A stretch of 64,000 bases of DNA from Citrobacter farmeri (GTDB taxonomy: Bacteria; Pseudomonadota; Gammaproteobacteria; Enterobacterales; Enterobacteriaceae). Below, in pieces: positions 1 through 64,000 of this stretch. The notes under the pieces are model-generated. The model had not been told where the DNA came from, did no database searches, and was given only the letters and a program-made list of their open reading frames with translations. Each line of letters opens with the position of its first letter. The first letter of the stretch is position 1. The position numbers were made by a program, and so were the translations under genes. The stretch is taken from the NCBI RefSeq assembly GCF_019048065.1, contig NZ_CP077291.1, positions 3,162,001 to 3,226,000 of the forward strand. Reading direction: 5' to 3'.

Positions 1-792
1 CATCGCGCCAAGACGTTTCTGCGCTTGTTTCGCGCCTTCGGTGCCTGGATATTTGCTGATAACCTGCTGATATACCGCTTTCGCTTTCGCGCTGTCACCT
101 TTGTCCTGCATGATCACGCCGACTTTATACATCGCGTCGGACGCCTTAGGTGACTTCGGGTAGTTCTTTACCACCGAAGCAAAATAAAACGCGGCATCAT
201 CTTTTTTACCCTTGTTGTAATTCAACTGACCGAGCCAATAGTTGGCATTCGGCTGATAGGTAGAATCAGGGTACTTTTTGATGAAGTTCTGGAATGCCAC
301 AATCGCATCATCCTGGCGGGATTTATCCTGCACCAGAGCGATTGCCGCATTGTAATCGGTATTCGCGTCACCGCTTTGTACCGGCGCTCCCGACGTCGCA
401 GCACCCGCATCAGGCGCAGGTGTCGCTGCCCCCGTTGCAGCTCCGCTCTGATCGCCGCTAGCAGGTTGCGCAGTAGCACCAGCGCTACTCAAACTGTCCA
501 TCTGCAACAGGATCTGCTTCTGACGCTCAACGACCTGATTCAGTTGATACTGACTTTCCTGAATTTGACCACGCAGGGAGTCGATATCGGCCTGATTATC
601 AGAGAGTTGCTGCTGGAGTTGGGTTAAAAGCTGGCTGTGAGCGTTAGAAATACGCTCGAGTTGAGTGACACGGTCTTCGACCGAGCCTGAGCCGACACTA
701 CTGATTGGCGCCTGAGCAAAAGCGGCCCAGGGGGCCGCTATGCCAACCAGTAACGACAGACTCAACAGATGATGTCTGAAGTTACTGCTCAT
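1..792 (-). CDS. cpoB: CpoB, cell division coordinator (3' end cut at the stop codon)
   Basis: Periplasmic TPR protein that links PBP1B-LpoB peptidoglycan synthesis to Tol-Pal driven outer-membrane constriction. The frame reads 264 codons from ATG at 792 to the window edge. The last codon (3-1) is Met within KRLGAM, the usual C-terminus, so only the stop codon is missing. A signal peptide covers about residues 1-26 and ends in WAAFAQA. A coiled coil rich in Gln follows (about 35-95), then an Ala/Gly/Pro/Ser linker, then TPR repeats in the C-terminal half (DYNAAIALVQDKSRQDDA, PNANYWLGQL). It is the last gene of the tol-pal run and starts 9 nt after the pal stop. The family name is secure from near identity to the E. 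coli protein. Confidence 0.95.
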   Translation of the reverse strand, partial: MSSNFRHHLLSLSLLVGIAAPWAAFAQAPISSVGSGSVEDRVTQLERISNAHSQLLTQLQQQLSDNQADIDSLRGQIQESQYQLNQVVERQKQILLQMDSLSSAGATAQPASGDQSGAATGAATPAPDAGAATSGAPVQSGDANTDYNAAIALVQDKSRQDDAIVAFQNFIKKYPDSTYQPNANYWLGQLNYNKGKKDDAAFYFASVVKNYPKSPKASDAMYKVGVIMQDKGDSAKAKAVYQQVISKYPGTEGAKQAQKRLGAM

Positions 793-801
793 GCAATTCT
801 C

Positions 802-1344
<543 letters not shown>

Positions 1345-1354
1345 TTATTTATTA

Positions 1355-2647
1355 TCACAGATACGGCGACCAGGCAGGGAATTTAACCTGTCCATCAGTT
1401 GCCGGAAGACGCGCTTTGAAACGCCCATCTGTAGAAACCAAATTCAGCACGGATCCCATCCCCTGAGAAGAGCTGTAGATTACCATAGTGCCGTTAGGTG
1501 CCAGACTTGGCGTTTCGTCCAGGAACGTTGACGACAGAACTTGTACGCCACCCGCTACCAGATCTTGTTTGGCAATGTGCTGCTGACCATTGGCCGAACT
1601 TACCATTACCATAAATTTGCCGTCGCTGCTGACATCAGCATCCTGGTTTTGTGAACCTTCCCAGGTAATACGCTGCGGAGCACCGCCATTAACGTTAACT
1701 TTATACACTTGCGGACGACCCGCCTGATCCGACGTAAAGGCCAGGTTTTGGCTGTCCGGGAACCAGGTCGGCTCCGTATTGTTGCTGCGACCATCGGTCA
1801 CCTGACGGATCTGGCCAGAGCCAACATCCATCACGTACAGGTTCAGACTCCCGGTTTTAGACAGGGCAAATGCCAGTTTGCTGCCATCCGGAGAGAACGC
1901 CGGCGCACCGTTGTGACGCGGGAATGACGCAACCTGACGAACAGCACCGTTAGACAGCGTCTGAATAACCAGTGCAGAACGACCGCTTTCGAAGGTCACA
2001 TACGCCAGTTTAGAACCGTCCGGAGACCAGGCCGGAGACATCAACGGCTGTGGTGAACGGTGAACCACAAACTGGTTGTAGCCATCGTAGTCAGACACGC
2101 GCAGTTCATACGGGAACTGGCCGCCGTTAGTCTGCACAACATACGCGATACGAGTGCGGAATGCGCCTTTAATGCCGGTCAGTTTCTCAAACACTTCGTC
2201 ACTGGCAGTATGACCAGCATAACGCAGCCATTGCTTGTTCACTTTGTAGGAGTTCTGAGCCAGTACAGTACCCGGTGCGCCGCCGGTGTCAACCAGTTGA
2301 TAGGCGACATTGTAGGAACCGTCCGGATTAGGAGTAACCTGACCGACCACGACCGCATCAATACCCAGCGCAGACCAGGCAGCAGGTTGTACTTCCTGCG
2401 CAGTCCCCGGCTGCTGCGGCAAACGAGACCGGTCTAGCGGATTGAATTTACCGCTGTTGCGCAGGTCTGCGCCAACGATACCACCGATATCTTCAGGTGC
2501 AGCACCCGGCCCTGCCCACTGGAATGGCACAACGCCAATCGGGCGCGCCGAGTCCACCCCCTGGGTGATCTCGATACGAACTTCTGCATGCAGCACCGCT
2601 GCCCACAGCATTAAAAAACCAAATGCTACTCGTAATGCCTGCTTCAT
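1355..2647 (-). CDS. tolB: TolB, Tol-Pal system periplasmic beta-propeller protein
   Basis: Periplasmic translocator that moves between Pal and TolA. There is a signal peptide at about residues 1-21 (cleavage after VLHA), an N-terminal alpha/beta domain, and a C-terminal six-bladed propeller marked by repeated [18 protein letters not shown] and WFPDSQNLA motifs. Two ATG codons are adjacent at 2650 and 2647. The Shine-Dalgarno GGGAG sits 5 nt from the second but only 2 nt from the first, so the 430-aa start at 2647 is preferred, and it equals the E. coli length. It follows tolA after a 131-nt gap that holds a long palindrome. Confidence 0.96.
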
Positions 2648-2749
2648 CATATCTCCCTTATCCGGGCGATCTGCCCACGATAATTTAGCAGAATGTTAAC
2701 AAACTCAAATACACAAAACTACCAGAACCCAGCGACTACCGCAGATTGT

Positions 2750-2771
2750 TTTCCCCGTCATGACGGGGAAA
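2750..2771 (-). other. Perfect 22-bp palindrome in the tolA-tolB gap
   Basis: TTTCCCCGTCA and TGACGGGGAAA form a perfect inverted repeat with no spacer, 7 nt after the tolA stop. There is no T-run after the stem on either strand, so it is not a typical intrinsic terminator. It may be an mRNA processing or stability hairpin, or a partial attenuator between tolQRA and tolB-pal-cpoB. Confidence 0.55.
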
Positions 2772-2778
2772 GTTTAGC

Positions 2779-4011
2779 TTACGGTTTAAAGTCCAGAGGT
2801 GCATTTTTAAACACTTCATATACCGCCTGGCTCGGTGGTTTTGGAATCTTCGCTTGTCGGGCTGCAGCAAGCGCTGCCTGACAAAGCGCGGGATCGCCAC
2901 CTTCAGACTGGATATCAAGCAACATACCGTCAGAAGCCAGTTTTATCCGCAGCGTACAGGTCTTACCTGCATAAGACGATGCGTCGTAGAACTTGCTCTC
3001 AATAGCAGATTTAATCTGCCCGGCATAGTTGCTGATGTCCGCGCCTGATGCGCCATTATTTTTAGTATTACCACTCCCCGCAGGAGAAGCGTTGTTCCCT
3101 TTTGCCCCACCGCCGGTTTTCGGCGCATTCTTACCAGAGCTGAGATCGCCAAGCAGATCGTCAACGCCGGATGCCGCAGCGGCTTTTTCCGCCGCAGCCT
3201 TTTTGGCCGCCGCGGCTTTTTCTGCAGCGGCTTTCTTATCGGCAGCGGCTTTCTCAACTGCAGCTTTTTTATCAGCGGCAGCCTTTTCCGCGGCCGCTTT
3301 TTTCTCAGCGGCGGCTTTCTCGGCCGCTGCTGCTTTGGCTGCCGCGGCTTTTTCTGCGGCTGCTTTCTTCGCAGCGTCGGCCTGAGCCTGCTTAGCAGCT
3401 TCAGCTTCGGCTTTCTTCTTCGCGTCGGCTGCAGCTTTAGCCGCTTCTGCTTCCGCTTTCTTCTTCGCATCAGCAGCAGCTTTAGCCGCTTCTGCTTCCG
3501 CTTTCTTCTGTGCATCCGCCGCGGCTTTCTTCGCGGCTTCTGCGGCTTCTTTCACCTGCGCGTCAGCTTTCGCTTTGGCATCTGCTGCGGCTTTCTGCGC
3601 CGCTTCTTCAGCCTGTTTCTGCTGTTCCTGCGCTTTCTTCGCATCAGCTTCAGCCTGCTTCTGCTGTTCCTGAGCCGCTAAACGTTCTTTCTCAATCTGC
3701 TTAAGCCGTTCCTGTTCTGCAGCCTGCTTCTCGCGAAGCTCTTCCGCCTGCTGCTGCTCCAGTTTTTCACGTTGCTCTTTGGCACGCTGCGCACTCGACT
3801 GTTGCTGCTGCTGACGTTCGTACTGCTGAACCACGGCGCCAGGATCAACCATCACGGCATCGATGGAAGAACCACCGCCGCCGCCGGCTGAAGCCTCTAT
3901 ATGCTCATCGAACGAACTCCAGATCAGGACTGCAAATAGAATGACATGCAGTACCGCTGAAATAATTATCGCCCGTTTGAGCTTGTCGTTTTGTTCGGTT
4001 GCCTTTGACAC
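2779..4011 (-). CDS. tolA: TolA, inner-membrane energy-coupling protein
   Basis: TolA passes proton-motive-force energy from TolQR to TolB/Pal at the outer membrane and is a receptor for group A colicins and filamentous phages. One N-terminal transmembrane helix lies at about residues 14-34. A Gly-rich hinge follows, then a very long Ala/Lys/Glu helix (about 60-280) built from AAEKAAA/KKAEAEAAK type repeats, and a compact C-terminal domain (about 310-410) with a Cys pair (KTCTLRI and DPALCQAA). At 410 aa it is about 11 residues shorter than the E. coli protein; the difference falls in the repeat-rich helix, which varies in length between strains. It starts 62 nt after tolR. Confidence 0.97.
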   Translation of the reverse strand: MSKATEQNDKLKRAIIISAVLHVILFAVLIWSSFDEHIEASAGGGGGSSIDAVMVDPGAVVQQYERQQQQQSSAQRAKEQREKLEQQQAEELREKQAAEQERLKQIEKERLAAQEQQKQAEADAKKAQEQQKQAEEAAQKAAADAKAKADAQVKEAAEAAKKAAADAQKKAEAEAAKAAADAKKKAEAEAAKAAADAKKKAEAEAAKQAQADAAKKAAAEKAAAAKAAAAEKAAAEKKAAAEKAAADKKAAVEKAAADKKAAAEKAAAAKKAAAEKAAAASGVDDLLGDLSSGKNAPKTGGGAKGNNASPAGSGNTKNNGASGADISNYAGQIKSAIESKFYDASSYAGKTCTLRIKLASDGMLLDIQSEGGDPALCQAALAAARQAKIPKPPSQAVYEVFKNAPLDFKP

Positions 4012-4073
4012 TCTCGGTTCCCAAAAACTGTTCGCCTGTTACACGCTCTCTTTCAAACCAGAGACGCAAATGA

Positions 4074-4502
4074 TCAGATAGGCTGCGTCATTAAGCCAAC
4101 CGACTTCACACCCGCGCTGTGCAACAAGTTCAGCGCTTTAATTATTTCATCGTAAGGCACGTCTTTCGCGCCCCCGATCAAGAAGACCGTTTTCGGATTT
4201 GACTCCAGACGACTTTTCGCTTCGGCAATCACCTGTTCCGGCGGCAGTTGATCCATTCGATCCTTCTCTACCACCACGCTGTACTGCCCTACTCCGGAAA
4301 CTTCAATAATGACCGGCGGATTGTCGTTGCTGCTCACAGCCTGCGACTCGGTCGCATCCGGCAGATCGACTTCCACGCTCTGCGTAATGATCGGCGCTGT
4401 CGCCATAAAGATCAGCAGCAGCACCAGCAGGACGTCGAGCAACGGTACGATGTTGATTTCGGACTTCAGGTCGCGACGACCTCGTCCACGCGATCTGGCC
4501 AT
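4074..4502 (-). CDS. tolR: TolR, Tol-Pal motor stator subunit
   Basis: ExbD/TolR family member of 142 aa. A basic N-terminus (RGRGRRD) precedes a single transmembrane helix that contains the proton-path aspartate D23 (NIVPLLDVLL), followed by a periplasmic peptidoglycan-binding domain. It works with TolQ as the proton-driven motor that energises TolA. It starts 3 nt after the tolQ stop, so the two are almost certainly translated together. Confidence 0.97.
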   Translation of the reverse strand: MARSRGRGRRDLKSEINIVPLLDVLLVLLLIFMATAPIITQSVEVDLPDATESQAVSSNDNPPVIIEVSGVGQYSVVVEKDRMDQLPPEQVIAEAKSRLESNPKTVFLIGGAKDVPYDEIIKALNLLHSAGVKSVGLMTQPI

Positions 4503-4505
4503 GGC

Positions 4506-5599
<1,094 letters not shown>

Positions 5600-5696
5600 T
5601 TTACATCCCGGTAATGCAACAAAAGTTAGTGCTTTTAAACGTTGCTACTATACGCGCGCGATTGAGGCTTGGGAATGGGGAGAGGTTAAGGGAGAG

Positions 5697-5726
5697 TAAA
5701 AATTTATGGGCTTATGCAAGCCCATA
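5697..5726 (-). terminator. Intrinsic terminator after cydABX-ybgE
   Basis: A 9-bp stem (TATGGGCTT, loop of 4, AAGCCCATA) lies at 5705-5726. On the minus strand it is followed by an AATTTTTA tract. It lies 22 nt after the ybgE stop, separating the cyd operon from the tol operon. Confidence 0.8.
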
Positions 5727-5748
5727 GATCATTAAGGATGTTTCTTAT

Positions 5749-6042
5749 TCAAAAGAAGAAGAAAATGAGACCGACAATAAGCACGATATCGGCGAGTAGC
5801 GGAGAAAAAATCCCTTGCCAGTGTGCGGCGCGAGGCCGAAAACCCACGCCATGAATGATGCCCGCACAGACTGCCCACATCAGCAGCAGACCGTGCCAGA
5901 TTTCCAGCCCGCTGGTTTTAGCCGCGAAGCGGGAGGGGTCCCAAAACATACATCCTGCTAACACTAACGCCATCACCAAAGAAAGCGCCCGTAACGGGCG
6001 CTTGTCCATCGCGTTATATTGCATCGCGATCAGGGTGGTCAT
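5749..6042 (-). CDS. ybgE: YbgE, Cyd operon membrane protein
   Basis: Small inner-membrane protein of 97 aa. Three hydrophobic segments are visible (ALSLVMALVLAGCMF, HGLLLMWAVCAGIIHGV and LLADIVLIVGLIFFFF). Its exact role is unknown; it is consistently the last gene of cydABX operons. The start ATG shares one base with the cydX stop (TGATG), so translation is coupled. The N-terminal 11 residues differ from E. coli, but from MDKRPLRAL onward the protein is strongly conserved. Confidence 0.94.
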   Translation of the reverse strand: MTTLIAMQYNAMDKRPLRALSLVMALVLAGCMFWDPSRFAAKTSGLEIWHGLLLMWAVCAGIIHGVGFRPRAAHWQGIFSPLLADIVLIVGLIFFFF

Positions 6043-6155
6043 CAGTGTTCTTCTTGACCGTCTTTGCTTGCCTCGACGTGCTCAAGGGCCAGCGCGGTGA
6101 TGATCCCAAATGCACAGGCAAGAAGCGTTCCCAGAATCCAGGCGAAATACCACAT
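6042..6155 (-). CDS. cydX: CydX, small subunit of cytochrome bd-I oxidase
   Basis: Small gene of 37 codons: MWYFAWILGTLLACAF, then a short amphipathic tail ending DGQEEH. It differs from E. coli CydX at only a handful of positions. It is a single transmembrane helix that packs against CydA and stabilises the haem groups of the bd-I quinol oxidase. It lies 15 nt after cydB and overlaps the ybgE start by one base. Confidence 0.95.
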   Translation of the reverse strand: MWYFAWILGTLLACAFGIITALALEHVEASKDGQEEH

Positions 6156-6170
6156 AGTTTTGCTCCTTAC

Positions 6171-7310
6171 TTAGTACAGAGAGTGGGTATTGCTTTCAAT
6201 ATGTTCTTTGGTGATGCGACCAAACATTTTCCAGTAACACCAGGTGGTGTAGATGAGAATGATCGGTACAAACACTACAGCAACCCAGGTCATCACATTC
6301 AACGTCAACTGGCTGGACGTCGCATCCCACATGGTCAGGCTTGCGTTCATCATGGTGCTTGAAGGCATCACGAACGGGAACATCGCGATACCGGCAGTCA
6401 GGATGATGCAGGCCAACGTCAGAGAAGAGAACAGGAATGCCCATGCCCCTTTCTCCATACGGGACGTCAGAATTGTCAGCAGCGGCAGCGCCACGCCCAG
6501 TGCCGGAACCAGCCACAGGATAGGTGCATTGTTGAAATTCACCATCCAGGCACCCGCTTCACGCGCCACTTCTTTGGTCAGCGGGTTAGACGCCGCATGA
6601 TGGTCAACCGCAGAGGTCACCACGTAGCCGTCAATACCGTACATCACCCAGACCCCCGCCAGCGCGAAGCAGACCAGAGTGACCAGCGCCGCAATTTGCG
6701 ATGTCGCACGGGCACGCAGGTGCAGTTCACCCACGGTACGCATCTGCAGATAGGTCGCGCCCTGAGTAATGATCATCCCCACGCTCACCACGCCAGCCAG
6801 CAGGCCAAACGGGTTCAGTAACTGGAAGAAGTTACCGGTATAATACAGACGCAGGTACTCATCAATATGGAAAGGTACGCCCTGCAACAGGTTGCCAAAT
6901 GCCACGCCGATCACCAGCGGCGGCACGAAACTCCCCACGAAGATGCCCCAGTCCCACATGTTACGCCAGCGAGTATCTTCAATCTTAGAGCGGTAATCAA
7001 AACCGACCGGACGAAAGAACAAGGACGCCAGCACGAGGATCATCGCCACATAGAATCCGGAGAACGCAGCGGCATAGACCATCGGCCAGGCCGCAAACAG
7101 TGCGCCGCCCGCGGTGATAAGCCACACCTGGTTACCGTCCCAGTGCGGGGCGATGGAGTTAATCATAATTCGACGCTCGGTATCGTTACGACCGAGGAAA
7201 CGGGTGAGCATGCCCACCCCCATGTCGAAGCCATCGGTGACCGCAAATCCAATCAGCAGAATGCCAACCAGCAGCCACCAGATAAAACGTAGTACTTCAT
7301 AATCGATCAT
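6171..7310 (-). CDS. cydB: CydB, cytochrome bd-I ubiquinol oxidase subunit II
   Basis: Inner-membrane subunit of the high-affinity terminal oxidase, 379 aa as in E. coli. It is rich in transmembrane helices and has the family N-terminus (LRFIWWLLVGILLIGFAVTD) and the GDDG-like DMGVGML region. It pairs with CydA and contributes the proton and oxygen access side of the dimer. It starts 15 nt after the cydA stop. Confidence 0.97.
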   Translation of the reverse strand: MIDYEVLRFIWWLLVGILLIGFAVTDGFDMGVGMLTRFLGRNDTERRIMINSIAPHWDGNQVWLITAGGALFAAWPMVYAAAFSGFYVAMILVLASLFFRPVGFDYRSKIEDTRWRNMWDWGIFVGSFVPPLVIGVAFGNLLQGVPFHIDEYLRLYYTGNFFQLLNPFGLLAGVVSVGMIITQGATYLQMRTVGELHLRARATSQIAALVTLVCFALAGVWVMYGIDGYVVTSAVDHHAASNPLTKEVAREAGAWMVNFNNAPILWLVPALGVALPLLTILTSRMEKGAWAFLFSSLTLACIILTAGIAMFPFVMPSSTMMNASLTMWDATSSQLTLNVMTWVAVVFVPIILIYTTWCYWKMFGRITKEHIESNTHSLY

Positions 7311-7325
7311 TTGACGACTCCTGTC

Positions 7326-8894
7326 TTAGCGTGCCGGCTGAGTAGTCGCGGTGGACTGCTCAAAGTGATAGCGACCGGTTTTCAGGCTGCTTGGGCCAAG
7401 GCGTGCGAACTTGAACATCAGGAACAGTTCAGCCACCAGGAACAGGGTATACAGGCCGCAAATCAGGATCATGGAGAACAGCAGGTCGCCGACGGTCAGC
7501 GACGAGTTCGCCACTGCGGTTGGCAACACCTCACCGATCGCCCACGGCTGACGGCCATATTCAGCGACAAACCAGCCGGCTTCTACAGCAATCCACGGCA
7601 GCGGAATACCGTACAGCGCGGCGCGCAGCAGCCATTTCTTCTCGCCAATGCGGTTACGAATCACACTCCAGAAGGAGAGCGCAATGATCGCCAGCAGCAG
7701 GAAGCCGCATGCCACCATGATACGGAAGGCAAAATACAGCGGCGCAACGCGTGGAATAGAATCTTTCGTCGCCTGCTGAATCTGAGCTTCAGTCGCATCA
7801 GAGACGTTCGGAGTATAGCGTTTCAGCAGCAGACCATAGCCGAGGTCTTTCTTCATGCTGTTGAACTGATCGCGAACCGCCTGATCGGTCGAACCTGCAC
7901 GCAGTTGCTCCAGCAGTTCATACGCTTTCATCCCGTTACGGATACGCTCTTCATGCTGCACCATCAGGTCTTTCAAACCAATAACCGGCGTGTCCACAGA
8001 ACGCGTGGCTATGATGCCCAATGCGTAAGGGATCTGAATCGCCAGTTTATTTTCCTGCGTTTCCTGGTCCGGAATACCGAACAAGGTAAAGGCAGCCGGA
8101 GCAGGCTGAGTCTCCCACTCTGCTTCAATTGCAGCGAGTTTGGTTTTCTGCACGTCGCCCATTTCGTAACCGGATTCATCACCCAGAACGATAACAGACA
8201 GCACGGCAGCCATACCGAAGCTGGCAGCAATAGCGAAAGAGCGTTTTGCGAAAGCGATGTCGCGGCCTTTCAGCAGGTAGTACGCACTGATGCCGAGCAC
8301 GAACATCGCACCGGTCACATAGCCAGACGCCACGGTGTGAACAAATTTCACCTGAGCGACCGGGTTAAGGACCAGTTCAGAGAAGCTCACCATCTCCATA
8401 CGCATGGTTTCGAAGTTGAAATCCGATGCGATAGGGTTCTGCATCCAGCCGTTTGCGACCAGGATCCACAGAGCTGACAGGTTAGAACCTAAAGCGACCA
8501 GCCAGGTTACCGCCATGTGCTGAACTTTGCCCAGACGATCCCAGCCGAAGAAGAACAGACCTACAAAGGTGGATTCGAGGAAGAAGGCCATCAGACCTTC
8601 GATCGCCAGCGGCGCACCGAAGATATCCCCCACATAGTGAGAATAATAAGACCAGTTTGTCCCGAACTGGAACTCCATAGTCAGCCCGGTTGCCACACCC
8701 AGAGCGAAGTTGATACCAAACAACTTGCCCCAGAACTTAGTCATATCTTTATAAATCTGTTTGCCGGAAAGGACGTAGACCGTTTCCATAATGGCCAGCA
8801 GGAACGCCATACCGAGCGTCAGTGGCACAAAAAGGAAGTGGTACATCGCGGTCAAGGCAAACTGTAAGCGCGACAGTTCGACTATATCTAACAT
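7326..8894 (-). CDS. cydA: CydA, cytochrome bd-I ubiquinol oxidase subunit I
   Basis: Catalytic subunit carrying haems b558, b595 and d, which oxidises ubiquinol and reduces oxygen at low oxygen tension. Haem-ligand histidines are in place at H19 (TAMYHFLF) and H186 ([10 protein letters not shown]), and the Q-loop region (about 250-330) is of the long type seen in E. coli. Two ATG codons are adjacent at 8897 and 8894. GGAG sits 5 nt from the second, giving 522 aa as in E. coli, so I use 8894. It is the first gene of the operon, behind a long regulatory region with FNR and ArcA-like sites. Confidence 0.97.
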
Positions 8895-10174
8895 CATGAC
8901 TCCTTGCTCATCGCATGAAGACTCCGAGAGTGACCCCGTTAGAAAGGGTCACACGCATGCCCCAATACAAATTTATTTGTGCACTCTCACCGTTACTGTT
9001 TTCCTGGAGAAGGAAACAGAAAGGGCGAAAGGTTACAAACATGTTAATAAAAAACTCAAATTGATCCCGCAATTATATTACGCCGCAAAATCCTTACAAT
9101 AAACAGGTTTTTATTGAGGAAGATTTGCATTTTTCGACAGTGATCAATTTATAGCGAATTTATCATCTTTCCACCAATTTGATCGGCGACAATTTATCGT
9201 GTTTCGCATCCTTTTTCCAACGTTTAAACATTGATTTAAATCAAAAACAGTGCTTTTTGTTAATCATGTTTAATTTTAGTATTTGTAGTGAAAAACATGT
9301 TGCCAACATGTGTCTTTGCGGGTAGGAATGGTTACCAGATGAAAATGTATATATAAAAAGACAGTGTTTAAATTAACGCGGTAGCGGCATTTTCCGTAGC
9401 CCTGGCCCGATCAATTTAGCGTAGTCAATTTTCGGCTATTTTCCAGAGGTGAAGAGTTCACACGTCATTATTCACAATTATTTTACTTTTAAGGAGAAAT
9501 GAATTAACACCGCATTGTTATTATTCCGTTAACAATAAGATGACACCGTACGCAGCACCGATCTGTTTGCTGATTATTCCGCCAGATATGTCCCGGCCTG
9601 TTCAGAATGTTGGCGAAGAATCGTTCACTCCTCCCCGGTATGAACTCCCCCTTTGTCAGTCCACTCACCCCATCAATTTTATGATGATACGTTTGCGGAA
9701 CACTTACCGAAAACGGTAAGAGGTGACCAGAAGGCAACACGGGTTGACTGGAATGGCGTACAGCTTAATTGAATAATACAAACGCACTCAGAACAAATTA
9801 TTAGCCTTTTATTAACAGTTATTTTTATGTCTATATTAAGGGGGCAGTTAATTCCGTTATCTATCTCACATTTCTTCTTCTGAAGTTATTTAAACGCCCT
9901 TTTCGTTCAAAGACAAATAAACAGGACTCAGATCACAAACATGAAACTCCGTTTAATAGACTCCTCGTCATTAAAATATTACCCATGTAAAGATTTAATT
10001 ATAACATTATGAAAGTAAAGGTTTTTTAATTTTCATTCGCAGAACAGTCGTTTTTCGAATGATATTCTGAAAATAGATCAATTGCATCATCACCCCTGCC
10101 CCACGACACTCCGTTCCTATTAAAACATTGCAAAACATTTTATTTCTTACCCTGAGTCCTGGAGAGGATTACCC
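8895..10174. other. 1.28-kb noncoding region between cydA and glmS
   Basis: Both flanking genes point away from this AT-rich stretch. The cydA side (8895 to about 9400) is the cyd regulatory region. The rest has no gene I can support. It contains a good Shine-Dalgarno (AAGGAG, 9491-9496) followed by ATG-AAT-TAA (9499-9507), which looks like the start of a lost gene or a chance match. It also has a clean hairpin at 9703-9720 (CTTACCG, loop AAAA, CGGTAAG). The minus-strand frame 9504-9740 gives a Cys/Arg-rich peptide that I do not recognise and do not call. The glmS promoter must lie near the right end, but I found no convincing -35/-10 pair. Confidence 0.6.
9231..9274 (-). promoter_or_regulatory. 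FNR site and ArcA-like repeats upstream of cydA
   Basis: TTGATTTAAATCAA at 9231-9244 is a perfect FNR half-site pair (TTGAT-N4-ATCAA). Its centre is about 343 nt before the cydA start, close to where I recall an FNR site in the E. coli cyd promoter. Next to it, TGTTAAT (9258-9264) and TGTTTAAT (9267-9274) resemble ArcA direct repeats. FNR represses and ArcA-P activates cyd in E. coli; the same logic is inferred here. Confidence 0.7.
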
Positions 10175-10624
10175 ATGAAAAAATCAACACTCGTTATTGG
10201 CGTCATTGGTGCTGACTGCCATGCCGTAGGCAATAAAGTTCTGGACCGCGTTTTTACTGCCCATGATTTTCGCGTAATCAATCTGGGCGTAATGGTGAGC
10301 CAGGATGAATATATCGATGCCGCGATCGAGACGGGCGCCGATGCAATTGTCGTTTCTTCCATTTATGGTCATGGCGACATTGACTGCCTGGGGCTGCGCG
10401 AGCGCTGCATCGAACGCGGTATTGGCGATATCCTTCTGTACGTCGGCGGCAATCTGGTGGTCGGGAAACATGACTTCGCGGACGTCGAAGCCAAGTTTAA
10501 AGAGATGGGCTTCCAGCGTGTCTTCGCCCCAAGCCACGATCTCGAAGATGTTTGCCAGTTGATGGCAGCGGATATCAACAAGCGCCACGGCGTTGAACAG
10601 CGTTGTCTGGAAGAGGCCATCTGA
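10175..10624 (+). CDS. glmS: Glutamate (methylaspartate) mutase sigma subunit, B12-binding
   Basis: Small subunit of adenosylcobalamin-dependent glutamate mutase, which converts L-glutamate to (2S,3S)-3-methylaspartate. The 149-aa protein is a B12-binding Rossmann-like domain with the D14-x-H16-x-x-G19 motif, in which the His is the lower cobalt ligand. SSIYGHG and the GGN loop further on match the other cobalamin contacts. A strong ribosome-binding site (GGAGAGG, 7 nt) precedes the ATG. It is the first gene of the glutamate catabolism block and shares one base with glmL (TGATG). The symbol is shared with glucosamine-6-phosphate synthase, which this is not. Confidence 0.96.
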   Translation: MKKSTLVIGVIGADCHAVGNKVLDRVFTAHDFRVINLGVMVSQDEYIDAAIETGADAIVVSSIYGHGDIDCLGLRERCIERGIGDILLYVGGNLVVGKHDFADVEAKFKEMGFQRVFAPSHDLEDVCQLMAADINKRHGVEQRCLEEAI

Positions 10625-12012
10625 TGCAAACCGTCTCTGTCGATATCGGCTCGACGTGGACCAAAGCAGCCCTCTTCGCAAAGGAGGGGGATGCGTTAAC
10701 GCTGGTTAACCACGTTCTGACTCCGACGACGACCCATCATCTGGCGGATGGTTTTTTCGCCAGCCTGAACCAGGTGCTGAACGTTGCCGATGCGCGCCCA
10801 CTGCTCAAGCGCGGTGAAGTGACACTGAAATACTCCTCGTCGGCAAAAGGCGGCCTTGCCGTCGCCGCAATGGGACTGGTGCCGTCGATCACCCTGGAAT
10901 CGGCAAAAGTCACGGCGCATTCCGCCGGGGCAAAAATCGCCCAGTACTATTCGTACAAGCTGAATCGCCATGATATTCAGGCGCTGGAGGCCTCGCCGCC
11001 GGACATTCTGCTGTTTACCGGTGGTACCGACGGTGGCGAAGAGAGCTACGGCCTGGCCAACGCGCATGCGCTGGCGGAGTCCAGCCTCGACTGCGCCATT
11101 ATCTACGCCGGAAACCGTGACATTCAGGACGATGTTCAGGCGATTCTGGGACACAAAGATCTGACCACGGTAGACAATATTCTGCCCGATCTCGATCACC
11201 CGAATCCCTTCGCCGCCCGCAAAGCGATTTGTGATGTCTTTCTGTCCCGCATCGTGAAAGGCAAAGGACTGGATGTGATTGTCGGTGAAACCGGCGAAGA
11301 ACCCATGCCGACGCCCTGGACGGTGTACGAACTGGTGAAAGCCATCAGCGAAGTCGATAGCGCATGGAGAGAGTTCATGCTCATCGACATGGGCGGTGCG
11401 ACCACCGACGTCTATTCCGCCAGTGCCAATACCCTCTCGCCCGACACCGTGCTTCACGGCGTCCCGGAGCCGTTCGTTAAGCGCACCGTGGAAGGCGATC
11501 TCGGCATGCGCGTCTCCGCTGTGGTGGTGGGCGAAAGCACCCAGGAACTGGTGAAGGTGGTATTCGCTCAGCAACCGGCTCGCCAGGAGGCCTTCTATGG
11601 CTACCTGCGCTATCTGGTAACGCATCCCGATTATCTGCCGCAGAGCGAGGAAGAGAAATACTTTGACTCTCTGTTAGCCGGGCTGTGCGTTGGTTACGCC
11701 GCCGAGCGTCACGCAGGCACCAAAAAGCAGGTTTGTACCTGCGTTGGCAATGTCGATTTACAGATGGGGCGCGACCTGACCACCGTACGCAAAGTGGTTG
11801 GCTCGGGTGGCTGGCTCTCCCGCGCCAGTCAGTTTGATATCCATCGCTGGCTCAAATATCGCGAACTGGACAACGACGGCAGACGCATTCTTTTACCCAC
11901 TCAGTTTGAGTACTACCGCGATGCAAAGGGTCTGCTTCCGCTGCTGGCAAACGTTGCCAGACTGGATCCCCAGGCCGCTGCGCGCACCAGCATTCACTGT
12001 TTAACCCTATAA
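10624..12012 (+). CDS. glmL: GlmL/MutL, glutamate mutase-associated ASKHA ATPase
   Basis: MutL-family protein encoded between the two mutase subunits, thought to reactivate or protect the B12 enzyme by ATP-driven cofactor exchange; this role is inferred for the family. The actin/Hsp70-like phosphate loops are visible: VSVDIGSTWTKAALF at the N-terminus and LIDMGGATTDVYS near residue 260. I start at ATG 10624 (MQTVSVDIGS), giving 462 aa. The frame is open 7 codons upstream but only inside glmS, and the TGATG overlap signals coupling. It is not the DNA mismatch-repair protein MutL. Confidence 0.92.
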   Translation: MQTVSVDIGSTWTKAALFAKEGDALTLVNHVLTPTTTHHLADGFFASLNQVLNVADARPLLKRGEVTLKYSSSAKGGLAVAAMGLVPSITLESAKVTAHSAGAKIAQYYSYKLNRHDIQALEASPPDILLFTGGTDGGEESYGLANAHALAESSLDCAIIYAGNRDIQDDVQAILGHKDLTTVDNILPDLDHPNPFAARKAICDVFLSRIVKGKGLDVIVGETGEEPMPTPWTVYELVKAISEVDSAWREFMLIDMGGATTDVYSASANTLSPDTVLHGVPEPFVKRTVEGDLGMRVSAVVVGESTQELVKVVFAQQPARQEAFYGYLRYLVTHPDYLPQSEEEKYFDSLLAGLCVGYAAERHAGTKKQVCTCVGNVDLQMGRDLTTVRKVVGSGGWLSRASQFDIHRWLKYRELDNDGRRILLPTQFEYYRDAKGLLPLLANVARLDPQAAARTSIHCLTL

Positions 12013-12030
12013 AACCTAAGGCAGCGACGA

Positions 12031-13476
12031 ATGGAACTTCGAAATAAGAAATTGACCCATGACGAATTTATGACTGAGCGGCATCAGGTGTTGCAGACGT
12101 GGCATACCGGCAAAGACGTCGAACATTTTGAAGATGGCGTGAAGTACCAGCAGACCATTCCTGAGAAAAAACGTTTCTCTCATGCCTTATTGAAGGCGGA
12201 TCAGGAAGGGAAAACCCTGAGCCAACCGCGTGCCGGCGTTGCGCTGATGGATGAGCACATCGAACTGCTGAAAACCCTACAGGTAGAGTGCGACCTGCTG
12301 CCCAGCACCATCGATGCCTACACCCGTTTGAATCGTTATGAAGAAGCCGCTATTGGGATCCAGAAATCCATCGAAGCCGGGACCTCAAAGCTCAACGGAC
12401 TGCCGGTGGTTAACCACGGCGTGGCGGCCTGCCGTCGGATGACCGAAGCGCTGGAGAAACCGATTCAGGTACGCCACGGTACGCCGGATGCGCGTCTGCT
12501 GGCGGAGATCGCCATGGCCAGCGGCTTCACCAGTTACGAAGGCGGCGGTATCTCCTACAACATCCCTTACGCCAAGCGCGTCACGTTGGAAAAATCTATT
12601 CGTGACTGGCAGTACTGCGACCGTCTGATGGGGCTGTATGAAGAACATGGCATTCGCATTAACCGCGAACCGTTTGGCCCGCTGACCGGCACGCTGATCC
12701 CGCCGTTCATGTCTCACGCGGTGGCGATTATCGAAGGTCTGCTGGCACTGGAACAGGGCGTGAAGTCCATCACCGTCGGTTACGGCCAGGTGGGCAGCCT
12801 GACGCAGGACATTGCTGCGATCCAGTCACTGCGCGAACTGTCCCACGAGTATTTCCAGAATTACGGTTTCAATGATTACGAGCTGAGCACCGTCTTCCAC
12901 CAGTGGATGGGCGGCTTCCCGGAAGATGAATCCAAAGCGTTCGCCATTATTTCCTGGGGTGCAGCGGTCGCCGGTATGTCCGGTGCCACCAAAGTGATCA
13001 CCAAGAGCCCGCACGAAGCCTTCGGTATCCCAACCGCGGCGGCTAACGCCCAGAGACTGCGCGCATCGCGTCAGATGCTCAATATGGTCAGCGACCAGAA
13101 ATTCCCACCGTGCGCAGCAGTAGAACAGGAAGTGGATCTGATTAAGAGCGAAGTTCGCGCGGTCCTCAAGAAAGTGTTTGAGCTGGGCAACGGCGATATC
13201 GCGCGCGGTACAGTACTGGCCTTTGAAGCAGGCGTCCTGGATGTGCCTTTCGCCCCGGCCTCCTGCAACGCCGGGAAAATCCTGCCGGTTCGCGACAACT
13301 CCGGCGCTATCCGCGTTCTGGAAGCCGGCTCGGTTCCGCTGCCGAAAGACATTCTCGCCCTGCACCATGACTATGTTGCCGAGCGCGCGCATTTCGAAGG
13401 ACGTAAACCCTCATTCCAGATGGTTGTTGATGACATCAACGCTGTATCCCACAGTCAATTAATAGGAAGACCATAA
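12031..13476 (+). CDS. glmE: Glutamate (methylaspartate) mutase epsilon subunit
   Basis: Catalytic TIM-barrel subunit of glutamate mutase, 481 aa, which binds glutamate and the adenosyl group and pairs with the sigma subunit. Family signatures include RHGTPDARLLAEIAMASGFTS and SYNIPYAKRV in the first half and FHQWMGGFPEDESKAF further on. It lies 18 nt after glmL, with GGCAGCGACG before the ATG as a weak ribosome-binding site. The stop overlaps the mal start by one base (TAATG), which couples mutase to ammonia-lyase, the next step. Confidence 0.96.
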   Translation: MELRNKKLTHDEFMTERHQVLQTWHTGKDVEHFEDGVKYQQTIPEKKRFSHALLKADQEGKTLSQPRAGVALMDEHIELLKTLQVECDLLPSTIDAYTRLNRYEEAAIGIQKSIEAGTSKLNGLPVVNHGVAACRRMTEALEKPIQVRHGTPDARLLAEIAMASGFTSYEGGGISYNIPYAKRVTLEKSIRDWQYCDRLMGLYEEHGIRINREPFGPLTGTLIPPFMSHAVAIIEGLLALEQGVKSITVGYGQVGSLTQDIAAIQSLRELSHEYFQNYGFNDYELSTVFHQWMGGFPEDESKAFAIISWGAAVAGMSGATKVITKSPHEAFGIPTAAANAQRLRASRQMLNMVSDQKFPPCAAVEQEVDLIKSEVRAVLKKVFELGNGDIARGTVLAFEAGVLDVPFAPASCNAGKILPVRDNSGAIRVLEAGSVPLPKDILALHHDYVAERAHFEGRKPSFQMVVDDINAVSHSQLIGRP

Positions 13477-14717
13477 TGAAAATTAAACAGGCGCTTTTCA
13501 CCGCTGGCTACTCCTCATTCTATTTTGATGACCAGCAGGCGATCAAAAATGGCGCAGGTCATGACGGGTTTATTTATACCGGCGATCCGGTCACCCCGGG
13601 CTTTACCTCTGTGCGCCAAGCCGGCGAGTGCGTTTCCGTACAGCTGATTCTGGAAAACGGTGCGGTGGCGGTGGGTGATTGCGCCGCGGTGCAGTACTCC
13701 GGTGCCGGTGGCCGCGATCCGCTGTTCCTGGCTGAACATTTTATTCCGTTCCTCAACGATCACATTAAACCGCTGCTCGAAGGTCGCGACGTGGATGCAT
13801 TCCTGCCGAACGCCCGTTTCTTCGACAAACTGCGTATCGACGGTAATTTGCTGCATACCGCCGTTCGTTACGGTCTGTCACAGGCACTGCTTGATGCTAC
13901 CGCGCTGGCCTCGGGCCGCCTGAAAACGGAAGTGGTGTGCGATGAATGGCAACTGCCCTGCGTACCGGAAGCCATTCCATTATTTGGTCAGAGCGGCGAC
14001 GACCGCTACATCGCCGTCGACAAGATGATCCTCAAAGGTGTTGACGTCCTGCCGCACGCGCTGATCAACAACGTGGAAGAGAAGCTCGGTTTCAAAGGCG
14101 AAAAACTGCGTGAGTATGTGCGCTGGTTGTCCGACCGTATTCTCAACCTGCGCAGCAGCCCACGCTACCATCCGACGCTGCATATCGATGTGTATGGCAC
14201 CATCGGACTGATCTTCGATATGGACCCGGTACGCTGCGCCGAGTACATCGCCAGCCTGGAAAAAGAGGCACAGGGTCTGCCGCTGTACATTGAAGGCCCG
14301 GTTGATGCAGGCAACAAGCCGGATCAGATCCGCATGCTGACCGCCATCACCAAAGAGCTGACCCGCCTGGGTTCCGGCGTGAAAATTGTCGCGGACGAAT
14401 GGTGTAACACCTATCAGGACATCGTGGACTTCACCGATGCCGGCAGCTGCCACATGGTGCAGATCAAAACCCCGGATCTCGGTGGCATTCACAACATCGT
14501 TGACGCCGTACTGTACTGCAACAAACACGGGATGGAAGCCTACCAGGGCGGTACCTGTAACGAAACTGAAATCAGCGCCCGCACCTGCGTACATGTGGCT
14601 CTCGCCGCACGTCCGATGCGTATGCTGATCAAGCCTGGCATGGGCTTCGATGAAGGTCTCAATATCGTGTTTAACGAAATGAACCGCACCATCGCGCTGT
14701 TGCAGACTAAGGATTAA
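13476..14717 (+). CDS. mal: Methylaspartate ammonia-lyase
   Basis: Removes ammonia from 3-methylaspartate to give mesaconate. It is an enolase-superfamily protein of 413 aa. The known catalytic residues fall at the expected numbers: Lys331 (VQIKTPDLGG) and His194 (VLPHALINN), with Mg2+ ligands Asp238 (HIDVY), Glu273 (YIEGPVD) and Asp307 (IVADEWC). The sequence agrees closely with what I remember of the crystallised C. amalonaticus enzyme, which is the main reason for placing the organism near that species. It overlaps glmE by one base and is followed 3 nt later by the DUF1446 gene. Confidence 0.97.
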   Translation: MKIKQALFTAGYSSFYFDDQQAIKNGAGHDGFIYTGDPVTPGFTSVRQAGECVSVQLILENGAVAVGDCAAVQYSGAGGRDPLFLAEHFIPFLNDHIKPLLEGRDVDAFLPNARFFDKLRIDGNLLHTAVRYGLSQALLDATALASGRLKTEVVCDEWQLPCVPEAIPLFGQSGDDRYIAVDKMILKGVDVLPHALINNVEEKLGFKGEKLREYVRWLSDRILNLRSSPRYHPTLHIDVYGTIGLIFDMDPVRCAEYIASLEKEAQGLPLYIEGPVDAGNKPDQIRMLTAITKELTRLGSGVKIVADEWCNTYQDIVDFTDAGSCHMVQIKTPDLGGIHNIVDAVLYCNKHGMEAYQGGTCNETEISARTCVHVALAARPMRMLIKPGMGFDEGLNIVFNEMNRTIALLQTKD

Positions 14718-14720
14718 GAG

Positions 14721-16091
14721 ATGGCACGCACATTTAAAATCTTATCGCCGACGGCAATCCTGGGTTATGGCTTCCCGGAAGAGAGCTTTCGTAAAGCCAT
14801 GGAAGAGTCACCGGATCTGATCGCGGTTGACGCAGGCTCCTCCGATCCTGGCCCCCACTATCTGGGGGCGGGTAAACCCTTTACCGACAGGGCCGGAGTG
14901 AAACGCGATCTGCGTTATATGATCACGGCGGGCGTTAAGAACAACATTCCGGTGGTGATCGGCACCGCCGGCGGATCGGGTGCTGCACCGCACCTTGAGT
15001 GGTGTCGGCAGATTATCCTTGAGATTGCGCAGGAAGAAAAACTGTCCTTCTCAATGGCCCTGATCCCATCAGATGTAAATAAAGAGGTGGTTCATCAGGC
15101 GCTGGATAACGGCAAAATCACCGCACTGGACTTTGTTCCGGCACTGACCCACGAGGCGATCGAAGAGAGCACCTACATCGTGGCGCAGATGGGTATCGAA
15201 CCGTTCCAGCGTGCGCTGAAAGCGGGAGCGCAGGTGGTATTGGGTGGCCGGGCTTACGATCCAGCCTGCTTCGCCGCGCTGCCGATTATGCAAGGCTTCG
15301 ATGAAGGTCTGGCGCTGCACTGTGGCAAGATCCTGGAATGTGCGGCCATTGCCGCCACCCCAGGTTCCGGTTCCGACTGCGCGATGGGAATTATCGACGA
15401 TAACGGCTTTACGCTGAAGACGTTCAATCCAAAGCGCAAGTTCACCGAAACGTCGGCGGCGGCGCACACCCTGTATGAGAAGTCCGATCCGTACTTCCTG
15501 CCAGGCCCGGGCGGCGTACTGAACCTGAAAGGGTGCAGCTTCAAAGCGGTAAACGATGGCGAAGTGTACGTCAGCGGTTCCCGTCATGAAGAAACGCCGT
15601 ATGCGCTGAAGCTGGAAGGCGCGCGCCAGGTGGGCTTCCGCTGCCTGACCATTGCCGGTACCCGCGATCCGATCATGATTGCTGGCATCGACACCATTCT
15701 CGAAGAAGTGCAGGCCAGCGTTGCCCGCAACCTCTCACTGAATGATGACAGTATCCGCATGACGTTCCACCTGTACGGCAAAAACGGCGTGATGGGCAAT
15801 CATGAACCGATGCAAACTGCCGGGCATGAGCTGGGTATTTTGCTGGACGTGGTCGCACCAACCCAGGATATCGCCAACAGCGTCTGTTCGCTGGTGCGCT
15901 CTACCCTGCTGCACTACGGCTACGAAAACCGGATCGCCACGGCAGGCAACCTCGCCTTCCCGTTCTCGCCATCCGATATTCAAAGCGGCCCGGTGTATGA
16001 GTTCTCAATCTATCACCTGATCGAAGCCAGCGACGCCCTGCGTTTTGACTTCCATATCGAACAGGTGACGCCAGAAGGAGTTCAGGCATGA
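14721..16091 (+). CDS. DUF1446 / AtuA-like protein of the methylaspartate cluster
   Basis: 456-aa cytoplasmic protein of the DUF1446 family, whose namesake AtuA is needed for acyclic terpene use in Pseudomonas. No biochemical activity is established for the family. Visible landmarks are an N-terminal GYGFPEESF stretch, DAGSSDPGPHYLGAG, a Gly-rich IGTAGGSGAAPH segment and VLGGRAYDPACFAALP; these look like nucleotide- or CoA-type loops, but I cannot assign a ligand. It is translated from a good site 3 nt after mal and overlaps the DUF4387 gene by 4 nt. The pairing suggests a two-subunit enzyme acting on mesaconate or a later intermediate (inference). Confidence 0.85.
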   Translation: MARTFKILSPTAILGYGFPEESFRKAMEESPDLIAVDAGSSDPGPHYLGAGKPFTDRAGVKRDLRYMITAGVKNNIPVVIGTAGGSGAAPHLEWCRQIILEIAQEEKLSFSMALIPSDVNKEVVHQALDNGKITALDFVPALTHEAIEESTYIVAQMGIEPFQRALKAGAQVVLGGRAYDPACFAALPIMQGFDEGLALHCGKILECAAIAATPGSGSDCAMGIIDDNGFTLKTFNPKRKFTETSAAAHTLYEKSDPYFLPGPGGVLNLKGCSFKAVNDGEVYVSGSRHEETPYALKLEGARQVGFRCLTIAGTRDPIMIAGIDTILEEVQASVARNLSLNDDSIRMTFHLYGKNGVMGNHEPMQTAGHELGILLDVVAPTQDIANSVCSLVRSTLLHYGYENRIATAGNLAFPFSPSDIQSGPVYEFSIYHLIEASDALRFDFHIEQVTPEGVQA

Positions 16092-16405
16092 AACACGCTA
16101 TTTGCACCCTGGCGCAGGTGATTCGTTCCAAAAACGCCGGACCGTATGAACTGGTGTTAGATATTTTATTTAAAACGCGCGAAGACTATCAGCGGGTAAA
16201 ACGTTCTGAGCAATTAACACCGCAGTTAATTGCCCGCTTATATAACGTTGAACCTGATTTTATTCATCGCATCGTCTGGTTTGATCCGGCAAATGCCGTA
16301 AAAATCGTGATGCCTCGCGATATTATTTCCGGTAACGTTGGTGACAATGATGTTTATGGTGCGCAGCAGCATGCGCCATTATTAAGTATTGAGTTTGATC
16401 TGTAA
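16088..16405 (+). CDS. DUF4387 protein, partner of the DUF1446 protein
   Basis: 105-aa protein of the DUF4387 family, found almost always next to a DUF1446 gene. It begins MKHAICTLAQVIRSKNAGPY and contains RIVWFDPANAVKIVMPR, typical of the family. There is no signal peptide or membrane segment. The 4-nt overlap (ATGA) with the upstream gene implies equimolar translation and a complex. In longer relatives the two domains are, as I recall, sometimes fused, which would support this. Function is unknown. A 170-nt gap without a gene separates it from the transporter, so it may be the last gene of the first transcription unit. Confidence 0.85.
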   Translation: MKHAICTLAQVIRSKNAGPYELVLDILFKTREDYQRVKRSEQLTPQLIARLYNVEPDFIHRIVWFDPANAVKIVMPRDIISGNVGDNDVYGAQQHAPLLSIEFDL

Positions 16406-16575
16406 TTTAAAAAATACAACAACGTCCATTGGCGTACAGGATTTCGCTGTATCACTGTATTCCAGATAATTCATGCGGTTGGTCACAACAGGCGTGCATC
16501 TGAGCTGCTGTCTACGCTCAGGCGCACGCCGCCCTACATAATTTTACCGACCAACCTTGATCCGATGGAGTAAAC

Positions 16576-17883
16576 ATGAAGAAAATAAGTCTAACCAAAA
16601 TGATCATATTAGGCCTGATACTCGGCATGATTGCCGGGGTGGCTATTAATAATATGGCATCGGCAGATACAGCAAAATCGTACGCGCAAGATATTTCTAT
16701 TTTTACCACCATCTTTTTACGTATGGTAAAAATGATTATCGCGCCGTTGGTTATTTCAACCCTGGTCGTTGGTATCGCGAAAATGGGCGATGCCAAAACG
16801 CTGGGGCGTATATTCTCAAAAACTTTTTTCCTGTTTATCTGCGCCTCACTGTTGTCGATCGCACTGGGTTTGGTCATCGTCAATCTGTTCCAGCCAGGCG
16901 CGGGCATTAACTTCGTCGCCCATGACGCAGGGGCCGTGGCGGCCGTGCAGTCAGAACCGTTCACGCTGAAAGTGTTTATCTCTCACGCCGTACCGACCAG
17001 CATCGTGGATGCGATGGCGCGTAACGAAATCCTGCAAATCGTGGTGTTCTCGATTTTCCTCGGTTGCAGCCTGGCCGCCATTGGCGAAAAAGCCGAGCCT
17101 ATCGTGAAAGTGCTCGACTCGCTGGTTCACGTGATGCTGAAGCTGACAGGTTACGTCATGCTGTTCGCCCCGCTGACGGTGTTCGCCGCCATCTCCGGGC
17201 TGATCGCTGAACGCGGACTGGGCGTGATGGTTAGCGCCGGGATCTTCATGGGTGAGTTCTACCTGACGCTGGGCATGCTGTGGGCGATCCTGATCGGCCT
17301 GTCAACGGTGATTGTCGGTCCATGCATCAGTCGCCTGACAAAAGCGATCCTCGAACCGGCACTGCTGGCGTTCACCACTTCCAGCTCTGAAGCCGCGTTC
17401 CCTGGCACCCTGGATAAGCTGGAGAAATTCGGTGTTTCGTCCAAGATTGCCAGCTTTGTGCTGCCTATCGGCTACTCCTTTAACCTTGTCGGTTCAATGG
17501 CCTACTGCTCGTTTGCCACTGTCTTTATCGCGCAGGCGTGCAACATTGAACTGAGCATGGGCGAGCAGATCACCATGCTGCTGATCCTGATGTTGACTTC
17601 CAAAGGGATGGCGGGCGTACCGCGTGCCTCGATGGTGGTCATTGCCGCTACCCTCAACCAGTTCAACATTCCGGAAGCGGGGCTGATTCTGCTGATGGGC
17701 GTCGATCCGTTCCTCGACATGGGCCGCTCTGCGACCAACGTCATGAGTAACGCCATGGGCGCCGCCATTGTCGGTCGCTGGGAAGGTGAACACTTCGGTT
17801 CAGGCTGCCGGGGCACTGCGCCGGTCAAAACGCCGGAACAGGAGCGTCCTGCAACTGAACCGTCAGAAGTGGTGATGTCCTGA
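16576..17883 (+). CDS. Dicarboxylate/amino acid:cation symporter (DAACS, GltP/DctA family)
   Basis: 435-aa secondary transporter, probably bringing in glutamate or a related dicarboxylate for the mutase pathway. The family hallmarks are the serine-rich hairpin FTTSSSEAAFPGTL (about 266-279), GMAGVPRA in hairpin 2 (about 345-351) and the substrate-binding helix VDPFLDMGRSATNV (about 376-389), with Asp381 and Arg384. Arg384 matches the arginine that selects acidic amino acids. The motif that is usually NLDGT/S reads NLVGS here (Val305), so a cation-site aspartate is missing; Asn392 replaces a second one, as in proton-coupled members. A GATGGAG ribosome-binding site precedes ATG 16576. Substrate is inferred from context. 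Confidence 0.88.
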   Translation: MKKISLTKMIILGLILGMIAGVAINNMASADTAKSYAQDISIFTTIFLRMVKMIIAPLVISTLVVGIAKMGDAKTLGRIFSKTFFLFICASLLSIALGLVIVNLFQPGAGINFVAHDAGAVAAVQSEPFTLKVFISHAVPTSIVDAMARNEILQIVVFSIFLGCSLAAIGEKAEPIVKVLDSLVHVMLKLTGYVMLFAPLTVFAAISGLIAERGLGVMVSAGIFMGEFYLTLGMLWAILIGLSTVIVGPCISRLTKAILEPALLAFTTSSSEAAFPGTLDKLEKFGVSSKIASFVLPIGYSFNLVGSMAYCSFATVFIAQACNIELSMGEQITMLLILMLTSKGMAGVPRASMVVIAATLNQFNIPEAGLILLMGVDPFLDMGRSATNVMSNAMGAAIVGRWEGEHFGSGCRGTAPVKTPEQERPATEPSEVVMS

Positions 17884-17895
17884 TTGCATGAAGTT

Positions 17896-17919
17896 GCCGG
17901 ATGGCGCCCGCCATCCGGC
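17896..17919. repeat. REP element (symporter-glutaminase gap)
   Basis: GCCGGATGG and CCATCCGGC form a 9-bp inverted repeat around a 6-nt loop. This is the enterobacterial REP (Y/Z) type of extragenic palindrome, in the 67-nt gap between the two genes. Confidence 0.85.
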
Positions 17920-17950
17920 ATCAGGATGACCACACCAACAGGATTGCACG

Positions 17951-18952
17951 ATGAAAAACACTCTATTTGCCGCAAGCATCATCACCACCAGCCTGCTCTT
18001 TAGCGCTGCCACGCTGGCGCAACCCGTGCCGGATTACGCTGCGCTAATCGAACAGGCGCACCAGAAATACAAAAGTAACCACGACGGCAACGTCGCCGAT
18101 TATATCCCTGCTCTTGCCGCATACAGCCCCAACAACTTCGCCATTACCCTCGCCACCGTTGACGGAAAAATTTACCAGGCTGGAGACATCAACAAAGCGT
18201 TCCCGATGGAGTCGCTGAGTAAAGTCTTTACCCTGGCGCTGGCGATGGAACAACGCGGGCCGCAGGAAGTGCTGGATAAACTTGGCGCAAATGCCACCGG
18301 CCTGCCTTTTAATTCAGGTCTCGCCGTCGAACTCACGAAAGGCGCACCGGAGAATCCGCTGGTCAATGCTGGTGCCATGAGTACCGTCAGCCTGATTGAG
18401 GCGAAAGACAAAACCGACCGCTGGAACAAAATCCTCGCCAACCTGAACGACTGGGCCGATGCCACGCTCACGGTCAATGAACCGGTGTTCAGATCGGAAA
18501 TGGAGACCAATCAGCACAACCAGGCGCTGGCGCAACTGATGGCGTCGTACAACAGCTTTTATGGCAACACACAAGATGCCGTAGAGATCTACACCCGCCA
18601 GTGTTCAGTGGATATCACCGTTGAGCAACTCGCCAAAATGGGGGCCGTGTTGGCCAATAAGGGCAAATCACCATTCAACGGCAAACAGTTGCTGAATGAA
18701 CGCTATGTGCCGCAGGTGCTGGCAGAAATGGCCATCGCTGGCCTCTACGACGGCAGCGGTAAATGGCTGTACACCGTCGGTATTCCGGCGAAGAGCGGCG
18801 TCGGCGGCGGGATGGTCGCGGTGGTTCCGGGACAATATGCCATCGCCGTTTATTCCCCCCCGCTGGATAGCGCCGGGAACAGCGTGCGCGCCCAGCAAAC
18901 CATTGAATATGTTGCCCATGCAACGCAGGCCAATCTCTTTATGGCGCATTAA
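17951..18952 (+). CDS. glsA: Exported glutaminase (serine beta-lactamase-like fold)
   Basis: Glutaminase family protein of 333 aa that hydrolyses glutamine to glutamate and ammonia. Unlike the cytosolic YbaS and YneH enzymes of E. coli, it has a clear N-terminal signal peptide (MKNTLFAASIITTSLLF, then SAATLAQ), so it should act in the periplasm. The catalytic SxxK motif is at Ser88-Leu-Ser-Lys91 (MESLSKVF). Further family motifs are NPLVNAGAMS and GGGMVAVVPGQYAIAVYSPPLD. It sits between the DAACS symporter and the fumarase, consistent with producing external glutamate for uptake. The symbol is used in the family sense only. Confidence 0.9.
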   Translation: MKNTLFAASIITTSLLFSAATLAQPVPDYAALIEQAHQKYKSNHDGNVADYIPALAAYSPNNFAITLATVDGKIYQAGDINKAFPMESLSKVFTLALAMEQRGPQEVLDKLGANATGLPFNSGLAVELTKGAPENPLVNAGAMSTVSLIEAKDKTDRWNKILANLNDWADATLTVNEPVFRSEMETNQHNQALAQLMASYNSFYGNTQDAVEIYTRQCSVDITVEQLAKMGAVLANKGKSPFNGKQLLNERYVPQVLAEMAIAGLYDGSGKWLYTVGIPAKSGVGGGMVAVVPGQYAIAVYSPPLDSAGNSVRAQQTIEYVAHATQANLFMAH

Positions 18953-18956
18953 GCGG

Positions 18957-19046
18957 ACGCCGGCGCGCGCGTGATGCGCATCCGGCCTACGAATCAGGCA
19001 TTTTTGTTGGTCGGATACGGCGCGACGCCGCCCTCCGGCGATATCA
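18957..19046. repeat. Degenerate REP-like sequences before the fumarase gene
   Basis: GC-rich stretches with pieces of the REP consensus (GCATCCGGCCTAC at 18977-18989, and inverted CGGCG-rich pairs at 19018-19041) fill the gap between glutaminase and fumarase. The copies are too worn to define exact ends. Confidence 0.45.
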
Positions 19047-19066
19047 ACCTTAACGTGAGAAGTAAC

Positions 19067-20719
19067 ATGTCTAAACCCTTTGTCTGGCAAGAACTCTTTG
19101 TACAAAGCAAAGAGAGTACGGAATACGAATTACTGAGCAATCAGCATGTTACGGTGACAGAATTAGATGGCCAGGAGGTCATCAAAGTGGCGCCGGAAGC
19201 ATTAACGCTGCTGGCTCAACAGGCATTCTATGAAGCATCGTTCTTCCTGCGCACCGGACATTTAAAGCAGATCGCCAGCATCCTGCACGATCCGCAGGCC
19301 AGCAGTAACGACAAATACGTCGCCCTACAGCTGTTACGTAATGCAGAAGTGTCGGCGAAAGGCGTGTTGCCGAACTGCCAGGACACGGGTACGGCGACGG
19401 TTGTCGCCTGCAAAGGTCAGCAGATATGGACCGGCGGCGATGATGCCGAAGCGCTCAGCAAAGGGATTTACACGACCTTTAAAGAAAATAATCTGCGCTA
19501 TTCGCAAAACGCCCCGCTGGATATGTACAACGAAGTTAACACGGGTACGAACCTGCCGGCACAGATTGACATCAGCGCCACACCGGGTAACGAATACCGC
19601 TTCCTGTTCGTCAATAAGGGCGGCGGCTCAGCCAACAAAGCGGCACTGTTCCAGGAAACTAAATCTATCCTGCAACCGGAAAAACTCACCGCATTCCTGA
19701 TCGAGAAGATGAAATCGCTGGGCACGGCCGCCTGCCCGCCGTATCACATTGCCTTTGTGATCGGCGGTCTCTCCGCTGACCAGTCGCTCAAGGTCGCCAA
19801 ACTGGCTTCAACCAAGTATTACGACAATCTGCCCACCAGCGGTAACGAGCTGGGTCAGGCGTTTCGTGACACGGCGCTGGAATCTACGCTGCTTAACGCC
19901 AGTCGTGAATTTGGCATTGGCGCACAATTTGGCGGGAAATATTTCGCCCATGATATCCGCGTGATTCGTCTACCACGCCACGGCGGCTCCTGTCCGATCG
20001 CAATGGCCCTCTCCTGCTCCGCCGATCGCAATATCAAAGCGAAGATCAACAAGCACGGGATCTGGCTGGAAAAACTCGAGCATAATCCAGGTAAATTTAT
20101 CCCGGAATCCAGTCGCGTCGAGAACAGCGCGCAGAGCGTAAACCTGGATCTGAACCGTCCGCTGCGCGAAATCCTGCATGATCTATCCGCTTTGCCCGTC
20201 GGCACACGACTTTCCCTGAATGGTCCGATTGTCGTCGCCCGCGACATCGTGCACGCCAAACTCAAAGCGCGCCTGGACAACGGCGAAGCAATGCCGGCGT
20301 ACATGAAAGATCACATTGTTTACTACGCGGGCCCGGCTAAAACACCGGACCAGATGGCTTGCGGTTCGCTCGGGCCAACCACCGGCGGGCGCATGGACGG
20401 CTATGTCGATGCCTTCCAGGCCGCGGGCGGTAGCCTGGTCATGCTGTCAAAAGGCAACCGTGGTTCGCAGGTAACCGAGGCGTGCCATAAACACGGAGGA
20501 TTCAACCTCGGCAGTATCGGCGGTGCCGCAGCCTTACTGGCACAGCAGTATGTGAAAAGCCTGCGCTGCCTCGAATATCCCGAACTGGGAATGGAAGCGG
20601 TCTGGATGATGGAAGTTGAAAACCTGCCTGCCTTCGTGCTGGTAGATGACAAAGGGAACAACTTCTTCAGCCAGTTTGAACAACAGCACCGTTGTGCATC
20701 CTGCCCGGCAGGACATTAA
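19067..20719 (+). CDS. Class I (Fe-S) fumarate hydratase family; candidate mesaconase
   Basis: 550-aa iron-sulphur hydratase of the FumA/FumB family. The three cluster cysteines are at Cys104 (PNCQDTGT), Cys223 (AACPPYH) and Cys317 (LSCSADRN), matching FumA. The class I enzymes reversibly hydrate fumarate, and some are known to hydrate mesaconate to (S)-citramalate. Coming after methylaspartate ammonia-lyase, a mesaconase is the missing pathway step, so that is the preferred role here; ordinary fumarase remains possible. I start at ATG 19067 ([10 protein letters not shown]), which aligns with FumA; the frame is open further upstream through REP-like DNA. The gene lies 9 nt before the adenosyltransferase. 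Confidence 0.9.
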
Positions 20720-20728
20720 GGAGCGTTT

Positions 20729-21331
20729 ATGCAAGCGCGAGCCAATGGCGATCGTCATCGCCAGCGTCAGCAAAAGCTGAAAGAACAGGTTGATCTCCGC
20801 GTGGCTGCCGCCACGGAACAAAAAGGGATTTTGATCGTTTTCACCGGGAATGGAAAAGGGAAATCCACGGCCGCCTTTGGCACCGCCACGCGTGCGGTGG
20901 GACACGGTAAAACCGTTGGCGTCGCGCAGTTCATCAAAGGTCAGTGGGATAATGGCGAATATAACACCCTGCACCCGCTGGGCGTTGAGTTTCACATTAT
21001 GGGCACCGGGTTTACCTGGGAAACGCAAAATCGTGAGTCGGATATCGCGGCAGCGCTTGCCGTCTGGAAAGAGAGCAAGCGTATGCTGGCAGACGTTCAT
21101 TACGATCTGGTGGTACTGGACGAACTCACTTATATGCTGGCGTATCACTATCTTGATACCGAAGAGGTGATCGCCGCTATCCGGGAGCGTCCGGCGCAGC
21201 AAAGTGTGATTGTAACCGGACGGGGTTGCCATGCGCAGCTACTGGAACTTGCCGATACGGTGAGTGAACTACGCCCAGTGAAGCATGCGTTTGACAGCGG
21301 TATTCAGGCTCAGGCGGGAATTGACTGGTAG
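20729..21331 (+). CDS. cobO: Cob(I)alamin adenosyltransferase (BtuR/CobO type)
   Basis: 200-aa enzyme that transfers adenosyl from ATP to reduced corrinoid, making adenosylcobalamin, the cofactor of glutamate mutase. The reversed P-loop-like motif GNGKGKST is at about residues 37-44, and VVLDELTYMLAYHYL plus TGRGCH are typical of the BtuR family. Translation uses AAGGAG 7 nt before ATG 20729. It lies 9 nt after the fumarase gene and ends the plus-strand run. Enterobacteria normally carry btuR elsewhere, so this is probably a second, locally regulated copy. Confidence 0.95.
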   Translation: MQARANGDRHRQRQQKLKEQVDLRVAAATEQKGILIVFTGNGKGKSTAAFGTATRAVGHGKTVGVAQFIKGQWDNGEYNTLHPLGVEFHIMGTGFTWETQNRESDIAAALAVWKESKRMLADVHYDLVVLDELTYMLAYHYLDTEEVIAAIRERPAQQSVIVTGRGCHAQLLELADTVSELRPVKHAFDSGIQAQAGIDW

Positions 21332-21340
21332 TGATCTGGT

Positions 21341-21371
21341 TGCCGGATGGCGCATGCGCTTATCCGGCCTA
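21341..21371. repeat. REP element between convergent cobO and lysR
   Basis: TGCCGGATGGCGCATGCGCT is followed by TATCCGGCCTA, the inverted arms of a single REP unit. It lies in the 61-nt gap between the converging genes, where it can also act as a bidirectional hairpin. Confidence 0.85.
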
Positions 21372-21392
21372 CCGTTCGCCCGTCATCTGGTA

Positions 21393-22301
21393 TCAGCGTT
21401 CCTGGGGTGACACCACCGATTTTTGCAACAACCACTCGCGGAATACCTGTAAATGACGGGATTCCGCTTTTTCTTCCCGCCAGGTCATGATGAAACGATT
21501 ACCGGTGCGCATAGGCACATCACAGGGGATTACCATGTCACCGTTATCCAGATCGTGTTGGATCGCAAAGCGCGGAAGCAGCGCGACCCCCAGATTAGAC
21601 CGCACCGCGGCGATCAGCATCGACAGCAGATCAAAGCGCGGGCCCTTGTTAGCCAGTGGGCTACTGACATCCGACAGGGCGAACCACTCCTGCCAGCCGT
21701 TAATTCGCGTACTTTGATGCAGCAACGGAAACTCATTGAGCAACTCTTCGACCGCCAGTTTCTGGTTGGGCTGCGACAGCAGACTGCCGCTACAGACCGG
21801 TAGAATTTCCTCTTCGAACAGATACTCCACTTCTGACCACGGCGAACAGAAGTCCTCGCGCATAATCGCCGCATCGTATTCACGGTTGAGAAAATCCCCC
21901 ATGTTCGCCAGCGAGTGAATATTGACGATAATATCGGGGTTAAGTTTGTTGAATTCACGCAGATTGGGGATCAGCCAGTGGGTACTGAACGTCGGGTTGA
22001 CTGCCAGCTCAATGACTTCCACCGTGGGCTGCCAGGTCATAATGGTGTTGGTATCACGCTCAAGTTTATTCAATGTTTCCTTAACAATGCTCAAATAATG
22101 CTTCCCGGCCGCGTTTAAAAAAATCCGCTTTTTGGCATGATTAAATAATGCAGTATGTAGAAAATCCTCAAGTGCATTCACCTGGCGAAATACAGCACTT
22201 TGCGTTAATGCTAACTCCTCCGCCGCACGCGTATAACTTTCATGACGTGCCACCACTTCAAACGTCACCAGTAATTCAGTCTTCGGTATCTTTCCTCTCA
22301 T
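21393..22301 (-). CDS. LysR-family transcriptional regulator
   Basis: 302-aa LysR-type regulator. The N-terminal winged helix-turn-helix (about 5-65) includes VARHESYTRAAEELALTQSAVFRQVNALE; the C-terminal half is a substrate-binding effector domain. I chose ATG 22301 (MRGKIPKTE) because GGAAG lies 5 nt upstream; the ATG four codons earlier has no ribosome-binding site. It is divergent from the stand-alone cobA across a 405-nt gap and convergent with cobO. Neighbourhood makes it a candidate activator of the glutamate or B12 genes, with glutamate, mesaconate or a similar acid as effector (inference). Confidence 0.9.
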   Translation of the reverse strand: MRGKIPKTELLVTFEVVARHESYTRAAEELALTQSAVFRQVNALEDFLHTALFNHAKKRIFLNAAGKHYLSIVKETLNKLERDTNTIMTWQPTVEVIELAVNPTFSTHWLIPNLREFNKLNPDIIVNIHSLANMGDFLNREYDAAIMREDFCSPWSEVEYLFEEEILPVCSGSLLSQPNQKLAVEELLNEFPLLHQSTRINGWQEWFALSDVSSPLANKGPRFDLLSMLIAAVRSNLGVALLPRFAIQHDLDNGDMVIPCDVPMRTGNRFIMTWREEKAESRHLQVFREWLLQKSVVSPQER

Positions 22302-22706
22302 AACGTCTTCCATATGCCGCGTACAAAAATAGTTTAACTTATAAAAAATAAATGCAACCGACTCCCGATTGGCCTGAGAGTTATATTTTATTTCCTACCT
22401 GGATGTCATTGATCCACTCCATGATTTATTCACACAGGAGGCGAACAAATAATGACCGATAATACGCAAGGATGACCATAAACACAATTTAATTAAGGTT
22501 ATTTTGCGACAAATAGCGCCAATAAGTTCTTAATAATTTTTCAAGATAACTTGTTTATCGGAGAAAAAACTTTGCGGGTTTAATCAATATTATTTACTTA
22601 TTATTTCAGGAGAATTCAGTTCACTTAACGATAAGCAAACGATGGCGTTTTTCCATCTGTTTTTACTCTTTTTACCGTTTTTCCCGACAATAATTAAGGA
22701 CGACAT
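22302..22706. other. 405-nt divergent regulatory region, lysR and cobA
   Basis: AT-rich intergenic DNA with no gene that I can support. It must hold the promoters of the divergent lysR and cobA genes. I saw no perfect CRP or FNR palindrome and no obvious cobalamin riboswitch. TTTAATCAA at 22578-22586 is at most a half-site. The cobA ribosome-binding site (AAGGACGAC) ends this stretch. Confidence 0.5.
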
Positions 22707-23486
22707 ATGAAAAATTCTGGAAAAGTCTGGCTGGTTGGCGCAGGTCCTGGTGATATCACCTTACTGACCCTCAAAGCCCTGCAGTGCATTCAACAGGCTG
22801 ATGTCATTATTTACGATCGGTTGGTCAACCCCAAAATACTTGAGTGGTGCTCAACACACTGTACCTGTATCAACGTTGGCAAAAGTCCGGGCTATCATTG
22901 CGTCCCTCAGGAGGAGATCAATGCCCTGCTTATCCGGCATGCGCAGACGCATCGGAATATTGTCCGTCTGAAAGGCGGCGATCCTTACGTGTTTGGTCGC
23001 GGCGCCGAAGAAGTGGAGTGTCTGGTGGAGGAAGGTATTGCCTTTGAAGTGGTGCCAGGCATCAGTTCCGCCATTGGCGGACTAGCCTGTGCCGGGATCC
23101 CGGTCACCCACCGCGACCTGGCATCAGGTTTTCATGTGGTGACAGGACATACCCGCGAAGGCAATCAGCAGCAGGACTGGCGGCAGCTTGCGAAGCTCAA
23201 TGGCACGCTGGTAATTGTCATGGGGATCGCGAATCTGCCGTTTATCTGCGAAGAGTTACTGATGGGCGGCAAATCGCCGGACACGCCCGCCGCTATTGTG
23301 ATGTCGGCTACCCGGGAAAATCAGCGGCGCTTAACCTGTACGCTCGGTACATTGCTCACGAAAGCGCAGGAAGCGAATATTGTGCCGCCAGCGCTGATTG
23401 TGGTCGGCGACGTTGTGCGTCTGAGCGACCGACTTTCTTTTATTCCTGAGGTGATGGAACGCGACTACAGCGAAAGCTGTTCGTGA
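22707..23486 (+). CDS. cobA: Uroporphyrinogen-III C-methyltransferase (stand-alone SUMT)
   Basis: 259-aa SAM-dependent enzyme that methylates uroporphyrinogen III at C2 and C7 to precorrin-2, the branch point to cobalamin and sirohaem. SUMT motifs are VWLVGAGPGD at the N-terminus, RLKGGDPYVFGRGAEE (about 89-104) and VVPGISSAIGGLACAGIPVTHR. It lacks the dehydrogenase/ferrochelatase half found in CysG, so it is dedicated to the methylation step. Placement beside an adenosyltransferase, a PocR-like regulator and a B12 enzyme points to B12 supply. Its 3' end overlaps the converging regulator gene by 22 nt. Confidence 0.94.
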   Translation: MKNSGKVWLVGAGPGDITLLTLKALQCIQQADVIIYDRLVNPKILEWCSTHCTCINVGKSPGYHCVPQEEINALLIRHAQTHRNIVRLKGGDPYVFGRGAEEVECLVEEGIAFEVVPGISSAIGGLACAGIPVTHRDLASGFHVVTGHTREGNQQQDWRQLAKLNGTLVIVMGIANLPFICEELLMGGKSPDTPAAIVMSATRENQRRLTCTLGTLLTKAQEANIVPPALIVVGDVVRLSDRLSFIPEVMERDYSESCS

Positions 23487-24358
23487 CGGAATGACTGCGG
23501 AGAGGTCTGGTGAGCCGCCCGGAATACCCGACAAAAGTAGCTGGTCTGCGCATACTGAAGTTTCCGGGCGATGCTATCGATAGAGTTCGTCGGGTCGCAC
23601 AGTAACTCGCTCGCCCGCTGCATTTTTTTCTGACTTACCCAGGTTTTAAAATTCACGCCCTGCCGTTTCTTAAAGAAACGGCTAAAGTAGTTAGCACTTA
23701 AACAGACATGTGCAGCGACTGACTCCAGCGTCAGTTCCTCGTATAAATGCTCATCGATATAACGCAATGCGGCGACCAGTTTCTTTTCGTGACGCGAAAG
23801 CTCCATTGCCGATAAGCGCAGGTCGCTCAGCTGCACATCGGCATTGCTCTGCGTGGTACTTTGAACCGGATTGATGTTATTAATAATAAAACTAAGCAGG
23901 TTTGCTGCTGCCACCAGATGATTATTTTCAACAATCGCCACCTGATTCCAGGCTGATTTAATTTTGGGATCCAAAACCCACTGCCGATCGTCATCAATGA
24001 CAATAGTTTTATATTCCGGATATTTCGCGCGCACCTGACCACATATAATAAACCCCAGCAGATGCCCCTGGCGAATTAACGGCATAGAGAAAAAACTCAA
24101 TCCCGCATGACAGCAGAGTATTCTGATTTTTTCTTCTTTCAGCCCTTCAAAAGCGCAATATTTATCACATTTCTGACAACTTTTTTGATATCGCGGATCG
24201 GTACGCAGTAATGAACAGAAAGAATTAAAATTATGACAGGCGGAGATTTCCCGACCATTAATGTCCACCACCACGGCAGCGAGCCCTGTCGCCTTAGAAA
24301 ACACCTCTGCCAGTGAGTAATAAGTGTGTAAGACATCGTCCTGAATATGCTGAGGCAC
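23465..24358 (-). CDS. PocR-like AraC-family regulator
   Basis: 297-aa regulator with the same layout as Salmonella PocR, which activates cob and pdu genes. The N-terminal PocR sensory domain (about 10-165) contains FSKATGLAAVVVDINGREIS, a cluster of cysteines (CQKCDKYC, then CCHAGL) and GFIICGQVRA. The C-terminal part has two AraC helix-turn-helix motifs (VAAHVCLSANYFSRFFKKR and SIARKLQYAQTSYFCRVFR). I use the GTG at 24358, which has GGAG 6 nt upstream; a 26-codon extension would need a TTG start without a good site. It likely controls the nearby B12 and glutamate mutase genes or the divergent operon. The effector is unknown. Confidence 0.9.
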   Translation of the reverse strand: MPQHIQDDVLHTYYSLAEVFSKATGLAAVVVDINGREISACHNFNSFCSLLRTDPRYQKSCQKCDKYCAFEGLKEEKIRILCCHAGLSFFSMPLIRQGHLLGFIICGQVRAKYPEYKTIVIDDDRQWVLDPKIKSAWNQVAIVENNHLVAAANLLSFIINNINPVQSTTQSNADVQLSDLRLSAMELSRHEKKLVAALRYIDEHLYEELTLESVAAHVCLSANYFSRFFKKRQGVNFKTWVSQKKMQRASELLCDPTNSIDSIARKLQYAQTSYFCRVFRAAHQTSPQSFRHEQLSL

Positions 24359-24420
24359 GTTACGCTCCGCCCGTGGTCTGGATAACGTTGCTAATATGCA
24401 AAATTTATCCGAGGGAAATA

Positions 24421-24543
24421 ATGACCCTGACCGCAAAAAATAATCTCATTTATTCAGGTGATTATGATCAAATAGCAAGAGCGGCGCGCCCTCTCCTCAA
24501 ACCCGGTACTACCGCTGTTGTGACAACATTTCCCAAAGATTAA
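24421..24543 (+). CDS. Possible 40-aa small protein or truncated gene start
   Basis: A 40-codon frame starts at ATG 24421 behind a plausible ribosome-binding site (GAGGG, 5 nt) and ends in TAA. The peptide begins MTLTAKNNLIYSGDYDQIA, continues with RAARPLLKPGTTAVVTTF and ends in PKD. Its composition looks like ordinary folded protein rather than random AT-rich DNA. I do not recognise it. It lies between the divergent PocR-like gene and the acid-sugar operon, so it may be a small protein, a leader peptide, or what is left of a truncated gene. Confidence 0.4.
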   Translation: MTLTAKNNLIYSGDYDQIARAARPLLKPGTTAVVTTFPKD

Positions 24544-24730
24544 CGAATCTTCACATTCTCTTGTGAGCCCTGTTTTAATCGGGAATATCATTTTATTTAT
24601 CAATTTCAATAAATTATAGAAAATTCATACGATTTTATGATGTGCTTATTTGTGAGAATCATCATGTGAATGTGAAACGCCCTCCTGAATAATAAGCTCA
24701 ATGACCAGACAATCTGAACGGAGTGGATGT

Positions 24731-25996
24731 ATGCCCGTCACGACAGGTGTTATCGCCGACGACTTTACTGGCGCAACGGATATAGCAAGTTTTATGGCTG
24801 AGCAAGGCTGGCGGGTCGCGCTGCTGCCCGGAATGCCAGACGCCGCGCAGCCGTGGAATGAGGAGGTCGACGCGATTGTCATCTCGCTTAAAAGCCGTTC
24901 TCTGCCGGCTGACCAGGCCATCGATCAATCATTACGCTGCTGGCAATGGTTACACAACGCCGCAGGTGCCCAGCAGATTTACTTTAAATATTGCTCCACC
25001 TTTGATTCTACCCCTGCCGGCAACATCGGTCCGGTCAGCGATGCGCTGATGGAAGCGATGCACATGCCGTACATCGTTCACTGCCCGGCCCTGCCGCAAA
25101 ACGGGCGAACGGTGATCCACAGTCATCTGTTTGTGAATGGCGTATTGTTGAACGAATCCGGCATGGAGAAACATCCGCTCAATCCGATGACCGACGCAAA
25201 CCTGATTCGCCTGCTAGCGGCGCAAACCACCAGCCCCGTCGGACGTATCGACCTCAGCACGATTCAGAAAGGTGTGGAAGCGGTCACTCACGCGCTGGAG
25301 CGCTGTCAGTCTGAAGGCATACGCCATGTGATCGTGGATACGTTCAATGAAGCCGATCTGCAGACTCTCGCTCAGGCCTTGCGTCATACGCCACTGTTGG
25401 CGGGTGGTTCCGGACTGGGCGGCGCACTGGCCGCATGCGCCACCCCGCAGCGTGGGCAGGCGGCGACACCTCCTTTCCCGACGCCTGCAAAAACGGTGGT
25501 CTTTTCCGGAAGCTGTTCCACCATGAGCAACCGCCAGGTCAATCGCTACAAAGCGCAGGCCGCGTCCCGTTTGCTCGACGTGGCACGCTGCCTGGCAGAC
25601 GCCGAGGGTTACAGCGACGAGCTGTCGCTGTGGGCAATGACGCATGTCGATGACGCGCTCGCTCCGCTGATTTACGCCACCCAGCCGCCGGAAGCGCTGA
25701 AACGCATTCAACAGGAGTACGGCGAACAGCATGCCAGCCGGGCGATTGAAGATACCTTTGCCAGACTGACGGCCAAACTGCAGGCCGCAGGTGTGAACGG
25801 TTTTATCGTCGCAGGCGGCGAAACGTCCGGCACCGTCGTGGAGGCGTTACAGGTGACGCGGCTGACGGTCGGAAAGGCCATCGCCCCTGGCGTCCCCTGG
25901 GTATTTTCCGCCGAGCCGCCGCTCGCGCTGGCACTGAAGTCAGGCAACTTCGGTGACGAAGACTTCTTTTTTACCGCGCAGGAGTACGCATCATGA
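24731..25996 (+). CDS. otnK: DUF1537 four-carbon acid sugar kinase (OtnK/YgbK family)
   Basis: 421-aa kinase related to E. coli YgbK; characterised members phosphorylate 3-oxo-tetronate using ATP in the threonate/erythronate pathways. The N-terminal motif GVIADDFTGATDIASFM and FKYCSTFDSTPAGNIGPV bind substrate. The C-terminal nucleotide-binding part has VFSGSCSTMSNRQV and IVAGGETSGTVVEAL, and a C-terminal LALKSGNFGDEDFF. I start at ATG 24731 (MPVTTGV), with GGAG 7 nt upstream; an ATG 10 codons earlier lacks one. A TGTGA-N6-TCATG sequence at 24651-24666 could be a weak CRP site. It overlaps otnC by 4 nt. Confidence 0.92.
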   Translation: MPVTTGVIADDFTGATDIASFMAEQGWRVALLPGMPDAAQPWNEEVDAIVISLKSRSLPADQAIDQSLRCWQWLHNAAGAQQIYFKYCSTFDSTPAGNIGPVSDALMEAMHMPYIVHCPALPQNGRTVIHSHLFVNGVLLNESGMEKHPLNPMTDANLIRLLAAQTTSPVGRIDLSTIQKGVEAVTHALERCQSEGIRHVIVDTFNEADLQTLAQALRHTPLLAGGSGLGGALAACATPQRGQAATPPFPTPAKTVVFSGSCSTMSNRQVNRYKAQAASRLLDVARCLADAEGYSDELSLWAMTHVDDALAPLIYATQPPEALKRIQQEYGEQHASRAIEDTFARLTAKLQAAGVNGFIVAGGETSGTVVEALQVTRLTVGKAIAPGVPWVFSAEPPLALALKSGNFGDEDFFFTAQEYAS

Positions 25997-26637
25997 ACCC
26001 GCTTAACGAACAGCAACTCCGCGAACAGCTGGTGCATTATGGCCGCTCTCTGTTTATGCGCGGCTTCAGCAGCGGCGGTTCAGGCAATCTGAGCGTACGG
26101 CTGCCGGACGGCGGCTATCTGGTCACGCCGACCAACTCCTGCCTGGGCGAGCTGGACGCCGCTACGCTCAGTAAACTGGATGCCAACGGCAGTCATCTGA
26201 GTGGCGATAAACCATCAAAAGAGGTGCCAATGCACCTGGCCTGGTACCGTCATCGTCCGACCTGCGGCGCGGTGGTCCATCTGCATTCGCCGTGGCTGAC
26301 CGCCCTTTCCTGTCTGCCGTGCAGCACACCGGAAAACTGTCTGCCGCCGTTAACGCCGTACTACGTGATGCGCGTCGGACAGTTGCCTCTGCTGCCCTAT
26401 TTCAAACCCGGTCATGAAGGCATCGCCCGTGCGCTAAGCGAGATTGCGGCCGACCATACCGCCGCGCTCCTCGCCAATCACGGCCCGGTAGTCAGTGGTC
26501 GCTCACTACGCGAAGCGGTGTTTAATGCCGAAGAGCTGGAAGATAGCGCCCGCATCTGGCTGACCTTAAAACCCCTCGGCTACGTGCCGCTGACAGCAGA
26601 AGCGGTGGCCGAACTTCAGTCATCCCGGCGAGCGTGA
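25993..26637 (+). CDS. otnC: 3-oxo-tetronate 4-phosphate decarboxylase (OtnC/YgbL, class II aldolase family)
   Basis: 214-aa zinc-dependent class II aldolase-like enzyme. Relatives decarboxylate 3-oxo-tetronate 4-phosphate to dihydroxyacetone phosphate, the step after OtnK. Visible metal and catalytic residues include Glu77 (PSKEVPMHLA), His96 and His98 (VVHLHSPW), and a later His in LLANHGPVVSG. The start overlaps the kinase stop by 4 nt (ATGA). The regulator gene follows 8 nt later. The substrate is inferred from the family and neighbour. Confidence 0.92.
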   Translation: MNPLNEQQLREQLVHYGRSLFMRGFSSGGSGNLSVRLPDGGYLVTPTNSCLGELDAATLSKLDANGSHLSGDKPSKEVPMHLAWYRHRPTCGAVVHLHSPWLTALSCLPCSTPENCLPPLTPYYVMRVGQLPLLPYFKPGHEGIARALSEIAADHTAALLANHGPVVSGRSLREAVFNAEELEDSARIWLTLKPLGYVPLTAEAVAELQSSRRA

Positions 26638-26645
26638 GGTGAATG

Positions 26646-27452
26646 ATGATCCCTGAACAACGACGTGATTTTATCTACCGCTACGTACATGAAAAAAGCG
26701 TTGCCTCGTTTAATGAGCTGGCGGATCTGATGAGCGTATCGCACATGACCGTGCGCCGCGATATTCAGTTGCTGGAAGAAGAAGGCAAAGTCATCTCGAT
26801 TAATGGCGGGGTGAAACTCAACAATCTGCTGAAATCAGAGCTACCGTGGCGGGAAAAAGCCGAACTGCATCATGAGGTAAAGCGGCGGATGGGACAGCTT
26901 GCCGCGATGCTGATCGAGCCTGGGCAAACGCTGTATCTGGATGCCGGTACCTCACTGTTTGAAGTGGCGAAAGCGGTCGCCGCCAGCCACTGCTTCAACC
27001 TGACGGTGGTGACGAACGATTTTTCCATCAGCCACTACCTGATGGACATGCCGCACATCACGCTGTATCACACCGGAGGTCTGGTGGATCAGCGCAACCG
27101 CTCCTGTCTCGGGAAAAGCGCCGCCAGTTTTCTGCGCACAATTAACATCGACGTGGCGTTTCTCAGCTCGTCCTCGTGGGATACCGAACGCGGTATGTCG
27201 ACCCCCAGCGAGGGCAAGGCCTCGGTGAAAGAGGCCGTGCTTACCGTCTCCCGCCGTCGGGTACTGGTCTGCGACAGCAGTAAATTTGGCAAGTACGGGA
27301 TGTTCCACATCTGTTCGCTGGATCAACTGACCGACATTATTTCGGATAACCAGTTGCCCGATGTGGCGCAGGACACCATTGCCAGCCAGGGCGTGAAACT
27401 ACACCTGGTTGATTGCCGGGAAGGAACGCACCATGCTGAAGTTAGCGGCTAA
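26646..27452 (+). CDS. DeoR-family transcriptional regulator (YgbI-like)
   Basis: 268-aa DeoR-type repressor. The N-terminal winged helix (about 1-55) contains SFNELADLMSVSHMTVRRDIQLLEEEGK; the C-terminal DeoR sensor domain has YLDAGTSLFEVAKA, VVTNDFSI, HTGGLVDQRNRSCLG and the closing VLVCDSSKFGKYG, typical for binding phosphorylated sugars or sugar acids. Of two tandem ATGs, the second (26646) is better spaced from GAGG. It lies inside the operon and overlaps otnI by 20 nt, so it is probably autoregulated together with the pathway. Confidence 0.92.
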   Translation: MIPEQRRDFIYRYVHEKSVASFNELADLMSVSHMTVRRDIQLLEEEGKVISINGGVKLNNLLKSELPWREKAELHHEVKRRMGQLAAMLIEPGQTLYLDAGTSLFEVAKAVAASHCFNLTVVTNDFSISHYLMDMPHITLYHTGGLVDQRNRSCLGKSAASFLRTINIDVAFLSSSSWDTERGMSTPSEGKASVKEAVLTVSRRRVLVCDSSKFGKYGMFHICSLDQLTDIISDNQLPDVAQDTIASQGVKLHLVDCREGTHHAEVSG

Positions 27453-28209
27453 CCTCGACTGGCTGTTTTGTGAACACCCCATTGCCGGGCGCTTCCAGGC
27501 AGCAAAGGCGGCGGGTTTCCACGGCGTTGAAGGGCTGTTTCTCTGGCAGCATCCGCTGGACGTTCTATTGGCCGCGCAGCGGGAAACCGGCTTACCTGTA
27601 GCGCTGATGAATGCGCCTGCGGGTAACTGGCAGGCGGGTGAACGGGGGCTGGCATCCCTGCCAGACCGTGATGAGGAATTTCATCGCAGTCTGATGATTG
27701 CCCACAATTACGCTACGGCGTTGGGCTGTCGCAAGGTGCACGTCATGGCCGGACTGCGCGCGGACAACCTTTCCGCCTGCGCCCAACGCGAACGGTTGAC
27801 CGACCGACTGCGTATCGCCTGTGACGTCATGGTCGAGGTCGGCATCGACGTGTTGATTGAACCATTAAACCCTGAAGATATGCCTGGTTATTTCGTCGAC
27901 AGTTTTCCATTAGCCGAAAGTCTGATTAACGAAGTGGCCAGGAAAAATATCGGCTTACAATTTGATATTTATCACTGTCAAAAAATACACGGTAATGTTG
28001 CGCATCTTATTGAGCGTTACTTGCCCATAATTAAACATTTTCAGATTGCTTCCGTACCCGGCCGCCATGAACCAGGAACGGGTGAATTAAATGAAACATG
28101 GCTTTTTAATTTTATTAAACAGACAGGTTATCAGGGCTGGATGGGTTGTGAATATAAACCATCAACACCAGGGCCAGAATCGTTACGCTGGATGACACCG
28201 TACTTATAA
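27433..28209 (+). CDS. otnI: 2-oxo-tetronate isomerase / hydroxypyruvate isomerase family (OtnI/YgbM)
   Basis: 258-aa TIM-barrel isomerase of the AP-endonuclease-2/xylose isomerase superfamily. E. coli OtnI (YgbM) interconverts 2-oxo- and 3-oxo-tetronate. Likely metal and catalytic residues are Glu143 (LIEPLNP), Asp178 and His181 (QFDIYHCQK), and Glu240 (GCEYKPS). I start at ATG 27433 (MLKLAANLDW), behind AAGGAACGCACC; the longer frame begins inside the regulator. The 3' third has lower GC content than its neighbours. It overlaps deoR by 20 nt and is followed by the BKACE gene after 36 nt. Confidence 0.9.
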   Translation: MLKLAANLDWLFCEHPIAGRFQAAKAAGFHGVEGLFLWQHPLDVLLAAQRETGLPVALMNAPAGNWQAGERGLASLPDRDEEFHRSLMIAHNYATALGCRKVHVMAGLRADNLSACAQRERLTDRLRIACDVMVEVGIDVLIEPLNPEDMPGYFVDSFPLAESLINEVARKNIGLQFDIYHCQKIHGNVAHLIERYLPIIKHFQIASVPGRHEPGTGELNETWLFNFIKQTGYQGWMGCEYKPSTPGPESLRWMTPYL

Positions 28210-28245
28210 TTTTAATATCTCTGTACCGGAAAACCGGAGGAACAC

Positions 28246-29055
28246 ATGTCGGATACTGTTATTATCTCGCTGGCACCCGTTGCCGCGGATTGCCCCAGAG
28301 TTATACCCGAAGAACTGGCGCAGGAAATACTGGCCAGCGTCGAACATGGTGCGGCAATAGTACATTTACACGTTCGCGATAAGCAGGGTCGCCTGACGCC
28401 AGACACCACAGATTTTCAGGCGACGATCGACCACGTCATGCGCCATTCCGACCTGATTATTCAGGCTTCTACCGGTGGCGTCTCCTCCATGTCGATTGCC
28501 GAGCGCTGCGCGCCATTGGACTGTCCTGGCGTTGAAATGGCATCGCTGAACGTCGGCTCCGTTAACCTTGGTGATGCCGTGTACTTTAATCCCGGACCGG
28601 ACGTCGAATATTGTTCCCGACAAATTACTCAGCGTTCAATTATTCCTGAATTCGAAGTCTTTGAAATAGGGATGATTAATAATATCCTCGCGCTGGAAGA
28701 AAAAATTCAGTTCAAAAAACCCATGCTATTTAATATTGTCCTCGGGCATCGCGGGAGTACACCGGCGACGGTTGATGCACTAATTGCCTTACGGAGTATG
28801 ATTCCACGCGATGCCTTGTGGGGAATTACGCATTTTGGCCGCAAGAACTTCGATATTATTGCGGCTGCGGTCGGGATGGGGGCCAGTGAAGTAAGAATTG
28901 GTTTTGAAGACAGCTATTATTTAAGTGCCGAAGAGAAAGCTCAGCATAATTATCAGCAGGTTGCCAAACTCGCCACGCTTATTCGCAGTATGGATAAAAA
29001 AGTCGCCACGCCGGGTATTGCGCGGCAAATGTTAGCTATTCCACCACGGCAGTAA
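28246..29055 (+). CDS. BKACE family protein (DUF849, beta-keto acid cleavage enzyme)
   Basis: 269-aa TIM-barrel zinc enzyme. Characterised BKACE members condense a beta-keto acid with acetyl-CoA and split it into acetoacetate and a new CoA ester. The zinc site HxH is at His40 and His42 with Arg44 nearby (IVHLHVRD); the third ligand is Glu221 (RIGFEDS). QASTGGVSSMS and LGHRGSTPAT correspond to substrate loops. Translation uses CCGGAGGAACAC before ATG 28246. A BKACE beside otn genes is unusual. 3-Oxo-tetronate is itself a beta-keto acid, so it could compete with the kinase for that intermediate, or act on another substrate (inference). Confidence 0.9.
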   Translation: MSDTVIISLAPVAADCPRVIPEELAQEILASVEHGAAIVHLHVRDKQGRLTPDTTDFQATIDHVMRHSDLIIQASTGGVSSMSIAERCAPLDCPGVEMASLNVGSVNLGDAVYFNPGPDVEYCSRQITQRSIIPEFEVFEIGMINNILALEEKIQFKKPMLFNIVLGHRGSTPATVDALIALRSMIPRDALWGITHFGRKNFDIIAAAVGMGASEVRIGFEDSYYLSAEEKAQHNYQQVAKLATLIRSMDKKVATPGIARQMLAIPPRQ

Positions 29056-29079
29056 TAACGAGAGAAAGGACATTTCATC

Positions 29080-30426
29080 ATGACTATCACGACCGTTATT
29101 CACAAAACCGGACTGGGCGTTTGCATCGCTGGTGGCGCACTGGCGGCAATTGGCGCGCTGATGCAGTCTCCCGACCTTTGGCAGCCGGGGCTGGTGATGC
29201 TGACAGCAGGCTTCGCGGCGGGCGCGGGCTATTGGCCTGGTCTTCGCAGCTATCAGTTTACCCTGTGGATCATCGCCGGCTTTGTCGCTGCGATGACCTG
29301 GTCAACCGATCTGATCGTCTGGGGCGGATTCAACATCACCCATAAGTGGATCGTCTTTTTAGTGATCCAGGCGACCATGTTCAGTATGGGCACCAAACTC
29401 ACAATTCAGGATTTTATCGACGTTGCCAAAATGCCCTGGGCGGTGTTTATCGGCACCTTCTGCCATTTCGTCATCATGCCTCTGCTCGGCCTGAGCATCA
29501 CGCTGATCTTTGACTTCCCGCCAGAGGTGGCGGTGGGCATTCTGCTGATTGGTTCCTGCCCCAGCGGGCTCTCCTCGACTGTGATGGTGTATATCGCCAA
29601 CGCCAACCTGGCGCTGGCGGTCTCAATCGCTGCTGTCTCGACGCTGGCGGCAACGGTGATGACGCCGCTGTGGGTGAATCTGCTGGCCGGTTCAATGATC
29701 GACATCCAGCTCACGGCGATGGTAATGGACGTGGTGAAAATCGTGCTGATCCCGATTGGCGCAGCCATTTTGCACGACTACCTGAAAACCTATGCCGGGG
29801 TACAGGGACGTCGAACTGTGCAAATTCTGGCCGGAGTCAGCGCCGTCTGGCTGCTGTATATGATTGCCGGCGGCTGGGACACCTTGTTTGGCAGCGCCAG
29901 CGCCGACGCGCAAATGTACGCGGTTGTGCTGAACTTTGTGGCGGGCGGGATTATCTGGGCGCTGTTCTACAACTGGCTGTACAGCCGCGTGGACGGCGTT
30001 AAGAAAGTCATGCCGACCATCTCGATGATGGGCATCATTTTCTTCACCACCACCGCGGCCGCCGCCGGGCGCGAAAACCTGGTGCAGGTCGGTTTCCTGC
30101 TCTGCTTCGCCATGCTGATGCACAACCTCGGTGGCTTCCTGATTGGTTATCTGATGAGCCGTTGGATCTTCCGCATGGATGTCCAGTCAGCGCGTACCGT
30201 GGCCTTCGAAGTCGGGCTGCAAAACGGCGGTATGGCGTCAGGTCTTGCTGCCGCGATGGGCAAACTGGCGACCGTCGGTCTCGCCTCTGCGGTCATGACG
30301 CCGCTTGGCAACGTCAGCGGCTCGCTGCTGGCTAACTACTGGCGCAAAAAAGATGCCCGACAAGCGCAGGCGCTGAGCGAGAACACGCCTGCTCAGCCGG
30401 TATCAGAACCTCTGTCAAAAGGATAA
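29080..30426 (+). CDS. Bile acid:sodium symporter (BASS) family transporter
   Basis: 448-aa membrane protein with about ten hydrophobic segments. The signature GSCPSGLSSTVMVYIANANLAL is typical of the BASS family, and the C-terminal half repeats the fold (FEVGLQNGGMASGLAAA), matching the inverted-repeat crossover helices of these symporters. The first 80 residues form an added hydrophobic region. BASS proteins carry organic acids such as bile acids, pantoate and pyruvate with Na+. Here it probably imports the acid substrate of the operon (inference). It starts 24 nt after the BKACE gene with AGAAAGGACA upstream. Confidence 0.9.
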   Translation: MTITTVIHKTGLGVCIAGGALAAIGALMQSPDLWQPGLVMLTAGFAAGAGYWPGLRSYQFTLWIIAGFVAAMTWSTDLIVWGGFNITHKWIVFLVIQATMFSMGTKLTIQDFIDVAKMPWAVFIGTFCHFVIMPLLGLSITLIFDFPPEVAVGILLIGSCPSGLSSTVMVYIANANLALAVSIAAVSTLAATVMTPLWVNLLAGSMIDIQLTAMVMDVVKIVLIPIGAAILHDYLKTYAGVQGRRTVQILAGVSAVWLLYMIAGGWDTLFGSASADAQMYAVVLNFVAGGIIWALFYNWLYSRVDGVKKVMPTISMMGIIFFTTTAAAAGRENLVQVGFLLCFAMLMHNLGGFLIGYLMSRWIFRMDVQSARTVAFEVGLQNGGMASGLAAAMGKLATVGLASAVMTPLGNVSGSLLANYWRKKDARQAQALSENTPAQPVSEPLSKG

Positions 30427-30432
30427 CTAACA

Positions 30433-30852
30433 ATGATGACCTTAACTCTGGAACAGGCGCGACGCGCGGTGGACTGTGCGATCGATCTCGCTGACACCCG
30501 TTATACGCAACGTCCGCTCAGCGTGGCTGTGTGTGACGCCAACGGTGAGTTACTGAGCTTTGCCCGTATGGATAATGCCAAACTGTTAACCATTGAGCTG
30601 ACACAGCGCAAAGCCCGCACCAGCAGTCGGCTAGGCTGTACCACACAGGCGTTTTTACAGCGGCTGCAAAAAGAGTCGCTGGATATCAGCTACTTTGCTG
30701 ACCCACGTTTTACCGCGCTACCTGGCGGCGTCCCGATTCTTCACAACGGTAAATGTCTGGGGGCCGTCGCGGTGGGCGGACTGTCCGCGCAGGAAGATCA
30801 CGATGCGGCTATGGCCGTTGCCGAATGTTTGCTCAAGGAGATCGCAGAATGA
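30433..30852 (+). CDS. GlcG/HbpS family small protein
   Basis: 139-aa protein of the DUF336 (GlcG/HbpS-like) family. The pattern ALDLADTRY-like N-terminus, VAVCDANGELLSFARMDNA, and the closing PGGVPILHNGKCLGAVAVGGLSAQEDHDAA is characteristic. The family includes haem-binding HbpS and proteins of unknown function in organic-acid operons. No signal peptide is present. Two ATG codons (30433 and 30436) are possible; AAGGA lies 9 nt from the first. The stop overlaps the next gene by 4 nt. Its job here is unknown. Confidence 0.88.
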   Translation: MMTLTLEQARRAVDCAIDLADTRYTQRPLSVAVCDANGELLSFARMDNAKLLTIELTQRKARTSSRLGCTTQAFLQRLQKESLDISYFADPRFTALPGGVPILHNGKCLGAVAVGGLSAQEDHDAAMAVAECLLKEIAE

Positions 30853-31505
30853 AAAAGATCGCTATGCTTCACACCAGCTCCGCCACGCTCGCCATGATGC
30901 AGCAGCTGATCGGGGACATCATGCCAGAGGCGGAAGTGATGCACCTCGTCGAAGAGTCGATGATCAAACAGGTGATGAAAGCCGGGGGCGTTACGCCAGA
31001 CATTGCGGCACGCATTGCCGACTATGTTCGCATTGCCGAAAAAGCAGACTGTGAGATTTTCATCACCGCCTGCTCGTCCATTGGCACGGCGGTTGAGCAG
31101 TGCCAGTTTATGACGCCGCTGCAACTTGCCCGTATCGACTGCGCGATGGTGGAAAAAGCCATTAGCCTGGGTGAGAACATTGCCGTCCTGGCCACCGTCG
31201 CCACGACGATGAAACCGACGCTGGAGTATGTACAGCGCAAAATACAGGCCAGCGGTAAGCTATGCTCGGTGACGCCGATATTGATGGAAGAGGCCTTCCA
31301 CGCCCTGCTGGCGGGTGATATGGAAACCCACGACCGCATCGTCAGTGAAGGATTGCACAGTGCGTATAAACAGGCCGATGTCGTGATGCTGGCACAGGCG
31401 TCGATGGCGCGCGTTCTGCAACAGCTTCCTCCTCCGCCCGTCCCGGTGATGACCTCGCCGGAAAGCGGTATCCGCTGGCTGAAAACGCTGGCCGTAAGCG
31501 AGTGA
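30849..31505 (+). CDS. Asp/Glu/hydantoin racemase-like protein with one catalytic cysteine
   Basis: 218-aa protein of the aspartate/glutamate racemase superfamily. The first catalytic cysteine is present at Cys75 (FITACSSIG). The place where two-base racemases carry the second cysteine reads LAQASMAR, with Ala183. The enzyme may therefore be a one-cysteine relative such as a decarboxylase or isomerase rather than a racemase. I start at ATG 30849, which overlaps the upstream stop (ATGA); a longer frame runs through the GlcG-like gene. It is the last gene of the operon and is followed by a BIME. Confidence 0.85.
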   Translation: MKKIAMLHTSSATLAMMQQLIGDIMPEAEVMHLVEESMIKQVMKAGGVTPDIAARIADYVRIAEKADCEIFITACSSIGTAVEQCQFMTPLQLARIDCAMVEKAISLGENIAVLATVATTMKPTLEYVQRKIQASGKLCSVTPILMEEAFHALLAGDMETHDRIVSEGLHSAYKQADVVMLAQASMARVLQQLPPPPVPVMTSPESGIRWLKTLAVSE

Positions 31506-31579
31506 GCGCCTGATGGCGATGCTGACGCATCTTATCAGGCCTACACCCGTAGGCCTGATAAGCGACAGCGCCATCCGGC
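31506..31579. repeat. BIME (paired REP units) between the acid-sugar operon and suc
   Basis: Two REP units lie back to back. The first is GCGCCTGATGGCGATGC, continuing to ATCAGGCCTAC at 31544; the second begins GTAGGCCTGATAAGC at 31549 and ends GCCATCCGGC at 31579. They lie between convergent operons and mark the right edge of the accessory region. Confidence 0.9.
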
Positions 31580-31591
31580 AAACTTGCAGGT

Positions 31592-31617
31592 AAAAAAAAG
31601 GCCATCATCAGATGGCC
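31592..31617 (-). terminator. Rho-independent terminator of sdhCDAB-sucABCD
   Basis: GGCCATC (31600-31606) and GATGGCC (31611-31617) form a 7-bp stem with a 4-nt loop. On the minus strand it is followed by eight T residues (A8 at 31592-31599 on the plus strand). This is the end of the TCA operon. Confidence 0.92.
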
Positions 31618-31691
31618 AACCATGTCGAAAATGGACCAGCCCTTTCCTCTGCATCACGGGTAAATGCAGAGGATGGGCTGTTTTATTGCTT
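31592..31691 (-). ncRNA. sdhX: SdhX-like 3' UTR small RNA of the sdh-suc operon
   Basis: The 100 nt after the sucD stop fold into a long hairpin (31638-31679; the arms CCTCTGCAT and ATGCAGAGG are extended by AGCCC and GGGCT), then a spacer, then a strong terminator. In E. coli the 3' end of this operon is processed into SdhX (RybD), which represses ackA. Position and structure match, but I cannot verify the seed region, so the identity is inferred. Confidence 0.6.
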
Positions 31692-32561
31692 TTACTTAAT
31701 GACGGCTTTCAGCGCTTCGCCGATATCAGCGAGGCTGCGAACGGTTTTCACACCAGCGGCTTCCAGAGCAGCGAATTTCTCATCCGCAGTCCCTTTCCCG
31801 CCCGCGATGATGGCCCCTGCGTGACCCATACGCTTGCCTTTCGGCGCGGTCACACCGGCGATGTAGCCAACAACCGGTTTAGTTACGTGATCTTTAATGT
31901 AAGCAGCCGCTTCCTCTTCCGCGCTCCCGCCGATCTCACCGATCATCACGATTGCTTCGGTCTGCGGATCTTCCTGGAACAGTTTCAGGATGTCGATAAA
32001 GTTAGAACCCGGGATCGGGTCACCGCCGATGCCCACACAAGTGGACTGGCCGAAACCGTAGTCGGTGGTCTGCTTAACCGCTTCATAGGTCAGGGTACCG
32101 GAACGGGAGACGATGCCCACTTTACCCGGCTTATGAATGTGACCCGGCATGATGCCGATTTTGCATTCGCCAGGGGTGATCACGCCCGGGCAGTTCGGCC
32201 CGATCATGCGTACGCCAGCTTCATCCAGTTTCACCTTCACGGTCAGCATATCCAGCGTCGGGATACCTTCGGTAATGGTGATGATAAGCTTAATACCTGC
32301 GTCGATCGCTTCCAGAATGGAGTCTTTGCAGAACGGTGCCGGAACGTAAATAACCGTTGCGGTCGCGCCCGTTGCTTCAACCGCTTCACGTACGGTGTTA
32401 AACACCGGCAGACCCAGGTGCGTGGTGCCGCCTTTACCAGGCGTTACGCCGCCAACCATCTGCGTACCGTAAGCAATCGCCTGTTCGGAGTGGAACGTCC
32501 CCTGGCTACCGGTAAAGCCCTGACAGATAACCTTGGTGTTTTTATCGATTAAAACAGACAT
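31692..32561 (-). CDS. sucD: Succinyl-CoA synthetase alpha subunit
   Basis: Succinyl-CoA ligase (ADP-forming) alpha subunit, 289 aa as in E. coli. It has an N-terminal CoA-binding Rossmann domain ([14 protein letters not shown]) and the phospho-histidine loop at His247 ([13 protein letters not shown]). With SucC it makes ATP from succinyl-CoA in the TCA cycle. The start shares one base with the sucC stop, and it is the last gene of the operon. Confidence 0.98.
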
Positions 32562-33727
32562 TATTTCCCCTCCACTGCGGCAACAACCTGCTGAGCTGCA
32601 TCCGTCAGACTTTTCGCTGCAATAATATTCAGGCCGCTGTCAGCCAGTTTCTTCGCGCCGAGTTCGGCGTTGTTGCCTTCCAGACGAACCACAACCGGTA
32701 CGTTAACACCCACTTCGGCTACCGCGCCGATGATGCCGTCAGCGATCAGATCGCAACGCACAATACCGCCGAAGATGTTAACCAGAACCGCTTTAACGTT
32801 GTCGTCAGAGAGGATAATTTTGAATGCTTCGGTCACGCGCTCTTTGGTTGCGCCGCCGCCAACATCAAGGAAGTTAGCCGGTTCGCCACCGTGCAGTTTC
32901 ACGATGTCCATGGTGCCCATCGCCAGACCTGCGCCGTTAACCATACAGCCGATGTTGCCATCCAGCGCGACGTAGTTCAGCTCCCACTGTGCTGCCTGTG
33001 CTTCACGCGGATCTTCCTGAGACTGGTCGCGCATTTCACGCAGATCCGGCTGGCGGAACAGCGCGTTGCCGTCAGCGCCCAGTTTGCCGTCGAGGCAGAT
33101 CAGGTCGCCCTGCTTAGTGATCACCAGCGGGTTGATTTCGATCAGTGCCAGATCGCGCTCAAGGAAAATAGTCGCCAGGCCCATGAAGATTTTGGTGAAT
33201 TGCTGAACCAGTTTGCCTTCCAGACCCAGTTTGAACGCCAGCTCGCGTCCCTGATACGGCATGGGGCCGGTCAGCGGATCAAGCGCAACTTTGTGGATCA
33301 GGTGCGGGGTTTCTTCCGCAACTTTTTCAATTTCGACGCCGCCTTCGGTGGAGGCCATGAAGACCACGCGACGAGAGCTACGATCAACGACCGCGCCCAG
33401 GTACAACTCTTTATCGATATCGGTCGCTGCTTCAACCAGAATCTGGTTTACCGGTTGACCGTTAGCGTCTGTTTGATAGGTCACCAGACGTTTGCCCAGC
33501 CAGTGTTCAGCAAAAGCGCGAATTTCTTCTTTGCTTTTAACGACTTTCACACCGCCCGCTTTACCGCGGCCACCTGCGTGAACCTGACATTTTACTACCC
33601 ACGGACCTGCACCGATTTTCGATGCCGCTTCTTCAGCTTCACGCGGAGTAGTACAGGCATAACCCACCGGCGCCGGTAAGCCATAGCGGGCAAAAAGTTG
33701 TTTTGCCTGATATTCATGTAAGTTCAT
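32561..33727 (-). CDS. sucC: Succinyl-CoA synthetase beta subunit
   Basis: 388-aa ATP-grasp protein and nucleotide-binding subunit of succinyl-CoA synthetase. The start [16 protein letters not shown] is invariant; [18 protein letters not shown] forms the ATP-grasp and [11 protein letters not shown] the CoA ligase part. It is separated from sucB by a 145-nt gap with a BIME, and overlaps sucD by one base. Both subunits are needed in equal amounts, which the overlap supports. Confidence 0.98.
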
Positions 33728-33767
33728 GTGTTCTGTCCATCCTTCAGGTAATCGTTATCTTTAAACC

Positions 33768-33850
33768 GTAGGCCTGATAAGACGCGGTAGCGTCGCCATC
33801 AGGCATCTCATCAATGCCGGATGGCGGCGTAAACGCCTTATCCGGCCTAC
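33768..33850. repeat. BIME between sucB and sucC
   Basis: Two REP units: GTAGGCCTGATAAGACGC to GCCATCAGGC (33768-33804), and GCCGGATGGCGGCG to TTATCCGGCCTAC (33816-33850). It lies inside the sdh-suc operon and probably stabilises or partly terminates the upstream mRNA. Confidence 0.9.
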
Positions 33851-33872
33851 GGGCAGGTGATACTCTTGTTTA

Positions 33873-35093
33873 CTACACGTCCAGCAGCAGACGTGTCGGA
33901 TCTTCCAGCAGCTCTTTAATCGCCACCAGGAAGCCCACGGATTCGCGACCATCGATCAGGCGGTGATCGTAGGACAGCGCCAGGTACATCATCGGCAGGA
34001 TTTCCACCTTGCCATCGACCGCCATCGGGCGATCTTTAATCGCGTGCATCCCGAGGATCGCGCTCTGCGGCGGGTTGATGATCGGCGTGGACATCAGGGA
34101 ACCGAACACACCACCGTTGGTGATGGTGAAGTTACCGCCCGTCAGATCTTCCACCGTCAGCTTGCCGTCACGACCTTTGATTGCCAGCGTCTTGATGTTT
34201 TTCTCGATGTCAGCCATACCCAGCGTATCAACGTCACGCAGAACCGGGGTCACCAGGCCGCGCGGCGTGGAAACCGCCATGCTCACGTCGAAGTAGTTGT
34301 GATACACCACGTCGTCGCCGTCGATTGAGGCGTTCACTTCCGGATAGCGCTTCAGCGCTTCTACCACGGCTTTCACGTAGAAGGACATGAAGCCCAGACG
34401 GATGCCGTGACGTTTTTCAAACGCTTCACCGTACTGTTTACGCAGATCCATGATCGGCTTCATGTTGACTTCGTTGAAGGTCGTCAGCATGGCGGTGGAG
34501 TTTTTCGCTTCCAGCAGACGCTCGGCAACGCGTTTGCGCAGACGGGTCATCGGTACGCGTTTTTCACTGCGCGCCCCCAGAGCCGGCTGTGCAGCCGGCG
34601 CCGCTGCCGGTGCTTTAACCTCGGCTTTCGCAGGGGCGTTCGCCAGGTGTTTATCCACATCTTCACGGGTGATGCGACCGCCTACACCGGTGCCTTTGAT
34701 AGCACTGGCGTCGAGGTTGTGTTCAGCCAGCAGACGACGGATCGCCGGGCTCAACGCATCGTTGTTTTGTTCTTCCAGAGAGGCCTGCTGACGCTGCGCC
34801 GGGGTGGACGCTTTTTCTTCAGACTTCGCGCTGGTTTCTTTACCGGCACTGTTGCCTTCACGCAGGCGACCCAGGATCTGGCGCGAGGTCACGGTTGTGC
34901 CTTCGTCTTCCAGAACCGCATCCAGAATGCCGTCCGCTGATGCCGGTACTTCCAGTACCACTTTGTCAGTTTCGATTTCTACCAGCACTTCGTCACGAAC
35001 CACCGCATCACCTGGTTTTTTGTGCCAGGTGGCTACAGTCGCGTCCGCTACGGACTCAGGCAGGTCGGGAACAAGAATATCTACGCTACTCAT
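33873..35093 (-). CDS. sucB: Dihydrolipoyl succinyltransferase (E2 of 2-oxoglutarate dehydrogenase)
   Basis: 406-aa core enzyme of the 2-oxoglutarate dehydrogenase complex. The lipoyl domain carries the modified Lys44 ([11 protein letters not shown]). A Pro/Ala/Lys-rich linker follows, then the E3-binding domain ([22 protein letters not shown]), another Ala-rich linker, and the catalytic domain with [12 protein letters not shown] near the C-terminus. It lies 14 nt after sucA, with AAGGATACATA before ATG 35093. One residue longer than in E. coli. Confidence 0.98.
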
Positions 35094-35107
35094 TATGTAT
35101 CCTTTAA

Positions 35108-37909
35108 TTAATCGACGTTCAGCGCGTCATTAACCAGATCTTGTTGCTGTTTCTGGTGAACGGACATATACCCTACCGCCGGAGAGGCGGAGGCCGGGCG
35201 ACCTGCATAACGCAGAGCAGACCCAAATGGAATCACTTCACGGAAATGATGCTGGCTGCAGTACCATGCGCCCTGGTTGAGCGGCTCTTCCTGGCACCAG
35301 ACAAAATCATGTACGTGAGCGTACTGTTTCAATACTTCCTGCATCGCCTGATGCGGGAAAGGATAGAGTTGTTCGATGCGCACAATGGCAACATCTTTCT
35401 GGTTGTTCTTGCGACGCTGTTCCAGCAGATCGTAATAAACCTTACCAGAACACATCACCACGCGCTTCACGCCTTTCGGATCGAGGTCATCAACTTCGCC
35501 GATGGCTGGCATGAAGGTGCCGTTAGCCAGTTCATCCAGGCTGGAAACTGCCAGCGGATGGCGCAGCAGCGATTTCGGCGACATGACCACCAGCGGACGA
35601 CGCATCCCGCGCAGCGCCTGACGACGCAACATGTGATACACCTGTGCCGGTGTAGACGGTACGCACACCTGCATGTTTTGCTCGGCGCAAAGCTGGAGAT
35701 AACGTTCCAGACGGGCGGAGGAGTGCTCCGGGCCCTGCCCTTCGTAACCGTGCGGCAGCAGCATTACCAGGCCACACATCCGGCCCCATTTCTGCTCACC
35801 AGAGGAGATGAACTGGTCGATCACCACCTGCGCGCCGTTGGCGAAATCACCGAACTGCGCTTCCCAGATGGTCAGGGTACGCGGTTCGGCTGTGGCATAG
35901 CCGTATTCGAATGCCAGTACCGCTTCTTCAGACAGCACGGAGTCCCAGACGCGGAAGGAACCCTGTCCGTTATGCACGTGCTGCAACGGCGTATAAGTTG
36001 AGCCGTTCGCCTGGTTGTGAATGACCGCGTGACGGTGGAAGAAAGTACCGCGACCTGAATCCTCACCGGACAGACGAACCGGAATACCTTCGTCAACCAG
36101 CGTGGCGTAGGCCAGATTCTCGGCGCCGCCCCAGTCGAACAGCTTCTCTCCGGCAGCCATCGCCTGACGATCGCCGTAAATCTTCGCGACGCGAGACTGC
36201 ATCTCAACCGCTTCCGGCACCGTACTGATGCGTTTCGCCAACTCCTGCAGACGCTTCATCTCAACCTGATTCGGGTAGTTTTCATCCCACTCGTGGTTGA
36301 GGTACGGCGACCAGGTAAAGGAGTGCATGTTCATCGGACGCCACTCTTTCACCACGCATTCGCCCGCGTCCAGCGCGTCGCGATACAGGTTGACCATTTC
36401 AGTGGCATCTTCCAGCGTGGCGACCTTATCGGCTTCCAGTTTATCAGCGTAGATTTTGCGCGGGGTCGGATGCTTTTTGATTTTCTGATACATCAGCGGC
36501 TGGGTTGCGCTCGGCTCGTCGGCTTCGTTGTGGCCGTGACGGCGGTAGCACACCAGATCGATGAAGACATCGCGTTTAAAGGTGTTACGGAAATCCAGGG
36601 CCAGACGGGTCACAAATGCGACCGCTTCCGGATCGTCCGCGTTCACGTGGAAGATCGGCGCCTGGACCATTTTACCGATGTCGGTGCAGTACGGGGTGGA
36701 GCGCGCATCCAGCGGGTTAGAGGTGGTGAAACCCACCTGGTTGTTGATCACGATGCGAACAGTACCGCCCACTTCGTAACCCCGCGCTTTCGACATGTTC
36801 AGGGTTTCCTGAACCACGCCCTGCCCGGTAACCGCTGCGTCACCGTGAATGGTAATCGGCAGGACTTTGTTGCTGCTGGGTTCGTCAAGTCGATCCAGAC
36901 GTGCACGAACGGAACCAATCACCACCGGGCTGACGATTTCCAGGTGCGACGGGTTAAACGCCAGCGCCAGGTGAACCAGACCGCCTTCGGTTTCGATATC
37001 TGACGAGAAGCCCATGTGGTACTTCACGTCGCCGGTGCCGAGATGTTCTTTATGCTTGCCCGCAAACTCGTCAAACAGATCCTGCGGTTTTTTACCCAGC
37101 ACGTTGACCAGTACGTTCAGGCGCCCACGGTGCGCCATCCCCAGCACCACTTCACGGGTGCCGCTGTTGCCAGCATGACGGATCATCTCTTTGAGCATCG
37201 GGATTAATGCGTCGCCGCCTTCCAGCGAGAAGCGTTTCGCCCCCGGGAATTTCGCGCCCAGATAACGTTCCAGACCTTCTGCTGCGGTCAGTTCGCTCAG
37301 GAAGCGTTTTTTCTCTTCAGCGCTGAACGCGGCGCGACCGGATTCGATCCGTTGTTGCAGCCAGCGTTTCTCTTCGGTGCTGGTGATGTGCATGTACTCC
37401 GCGCCAATCGGGCCGCAGTACGTTTGTTTGAGCGCGGAAATCAACTCACCCAGCTTCATCGTCTCTTTGCCGCCGGCAAAAGAGCCTACGTTAAAGCTTT
37501 CCTGGAAATCGGCCTCTGTCAGATCGTGGAAGGAAGGATCCAGATCTGCCACAGTTTCCTGCTGCCACAATCCCAGCGGATCGAGATTCGCATGCTGGTG
37601 ACCACGGAAGCGATAAGCGTTGATGAGCTGCAGGACTTTTACCTGCTTCACATTGGTGTCAGGGTCGGAAATCGAAGAAGAGTAACGTGAGGCATCCTTC
37701 GCCAGACGGCGGAAATAATCACGCGTTTTGGAATGGAATTGATCCGGTTTGACTCCGGTGCCAGGTAACTGCTGGAACGTCGAACGCCAGTTAGCGTCTA
37801 CCGAGTCAGGATCGGTTAAGAAGTCTTCATAGAGCTGTTCTATCCAGCTCTGGTTTGCGCCAGAGAGGTAAGAAGAGTCCAACCAGGCTTTCAAAGCGCT
37901 GTTCTGCAT
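35108..37909 (-). CDS. sucA: 2-oxoglutarate dehydrogenase E1 component
   Basis: 933-aa thiamine-diphosphate enzyme that decarboxylates 2-oxoglutarate and passes succinyl to the SucB lipoyl arm. Landmarks are the N-terminal segment [19 protein letters not shown] that binds the core, the [11 protein letters not shown] loop with catalytic histidines, and [11 protein letters not shown] in the ThDP site. It has the same length as in E. coli. Start ATG 37909 uses AAGGGA 5 nt upstream. That site abuts a small hairpin (37920-37937), which might modulate translation. Confidence 0.98.
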
Positions 37910-37919
37910 CGTGATCCCT

Positions 37920-37976
37920 TAAGCATTTATATGCTTACTTCGCCGTGGATACTACCACGCATACGCCGTATGCGTG
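37920..37976 (-). promoter_or_regulatory. Two inverted repeats just upstream of the sucA ribosome-binding site
   Basis: A 7-bp hairpin (TAAGCAT, loop TTAT, ATGCTTA; 37920-37937) touches the sucA Shine-Dalgarno AAGGGA (37915-37920). Further upstream, 37956-37976 is a 10-bp-arm palindrome around a single base (arms CACGCATACG and CGTATGCGTG). Either could act on sucA translation or bind a protein at an internal sucA promoter. No regulator is identified. Confidence 0.5.
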
Positions 37977-38080
37977 CCGGGGTTCACTTGTTACGGACTG
38001 TCGTGTCATCTGCGTCCGCTAAGGAACCTTTAAAAACTGTCAAACACAGGGGCAGTTTTTAGAGGTTTCCTGCACTGTTT

Positions 38081-38169
38081 CGCCTGATGGCGATCCCGTA
38101 GGCCTGATAAGCAAAGCGCCATCAGGCAAAATGTGCCGGATGGCGACGTAAACGTCTTATCCGGCCTAC
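38081..38169. repeat. BIME between sdhB and sucA
   Basis: Three REP arms in alternating orientation: CGCCTGATGGCGATC at 38081, GTAGGCCTGATAAGC to GCCATCAGGC at 38098-38127, and GCCGGATGGCGACG to TTATCCGGCCTAC at 38135-38169. It fills most of the 287-nt gap inside the operon. Confidence 0.9.
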
Positions 38170-38196
38170 AGGATTGCCACCACGGGCAATGTCTAC

Positions 38197-38913
38197 TTAC
38201 GCACTGCGTTGCAACAGCATCGACTTAATATGGCCGATGGCACGCGTCGGGTTCAGTCCCTTAGGACATACACTGACGCAGTTCATGATGCTGTGACAGC
38301 GGAATACGCTGAATGCATCGCTTATCCCTTCCAGACGGCTGTCGGTTTCGGTATCGCGGCTGTCGATCAGAAAGCGATACGCGGCTAACAGACCTGCCGG
38401 ACCGATAAATTTATCCGGATTCCACCAGAAGGATGGGCAAGATGTTGAGCAGCATGCGCACAGGATGCATTCATACAGCCCATCGAGTTTTTCCCGCTGC
38501 TCTGGCAGTTGTAAATGCTCGCGAGCTGGCGGATTTTGCCCATTATTCAATAAGTAAGGCTTAATCTTCTCATATTGTGCATAGAATTGCCCCATGTCTA
38601 CTACCAAATCGCGGATCACCGGCAGTCCAGGCAGCGGACGGATAACAATTTTCTTACCCGGCTGAACCAGCGCTGATACCGGCGTGATGCAGGCCAGACC
38701 GTTCTTCCCGTTCATGTTCAGACCATCTGAACCGCACACGCCTTCACGGCAGGAGCGGCGGAAAGAGAGGCTTGGGTCTTTCTCTTTGAGCTGCATCAAC
38801 GCGTCCAGCAGCATCATGTCACGCCCTTCTTCGCCTTCCAGGGTGTAATCCTGCATGCGCGGAGCGTCATCAACATCCGGGTTATAGCGATAAATTGAAA
38901 ACTCGAGTTTCAT
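38197..38913 (-). CDS. sdhB: Succinate dehydrogenase iron-sulphur subunit
   Basis: 238-aa subunit that carries electrons from SdhA flavin to ubiquinone. [2Fe-2S] ligands are at Cys55, Cys60, Asp63 and Cys75 (RRSCREGVCGSDG and NGLAC). The [4Fe-4S] and [3Fe-4S] clusters use the C-terminal cysteines (ECILCACCSTSCPSFWW and FRCHSIMNCVSVCPKGLNP). Length is the same as in E. coli. It lies 15 nt after sdhA. Confidence 0.98.
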   Translation of the reverse strand: MKLEFSIYRYNPDVDDAPRMQDYTLEGEEGRDMMLLDALMQLKEKDPSLSFRRSCREGVCGSDGLNMNGKNGLACITPVSALVQPGKKIVIRPLPGLPVIRDLVVDMGQFYAQYEKIKPYLLNNGQNPPAREHLQLPEQREKLDGLYECILCACCSTSCPSFWWNPDKFIGPAGLLAAYRFLIDSRDTETDSRLEGISDAFSVFRCHSIMNCVSVCPKGLNPTRAIGHIKSMLLQRSA

Positions 38914-38928
38914 TGTCCTGTCTCCGCA

Positions 38929-40695
38929 TTAGTAAGTACGAATCTTCGGCGGGAATGCCGGGCGCAGTTTCGGTTCCATGTTGACTTCACGTCGGGTCAT
39001 GGATTCCGTCTCTGGCAGATACAGGGAATGGCACAGCCAGTTTTCATCATCACGCTCCGGGAAGTCGAAGCGACTATGCGCGCCACGGCTTTCGGTACGG
39101 AAGTTGGCGGACACTGCGGTGGCATAGGCAGTTTCCATCAGGTTATCCAGCTCCAGACACTCTACGCGCTGGGTGTTAAATTCACTGGAGGTATCATCCA
39201 GACGGGCATTTTTCAAACGCTCGCGGATTGCTTTCAGCTCTTCCAGCCCTTTCGCCATCGCATCACCTTCACGGAAGACCGAGAAGTTATGCTGCATACA
39301 TTCCTGCAGCGCTTTGCGAATCGCCACCGGATCTTCACCATCACGGTTGTTGTTCCAGCGGTTCAGACGCGCCAGGGAAGCATCGATTTCATCTTCAGTC
39401 GCGTCGAGCAGTTCACCCTGCTCGGCGATCGATTCCTGCAGATGCAGACCAGCGGCACGACCAAAGACCACCAGATCCAGCAGCGAGTTACCGCCCAGAC
39501 GGTTCGCGCCGTGTACCGAAACACAGGCGATTTCACCCACGGCAAACAGCCCGGGGATCACCACGTCTTCGCCCTGCTCGTTCACCGTCAGCGCCTGACC
39601 GGTCACTTTGGTCGGAATACCGCCCATCATGTAATGACAGGTTGGGATAACCGGAATCGGCTCTTTCACCGGATCAACGTGTGCAAAGGTACGGGACAGT
39701 TCCAGGATGCCCGGCAGGCGGGATTCGAGAACATCTTTACCCAGATGATCGAGTTTCAGTTTAGCATGTGGCCCCCACGGGCCGTCGCAGCCGCGACCTT
39801 CACGAATTTCGATCATGATGGAACGCGCCACCACGTCACGACCCGCGAGGTCTTTCGCATTCGGGGCATAACGCTCCATAAAGCGCTCGCCGTGTTTGTT
39901 CAGCAGGTAACCGCCCTCACCGCGGCAGCCTTCTGTCACCAGAACGCCCGCGCCGGCAATACCCGTTGGGTGGAACTGCCACATTTCCATATCCTGAACC
40001 GGGACACCGGCACGGATTGCCATCCCCACGCCGTCACCGGTGTTGATATGTGCGTTAGTGGTGGACTGATAGATACGGCCTGCGCCGCCGGTTGCCAGCA
40101 CCGTCGCGCGGGCTTTGAAGTAGACTACTTCACCGGTTTCGATGCACAGTGCAGTACAACCGACTACCGCGCCATCAGCATTTTTCACCAGATCCAGCGC
40201 ATACCACTCAGAGAAAATCGTGGTGTGGTTTTTCAGGTTCTGCTGATACAGCGTGTGCAGCAGGGCGTGACCGGTACGGTCAGCTGCCGCGGCAGTACGT
40301 GCCGCCTGCTCGCCGCCGAAGTTTTTCGACTGGCCGCCGAACGGACGCTGATAAATTTTGCCATCGTCAAGACGGGAGAACGGCAGACCCATGTGTTCCA
40401 GTTCCAGAATCGCTTCCGGACCGGTTTTACACATATATTCGATTGCATCCTGGTCACCGATGTAGTCCGACCCTTTAACGGTGTCGTACATGTGCCATTC
40501 CCAGTTATCTTCATGGGTATTACCGAGCGCGACGGTGATGCCACCCTGCGCAGAAACGGTATGGGAACGGGTCGGGAACACTTTGGACAGCAGCGCACAA
40601 GTCTGGCCGCTTTGGGAAATTTGCAGCGCTGCGCGCATACCTGCGCCGCCTGCACCAATGACTACAGCATCAAATTCTCTGACTGGCAGTTTCAT
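38929..40695 (-). CDS. sdhA: Succinate dehydrogenase flavoprotein subunit
   Basis: 588-aa catalytic subunit that oxidises succinate to fumarate. It has an FAD-binding Rossmann motif ([14 protein letters not shown]), the covalent FAD histidine His45 ([13 protein letters not shown]), and the active-site loops [11 protein letters not shown] and [11 protein letters not shown] start at ATG 40695 (MKLPVREFD), which shares one base with the sdhD stop and gives exactly the E. coli length; a 4-codon extension is possible but lies inside sdhD. Confidence 0.98.
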
Positions 40696-41042
40696 TACAC
40701 ACCCCACACCACAACGAATCCATAAATCACGTAAACCACCAGTGCAACGACGATAGCCAGCTGCAGCGGCAAACGAATTGCCAGTGGTTTAACGTAGTCG
40801 GTCAACACCTGCCACATGCCAATCCAGGCATGAATCAAGATGGAGAAAAGTGCCAGCAGGGTGAAGACTTTGGTGAAAGCCGAGGAGAAGAAACCGGTCC
40901 AGACTTCCCAGGTCAGCTCGCCGCTTGTGGCGAAGAAACCTACCATATAGATGATGTATAACGTCAGAACGATAGCGGTAGCACGAACCAGGATGAAGTC
41001 ATGTACGCCATTGCGTCCTAATGCGGAGGCGTTGCTTACCAT
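40695..41042 (-). CDS. sdhD: Succinate dehydrogenase membrane anchor subunit
   Basis: 115-aa inner-membrane protein with three transmembrane helices ([35 protein letters not shown] and [20 protein letters not shown]). With SdhC it binds haem b556 and ubiquinone. The start overlaps sdhC by 7 nt and the stop overlaps sdhA by one base. Confidence 0.97.
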
Positions 41043-41425
41043 ACGAGGACTCCTGCGAGAAGTGAAAGCACGACAGTGATAACAAAAGAGATTTTGGCAG
41101 AGCGTTTACCCGCTTCGAATGTTTCTTCCAGATAACCAAAATCCATCATCATGTGACGAACACCGACCACGACGTGATACGCCAGCGCAGTGAGGATGCC
41201 CCACATAATAAATTTAACAAAAAAGCTACCTATGATGGCGGATGCCTGTTGGAATCCTTCAGGGGAAGAGAGGCTGGTGCCCAGTAACCACAACAGGATC
41301 CCGACCGCCACAAAGGTGATCACCCCGGAAACGCGATGGAGAATGGACGCTATCGCCGTGATTGGGAACCGGATCGTTTGTAGATCCAGATTGACAGGTC
41401 TTTGTTTTTTCACATTTCTTATCAT
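41036..41425 (-). CDS. sdhC: Succinate dehydrogenase cytochrome b556 subunit
   Basis: 129-aa membrane anchor subunit with three transmembrane helices. The haem ligand His84 ([11 protein letters not shown]) and quinone-site residues Ser27 and Arg31 (ASILHRVSG) are in place. I start at ATG 41425 ([10 protein letters not shown]), matching the E. coli start; an ATG five codons upstream is also in frame. It is the first gene of the sdh-suc operon, 220-230 nt downstream of a strong promoter. Confidence 0.97.
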
Positions 41426-41655
41426 GAATAACGCCCACATGCTGTTCTTATTATTCCCTTTTGACTTCGGGTACAGAGAGTGAATCTCCTGTGGCCTGAA
41501 AGACGACGGGATTTCCTTCCTCCGGTCTGCGTGCGGGTCAGACAGCGTCCTTTCTATAACTGCGCGTCATGTAAAACACTGCTTCCAGATGCTAAAACGA
41601 CACGTTACAACGCTGGGTGGCTCGGGATTGCAGGGGTTTCCGGAGACCTGGCGGC

Positions 41656-41684
41656 AGTATAGGACGTTCACAAAATCATTGCAA
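41656..41684 (-). promoter_or_regulatory. sdhC promoter
   Basis: On the minus strand TTGCAA (41679-41684) and TATACT (41656-41661) are spaced by exactly 17 bp, a strong sigma-70 promoter. Transcription would start near 41650, about 225 nt before sdhC, close to the 219 nt I recall for E. coli. The surrounding AT-rich DNA between here and gltA (709 nt in all, no gene) has TTAA-rich stretches suited to ArcA, the known anaerobic repressor. Confidence 0.8.
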
Positions 41685-41794
41685 TTAACCTACATATAGT
41701 TTGTCGGGTTTTATCCCGAACAGTGACACAGGTCACGATAACAACATTTATTTAATTTTTAATCATCTGATTTGACAATCATTAAACAAAGTTG

Positions 41795-41824
41795 TTACAA
41801 ACAACACCAGAAAAAGCATATAAT
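41795..41824 (+). promoter_or_regulatory. Distal gltA promoter
   Basis: TATAAT at 41819-41824 with TTACAA 18 bp upstream (41795-41800). Initiation near 41831 would leave a leader of about 300 nt, as described for the distal promoter of E. coli gltA. A second, nearer promoter probably exists, but I could not place it. Confidence 0.65.
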
Positions 41825-42134
41825 GCGTAAAAGTTATGGGGTCACTCTTTAACCTGCAAATAAGTTATGCAACAGTAGGAAGATATTGACCGATCCCTTC
41901 AGTACAGTTAATAGTGATAGACAGGTTGAATAATTCGGATTGCTAAGTTGTTGATTTGTTGCTAATTCACCATGAGTTAACTGATTTACCTGCAAGCGCC
42001 CATTGCTCTGTACCCTGGTTTCTCCTCTATCCAGAGCGGCGAGCCGAATAACAAACTGGTAACGGTTGATTGATGTATCGATGGCAAATCTCACCTGAGT
42101 AGTCTTAAGCAATAAGGCGCTAAGGAGACCGTAA

Positions 42135-43418
42135 ATGGCTGACACAAAAGCAAAAATCACTCTTAATGGTGATACGGCTATTGAACTGGATGTGCTGAAG
42201 GGCACGCTAGGTCAAGATGTTATTGATATTCGTAGCCTGGGTTCAAAGGGGATGTTCACTTTTGACCCTGGTTTCACCTCGACTGCATCCTGCGAATCCA
42301 AAATTACGTTCATCGACGGCGATGAAGGAATTTTGTTGCATCGCGGCTTCCCGATCGATCAGTTAGCCACCGAGTCTAACTATCTGGAAGTGTGCTACAT
42401 CCTGCTGAACGGTGAAAAACCGACGCAGGCCGAATACGACGCGTTCAGAACCACCGTGACCCGCCATACGATGATCCATGAGCAAATCACCCGTCTGTTC
42501 CACGCTTTCCGCCGCGATTCGCATCCCATGGCGGTGATGTGTGGGATCACGGGCGCACTCGCCGCGTTCTATCACGACTCTCTGGATGTTAACAATCCGC
42601 GCCACCGCGAAATCGCAGCATTCCGTCTGCTGTCCAAAATGCCGACGATGGCGGCCATGTGTTACAAATATTCTATCGGCCAGCCGTTTGTTTATCCGCG
42701 TAATGACCTCTCCTACGCCGGTAACTTCCTGAACATGATGTTCTCCACGCCGTGTGAAACCTATGAAGTGAACCCGGTACTGGAACGCGCAATGGACCGT
42801 ATCCTGATCCTGCACGCCGACCACGAACAGAACGCGTCCACCTCGACGGTACGTACTGCCGGTTCGTCTGGCGCGAACCCGTTTGCCTGCATCGCGGCGG
42901 GTATTGCTTCCCTGTGGGGACCGGCACACGGCGGCGCGAACGAAGCGGCGCTGAAAATGCTGGAAGAAATCAGTTCGGTTAAACACATTCCGGAATTTGT
43001 TCGTCGTGCGAAAGACAAGAATGACTCTTTCCGCCTGATGGGCTTCGGTCACCGTGTTTACAAAAACTACGATCCGCGTGCGACCGTGATGCGTGAGACC
43101 TGCCATGAAGTACTGAAAGAGCTGGGTACCAAAGATGACCTGCTGGAAGTGGCGATGGAGCTGGAGCACATCGCGCTGAACGACCCGTACTTCATCGAGA
43201 AGAAACTTTACCCGAACGTCGACTTCTACTCCGGTATCATCCTGAAAGCGATGGGGATCCCGTCCTCCATGTTCACGGTTATCTTCGCGATGGCGCGTAC
43301 CGTTGGCTGGATTGCGCACTGGAGCGAAATGCATACCGATGGCATGAAAATCGCTCGTCCTCGTCAGCTGTATACCGGCTACGACAAGCGCGACTTTAAA
43401 TCTGACCTTAAGCATTAA
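42135..43418 (+). CDS. gltA: Citrate synthase (type II, NADH-sensitive)
   Basis: 427-aa enzyme that condenses oxaloacetate with acetyl-CoA. Catalytic residues, counting the initiator Met, are His265 (GPAHGGANE), the next His in [15 protein letters not shown] (306) and the aspartate of NVDFYSG. The N-terminal extension (about 1-60) that binds the allosteric inhibitor NADH is present, so this is the hexameric Gram-negative type. AAGGAGACCGTAA precedes ATG 42135. It diverges from sdhC across 709 nt. Confidence 0.98.
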
Positions 43419-43428
43419 TCGTCTGACT

Positions 43429-43508
43429 GCCGGATGGTGACGCTACCGCGTCTTATCCGGCCTACGGTTGTCAATTCGTAGGCCGGATAAGTGTTAGCGC
43501 CATCCGGC
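43429..43508. repeat. BIME after gltA
   Basis: Two REP units: GCCGGATGGTGACGC to TTATCCGGCCTAC (43429-43465), and GTAGGCCGGATAAGTG to GCCATCCGGC (43478-43508). They begin 10 nt after the gltA stop and probably protect or terminate its mRNA. Confidence 0.9.
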
Positions 43509-43605
43509 AACTTCCCTGCCTTTTCTTGACCCTCGATATATTAATCTTCTCTGCCCTTCTCTATGATTTACGGATAGTTTGTTCATTTTCTTCCGGGAGC
43601 ACAGG

Positions 43606-44652
43606 ATGCCAGTTCTGCGGTGGGGCTTGTTGTTTTTGCTGTCACTTCTTTTATCCCTGCTGTTTCTCTGCATTCATCTTCCGGCGGCTTTACTGCTTGG
43701 TCCGATGATCACCGGCATTCTGTTCAGCCTGCGCGGCATCGCCCTGCAGCTTCCCCGCTGCACGTTCCTCGGTACTCAGGCTATTCTCGGCTGCATGATT
43801 GCACAAAATCTTTCCGCGTCTTTGTTAACCACCCTGGTGGCAAACTGGGCGGTAGTGCTGGCGGTTCTGCTGGTAACGTTGCTCTCCAGTACCGTCGTCG
43901 GCTGGCTGCTGGTTCGCTACAGTTCGCTACCGGGCAACACCGGCGCGTGGGGCTCGTCACCGGGCGGCGCAGCGGCAATGGTCGCGATGGCTCAGGATTA
44001 CGGTGCCGACATCCGTCTGGTCGCCTTTATGCAGTATCTTCGGGTACTCTTTGTCGCCGGGGCGGCGGTGCTGGTGACGCGGTTTATCATGGGCGAAAGC
44101 GCGGAAACCGTCAGCCAACAGATTGAGTGGTTCCCCCCCCTGAGCGGCAATTTGTTCACGACACTGCTGTTAGCAGCGGTGGCCGGCGTTGTCGGACGGG
44201 TGTTACGCATTCCCTCCGGTACAATGCTGGTGCCGATGCTGGTCGGCGCGGTGCTGCACGCGAGCGGCGTGATGGTGATTGAACTACCGGAATGGCTGCT
44301 GGCGATAGCCTATATGATTATCGGCTGGCAGATTGGCCTCGGGTTCGACAAACAGGTGTTTTTTATGGCGCTGCGACCGTTGCCGCAGATCCTGGTCTCC
44401 ATCTTCGCCTTACTGGCGATTTGTGCGGCGATGGCCTGGGGGCTCGCCCACTATATGCAGATTGATTTTTTAAGCGCCTATCTCGCGACCAGCCCAGGCG
44501 GGCTGGATACGGTGGCGGTGATTGCCGCCGGCAGTCACGCCGATATGTCTCTGATTATGGCGATGCAAACCCTGCGCCTGTTCAGTATTCTCCTCACCGG
44601 CCCGGCCATCGCCCGCTTTATTTCAGCAAAGGCACCGCGACAGGCGCATTAA
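43606..44652 (+). CDS. abrB: AbrB family membrane protein
   Basis: 348-aa inner-membrane protein with about ten hydrophobic segments and two repeats of the AbrB duplication domain ([29 protein letters not shown], and in the second half [29 protein letters not shown]). In E. coli it was linked to regulation of aidB, but the family is more likely a transporter. I start at ATG 43606 with GGGAG 6 nt upstream, giving the E. coli length; the frame is open 9 codons earlier. It converges on nei with a 4-nt overlap. Confidence 0.9.
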
Positions 44653-45440
44653 TGCTGGCAATGTGGACACCAATAGAACGGGCGCGAGGAGAGCGTGGTT
44701 TTTGCGATGATCCCGCCGCAGCGCTCGCAGGGTTCACCGTCGCGATGGAACACCTTAAAGCGAAACAGCGCGCCATGATGTTTGTTGTCATCCACCTGAC
44801 CGCGCGTGGTATACGACAGGCGCGGAATATCCAGCAGCGCATTCGCTAATGCCGTCAACTGCGTATCGCTGAGATCGCGGGCTTTATGCTGACCGGTTAA
44901 TCCCACCTGCCAGAGGATCTCCACCCGCAGATAGTTCCCCAGTCCGGCAAGAAAGGCTTGATCCAGTAACAGGCCGGAAAACTGACGATTGCGAAAACGC
45001 GGGGAGAGTAACCGGGTTTTCACCGTTTCAGGCGTCAGACGCAGGTCCAGCACATCCGGTCCGACCCGTTGCAGGAAAGGATGAGTGGTGAGCTGTTCCG
45101 GGGTCAACATCTCGATGTCAGACGCGCTGTAGAGCAAAATGGTTTTATCCGCCGTTTGCAGTTTTACGCGCAGAACGCGGGTGGTTTGCGGCGTCTCACC
45201 ACTGTCCACCACGCGCCAGACGCCATACAGCTGGTTATGGCTGTAGAGCGTCAGCCCCCCGGAAAAATGGGTCAGCAGCGCTTTGCCACGCGTCTCCATC
45301 GCCGTGACGCTCTGCCCCACCAGCGAGGATTGATAGGGTTTTAACTGCGCAAAGGCAAACCAGACATCCGTCAAGGGTTTGCCTTTGATCGCCGCCTCCA
45401 GGTTATCCGCCGCGCGGCGGATTTCCGGGCCTTCAGGCAT
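44649..45440 (-). CDS. nei: Endonuclease VIII
   Basis: 263-aa DNA glycosylase/AP lyase that removes oxidised pyrimidines. The N-terminus PEGPEIRRA supplies the catalytic Pro2 and Glu3. The helix-two-turn-helix region and a C-terminal zinc finger ([11 protein letters not shown] and FYWCPHCQ) are intact. It is the last gene of the minus-strand run that starts at ybgI, 23 nt after pcp. Confidence 0.96.
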
Positions 45441-45463
45441 GGTTCTGTCCTTATCTGAGGAGA

Positions 45464-46108
45464 TTAGTGCGTGGCACCGCCCGTCACGGCAATGTCATCA
45501 TCGACTTGCAATGCGGTGGCGATCGCCACCTCCAGCGCCAGACGCACCGTTTCTGCCGCCATACTGGGTGCTCCCGGATGCGCGGCCGCCTGCTGCGGCA
45601 GATAAGGGATATGGATGAATCCCCCCTTCACCTCCGCGATGTCGCTCAGTTTGTGCAGCAATCCGTACATCACATGGTTGCAGACAAACGTTCCCGCCGT
45701 CTGCGATACCGACGCCGGCACGCCCGCTTCACGCATCGCGGCCACCATCGCTTTGATCGGCAGTGTGCTAAACCAGGCCGCAGGCCCGCCGGCAATAATC
45801 GGCTCATCCACCGGCTGCTGGCCCTTATTATCCGGGATACGAGCGTCATCGACGTTGATCGCCACGCGCTCAACGGTGATATCCGCACGTCCACCCGCCT
45901 GACCGATCGCCAAAACCAGCGACGGAGAGAGCGTATCAATAGTGGAATTCAGCACACTGAGCGACTCGCCAAACACACAAGGCAACTGGCGCGCCACCAC
46001 GCGACATCCGGCGATGATAGCATTGTCGAGACGCGAGACCACTTCCCAGGACGGGTTAACCTGCTCGCCGCCGAAGGGCTCAAACCCGGTGATTAATACC
46101 GTTTTCAT
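45464..46108 (-). CDS. pcp: Pyrrolidone-carboxylate (pyroglutamyl) peptidase
   Basis: 214-aa cysteine peptidase that removes N-terminal pyroglutamate from peptides. The N-terminus [19 protein letters not shown] is typical of the family. The catalytic Cys lies in [15 protein letters not shown] and the His in [12 protein letters not shown]; the Glu is expected in the [15 protein letters not shown] region. It is encoded with 5-oxoprolinase genes, so the released pyroglutamate can be turned into glutamate. It starts 9 nt after the DUF979 gene. Confidence 0.95.
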
Positions 46109-46117
46109 CCGTCCTCC

Positions 46118-47113
46118 TTACAGGAACATCAGGAAATACATCAGGAACACGTTGACTAACAGGAGCAGTATGCCGGTCGGCACCTGCGCTTTAATGACCG
46201 CGTTTTTATCCGGCAGTTCCAGCAGCGCGGCGGGCACAATGTTAAAGTTCGCCGCCATCGGCGTCATCAGCGTGCCGCAATAGCCGGAGAACATCCCAAT
46301 GGCCGCCATCACCGCCGGATTCCCGCCGTGCTGGAGCACCAGGATCGGAATGCCAATTCCCGCAGTGACAATCGGGAAAGCGGCAAACGCATTGCCCATC
46401 ACCATCGTCAGCAGGGCCATCCCAATGGTATATACCGCTACCGCAATAAAGCGGCTGTCGACGGCCAGATACTCTTGCGTGAGATACGAAATTCCGCTGC
46501 CAACGCCTGCAGCCGTGAACAACAGCCCTAACGTCGCGAGGATCTGCGGCAGAATAAATGCCCAACCGATGGAGTCCAGCAGGCGACGCGCCTCCTGGAT
46601 CGGCTGATGTACCTTCTCATGAGTCATTTTGACAGCCATGCCCAGACCAATCAGCGAGCCCGCGGTCATCGAGAACAGCGTCACCAGCGTGGCGTGATTG
46701 CCCGGACCAAACACGGCGTCCTGCAATCCCGGAATATGGTTGAACATCAATACGCCAATCACGGTGACGACCGGAATGGCCAGCGCCGGATAAAACAGGC
46801 GGTTCCCCAGACGCGTGGCGCTCTCTTCACGCTGCTCGCGGGTACGCTGGTGATAACTCCCCAGTTTCACGCCGCCAAAGCCGGCAATCAGCGCCATTAA
46901 CACCACCGCGACCCCCACGGCAATATTGACCGTACGTTTGTCACCCACCAGTTGATACGTCCAGTCGCCCAGCAGGAACAACAGCCCGTAAACGCCCCAG
47001 AATAACCCAGTCGTCAGCCGACGCGGATTGGCTTTGTCCTGCCAGGACATGATGGCGACAATCAGCAGAACGATTCCCGCCAGCCAGTAGAGGTAGCTTT
47101 GCTGAAAATTCAT
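46118..47113 (-). CDS. DUF979 family membrane protein
   Basis: 331-aa inner-membrane protein with about nine hydrophobic segments. DUF979 proteins are nearly always encoded next to a DUF969 protein and a pyroglutamyl peptidase, so the pair is presumed to be a two-part transporter, perhaps for pyroglutamate or small peptides. A helix break resembling a binding loop lies at VMGNAFAAFPIVTAGIGIP. The start overlaps the DUF969 stop by 4 nt. Function is inferred from context only. Confidence 0.88.
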   Translation of the reverse strand: MNFQQSYLYWLAGIVLLIVAIMSWQDKANPRRLTTGLFWGVYGLLFLLGDWTYQLVGDKRTVNIAVGVAVVLMALIAGFGGVKLGSYHQRTREQREESATRLGNRLFYPALAIPVVTVIGVLMFNHIPGLQDAVFGPGNHATLVTLFSMTAGSLIGLGMAVKMTHEKVHQPIQEARRLLDSIGWAFILPQILATLGLLFTAAGVGSGISYLTQEYLAVDSRFIAVAVYTIGMALLTMVMGNAFAAFPIVTAGIGIPILVLQHGGNPAVMAAIGMFSGYCGTLMTPMAANFNIVPAALLELPDKNAVIKAQVPTGILLLLVNVFLMYFLMFL

Positions 47114-47838
47114 TGCGCCTCTCCTTTGCGGGTGTCGACAGAACCGGCTTTCGCCATCTCGCGTTGCAGATAATTATCCAGTCGCCACAGTCGCGTGCCG
47201 TGGATCACGAAGGCGCACAAGGCTGTCGGGATCCCCCACAGGGCAATATGCAGCGGCTCGGTCTGAATGCCGCCGGATTCCAGCATAAAGTTGTGCATGA
47301 AGATAATCGCGCCGAATGCCACGAAGATATCTTCACCAAAAAAGAGTCCCACGTTATCTGTCGCCGCCGACATTGCCCGCAGACGGTAGCGCACCGCGCC
47401 GGGCAAGGTCCCGTACGTTTTCTCCGCTGCCCCTTCCGCCATTGGCGCTAACAGGGGGCGCACCATTTGCGGGTGTCCGCCCAGGCTGGTCAGCCCCAGC
47501 GCGGCGGTAGCCTCACGAATAAACAGATAGACAATCAGCAGGCGGCCTGACGTGGCGCTTCGAATTTTGGCAATCCACGCCTGGGCACGCTCTTTCAAAC
47601 CGTGACGCTCGAGCAGACCGATAACCGCCAGCGGGATCAGCAGGATAAACGGCAGGTTGCGGGTATTGAGAAAACCTTCACCCAGCTTTTCGAGGATCGT
47701 GGCGATCGGCATCTGCGCCGCCAGTCCGGTGACGATCCCGGCGACAATAACCACCAGCACCGGGTTAAAACGTAAAAGAAATCCAACCACAATGACGGCA
47801 ATGCCCATCAGTGGCCAGAGCGTTATTGCATCTCCCAT
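47110..47838 (-). CDS. DUF969 family membrane protein
   Basis: 242-aa membrane protein with about six hydrophobic segments. GLTSLGGHPQMVRPLLAPMAEGAAE is the family signature. It is coupled by a 4-nt overlap to the DUF979 gene and is its presumed transporter partner. I start at ATG 47838 (MGDAITLWPLMG), with AGGA 7 nt upstream; a 24-codon extension is open but hydrophilic and lacks support. A 75-nt gap separates it from pxpA. Confidence 0.88.
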   Translation of the reverse strand: MGDAITLWPLMGIAVIVVGFLLRFNPVLVVIVAGIVTGLAAQMPIATILEKLGEGFLNTRNLPFILLIPLAVIGLLERHGLKERAQAWIAKIRSATSGRLLIVYLFIREATAALGLTSLGGHPQMVRPLLAPMAEGAAEKTYGTLPGAVRYRLRAMSAATDNVGLFFGEDIFVAFGAIIFMHNFMLESGGIQTEPLHIALWGIPTALCAFVIHGTRLWRLDNYLQREMAKAGSVDTRKGEAQ

Positions 47839-47913
47839 AATCCATTCCTGTATGTTGTGTTTTGTTGTGGTGTTTTTATATGCACAGCCCCTCTGTGGGG
47901 GCTGCGTCAATTC

Positions 47914-48648
47914 TTATGCGACAATCTCGATACCGCGTGATTCAAATGCCGAGCGTAAACGTCGGGCGAAGGCCAGCGCGTGTTCCCCATCGCCATGAAT
48001 ACAGACCGTCTGCGCCACAACGCTTGCCCATTCACCGGTGAGGCTTTTTACGCGTCCGCGCTCAACCATCTCCAGCGTTTGTGCCAGCGACTGTTCTTCG
48101 TCTTCAATCAGCGCGCCCGGTTGGCTGCGCGGCACCAGGCAGCCGTCCGCCTGATAACCGCGATCGGCGAACACCTCCTGGCGCGTGGCGAGACCGTAAC
48201 GCTCACCCGCGCGGATCAGTTCGCTTCCCGCCAGGCCGACCAGAATCAGCGCCGGATCGCAGGCGTACACCGCCTTCGCAATGGCATCCGCCAGTTGCGG
48301 ATCTTTCGCCGCCTGGTTGTAGAGCATGCCGTGAGGTTTCACATGACGCATGACGCCGCCCTCCGACCGGGTCATTGCGGCCAGCGCGCCGATTTGATAC
48401 AGCGTTTGCGCGTAGACCGTTTCTGCAGGCAGCGTCATCGCCGTGCGCCCAAAGTTTTCCCGATCCGGAAAGCTCGGGTGCGCGCCAATGGCAACGCCTT
48501 TTTTCAGCGCCTCACGCACGCTTGCCAGCATGGTTTGCGCATCGCCAGCATGAAATCCGCAGGCAATGTTGGCCGATGAGACCAGCGTCAGCAGTTCTCC
48601 ATCGCTGGCGCAACCTTCGCCGAGGTCCGCATTTAAATCAATGTTCAT
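47914..48648 (-). CDS. pxpA: 5-oxoprolinase subunit A
   Basis: 244-aa LamB/YcsF family subunit of the prokaryotic ATP-dependent 5-oxoprolinase, which opens 5-oxoproline to glutamate. The N-terminus [11 protein letters not shown] and IACGFHAGD, then [14 protein letters not shown], are characteristic. It overlaps the end of pxpC by 11 nt, showing coupling of all three subunits. Confidence 0.96.
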
Positions 48649-49570
48649 CGTTGAGTCGCCATGTGAGTTGTTCCAGATAGCGCTGTTGGTCCTGACGCGC
48701 TTTCAGCGCCTCCTCCAGCGAGCACTGAACAAAGTGGATAGGTTGACCGAGCGGAATTTGCGCCAGATGGTACATGTCGGCCTCGATAATGCAGGCGATG
48801 CGCGGATAGCCGCCGGTCGTCTGGGCATCGTTCATTAAGACAATCGGCTGACCGTTGTGCGGTACCTGAACCACACCGGGCAGCAGACCATGCGACACCA
48901 GTTCACGATCCGTCGTCCTCGTCAGCGGTTGCCCCTGCAAGCGGTAGCCCATCCGGTTACTCTGCGGACTGAGATGCCACGGCGATCGCCAGAATGACTC
49001 CTGCGAAACCGCGTCAAATTCGTGGTACTCCGGCCCCGGCAGCGCCCGAATGCGGTTTCCCCACAGCAGCTGTTTTACCCCCAGCGCCTCCCGGAACGCG
49101 CGTCGGGGTTTACCGATCGCCAGCCGGTCGCCATCTTTGAGCAGACGGCCTTCCAACCCGCCAATGCCCACTTTGAGATCGGTACTGCATGACCCCATCA
49201 CTTCCGGCACGTCGATGCCACCTGCCAGCGCAAGATAGCTGCGCATTCCGTGCTGCGGACGCTTCAGCGCCAGGCGCTGGCCCGCTTTCACCGGCAGACG
49301 CCAGCCGGTCCAGACGGGGTGATTATCCAGTCGCGCTTCACATCCCGCACCGGTCAGGGCAAACCAGCCGTCGGTCTCAAACTCCACAACCAACTGACCG
49401 AGGGTAATTTCCAGCACTGGCGCACTGGCCTCATTGCCCACCAACAGGTTGGCGATTTGCATTGCGGGTTTATCCAGCGCGCCGCAGTGGCTAACGCCTG
49501 ACTGACGAAAGCCGTGGCGACCGCCGTCCTGAACCGAGGTGTACAGCCCCGCGCGAATAATATTCAGCAT
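48638..49570 (-). CDS. pxpC: 5-oxoprolinase subunit C
   Basis: 310-aa subunit of the 5-oxoprolinase complex (biotin-dependent carboxyltransferase-like fold). The start [20 protein letters not shown] and [21 protein letters not shown] are typical. It overlaps pxpB by 7 nt and pxpA by 11 nt. With PxpA and PxpB it uses ATP to turn 5-oxoproline, a damage product of glutamine and glutamate, into glutamate. Confidence 0.96.
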
Positions 49571-50220
49571 ACCCCCTCCTTCTGCGGGATAAAGCGCACG
49601 CTATCGCCGGGCCGCAGGAGAACCGGTTGCTCTTTTTTCGGGTCGAACAGGGGTAGCGAAGTATGACCGATCAGTTGCCAGCCGCCGGGCGTTGGCAGCG
49701 GATAAATACCCGTTTGCGGCCCGCCGATACCCACCGACCCCGCCGGAACCCTCAGTCGCGGCTCCGCCCGTCTTGGCGTGTGCAGTTGTTCCGGTAAGCT
49801 GCCGAGATACGGGAAACCGGGCTGAAAACCTAAAAACCAGACCACATACTCGACCGACGCGTGCAGTTCCACTACCTGCTTTTCAGTCAGACCGCTGTGA
49901 CGGGCAACGTCTGCCAGATCGGGACCGCCAGCGCCGCCGTAGATCACCGGAATTTCGATATAGCGCGAGTCAGGCTCCAGCGCCTCACTCTCCTCCCACC
50001 AGCGTTGCAGGCGTTCAATCGCATCCAGCGCCAGCGTTTGCGGGTCGCGCAGGATCACGGTGATATTGTTCATTCCCGGAATCGCCTCAACGACGTTTGG
50101 CGTCTCAACCAAACGCTGCGCCAGCCGCCAGATACGTTTCTGGCTCGCCAGCGTCACCGGCGGCTCAAGCTCCAGCACCACCGCCGTTTCACCTAACAGA
50201 TAACAACGCGCTCGTTGCAC
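49564..50220 (-). CDS. pxpB: 5-oxoprolinase subunit B
   Basis: 218-aa KipI-like subunit of 5-oxoprolinase. The sequence contains [21 protein letters not shown] and [24 protein letters not shown], both conserved in the family. It lies 21 nt after ybgI and overlaps pxpC by 7 nt. Confidence 0.96.
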
Positions 50221-50241
50221 TTGCGTTCCTCTTGTTTTTAT

Positions 50242-50985
50242 TTATGCCGGGTTTGGAATATCAATAAACGTCACATCCAAATCGGTGTTCTCTGTCAGCC
50301 ATTCGCTGAGCGCGCGGATCCCGCCGCGTTCAGTGGCATGGTGTCCGGCGGCGTAAAAATGCAGCCCCTGTTCACGGGCAGAGTGGATGGTTTGTTCGGA
50401 AACTTCACCTGTGATAAAGGCGTCGACACCAGCCTGCGCGGCGCTGTCGATGAAGCTTTGTCCGCCGCCGGTGCACCAGGCGACGCGTTTGACGGTATCT
50501 GGCCCGGTATCACCGCACCACAACGGCTTGCGCCCAAGACGCGCTTCAATCCACGACGCCAGTTCCAGCCCGGAGACCGGCATCGCCAGTTCGCCCCAGG
50601 GTACCAGCGGCTCGATTTCCCCCATTACGGTGATCCCCAACAGCGCCGCCAGTTGCGCGTTGTTGCCCAGTTCGGGATGCGCATCCAGCGGGAGATGCCA
50701 GCCGTAGAGGTTAATGTCATTCGCCAGCAACGTTTTCAGACGATTGCGCTTCATCCCGCGAATCACCGGGGACTCGCCTTTCCAGAAATAACCATGATGA
50801 ACGATGACCGCATCGGCTTGCAGACGCACCGCTTCATCCAGTAACGCCTGACTGGCGGTCACGCCGGTGACGATTTTCTGCACCGTCTCTTTGCCTTCAA
50901 CCTGTAAACCGTTTGGCGCGTAGTCACTGATAGCGGCGCTGTTCAGTTTCTCGTTGATCAGTTGTTCCAGTTCGGTGTTTTTCAT
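50242..50985 (-). CDS. ybgI: YbgI, NIF3 family metal-binding protein
   Basis: 247-aa member of the NIF3/GTP cyclohydrolase I type 2 family, which forms a hexameric ring with a di-metal site. Metal ligands are visible in VIVHHGYFW, the aspartate of HLPLDAHPELGN, and GHHATERGG near the C-terminus. Function is not settled. Of two tandem ATGs, 50985 is better spaced from GGGA and matches E. coli. It heads the minus-strand run to pxpBCA, pcp and nei. Confidence 0.93.
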   Translation of the reverse strand: MKNTELEQLINEKLNSAAISDYAPNGLQVEGKETVQKIVTGVTASQALLDEAVRLQADAVIVHHGYFWKGESPVIRGMKRNRLKTLLANDINLYGWHLPLDAHPELGNNAQLAALLGITVMGEIEPLVPWGELAMPVSGLELASWIEARLGRKPLWCGDTGPDTVKRVAWCTGGGQSFIDSAAQAGVDAFITGEVSEQTIHSAREQGLHFYAAGHHATERGGIRALSEWLTENTDLDVTFIDIPNPA

Positions 50986-51096
50986 CATCGATCCCTTGTT
51001 TATTTATGCACTCCGTTAACATAGCGTCCCAGTGCCTGTTCGTCGATAGTCAATTCTTTGTCATATTAATAAACCATCGCCCCCGCGCTTAGCCAT

Positions 51097-51122
51097 AAAA
51101 AAGGGGCGTATTTACGCACCTC
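51097..51122 (-). terminator. Terminator after phrB
   Basis: On the minus strand AGGTGCGTA and TACGCCCCT form a stem with one mismatch and a 2-nt loop, followed by TTTTTT. It lies about 40 nt after the phrB stop. Confidence 0.8.
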
Positions 51123-51160
51123 TTACTGAATAGTTATGGGGGTCTGACGCATAGTCACCG

Positions 51161-52579
51161 TTAGCTTTTTCGCGCGGCCTCATACGCGGCAAGTGTCTCC
51201 AGGCGCGCCTGTTTGTGATCGACAATAGGCTGCGGATAGTCGAGGGAAATGCCCGCTTTTGTTGCCCATTTCCACGGCTCGTGTATCGCCTTACCCGGCA
51301 CAGCGCTAAGTTCCGGGATCCACTGGCGGATAAACTCACCCTCGCTGTCGAACTTTTCACCCTGCGTCGTCGGATTAAAAATGCGGAAATACGGCGCGGC
51401 GTCGGTTCCGGTGGAGGCAGCCCACTGCCAGCCACCATTATTCGCGGCGAGATCGCCATCTATCAGTTGTGACATGAAATAGCGCTCGCCTTTACGCCAG
51501 TCGATCAGCAGATCTTTTACCAGGAAGCTGGCCGTAATCATCCGCAGACGGTTATGCATCCAGCCAGTGGCGTTCAGCTGTCGCATCGCCGCATCGACAA
51601 TCGGATACCCTGTTTTTCCCTCCTGCCAGGCCTGCAAATGGGCCGCACTGTCCCGCCAGCACACACGATCGGTCCAGAGAATAAAGGGACGGTACTTGCA
51701 CAGTTCAGGATGGTAGGTCATCAGATGGCGATAAAAATCGCGCCAGATAAGTTCGTTCAGCCAGACGCTGCCCGCACCGCCATCCAGCGCCTGCGGCTGT
51801 TCCGCCAGCAGGCGATGCAGACACTGGCGCGGCGACAAGCCTCCCGTTGCCAGACTGGCGGACAAACGACTGGTGCCCTCAATGGCCGGAAAGTCACGTC
51901 GTTCGTCATATTCTCCCGCGTCCTGCTGGCAGAACTGGCGTAGCCGGGCAATCGCGGCTTTCTCTTGTGCCGGGAAAAGGGCCTGGTCAAAATCCTGCTG
52001 CGGATAGTTAAGCCTAATCGGCGGTAACGATGTCGAAACGTCATGCCCCTCACGTCGTTCGGGCGCGGAAACGCATACCGGCATTCCCTCTTTCAGCCGT
52101 TTTAACCAGGCGTTTTTAAACGGCGTGAAGACTTTATACATCTCGTTATTTCCCGTCATCACCGCGCCCGGCGGCAGGATCACGCTATCATCAAACCCTT
52201 CGCAAACCACATTGGGCAGCGCACTTTCCACTGCCGCATCGCGCTCGCGCTCATTCACTTCATATTGATAGTGGTAGAACAGATGGCTGACGTTTTGCTG
52301 TTCACACACCGCCTTCACCGTTTCGATGCTGGCCGCAAAATCATTGACCTCTTCAAACAGCAGCGGAATGCCTTTTTCCGCGAGCGCCGTTTGTAAGGCC
52401 GTCAACTGGGCCTGAATAAAGGCGGCCTGCCGCGGTGACATCTCATGGTCCGCCCACTGTCCAGGCGTGGAGATAAACAACGCCACGACGCGCGCAGCCC
52501 GCTGGCGGCAGGCGGCGGCAAGGGCAAGATGGTCATGCAGACGGAGATCGCGACGAAACCAGACCAGATGGGTGGACAT
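51161..52579 (-). CDS. phrB: Deoxyribodipyrimidine photolyase
   Basis: 472-aa light-driven DNA repair enzyme that splits cyclobutane pyrimidine dimers. It has an N-terminal antenna domain (LVWFRRDLRLHDHLAL) and a C-terminal FAD domain with LIWRDFYRHLM, DAAMRQLNATGWMHNRLRMI and WQWAASTGTDAAPYFRIFNP, including the conserved Trp/His residues of the dimer pocket. It follows ybgA by 18 nt in the same operon. Confidence 0.97.
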   Translation of the reverse strand: MSTHLVWFRRDLRLHDHLALAAACRQRAARVVALFISTPGQWADHEMSPRQAAFIQAQLTALQTALAEKGIPLLFEEVNDFAASIETVKAVCEQQNVSHLFYHYQYEVNERERDAAVESALPNVVCEGFDDSVILPPGAVMTGNNEMYKVFTPFKNAWLKRLKEGMPVCVSAPERREGHDVSTSLPPIRLNYPQQDFDQALFPAQEKAAIARLRQFCQQDAGEYDERRDFPAIEGTSRLSASLATGGLSPRQCLHRLLAEQPQALDGGAGSVWLNELIWRDFYRHLMTYHPELCKYRPFILWTDRVCWRDSAAHLQAWQEGKTGYPIVDAAMRQLNATGWMHNRLRMITASFLVKDLLIDWRKGERYFMSQLIDGDLAANNGGWQWAASTGTDAAPYFRIFNPTTQGEKFDSEGEFIRQWIPELSAVPGKAIHEPWKWATKAGISLDYPQPIVDHKQARLETLAAYEAARKS

Positions 52580-52597
52580 AACACTCCCGAAAAAAAA

Positions 52598-53551
52598 TCA
52601 ACTCCCGTAGCGCAGTCGCAGAGCTTCCGGCCAGGGATCAAAATAGCGTTGCCCGGCGAGATACGCATCCGGATATTCCGCCATATAGTGTTTGAGCAGC
52701 GTGACGGGTGCAAGCAGTGGTTGCGTGGCGCGTCGATAGCCGTCAATGAGGGAAGCCAACTCCTGCCGCTGACGGGCATTGAGCTGTTTGCGAAAATAGC
52801 CCTGAACGTGCATCAGGACATTGGTATGGTTTCGCCGGGTGGCAGGATGGGACATCAGTTTCATCAGGCGCAGACGATATTCAATGAAGAATTCATCCAG
52901 ACTTTTCCATTCGTGGATGGCGGCGACAAAGCGCCCCAGTTCGCGATATTCCGGTTGAGAATGAGCCAGCAGCAACAGTTTATAGCGGCTGTGATAGTCA
53001 ATCAGCGCGCCGCGCGTCAATCCTTGTTGGCGCAGCCCATGCAATTCATGCAGCGCATAAATCCGCGCGACAAAATTTTCTCGTAATTGTGGATCGTGCA
53101 GTCGCCCGTCCTCTTCAACAGGGAGCCACGGGAAGCGCGCCATCAGCACTGCGGTATAAATACCGCGCCCGGCTTTACGGTTGTTTTTTCCTTCCGCGTC
53201 ATACACGCGTACACGCTCCATGCCGCAACTGGGGGATTTCGCACAGACGATGTAGCCGCAAAGGTGTTCGAAACGGCTGACACGTTCTTCACTGAACGCG
53301 GTCATCATCTGGGTTAAATCGCCCTCCCGCCGATCGCTGAAACGCAATGCAATTGCCTCTTCCGTTTTAACTAAACGCAATGCAGGACGCGGCACCGCCA
53401 GGCCGATCGCCATTTCCGGACAGACGGGTTCAAAATGCACCCACGGTGAAAGTTCTTCGACTGCAAAGGTCAGGCGCTTATGTCCACCATCAAAGCGAAC
53501 CGCCTCCCCTAACAAACAGGCGCTAATGCCAACAGGGATTTTCTCGCTCAT
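52598..53551 (-). CDS. ybgA: YbgA, DUF523 and DUF1722 two-domain protein
   Basis: 317-aa protein with an N-terminal DUF523 domain (GISACLLGEAVRFDGGHK, and CAKSPSCGM) and a C-terminal DUF1722/YbgA domain (HSRYKLLLLAHSQPEYRELG, and NVLMHVQGYFRKQL). As I recall, the E. coli K-12 protein has only the second domain, so this is the longer form common in other bacteria. Its link with phr suggests a role in photoproduct or cofactor handling, but none is shown. I start at ATG 53551 (MSEKIPVG) with AGGAG 5 nt upstream; the much longer open frame runs into ybfA. Confidence 0.92.
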   Translation of the reverse strand: MSEKIPVGISACLLGEAVRFDGGHKRLTFAVEELSPWVHFEPVCPEMAIGLAVPRPALRLVKTEEAIALRFSDRREGDLTQMMTAFSEERVSRFEHLCGYIVCAKSPSCGMERVRVYDAEGKNNRKAGRGIYTAVLMARFPWLPVEEDGRLHDPQLRENFVARIYALHELHGLRQQGLTRGALIDYHSRYKLLLLAHSQPEYRELGRFVAAIHEWKSLDEFFIEYRLRLMKLMSHPATRRNHTNVLMHVQGYFRKQLNARQRQELASLIDGYRRATQPLLAPVTLLKHYMAEYPDAYLAGQRYFDPWPEALRLRYGS

Positions 53552-53597
53552 GATGTCTCCTTTTCCATTTCTGAAATAAGTGTAGACACAGAGACAT

Positions 53598-53627
53598 AAA
53601 AAAACCGCCACATTGCTGTTGGCGGTT
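53598..53627 (-). terminator. Terminator after ybfA
   Basis: AACCGCCA (53603-53610) and TGGCGGTT (53620-53627) form an 8-bp stem with a 9-nt loop. On the minus strand the stem is followed by a run of T (A-run from 53598). It lies 19 nt after the ybfA stop. Confidence 0.85.
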
Positions 53628-53645
53628 CTTTTGAACGCGATGATC

Positions 53646-53852
53646 TTAGTAGAAATCGCCGGTGGCTTTTTCAGCCTGATCCATCCACACCGGCTTATCG
53701 CTGGTTTTCGACCACACGCGGTGTAAATAGCTGTAAAAACGGGCGCGGTCTTTCCAGAACAGCATGACCGGCAATGCCAGCACCCCAGCCACAACGGCGA
53801 AAGTACGGCGTAACAATACAACATGCGCTGGATATTCTTTGTACAATTCCAT
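53646..53852 (-). CDS. ybfA: YbfA, small membrane protein
   Basis: 68-aa protein ([18 protein letters not shown], then a hydrophobic stretch [14 protein letters not shown], ending AEKATGDFY). It matches the E. coli YbfA C-terminus almost exactly and has one predicted membrane segment. Function is unknown. I start at ATG 53852, behind GGGGAG; a longer open frame has no ribosome-binding site. It is divergent from kdpFABCDE across 309 nt. Confidence 0.92.
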
Positions 53853-54062
53853 CGTTTGTCTCCCCTTTATCTGGCCGGTAATCATCACCGGTAAAGTCAA
53901 ATTGGTTATCTGCTGAAAATAGTACCGCTTTGCGTGTAATTTTACTACTCATCCGACCACTTATTTTTAGCTATTTACGTTCTGTTTATCTTTATTTCGT
54001 AACTAAGTTACAAAATAGTTAAATTAATACTAATCATTAGTTAAATGATGGTCTTTGCCATT

Positions 54063-54123
54063 TTTATACTTTTTTTACATCCCCGCCGCCGATTTTTGCA
54101 AAATCTTTGCAGCCAGATATTTA
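54063..54123 (+). promoter_or_regulatory. KdpE-dependent kdp promoter
   Basis: TTTATACTTTTTTTACA at 54063-54079 equals the KdpE-binding box of E. coli as I recall it. Downstream, TTGCAA (54096-54101) and TATTTA (54118-54123), spaced by 16 bp, make a weak sigma-70 promoter, as expected for an activator-dependent start. The rest of the 309-nt gap between ybfA and kdpF is AT-rich and has no gene. Confidence 0.85.
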
Positions 54124-54161
54124 CGCTCTGTTTATCACATTTATGCCACTGGAGGTGCACT

Positions 54162-54251
54162 GTGAGTGCAGGCGTGATAATCGGTATCGTGCTGATTTTC
54201 TTATTATTAGGTTATCTGGTGTATGCATTAATCAATGCGGAGGCGTTCTGA
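54162..54251 (+). CDS. kdpF: KdpF, small subunit of the K+-transporting ATPase
   Basis: 29-codon membrane peptide starting at GTG ([18 protein letters not shown], then [10 protein letters not shown]), nearly the same as in E. coli. One transmembrane helix stabilises the KdpABC complex. GGAGG lies 6 nt before the GTG. The stop TGA shares its last base with the kdpA ATG. Confidence 0.95.
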
Positions 54252-55930
54252 TGGCTGCGCAAGGATTTTTACTCATCGCCAGTTTTCTGGTGATTTTATT
54301 CGTGCTCGCCAGACCGTTAGGCGCGGGCCTGGCACTACTGATCGGCAATAATTCACTGCCAGGTACAGCGGGCATTGAGCGTCTGATCTGGCGCGGGCTG
54401 GGCATTTCGTCACACGAGATGAACTGGAAACAGTACCTGCTGGCGATCCTCGGCCTGAACGTACTGGGGCTGGTGATTCTGTTTCTGATGTTAATGGGGC
54501 AACACCTTCTCCCGCTGAATCCACAGCAATTGCCTGGCCTGTCATGGCATCTGGCGCTCAACACGGCGGTCAGCTTCGTTGCTAACACCAACTGGCAGTC
54601 CTACAGCGGGGAAACCACCCTAAGCTACTTCAGTCAGATGGCCGGGCTGACGGTACAAAACTTTTTATCTGCCGCAACGGGGATCGCCGTGGTATTCGCC
54701 CTGATCCGCGCCTTTACGCGCCAGAGCATGAGCACGCTGGGCAATGCGTGGGTCGATCTGGTGCGCATTACGCTGTGGATCTTATTCCCCATCGCGCTGG
54801 TGATTGCGCTGTTCTTTATTCAGCAAGGCAGTCTGCAAAACCTGCTGCCCTATCAACCCTTCACCACCCTGGAAGGCGTACGGCAACTGCTGCCTATGGG
54901 GCCCGTGGCCTCGCAGGAAGCCATCAAAATGCTGGGGACCAACGGCGGTGGCTTCTTTAATGCCAACTCAGCGCACCCGTTCGAAAACCCAACTGCACTG
55001 ACCAACATGGTGCAAATGCTGGCGATCTTTTTACTTCCAGCCGCACTCTGTTTCGCGTTTGGTGACGCGGCTGGCGATCGTCGTCAGGGACGGATGCTGC
55101 TGTGGGCCATGTCGCTCATCTTTATCGTCTGCGTTGCGGTAGTGATGTGGGCTGAGATTCAGGGCAACCCGCACCTGCTGCAGTTTGGCGCAGACGCCAG
55201 TCTCAATATGGAAGGCAAAGAGAGCCGCTTTGGCGTGCTGGTAAGCAGTCTGTTTGCCGTGGTCACGACGGCGGCCTCGTGCGGGGCGGTGATCGCCATG
55301 CACGACTCGATGACTGCGCTGGGCGGCATGGTGCCGATGTGGCTCATGCAAATCGGTGAAGTGGTATTCGGCGGCGTCGGTTCAGGTCTTTACGGCATGC
55401 TGCTGTTCGTGCTGCTGGCGGTGTTTATCGCCGGGCTGATGATTGGCCGCACCCCCGAATACCTGGGCAAGAAAATCGACGTTCGCGAGATGAAAATGAC
55501 CGCGTTGGCGATTCTGGTCACCCCGGCGCTGGTGTTACTCGGCACCGCGCTCGCCATGATGACCGATGCAGGACGCAGCGCCATGCTCAACCCCGGCCCA
55601 CACGGCTTCAGCGAAGTGCTGTACGCCGTCTCTTCCGCGGCCAACAACAACGGCAGCGCCTTTGCGGGTCTGAGCGCCAACACTCCGTTCTGGAACTGCC
55701 TGCTGGCGTTCTGCATGTTTGTCGGTCGCTTCGGGGTCATCATTCCGGTGATGGCCATTGCCGGCTCGCTGGTGGCGAAAAAAAGCCAACCGGCCAGCCC
55801 CGGGACGCTGGCGACGCACGGCGCGCTGTTTATCGGCTTACTGATAGGCACGGTGCTGTTAGTCGGCGCCCTGACCTTTATTCCTGCACTGGCGCTTGGC
55901 CCAGTCGCTGAACACCTTTCCTTACGCTGA
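54251..55930 (+). CDS. kdpA: KdpA, K+-binding and translocating subunit
   Basis: 559-aa inner-membrane subunit with four K+-channel-like M-P-M repeats; selectivity-filter-type loops are visible at [48 protein letters not shown] and [15 protein letters not shown]. It takes up K+ with very high affinity at low external K+. I start at ATG 54251 ([10 protein letters not shown]), which overlaps the kdpF stop; the frame is open further upstream through kdpF. It ends 20 nt before kdpB. Confidence 0.97.
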
Positions 55931-55950
55931 GCGATGCGGAGCACAATGTT

Positions 55951-57999
<2,049 letters not shown>

Positions 58000-58007
58000 G
58001 GTATCTG

Positions 58008-58574
58008 ATGAGTGGTTTACGTCCGTTGTTCTCAACTATGATTTTCCTGATGCTGCTGACGGGCGGCGCGTATCCGTTGCTCACCACCGCGCTGGGGCAA
58101 TGGTGGTTCCCGCATCAGGCCAATGGTTCACTGATTCAGGATGATCGCGGGGTGCGCGGTTCTGCGCTGATCGGGCAAAACTTTACCTCTGAAGGCTATT
58201 TCCAGGGACGACCTTCGGCCACCGCTGAAATGCCCTATAATCCCATGGCTTCCGGCGGCAGTAATCTCGCCGTCAGTAACCCGGAACTGGATAAACAATT
58301 GCAAAACCGGATCGCCGCCCTGCGCGTCGCCAACCCGCAGGCCAGTCCCGCCGTACCGGTGGAGCTGGTCACCGCCTCCGCGAGCGGTCTGGACAATAAT
58401 CTGACGCCCGCCGCGGTGGCGTGGCAAATCCCTCGCGTGGCGCAGGCCCGCCATCTCAGCATTGAACAGGTGACGCGACTGGTTGCAGAATACACGCAGA
58501 AACCGCCGGTGAGCTTTATCGGTCCGTCGGTGGTCAATATTGTGGAACTCAATTTAGCGCTGGACAGGCTCTGA
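58008..58574 (+). CDS. kdpC: KdpC, K+-transporting ATPase chaperone-like subunit
   Basis: 188-aa subunit with one N-terminal transmembrane helix ([20 protein letters not shown]) and a periplasmic domain holding [13 protein letters not shown] and [13 protein letters not shown]. It supports ATP binding and assembly of KdpFABC. I start at ATG 58008 (MSGLRPLF) with GAGG upstream; a start four codons earlier would overlap kdpB. Its TGA shares one base with the kdpD ATG. Confidence 0.96.
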
Positions 58575-61261
58575 TGGTTGATGATGACGTTTTACGCCCC
58601 GATCCCGATCGCCTGCTGGAGCAGGCGGTTTCCCCGCACCGCGGAAAACTGAAAATATTCTTCGGTGCCTGTGCGGGCGTCGGCAAAACCTGGGCCATGC
58701 TGGCCGAGGCCCAGCGCCTGCGCGCACAGGGACTGGATATTCTGATTGGCGTGGTGGAGACACACGGACGCAAAGAGACCGCTGCCCTGCTGGACGGTCT
58801 CAGCATCCTGCCGTTGAGGCGGCAGACGCGCCATGGACGCCATATCAGCGAGTTCGATCTCGATGCGGCGCTCGCCCGCCGTCCGGCGCTGATCTTAATG
58901 GATGAACTGGCGCACAGTAATGCGCCTGGCTCACGCCATCCCAAGCGCTGGCAGGACATTGAAGAACTGCTCGACGCCGGTATTGATGTCTTTACCACCG
59001 TCAACGTGCAGCATCTTGAAAGCCTGAACGACGTGGTCAGCGGCGTGACGGGAATTCAGGTACGCGAAACCGTACCGGATCCCTTTTTTGACGCTGCCGA
59101 CGAGGTGGTGCTGGTCGATCTGCCACCTGACGATCTGCGTCAGCGCCTGAAAGAAGGCAAAGTCTATATCGCCGGGCAGGCCGAACGCGCCATTGAACAC
59201 TTCTTCCGCAAGGGCAATTTAATCGCGCTGCGCGAGCTGGCGCTGCGGCGTACTGCCGACCGGGTGGACGATCAGATGCGCGCATGGCGGGGCCGTCCGG
59301 GTGAAGAGAAGGTCTGGCATACCCGCGACGCCATTCTGCTCTGTATTGGTCACAACACCGGCAGTGAAAAACTGGTGCGCACCGCCGCACGTCTGGCGTC
59401 GCGCCTGGGCAGCGTCTGGCACGCCGTTTATGTCGAAACACCGGCGCTACATCGCCTGCCCGAAAAGCAGCGTCGCAATATTCTGCATGCCCTGCGATTA
59501 GCGCAAGAGCTGGGCGCGGAAACCGCCACGCTGTCCGACCCCAGCGAGGACAAAGCGGTAGTCCGCTACGCCCGCGAGCACAATCTGGGAAAAATTGTGC
59601 TGGGCCGCACGACAACGCGGCGCTGGTGGCACCGCGATTCTTTTGCCGACCGCCTGGCGAAACGCGCGCCGGAACTGGATCTGATGGTCGTCGCCCTGGA
59701 CGATCCACCGGTCAGGACGCTGACATCAATGCCCGACACTCGCGCCTTTAAGGACAAATGGCGAGTGCAAATTCAGGGCGGCCTGGTCGCCGTCGCCCTC
59801 TGTGCCCTTACCACTTTTATTGCCAGTCAGTGGCTGTCTGCCTTTGATGCAGCTAACCTGGTGATGCTTTATCTGCTCGGCGTGGTGGTTATCGCCCTCT
59901 TCTATGGTCGCTGGCCGTCAGTATTCGCCACCTTTATTAGTGTGATCAGTTTTGACCTGTTCTTCATTGCGCCGCGCGGTACGCTCGCCGTCTCAGACGT
60001 GCAGTATCTCCTCACCTTTGGCGTCATGCTGACGGTGGGACTGGTCGTCGGTAACCTGACGGCGGGAGTGCGTTACCAGGCACGCGTCGCGCGCTATCGG
60101 GAACAACGCACCCGTCATCTTTATGAAATGTCGAAAGCGCTGGCGATGGGACGCAGCGCACAAGATATCGCCACGACCAGCGAACAATTTATTGCCTCCA
60201 CGTTTCATGCCCGTAGCCAGATTTTGTTGCCGGATGAAGAGGGTAAACTGACCGCCCTCACTCACCAGCACGGAATGACGCCCTGGGATGATGCCATTGC
60301 CCGCTGGAGCTTTGATAAAGGACAACCGGCGGGCGCTGGCACTGATACTCTGCCCGGTGTGCCGTATCAGATCCTGCCTTTACGCAGCGCCGACAAAACG
60401 CACGGACTGGTGGTTGTCGAACCGGGCAATCTGCGCCAGTTGATGATCCCCGAGCAGCAGCGGCTGTTGGAAACGTTCACCCTGCTGGTAGCGAATGCGC
60501 TGGAACGTCTGACCTTAACGGCCAGCGAAGAACTGGCGCGGCTGGCAAGCGAACGGGAAAGCCTGCGAAACGCGCTGCTCGCCGCACTTTCTCACGATCT
60601 GCGTACGCCGCTGACCGTGCTGTTTGGCCAGACGGAAATCCTCACGCTCGACCTCGCCAGTGAAGGCTCTCCTCATGCCAGACAGGCCAGCGAGATTCGC
60701 CAGCATGTGCTCAATACCACCCGCCTGGTCAACAATCTGCTGGATATGGCGCGCATTCAGTCCGGCGGTTTCAACCTCAAAAAAGAGTGGCTGACGCTGG
60801 AAGAAGTCGTCGGTAGCGCGCTGAAAATGCTGGAACCCGGTCTGGTTCATCCGGTGAATCTCTCCCTGCCCGCGCCGCTGACCCTCATTCACGTCGATGG
60901 CCCGCTGTTCGAGCGGGTGCTGATTAACCTGCTGGAGAATGCCATCAAATATGCCGGACCGCAGGCGGAGATCGGCATCGATGCCCACGTTGAAAACGAT
61001 CATCTGCAACTTGACGTCTGGGATAATGGGCCGGGCATTCCACAGGGCCAGGAGCAGCGCGTTTTCGATAAATTCGCCCGCGGGAATAAAGAGTCAGCGG
61101 TGCCGGGAGTCGGGCTGGGTCTGGCCATTTGTCGGGCGATAGTGGAAGTGCACGGCGGGGCAATTGCCGTCTATAATCGCCCTCAGGGCGGTGCCTGTTT
61201 CCGTGTTACACTGGTGCAAGAAACCCCGCCGGAACTTGAAGATTTTCATGAGGATATGTGA
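58574..61261 (+). CDS. kdpD: KdpD, turgor/K+ sensor histidine kinase
   Basis: 895-aa sensor. The N-terminal KdpD domain has a Walker A motif (GACAGVGKTWAML) and Walker B region (LILMDELAHSN); a USP-like domain follows (about 250-370). Four transmembrane helices lie at about 400-500, then a GAF-like segment and the kinase core with the phospho-His in LSHDLRTPLTVLFGQ, the N box LINLLENAIKYAG and G boxes WDNGPGIP and GVGLGLAIC. It phosphorylates KdpE under K+ limitation. It overlaps kdpE by 4 nt. Confidence 0.97.
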   Translation: MVDDDVLRPDPDRLLEQAVSPHRGKLKIFFGACAGVGKTWAMLAEAQRLRAQGLDILIGVVETHGRKETAALLDGLSILPLRRQTRHGRHISEFDLDAALARRPALILMDELAHSNAPGSRHPKRWQDIEELLDAGIDVFTTVNVQHLESLNDVVSGVTGIQVRETVPDPFFDAADEVVLVDLPPDDLRQRLKEGKVYIAGQAERAIEHFFRKGNLIALRELALRRTADRVDDQMRAWRGRPGEEKVWHTRDAILLCIGHNTGSEKLVRTAARLASRLGSVWHAVYVETPALHRLPEKQRRNILHALRLAQELGAETATLSDPSEDKAVVRYAREHNLGKIVLGRTTTRRWWHRDSFADRLAKRAPELDLMVVALDDPPVRTLTSMPDTRAFKDKWRVQIQGGLVAVALCALTTFIASQWLSAFDAANLVMLYLLGVVVIALFYGRWPSVFATFISVISFDLFFIAPRGTLAVSDVQYLLTFGVMLTVGLVVGNLTAGVRYQARVARYREQRTRHLYEMSKALAMGRSAQDIATTSEQFIASTFHARSQILLPDEEGKLTALTHQHGMTPWDDAIARWSFDKGQPAGAGTDTLPGVPYQILPLRSADKTHGLVVVEPGNLRQLMIPEQQRLLETFTLLVANALERLTLTASEELARLASERESLRNALLAALSHDLRTPLTVLFGQTEILTLDLASEGSPHARQASEIRQHVLNTTRLVNNLLDMARIQSGGFNLKKEWLTLEEVVGSALKMLEPGLVHPVNLSLPAPLTLIHVDGPLFERVLINLLENAIKYAGPQAEIGIDAHVENDHLQLDVWDNGPGIPQGQEQRVFDKFARGNKESAVPGVGLGLAICRAIVEVHGGAIAVYNRPQGGACFRVTLVQETPPELEDFHEDM

Positions 61262-61935
61262 CGAACGTTCTGATTGTTGAAGATGAGCAAGCCATTCGCC
61301 GCTTCTTGCGTACCGCGCTGGAAGCCGATGGTCTGCGCGTGTACGAAGCCGAAACCCTTCAGCGCGGCTTGCTGGAGGCGGCGACGCGCAAGCCCGATCT
61401 CATTATTCTCGATCTCGGCCTGCCGGACGGCGACGGTATTGATTTTATTCGCGACCTGCGACAGTGGAGCGCCGTCCCGGTGATCGTGCTCTCTGCCCGT
61501 AGCGAAGAGAGTGACAAAATTGCCGCCCTTGACGCGGGTGCCGATGACTATCTGAGCAAGCCTTTTGGCATTGGCGAGTTACAGGCGCGCCTGCGCGTTG
61601 CCCTGCGCCGTCATTCCGCTGTCCCCTCCCCCGAACCGGTGGTGCGCTTTTCCGATGTGGTGGTGGATCTCGCCGCGCATCTGATTCATCGCGGTGAAAC
61701 GGAGATCCACCTGACGCCGATTGAGTTTCGTTTGCTGGCCGTATTGCTCAATAACGCCGGGAAAGTGCTTACCCAGCGCCAGCTGTTGAACCAGGTCTGG
61801 GGACCGAACGCCGTTGAGCACAGCCACTATTTGCGTATTTATATGGGTCACCTGCGACAGAAACTGGAGCAGGATCCCGCGCGCCCACGCCACTTCATCA
61901 CCGAAACCGGCATTGGCTATCGCTTTATGCCGTGA
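61258..61935 (+). CDS. kdpE: KdpE, response regulator of the kdp operon
   Basis: 225-aa OmpR-type regulator. The receiver domain has the phospho-acceptor Asp52 (LIILDLGLPDGDG), VLSAR and the Lys of LSKPFGIGEL. The C-terminal winged helix (about 125-225) contains HLTPIEFRLLAVLLNNAGKV and HYLRIYMGHLRQKL. It starts at GTG 61258, four bases before the end of kdpD, so the two are translationally coupled. It activates the kdpF promoter. Confidence 0.97.
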   Translation: MTNVLIVEDEQAIRRFLRTALEADGLRVYEAETLQRGLLEAATRKPDLIILDLGLPDGDGIDFIRDLRQWSAVPVIVLSARSEESDKIAALDAGADDYLSKPFGIGELQARLRVALRRHSAVPSPEPVVRFSDVVVDLAAHLIHRGETEIHLTPIEFRLLAVLLNNAGKVLTQRQLLNQVWGPNAVEHSHYLRIYMGHLRQKLEQDPARPRHFITETGIGYRFMP

Positions 61936-62213
61936 ATGGTTATTCATTTATTTTAAATAAAACAAAAATAATATTTTTATTATTTTTCGTGTCACAATAC
62001 ATATATTTCCTGTCACAGGTAAAATCCTAAAAAAATAATAAAATACATGTTTATAACATATAAATAACAATACGATATCTTATCGCACGATATGCATAAA
62101 CCGCGACTAATTATTTTGAAAATGATCGTTTAATATTGATCCCCTTCACAGAATGATGCCATTTCCTGGATAAAATACCCTCACCTTCCACTCATCCAGT
62201 AAAGGTAAGCAAA

Positions 62214-62318
62214 ATGGAAAATAATAGCCGTACAATGCCCCATATAAGGCGGACAACGCATATTATGATGTTTGCCCACCGTAATAGTTTTGACTTTCAT
62301 TTCTTTAATGCCCGTTAG
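62214..62318 (+). CDS. speFL: SpeFL, ornithine-sensing leader peptide of speF
   Basis: A 34-codon leader: MENNSRTMPHIRRTTHIM, then MFAHRNSFDFHFFNAR and TAG. It is nearly the same as E. coli SpeFL; the visible difference is HIMM in place of HIMK. The E. coli nascent chain binds L-ornithine in the ribosome tunnel and stalls the ribosome, which blocks Rho and lets transcription continue into speF. The ribosome-binding site AAAGGTAAGC lies upstream. The 278 nt before it (61936-62213) are very AT-rich and carry no gene I can support. Confidence 0.93.
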   Translation: MENNSRTMPHIRRTTHIMMFAHRNSFDFHFFNAR

Positions 62319-62369
62319 TCTTTCGACTATGGGCACTCCAGCATACAGGTCTTCCTGACTCGCTGTATC

Positions 62370-62448
62370 ACAGGCTCACGCCTGTATTCCTCAGTGCTCA
62401 CACTGCTTAAACCTTGATTCGCCTGTGACCGGACAGGTAAGGTTTTTT
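62370..62448 (+). promoter_or_regulatory. speFL-speF leader RNA structures with a terminator-like hairpin
   Basis: Two hairpins lie between speFL and speF. The first is ACAGGC, loop TCAC, GCCTGT (62370-62385). The second pairs AAACCTT (62409-62415) with AAGGTTT (62439-62445) around an inner CCTGT/ACAGG stem (62422-62437), and is followed by T residues to 62448. The second looks like an intrinsic terminator, besides the Rho-dependent control known in E. coli. Which one dominates here is not decided by sequence alone. Confidence 0.65.
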
Positions 62449-62574
62449 GCATCCTAAAAAAAGCAATTTACTGATTTATTTATCAGGGGACAAACTTTGC
62501 TTTTATTCCGGAGTTATCAGTTTCTCATTCGAGAAATTGAGGACCTGCTATTACCTGAAAATAAAGAGATGAAA

Positions 62575-64000
62575 ATGTCTGAATTAAAAATCGCCGTGAG
62601 TCGTTCTTGCCCTGACTGTTTTTCTACGCAACGCACGATTGTCAATGTTGATGAAAGCCACTTTATTGACGTTGCTGCAGTGGTGTTATCTGTCAATGAT
62701 ATTGAACGTGGGAAACTCGATGAAATTGATGCGACCGGTTACGGCATTCCCGTCTTCATCGCAACCGAAGAGGAAGAGCGCGTTCCGGCAGAATATTTGC
62801 CACGCATTTCGGGCGTATTTGAATGTCACGAAGCCCGTACCGCCTTCTACGGTCGTCAATTAGAAACGGCAGCCAGTCATTACGAAACACAATTACGTCC
62901 ACCGTTCTTCCGCGCGCTGGTTGACTATGTTAACCAGGGAAACAGTGCCTTTGACTGCCCGGGACACCAGGGTGGCGAGTTTTTCCGCCGCCATCCGGCA
63001 GGCAATCAGTTCGTGGAATATTTTGGCGAAGCGCTTTTCCGCTCCGACCTGTGTAATGCCGACGTGGCAATGGGCGATTTGCTGATCCACGAAGGCGCGC
63101 CGTGTATTGCTCAGCAGCATGCAGCGAAAGTATTTAATGCAGATAAGACCTATTTTGTGCTGAACGGCACCTCTTCGTCCAACAAAGTGGTCCTTAACGC
63201 GCTGCTCACTCCGGGCGATTTGGTTCTCTTCGACCGCAACAACCACAAGTCAAACCATCACGGCGCGTTATTGCAGGCAGGCGCAACACCGGTCTATCTG
63301 GAAACCGCGCGTAACCCGTACGGTTTCATCGGCGGGATCGATGCCCACTGTTTTGAAGAGAGTTACCTGCGTGAATTGGTTAGCGAAGTGGCGCCACAGC
63401 GTTCCCGCGATGCGCGCCCGTTCCGTCTTGCCGTCATCCAGTTAGGGACCTACGACGGCACGATTTATAACGCGCGTCAGGTGGTGGATAAGATTGGTCA
63501 CCTTTGCGACTACATCCTGTTCGACTCCGCCTGGGTAGGCTATGAGCAGTTTATCCCGATGATGGCGGATTGCTCCCCACTGCTGTTGGAACTGAACGAA
63601 AACGATCCGGGTATTCTGGTGACTCAGTCGGTTCACAAGCAGCAAGCGGGCTTCTCCCAGACCTCACAAATCCACAAAAAAGACAGCCATATCAAAGGCC
63701 AGTCGCGTTATGTACCACATAAGCGCATGAATAACGCGTTTATGATGCACGCCTCCACCAGCCCGTTCTATCCGCTGTTTGCGGCGCTGGATATTAACGC
63801 CAAAATGCACGAAGGCGTCAGTGGTCGCAATATGTGGATGGATTGCGTGGCGAACGGTATCGACGCCCGTAAGCTGATCCTCGAAAACTGCCATCATATT
63901 CGCCCGTTCGTTCCGCAATGGATCGAGGATAAACCGTGGCAGTCTTACCCTACGGCGGAAATCGCGAACGACCTGCGCTTCTTCCACTTCGTCCCTGGTG
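62575..64000 (+). CDS. speF: Ornithine decarboxylase, inducible (5' part; runs off the window)
   Basis: PLP-dependent decarboxylase that converts ornithine to putrescine for acid tolerance. The first 475 codons of about 730 are present. The N-terminal wing domain has ISGVFECHEARTAFYGRQLE; the core has GTSSSNKVVLNALLTPGD, DRNNHKSNHHGALL, and the PLP-lysine motif TQSVHKQQAGFSQ. I start at ATG 62575 (MSELKIAVS), which aligns with E. coli; an ATG two codons earlier and about 37 more open codons upstream, back to a stop at 62455, lack support. Expression depends on SpeFL. Confidence 0.95.
   Translation, partial: MSELKIAVSRSCPDCFSTQRTIVNVDESHFIDVAAVVLSVNDIERGKLDEIDATGYGIPVFIATEEEERVPAEYLPRISGVFECHEARTAFYGRQLETAASHYETQLRPPFFRALVDYVNQGNSAFDCPGHQGGEFFRRHPAGNQFVEYFGEALFRSDLCNADVAMGDLLIHEGAPCIAQQHAAKVFNADKTYFVLNGTSSSNKVVLNALLTPGDLVLFDRNNHKSNHHGALLQAGATPVYLETARNPYGFIGGIDAHCFEESYLRELVSEVAPQRSRDARPFRLAVIQLGTYDGTIYNARQVVDKIGHLCDYILFDSAWVGYEQFIPMMADCSPLLLELNENDPGILVTQSVHKQQAGFSQTSQIHKKDSHIKGQSRYVPHKRMNNAFMMHASTSPFYPLFAALDINAKMHEGVSGRNMWMDCVANGIDARKLILENCHHIRPFVPQWIEDKPWQSYPTAEIANDLRFFHFVPG

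Follow-up and report, generated by a model that had tools for sequence, protein, structure and literature searches.

The LtnD/DenD–OtnI–OtnK–OtnC tetronate pathway has dihydroxyacetone phosphate (DHAP) as its end product. Aceric acid (3-C-carboxy-5-deoxy-L-xylose) is a rare acid sugar. It belongs to a highly complex plant polysaccharide, where it occurs in the pectin domain rhamnogalacturonan-II (RG-II). For the tetronate pathway, the accessible part of PMC10580937 describes a Brucella gene set of ltnD, otnK, otnI, denD and otnC together with a DeoR regulator. BT1003, a GH127 enzyme of RG-II breakdown, is the aceric acid hydrolase according to the accessible parts of PMC10850190 and PMC5698469.

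Here we analysed a window, that is, a whole stretch of 64,000 nucleotides from Citrobacter farmeri, which contains an operon related to the tetronate pathway. We propose, at about even chances, that this operon serves to take up aceric acid and break it down to DHAP, a BKACE-family protein being the retro-aldolase. We observed gene content, conservation, co-location, gene fusions and a near-exclusion of entry systems, and from these we infer the substrate, each reaction and the order of the steps.

The operon and the tetronate pathway

Eight consecutive and tightly packed ORFs lie at positions 24731–31505 of the plus strand (Table 1), with intergenic distances of, in order, -4, +5, -20, +36, +24, +6 and -4 bases. 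The ORF list, the spacing and the Pfam domains agree with the single eight-gene operon of the first-pass annotation. The ATG start of the kinase gene is preceded by GGAGTGG, and an alternative in-frame start is present at 24701. In a consensus scan of the 36-base gap between the OtnI and BKACE genes, no promoter-like or terminator-like site was found.

Table 1. Genes of the operon and their positions in the window.
Gene product	Position	Strand	Basis
OtnK-type DUF1537 kinase	24731..25996	+	Pfam SBD_N + NBD_C; 3-oxo-tetronate kinase equivalog
OtnC-type decarboxylase of class II aldolase fold	25993..26637	+	Pfam Aldolase_II; 3-oxo-tetronate 4-phosphate decarboxylase equivalog
DeoR-family regulator	26643..27452	+	Pfam DeoR; NCBIfam YgbI-like, below cut-off
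OtnI-like isomerase, diverged; candidate sugar-acid isomerase (one of two)	27433..28209	+	Pfam AP_endonuc_2 (OtnI type)
BKACE-family protein; proposed retro-aldolase	28246..29055	+	Pfam BKACE
BASS-family importer; proposed free-acid uptake	29080..30426	+	Pfam SBF; PDB BASS transporters
HbpS/GlcG-like (DUF336) protein	30433..30852	+	Pfam HbpS-like; distant to EfgA 6bws
Asp/Glu-racemase-fold protein; other candidate isomerase	30849..31505	+	Pfam Asp_Glu_race; C75, Gln183

The operon resembles the tetronate pathway (E. coli ygbIJKLM type and the aldolase–DUF1537 clusters of Ralstonia and Brucella) in its DeoR regulator, its kinase and decarboxylase equivalogs and its OtnI-type isomerase. In contrast to that pathway, the window has no LtnD or DenD over the cut-off, contains BKACE, BASS, DUF336 and racemase-like genes, and encodes a diverged OtnI. 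With the NCBIfam models, the kinase passes as 3-oxo-tetronate kinase (NF043035, 529 bits, cut-off 350) and OtnC as 3-oxo-tetronate 4-phosphate decarboxylase (NF043034, 299 bits, cut-off 250). The OtnI protein stays under the cut-off of the 2-oxo-tetronate isomerase equivalog (NF043033, 292 bits, cut-off 325), as does the DeoR protein with the YgbI family model (261 bits, cut-off 400). Across genomes, OtnI reaches 268–338 bits with NF043033 in 10 operon genomes and 359–406 bits in 15 LtnD-bearing genomes.

We looked for the eight-gene order in other genomes, as had been suggested. Of 22 related gammaproteobacterial loci (L023–L044), 21 keep it, the exception being L036 (Winslowiella), which is without OtnK, OtnC and OtnI. 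A threonate-type dehydrogenase adjoins the operon in none of the available stretches of these 22 loci. The L-threonate dehydrogenase model scores at most 211 bits in the window's own genome (cut-off 350; an E. coli genome passes as the positive control), and the D-erythronate dehydrogenase model at most 57 bits (cut-off 325), the latter model being passed by no control genome and hence without a positive control. The lack of a dehydrogenase beside the operon that was noticed at first is borne out for the threonate type; a dehydrogenase elsewhere in the genome, which would have spoken for a plain tetronate pathway, was looked for and none exceeded the cut-offs. Among 146 relatives, LtnD is over the cut-off in 15, none of them among the 10 operon carriers and all among the 136 others, a sample that is too small to claim exclusion. 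The earlier suggestion that the operon starts from an already oxidised acid is supported. Since aceric acid is already an aldehyde, a dehydrogenase would be unnecessary for its degradation. The genome has one more DUF1537 gene, which we rejected as a pathway member: it encodes a D-threonate kinase beside a D-threonate 4-phosphate dehydrogenase and belongs to a different pathway.

The operon of one relative (L033) is present in 21 of 5426 complete E. coli genomes. Searching the E. coli genomes with the window DNA gave only a 43-base match beyond the operon end, in seven genomes. Plasmid searches yielded no match with the operon DNA and 549 records with BKACE, every one below 60% identity. The accessible part of PMC12482172 contains nothing about this operon.

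The core module and its link to pectin

What is kept over phyla is a core of three proteins, namely BKACE, a racemase-like protein with a single catalytic cysteine, and a kinase of the DUF1537 family. The racemase-like gene accompanies BKACE in 73 of 80 loci; the other seven are without it in the available stretch, and some of these stretches are short. A DUF1537 kinase is present in 66 of the 80 loci (24 OtnK, 39 of a second clade and three fused to GH127, the domains of these last 42 having been checked member by member), and one genome has a kinase–BKACE fusion (L084). Other BKACEs of the relatives (L014–L022, 22–36% identity) have none of the core partners within 1.5 kb. TRAP genes replace the BASS importer in other loci. 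OtnK/C/I and the BKACE/racemase pair meet in at least four layouts (the window order, L048, L071/L096 and, divergently, L120), which argues against the possibility, raised in the first-pass annotation, that the BKACE half is a separate and unrelated set.

In Clostridia, a GH127 of the 5mqo type lies beside the core, among pectin hydrolases and apiose-type genes. The structure 5mqo is presumably that of BT1003. The clostridial GH127 profile matches 5mqo with 688 bits and the next structure with 426, and is thus closer to it, by a wide margin, than to arabinofuranosidases. GH127 occurs within 10 kb of the core in 23 of the 80 loci and is fused to the kinase in three genomes (L079, L080 and L092). 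Further RG-II-type genes were counted in the 58 non-enterobacterial loci, with the domains of every member checked: GH42 in 10, GH78 in 11, an apiosidase-like gene in five and GH106 in four, and a weak fucose-isomerase-like protein (below the curated cut-off), transketolase halves and an FGGY kinase in four each. L-arabinose as the GH127 product was rejected because an acid-sugar kinase would then be needless. Oxidative apionate (OiaK) chemistry was likewise rejected; the window kinase reaches 132 bits with a cut-off of 700, and the clostridial apiose-type genes form a separate set.

The entry systems of the module nearly exclude each other. Among 79 genomes, 34 have a 5mqo-type GH127, seven a distant GH127-like protein (c32) and 37 only acid-importer genes nearby; the outliers are the genome of L053, which shows none, and G180, which has two. 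None of the 37 importer-only and none of the seven c32 genomes contains a 5mqo-type GH127. Within 10 kb, c32 and GH127 are present in seven and 23 of 52 loci and both in none (Fisher, one-sided p 0.012). The c32 proteins have no Pfam match (two members) and no PDB match (one member), and some homologues are named GH127 or carry PF07944. A 5mqo-type GH127 is also absent from the 22 gammaproteobacterial relatives searched, a set that does not contain the window's own genome. Whereas the clostridial GH127 is linked or fused to the kinase, these relatives would import the free acid.

It is possible, if unlikely, that the Gammaproteobacteria run the shared BKACE/racemase core on an acid other than the clostridial one, for example a branched or C4–C5 acid, and recruited OtnK/C/I independently. 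The kinase clade and the transporter differ, the identities between Clostridia and the window are moderate (BKACE 48–54%, racemase-like protein 24–33%), which counts against linking the two, and the OtnK/C/I label needs at least four changes on the BKACE tree. However, a swap between OtnK and the second kinase clade is seen inside a single well-supported BKACE lineage (L071/L096 next to L094/L097, node 100/99), and in the Sporomusaceae kinases of the second clade occur together with BASS and GlcG of the window type.

The BKACE and racemase-like proteins

The BKACE model (pLDDT 95.7) has as its best PDB match Kce, the 3-keto-5-aminohexanoate cleavage enzyme, at about 30% identity. Both share the fold, the metal ligands and the catalytic residues. 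H40, H42, E221, S75, S100 (Thr in Kce), E137, R217 and D222 are kept in 80 of 80 rows of an alignment that leaves out the fused BKACE of L084, and we assume that their roles as zinc ligands and catalytic residues are those of the Kce structure work. In contrast to Kce, the proteins are partnered by acid-sugar kinases and glycosidases, would act as aldolases, and have two subfamily-invariant histidines, H168 and H196 (80/80), whose places are taken by V and G, or by L and G, in two aligned PDB BKACEs. Cis-epoxysuccinate hydrolase and ObcA also match the model, so the superfamily includes other chemistries.

The first-pass annotation had suggested canonical BKACE chemistry, in which an imported beta-keto acid such as 3-oxo-tetronate is split with the help of acetyl-CoA, yielding acetoacetate and a CoA ester, either alongside the tetronate steps or following them. 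Every catalytic residue of Kce is kept and the top fold matches are acetyl-CoA-dependent BKACEs; furthermore, the accessible part of PMC6365646 proposes a BKACE for the cleavage of a hydroxylated 3-keto sugar acid in deoxyribonate oxidation, although deoxyribonate oxidation includes an SDR dehydrogenase and depends on a glycerate kinase, both of which the operon lacks. Nevertheless, we consider this explanation quite unlikely. The kinase–BKACE and GH127–kinase fusions are more in keeping with a sugar acid than with a CoA ester, the two invariant histidines differ in the PDB BKACEs, and no CoA-transferase or thiolase is among the recurrent partners whose domains were scanned, which was not a dedicated search. 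The suggested step from 3-oxo-tetronate finds no support, as loci without OtnK/C/I also contain BKACE and the racemase-like protein. There the two are tied to a different DUF1537 kinase and a glycosidase, and it is thus more likely, judging from gene context, that they act upstream and produce oxo-tetronate.

The fold of the racemase-like protein is that of Asp/Glu racemases (Foldseek E 2.2e-8, TM-score 0.79 by query length), and its structural matches include both aspartate and glutamate racemases. C75 is kept in 74 of 74 rows, and all of them have Gln183 at what we take, by motif, to be the place of the second cysteine; the two-cysteine pattern is thus absent.

A proposed route for aceric acid

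In the proposed pathway, the BASS protein would take up free aceric acid, and the racemase-fold protein, OtnI or both would isomerise it so that the carbonyl lies at C2 in place of C1; the product would be the beta-keto acid HOCH2-CO-C(OH)(COO-)-CHOH-CH3. BKACE would bind this acid on its metal and cleave it between C3 and C4 in a retro-aldol reaction to acetaldehyde and 3-oxo-tetronate, which would be phosphorylated by OtnK and decarboxylated by OtnC to DHAP. The mass balance of the cleavage holds (C6H10O6 -> C2H4O + C4H6O5), and as it would yield the substrate of OtnK, oxidation would be unneeded. In Clostridia, GH127 would free aceric acid from imported pectin fragments and feed the same core, with the second DUF1537 clade as the kinase, which may act ahead of the cleavage.

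Another RG-II acid, Dha (3-deoxy-lyxo-heptulosarate), would fit the RG-II-like gene context and also balances, as aldol cleavage to pyruvate and a tetruronate that is isomerised to 3-oxo-tetronate would reach the substrate of OtnK. We regard Dha as improbable: it is an alpha-keto rather than a beta-keto acid, GH127 is linked to aceric acid instead, and no pyruvate aldolase family is found among the scanned partner genes, again not a dedicated search.

Some observations count against aceric acid or are unaccounted for by the pathway. OtnI is over the tetronate isomerase cut-off in four of 10 further BKACE-linked loci scanned (L039, L040, L044 and L048). An OtnC-like protein is present in only four of the 58 other loci, three of them OtnK loci, which leaves the clostridial decarboxylation unexplained. 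Extra genes are a tartronate semialdehyde reductase (L070, with a homologue in L089), an F_bP_aldolase-family gene (Sporomusaceae) and a transaldolase-type gene (three loci).

The literature searched, as far as accessible, gave no account of the bacterial degradation of aceric acid, in line with the earlier idea of a branch that has not been described. We tentatively suggest that the module might be the first bacterial route for aceric acid, in which an enzyme of the BKACE fold acts as a metal-dependent retro-aldolase on beta-keto acids, a racemase-fold protein with one cysteine serves as sugar-acid isomerase, and the chemistry of the DUF1537 kinase is reached without oxidation. It might exist in a polymer-fed form, with GH127, sometimes fused to the kinase, or a distant GH127-like hydrolase, and in a scavenger form that imports the free acid. 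The module supplies named candidate enzymes. If true, the route would give the BKACE fold one more type of reaction. It would also account for how an acid left by pectin degraders may feed Citrobacter, Klebsiella, some E. coli and the bee-gut Gilliamella.

Gene order of the operon and its relatives

The operon encodes, in order, OtnK (DUF1537 kinase), OtnC (decarboxylase), DeoR, OtnI (isomerase), the beta-keto acid cleavage enzyme BKACE, BASS (SBF importer), GlcG (DUF336/HbpS-like) and Rac (Asp/Glu-racemase-like). Gaps between neighbouring genes lie between -20 and +36 bases. A consensus scan of the OtnI–BKACE gap showed nothing that resembles a promoter or a terminator. G+C content is 46–47% over positions 27900–29099 (the end of OtnI and BKACE) compared to 57–61% in the remaining bins of the operon. 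The kinase and the decarboxylase score above the NCBIfam cut-offs of the 3-oxo-tetronate enzymes, and OtnI and the DeoR protein score under theirs. The nearest named homologue of the BKACE is from Citrobacter sedlakii (98%).

We observed that the eight-gene arrangement described in the first-pass annotation recurs: all eight genes stand in the same order in 21 of the 22 related loci (L023–L044), which come from Citrobacter, Klebsiella, E. coli, Trabulsiella, Enterobacter, Enterobacillus, Atlantibacter, Edaphovirga, Yersinia, Gilliamella, Budvicia and Winslowiella. Next to the relatives' more distant BKACEs (L014–L022, 22–36% identity), none of the operon partners was found within 1.5 kb. The PocR-like and uroporphyrinogen-III methyltransferase-like genes upstream of the operon both recur in Citrobacter loci; a PocR-like gene is also present in Klebsiella and Atlantibacter loci, and in L023 it appears as three separate ORFs.

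Outside this group, OtnK, OtnC and OtnI meet the BKACE core in further layouts: a TRAP transporter followed by OtnK OtnC OtnI BKACE GlcG Rac (L048), OtnK OtnC OtnI Rac TRAP BKACE (L071 and L096, Succinivibrionaceae), and OtnK OtnC OtnI DeoR divergent from TRAP GlcG Rac BKACE (L120). This variety of layouts argues against a chance neighbourhood. In the BKACE tree, loci with OtnK adjoin loci with a second clade of DUF1537 kinases, and L071 and L096 group with Sporomusaceae and Lachnoclostridium (100/99). The OtnK/C/I label changes at least four times on this tree by gains or losses, with some long-branch joins flagged as unsafe. BASS and GlcG are combined with the second kinase clade in the Sporomusaceae loci L094 and L097.

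Features with coordinates in the window, elsewhere in its genome and in BKACE loci of other genomes
Feature	Position	Strand	Remark
Eight-gene operon	window 24731-31505	+	eight ORFs
PocR-like AraC regulator	window 23465-24436	-	divergent, upstream of operon
Uroporphyrinogen-III methyltransferase-like gene	window 22707-23486	+	beside PocR-like gene; resemblance judged by eye
D-threonate pathway genes (L115)	G000:C1:3790000-3804000		in the window's own genome
GH127-DUF1537 kinase fusion	L079:6600-9941, L080:6614-9955, L092:6602-9955		GH127 N-terminal of DUF1537; single polypeptide, 1114-1118 residues
c32 family	L049:6006-7727, L069:6760-8511		about 584 residues
Partial ORFs (Sporomusa acidovorans)	L089:10798-11448, L089:9279-9734		only C-terminal half of DUF1537 kinase and N-terminal half of F_bP_aldolase-family gene
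Rac-BKACE pair beside transaldolase-family gene	L065:1080-2629		also in L067, L088

Dehydrogenases

The operon had also been said to lack the dehydrogenase that normally opens the tetronate pathway, and our searches agree. No L-threonate (LtnD) or D-erythronate (DenD) dehydrogenase scored over the model cut-offs in the window's genome (two contigs, 4.96 Mb, completeness rated 100%); E. coli, as positive control, passes the L-threonate model, and no control genome passes the D-erythronate model. Among 146 relatives, LtnD is over cut-off in 15, and a BKACE of at least 70% identity, adjoined by DeoR, OtnI and BASS, is found in 10; these two sets do not overlap, although they are too small to prove exclusion.

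In the 80 loci kept from the 210 confirmed with the BKACE alignment, we further looked for proteins similar to the four 3-hydroxyisobutyrate-type dehydrogenases of the window's genome or to three of its SDR-type hits. In the stretches examined, only two loci have such a protein: L070, where it is a tartronate semialdehyde reductase, and L089. A separate D-threonate pathway is encoded elsewhere in the genome: its D-threonate kinase and its D-threonate 4-phosphate dehydrogenase both score over cut-off, and genes for a KdgT-like transporter and a DeoR-type regulator lie with them.

A putative route from aceric acid

The remaining 58 loci keep the racemase-like gene in 51 cases and a DUF1537 kinase in 45 (39 of the second clade, three more fused to GH127, three OtnK). 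A member-by-member scan found both kinase domains in all 42 second-clade and GH127-fused kinases; two second-clade representatives score far under the DUF1537 equivalog cut-offs, and the clade's profile (n=16) has no PDB match. A GH127 gene lies within 10 kb in 23 of the 58 loci, with GH127 domains in all 23, and 16 of these have the order Rac, GH127, kinase, BKACE (one as a fusion, some with an intervening gene). Another fusion, a protein of 747 residues in L084, has DUF1537 followed by BKACE, and the L086 genome has a GH127 match within a 1203-residue open frame, perhaps a fourth GH127 fusion. In L065, L067 and L088, no DUF1537 kinase was seen in the stretch examined, and their genomes carry a GH127 of the 5mqo type at another site. 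A few loci contain aldolase-family genes or GarR.

The nearest PDB entry to the GH127 profile (n=17) is 5mqo (688 bits vs 426 for the next), as it is for a single sequence (514 vs 321); we take this entry to be BT1003. BT1003 is described as an aceric acid (3-C-carboxy-5-deoxy-L-xylose) hydrolase (PMC10850190, PMC5698469) and named in the context of the pectin domain rhamnogalacturonan-II (RG-II; PMC5698469). The titles and abstract openings that we examined on aceric acid gave no account of its bacterial degradation, and we met no such route in the parts consulted of two RG-II papers (PMC12282258, PMC12168206). Further RG-II-type glycosidase genes occur among the 58 loci, namely GH42 (10 loci), GH78 (11), apiosidase-like (5) and GH106 (4). 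Three further gene types, which presumably form an apiose pathway, are found in four loci each: transketolase halves, an FGGY kinase and a protein whose similarity to fucose isomerase is weak and below that family's cut-off. Domains were checked for all members of these families. Chain B of RG-II is Gal-AceA-Rha-Api, which this gene set would dismantle. Another RG-II acid is also possible as the substrate.

Aceric acid, written out from its name, is OHC-CHOH-C(OH)(COOH)-CHOH-CH3. Shifting its carbonyl to C2 would give a beta-keto acid, and breaking the C3–C4 bond of that ketose would release acetaldehyde and HOCH2-CO-CHOH-COOH, that is 3-oxo-tetronate, the substrate of OtnK. The aceric acid route would thus explain the missing dehydrogenase and fits without adjustment. 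BKACE would form the metal-bound enolate of its known reaction, losing acetaldehyde in place of a proton. The catalytic residues of Kce, the canonical BKACE, are kept in the subfamily (80 aligned rows); this conservation is also compatible with canonical chemistry, a possible alternative in line with the CoA ester and acetoacetate first suggested. H168 and H196 are invariant in all 80 rows and absent from two aligned PDB homologues; the predicted model has them at or just beyond strand ends, and they may lie in the active site.

For the ketose-making step of the aceric acid route, either Rac or OtnI is a candidate. Rac has a racemase fold and retains C75, with Gln183 in place of the second Cys (74/74 rows), and with a single base, a 1,2-proton shift would be more plausible than racemisation. 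Against the tetronate isomerase model, OtnI scores 268–338 bits in the 10 operon genomes vs 359–406 in the 15 LtnD genomes. In a further scan of 10 BKACE-linked loci, however, OtnI exceeds the cut-off of 325 in four (L039, L040, L044, L048).

Hydrolase or importer

We searched for 5mqo-type GH127 in all 79 genomes behind the 80 loci (48 + 31). A strong match is present in 34: 33 have one above 800 bits (21 and 12), and in genome G212 it is spread over two contigs, as pieces of 576 and 320 bits; no other genome scores higher than 327 bits. Genomes were grouped according to which transporter genes, or c32, lie within 10 kb; for all members that do not belong to the window's group, the DctM, DctP and SBF domains were confirmed. 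Strong GH127 occurs in 0/22 gammaproteobacterial BASS genomes, 0/15 further genomes carrying TRAP or BASS genes (a single TRAP part was seen in L045, L064, L087 and L095), 0/7 c32 genomes and 34/35 of the rest. The exceptions are the genome of L053, which lacks strong GH127 though in the last group, and G180 (L077, L085), which has both GH127 and TRAP.

The c32 family takes the place of GH127 in L049, L055, L061, L062, L069, L076 and L090. The members tried have no Pfam or PDB match. Among its homologues, however, are distantly GH127-like proteins, some annotated as GH127 or with a PF07944 domain, which suggests that c32 may be a new hydrolase subfamily.

Thus, with few exceptions, each genome seems to rely on a single entry system, either a hydrolase or an importer of the acid. 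It is possible that the Gammaproteobacteria act on a different acid. On the aceric acid reading, which we prefer, the window-type operon would be the importing form, bringing in the free acid and degrading it to dihydroxyacetone phosphate with BKACE as a retro-aldolase.
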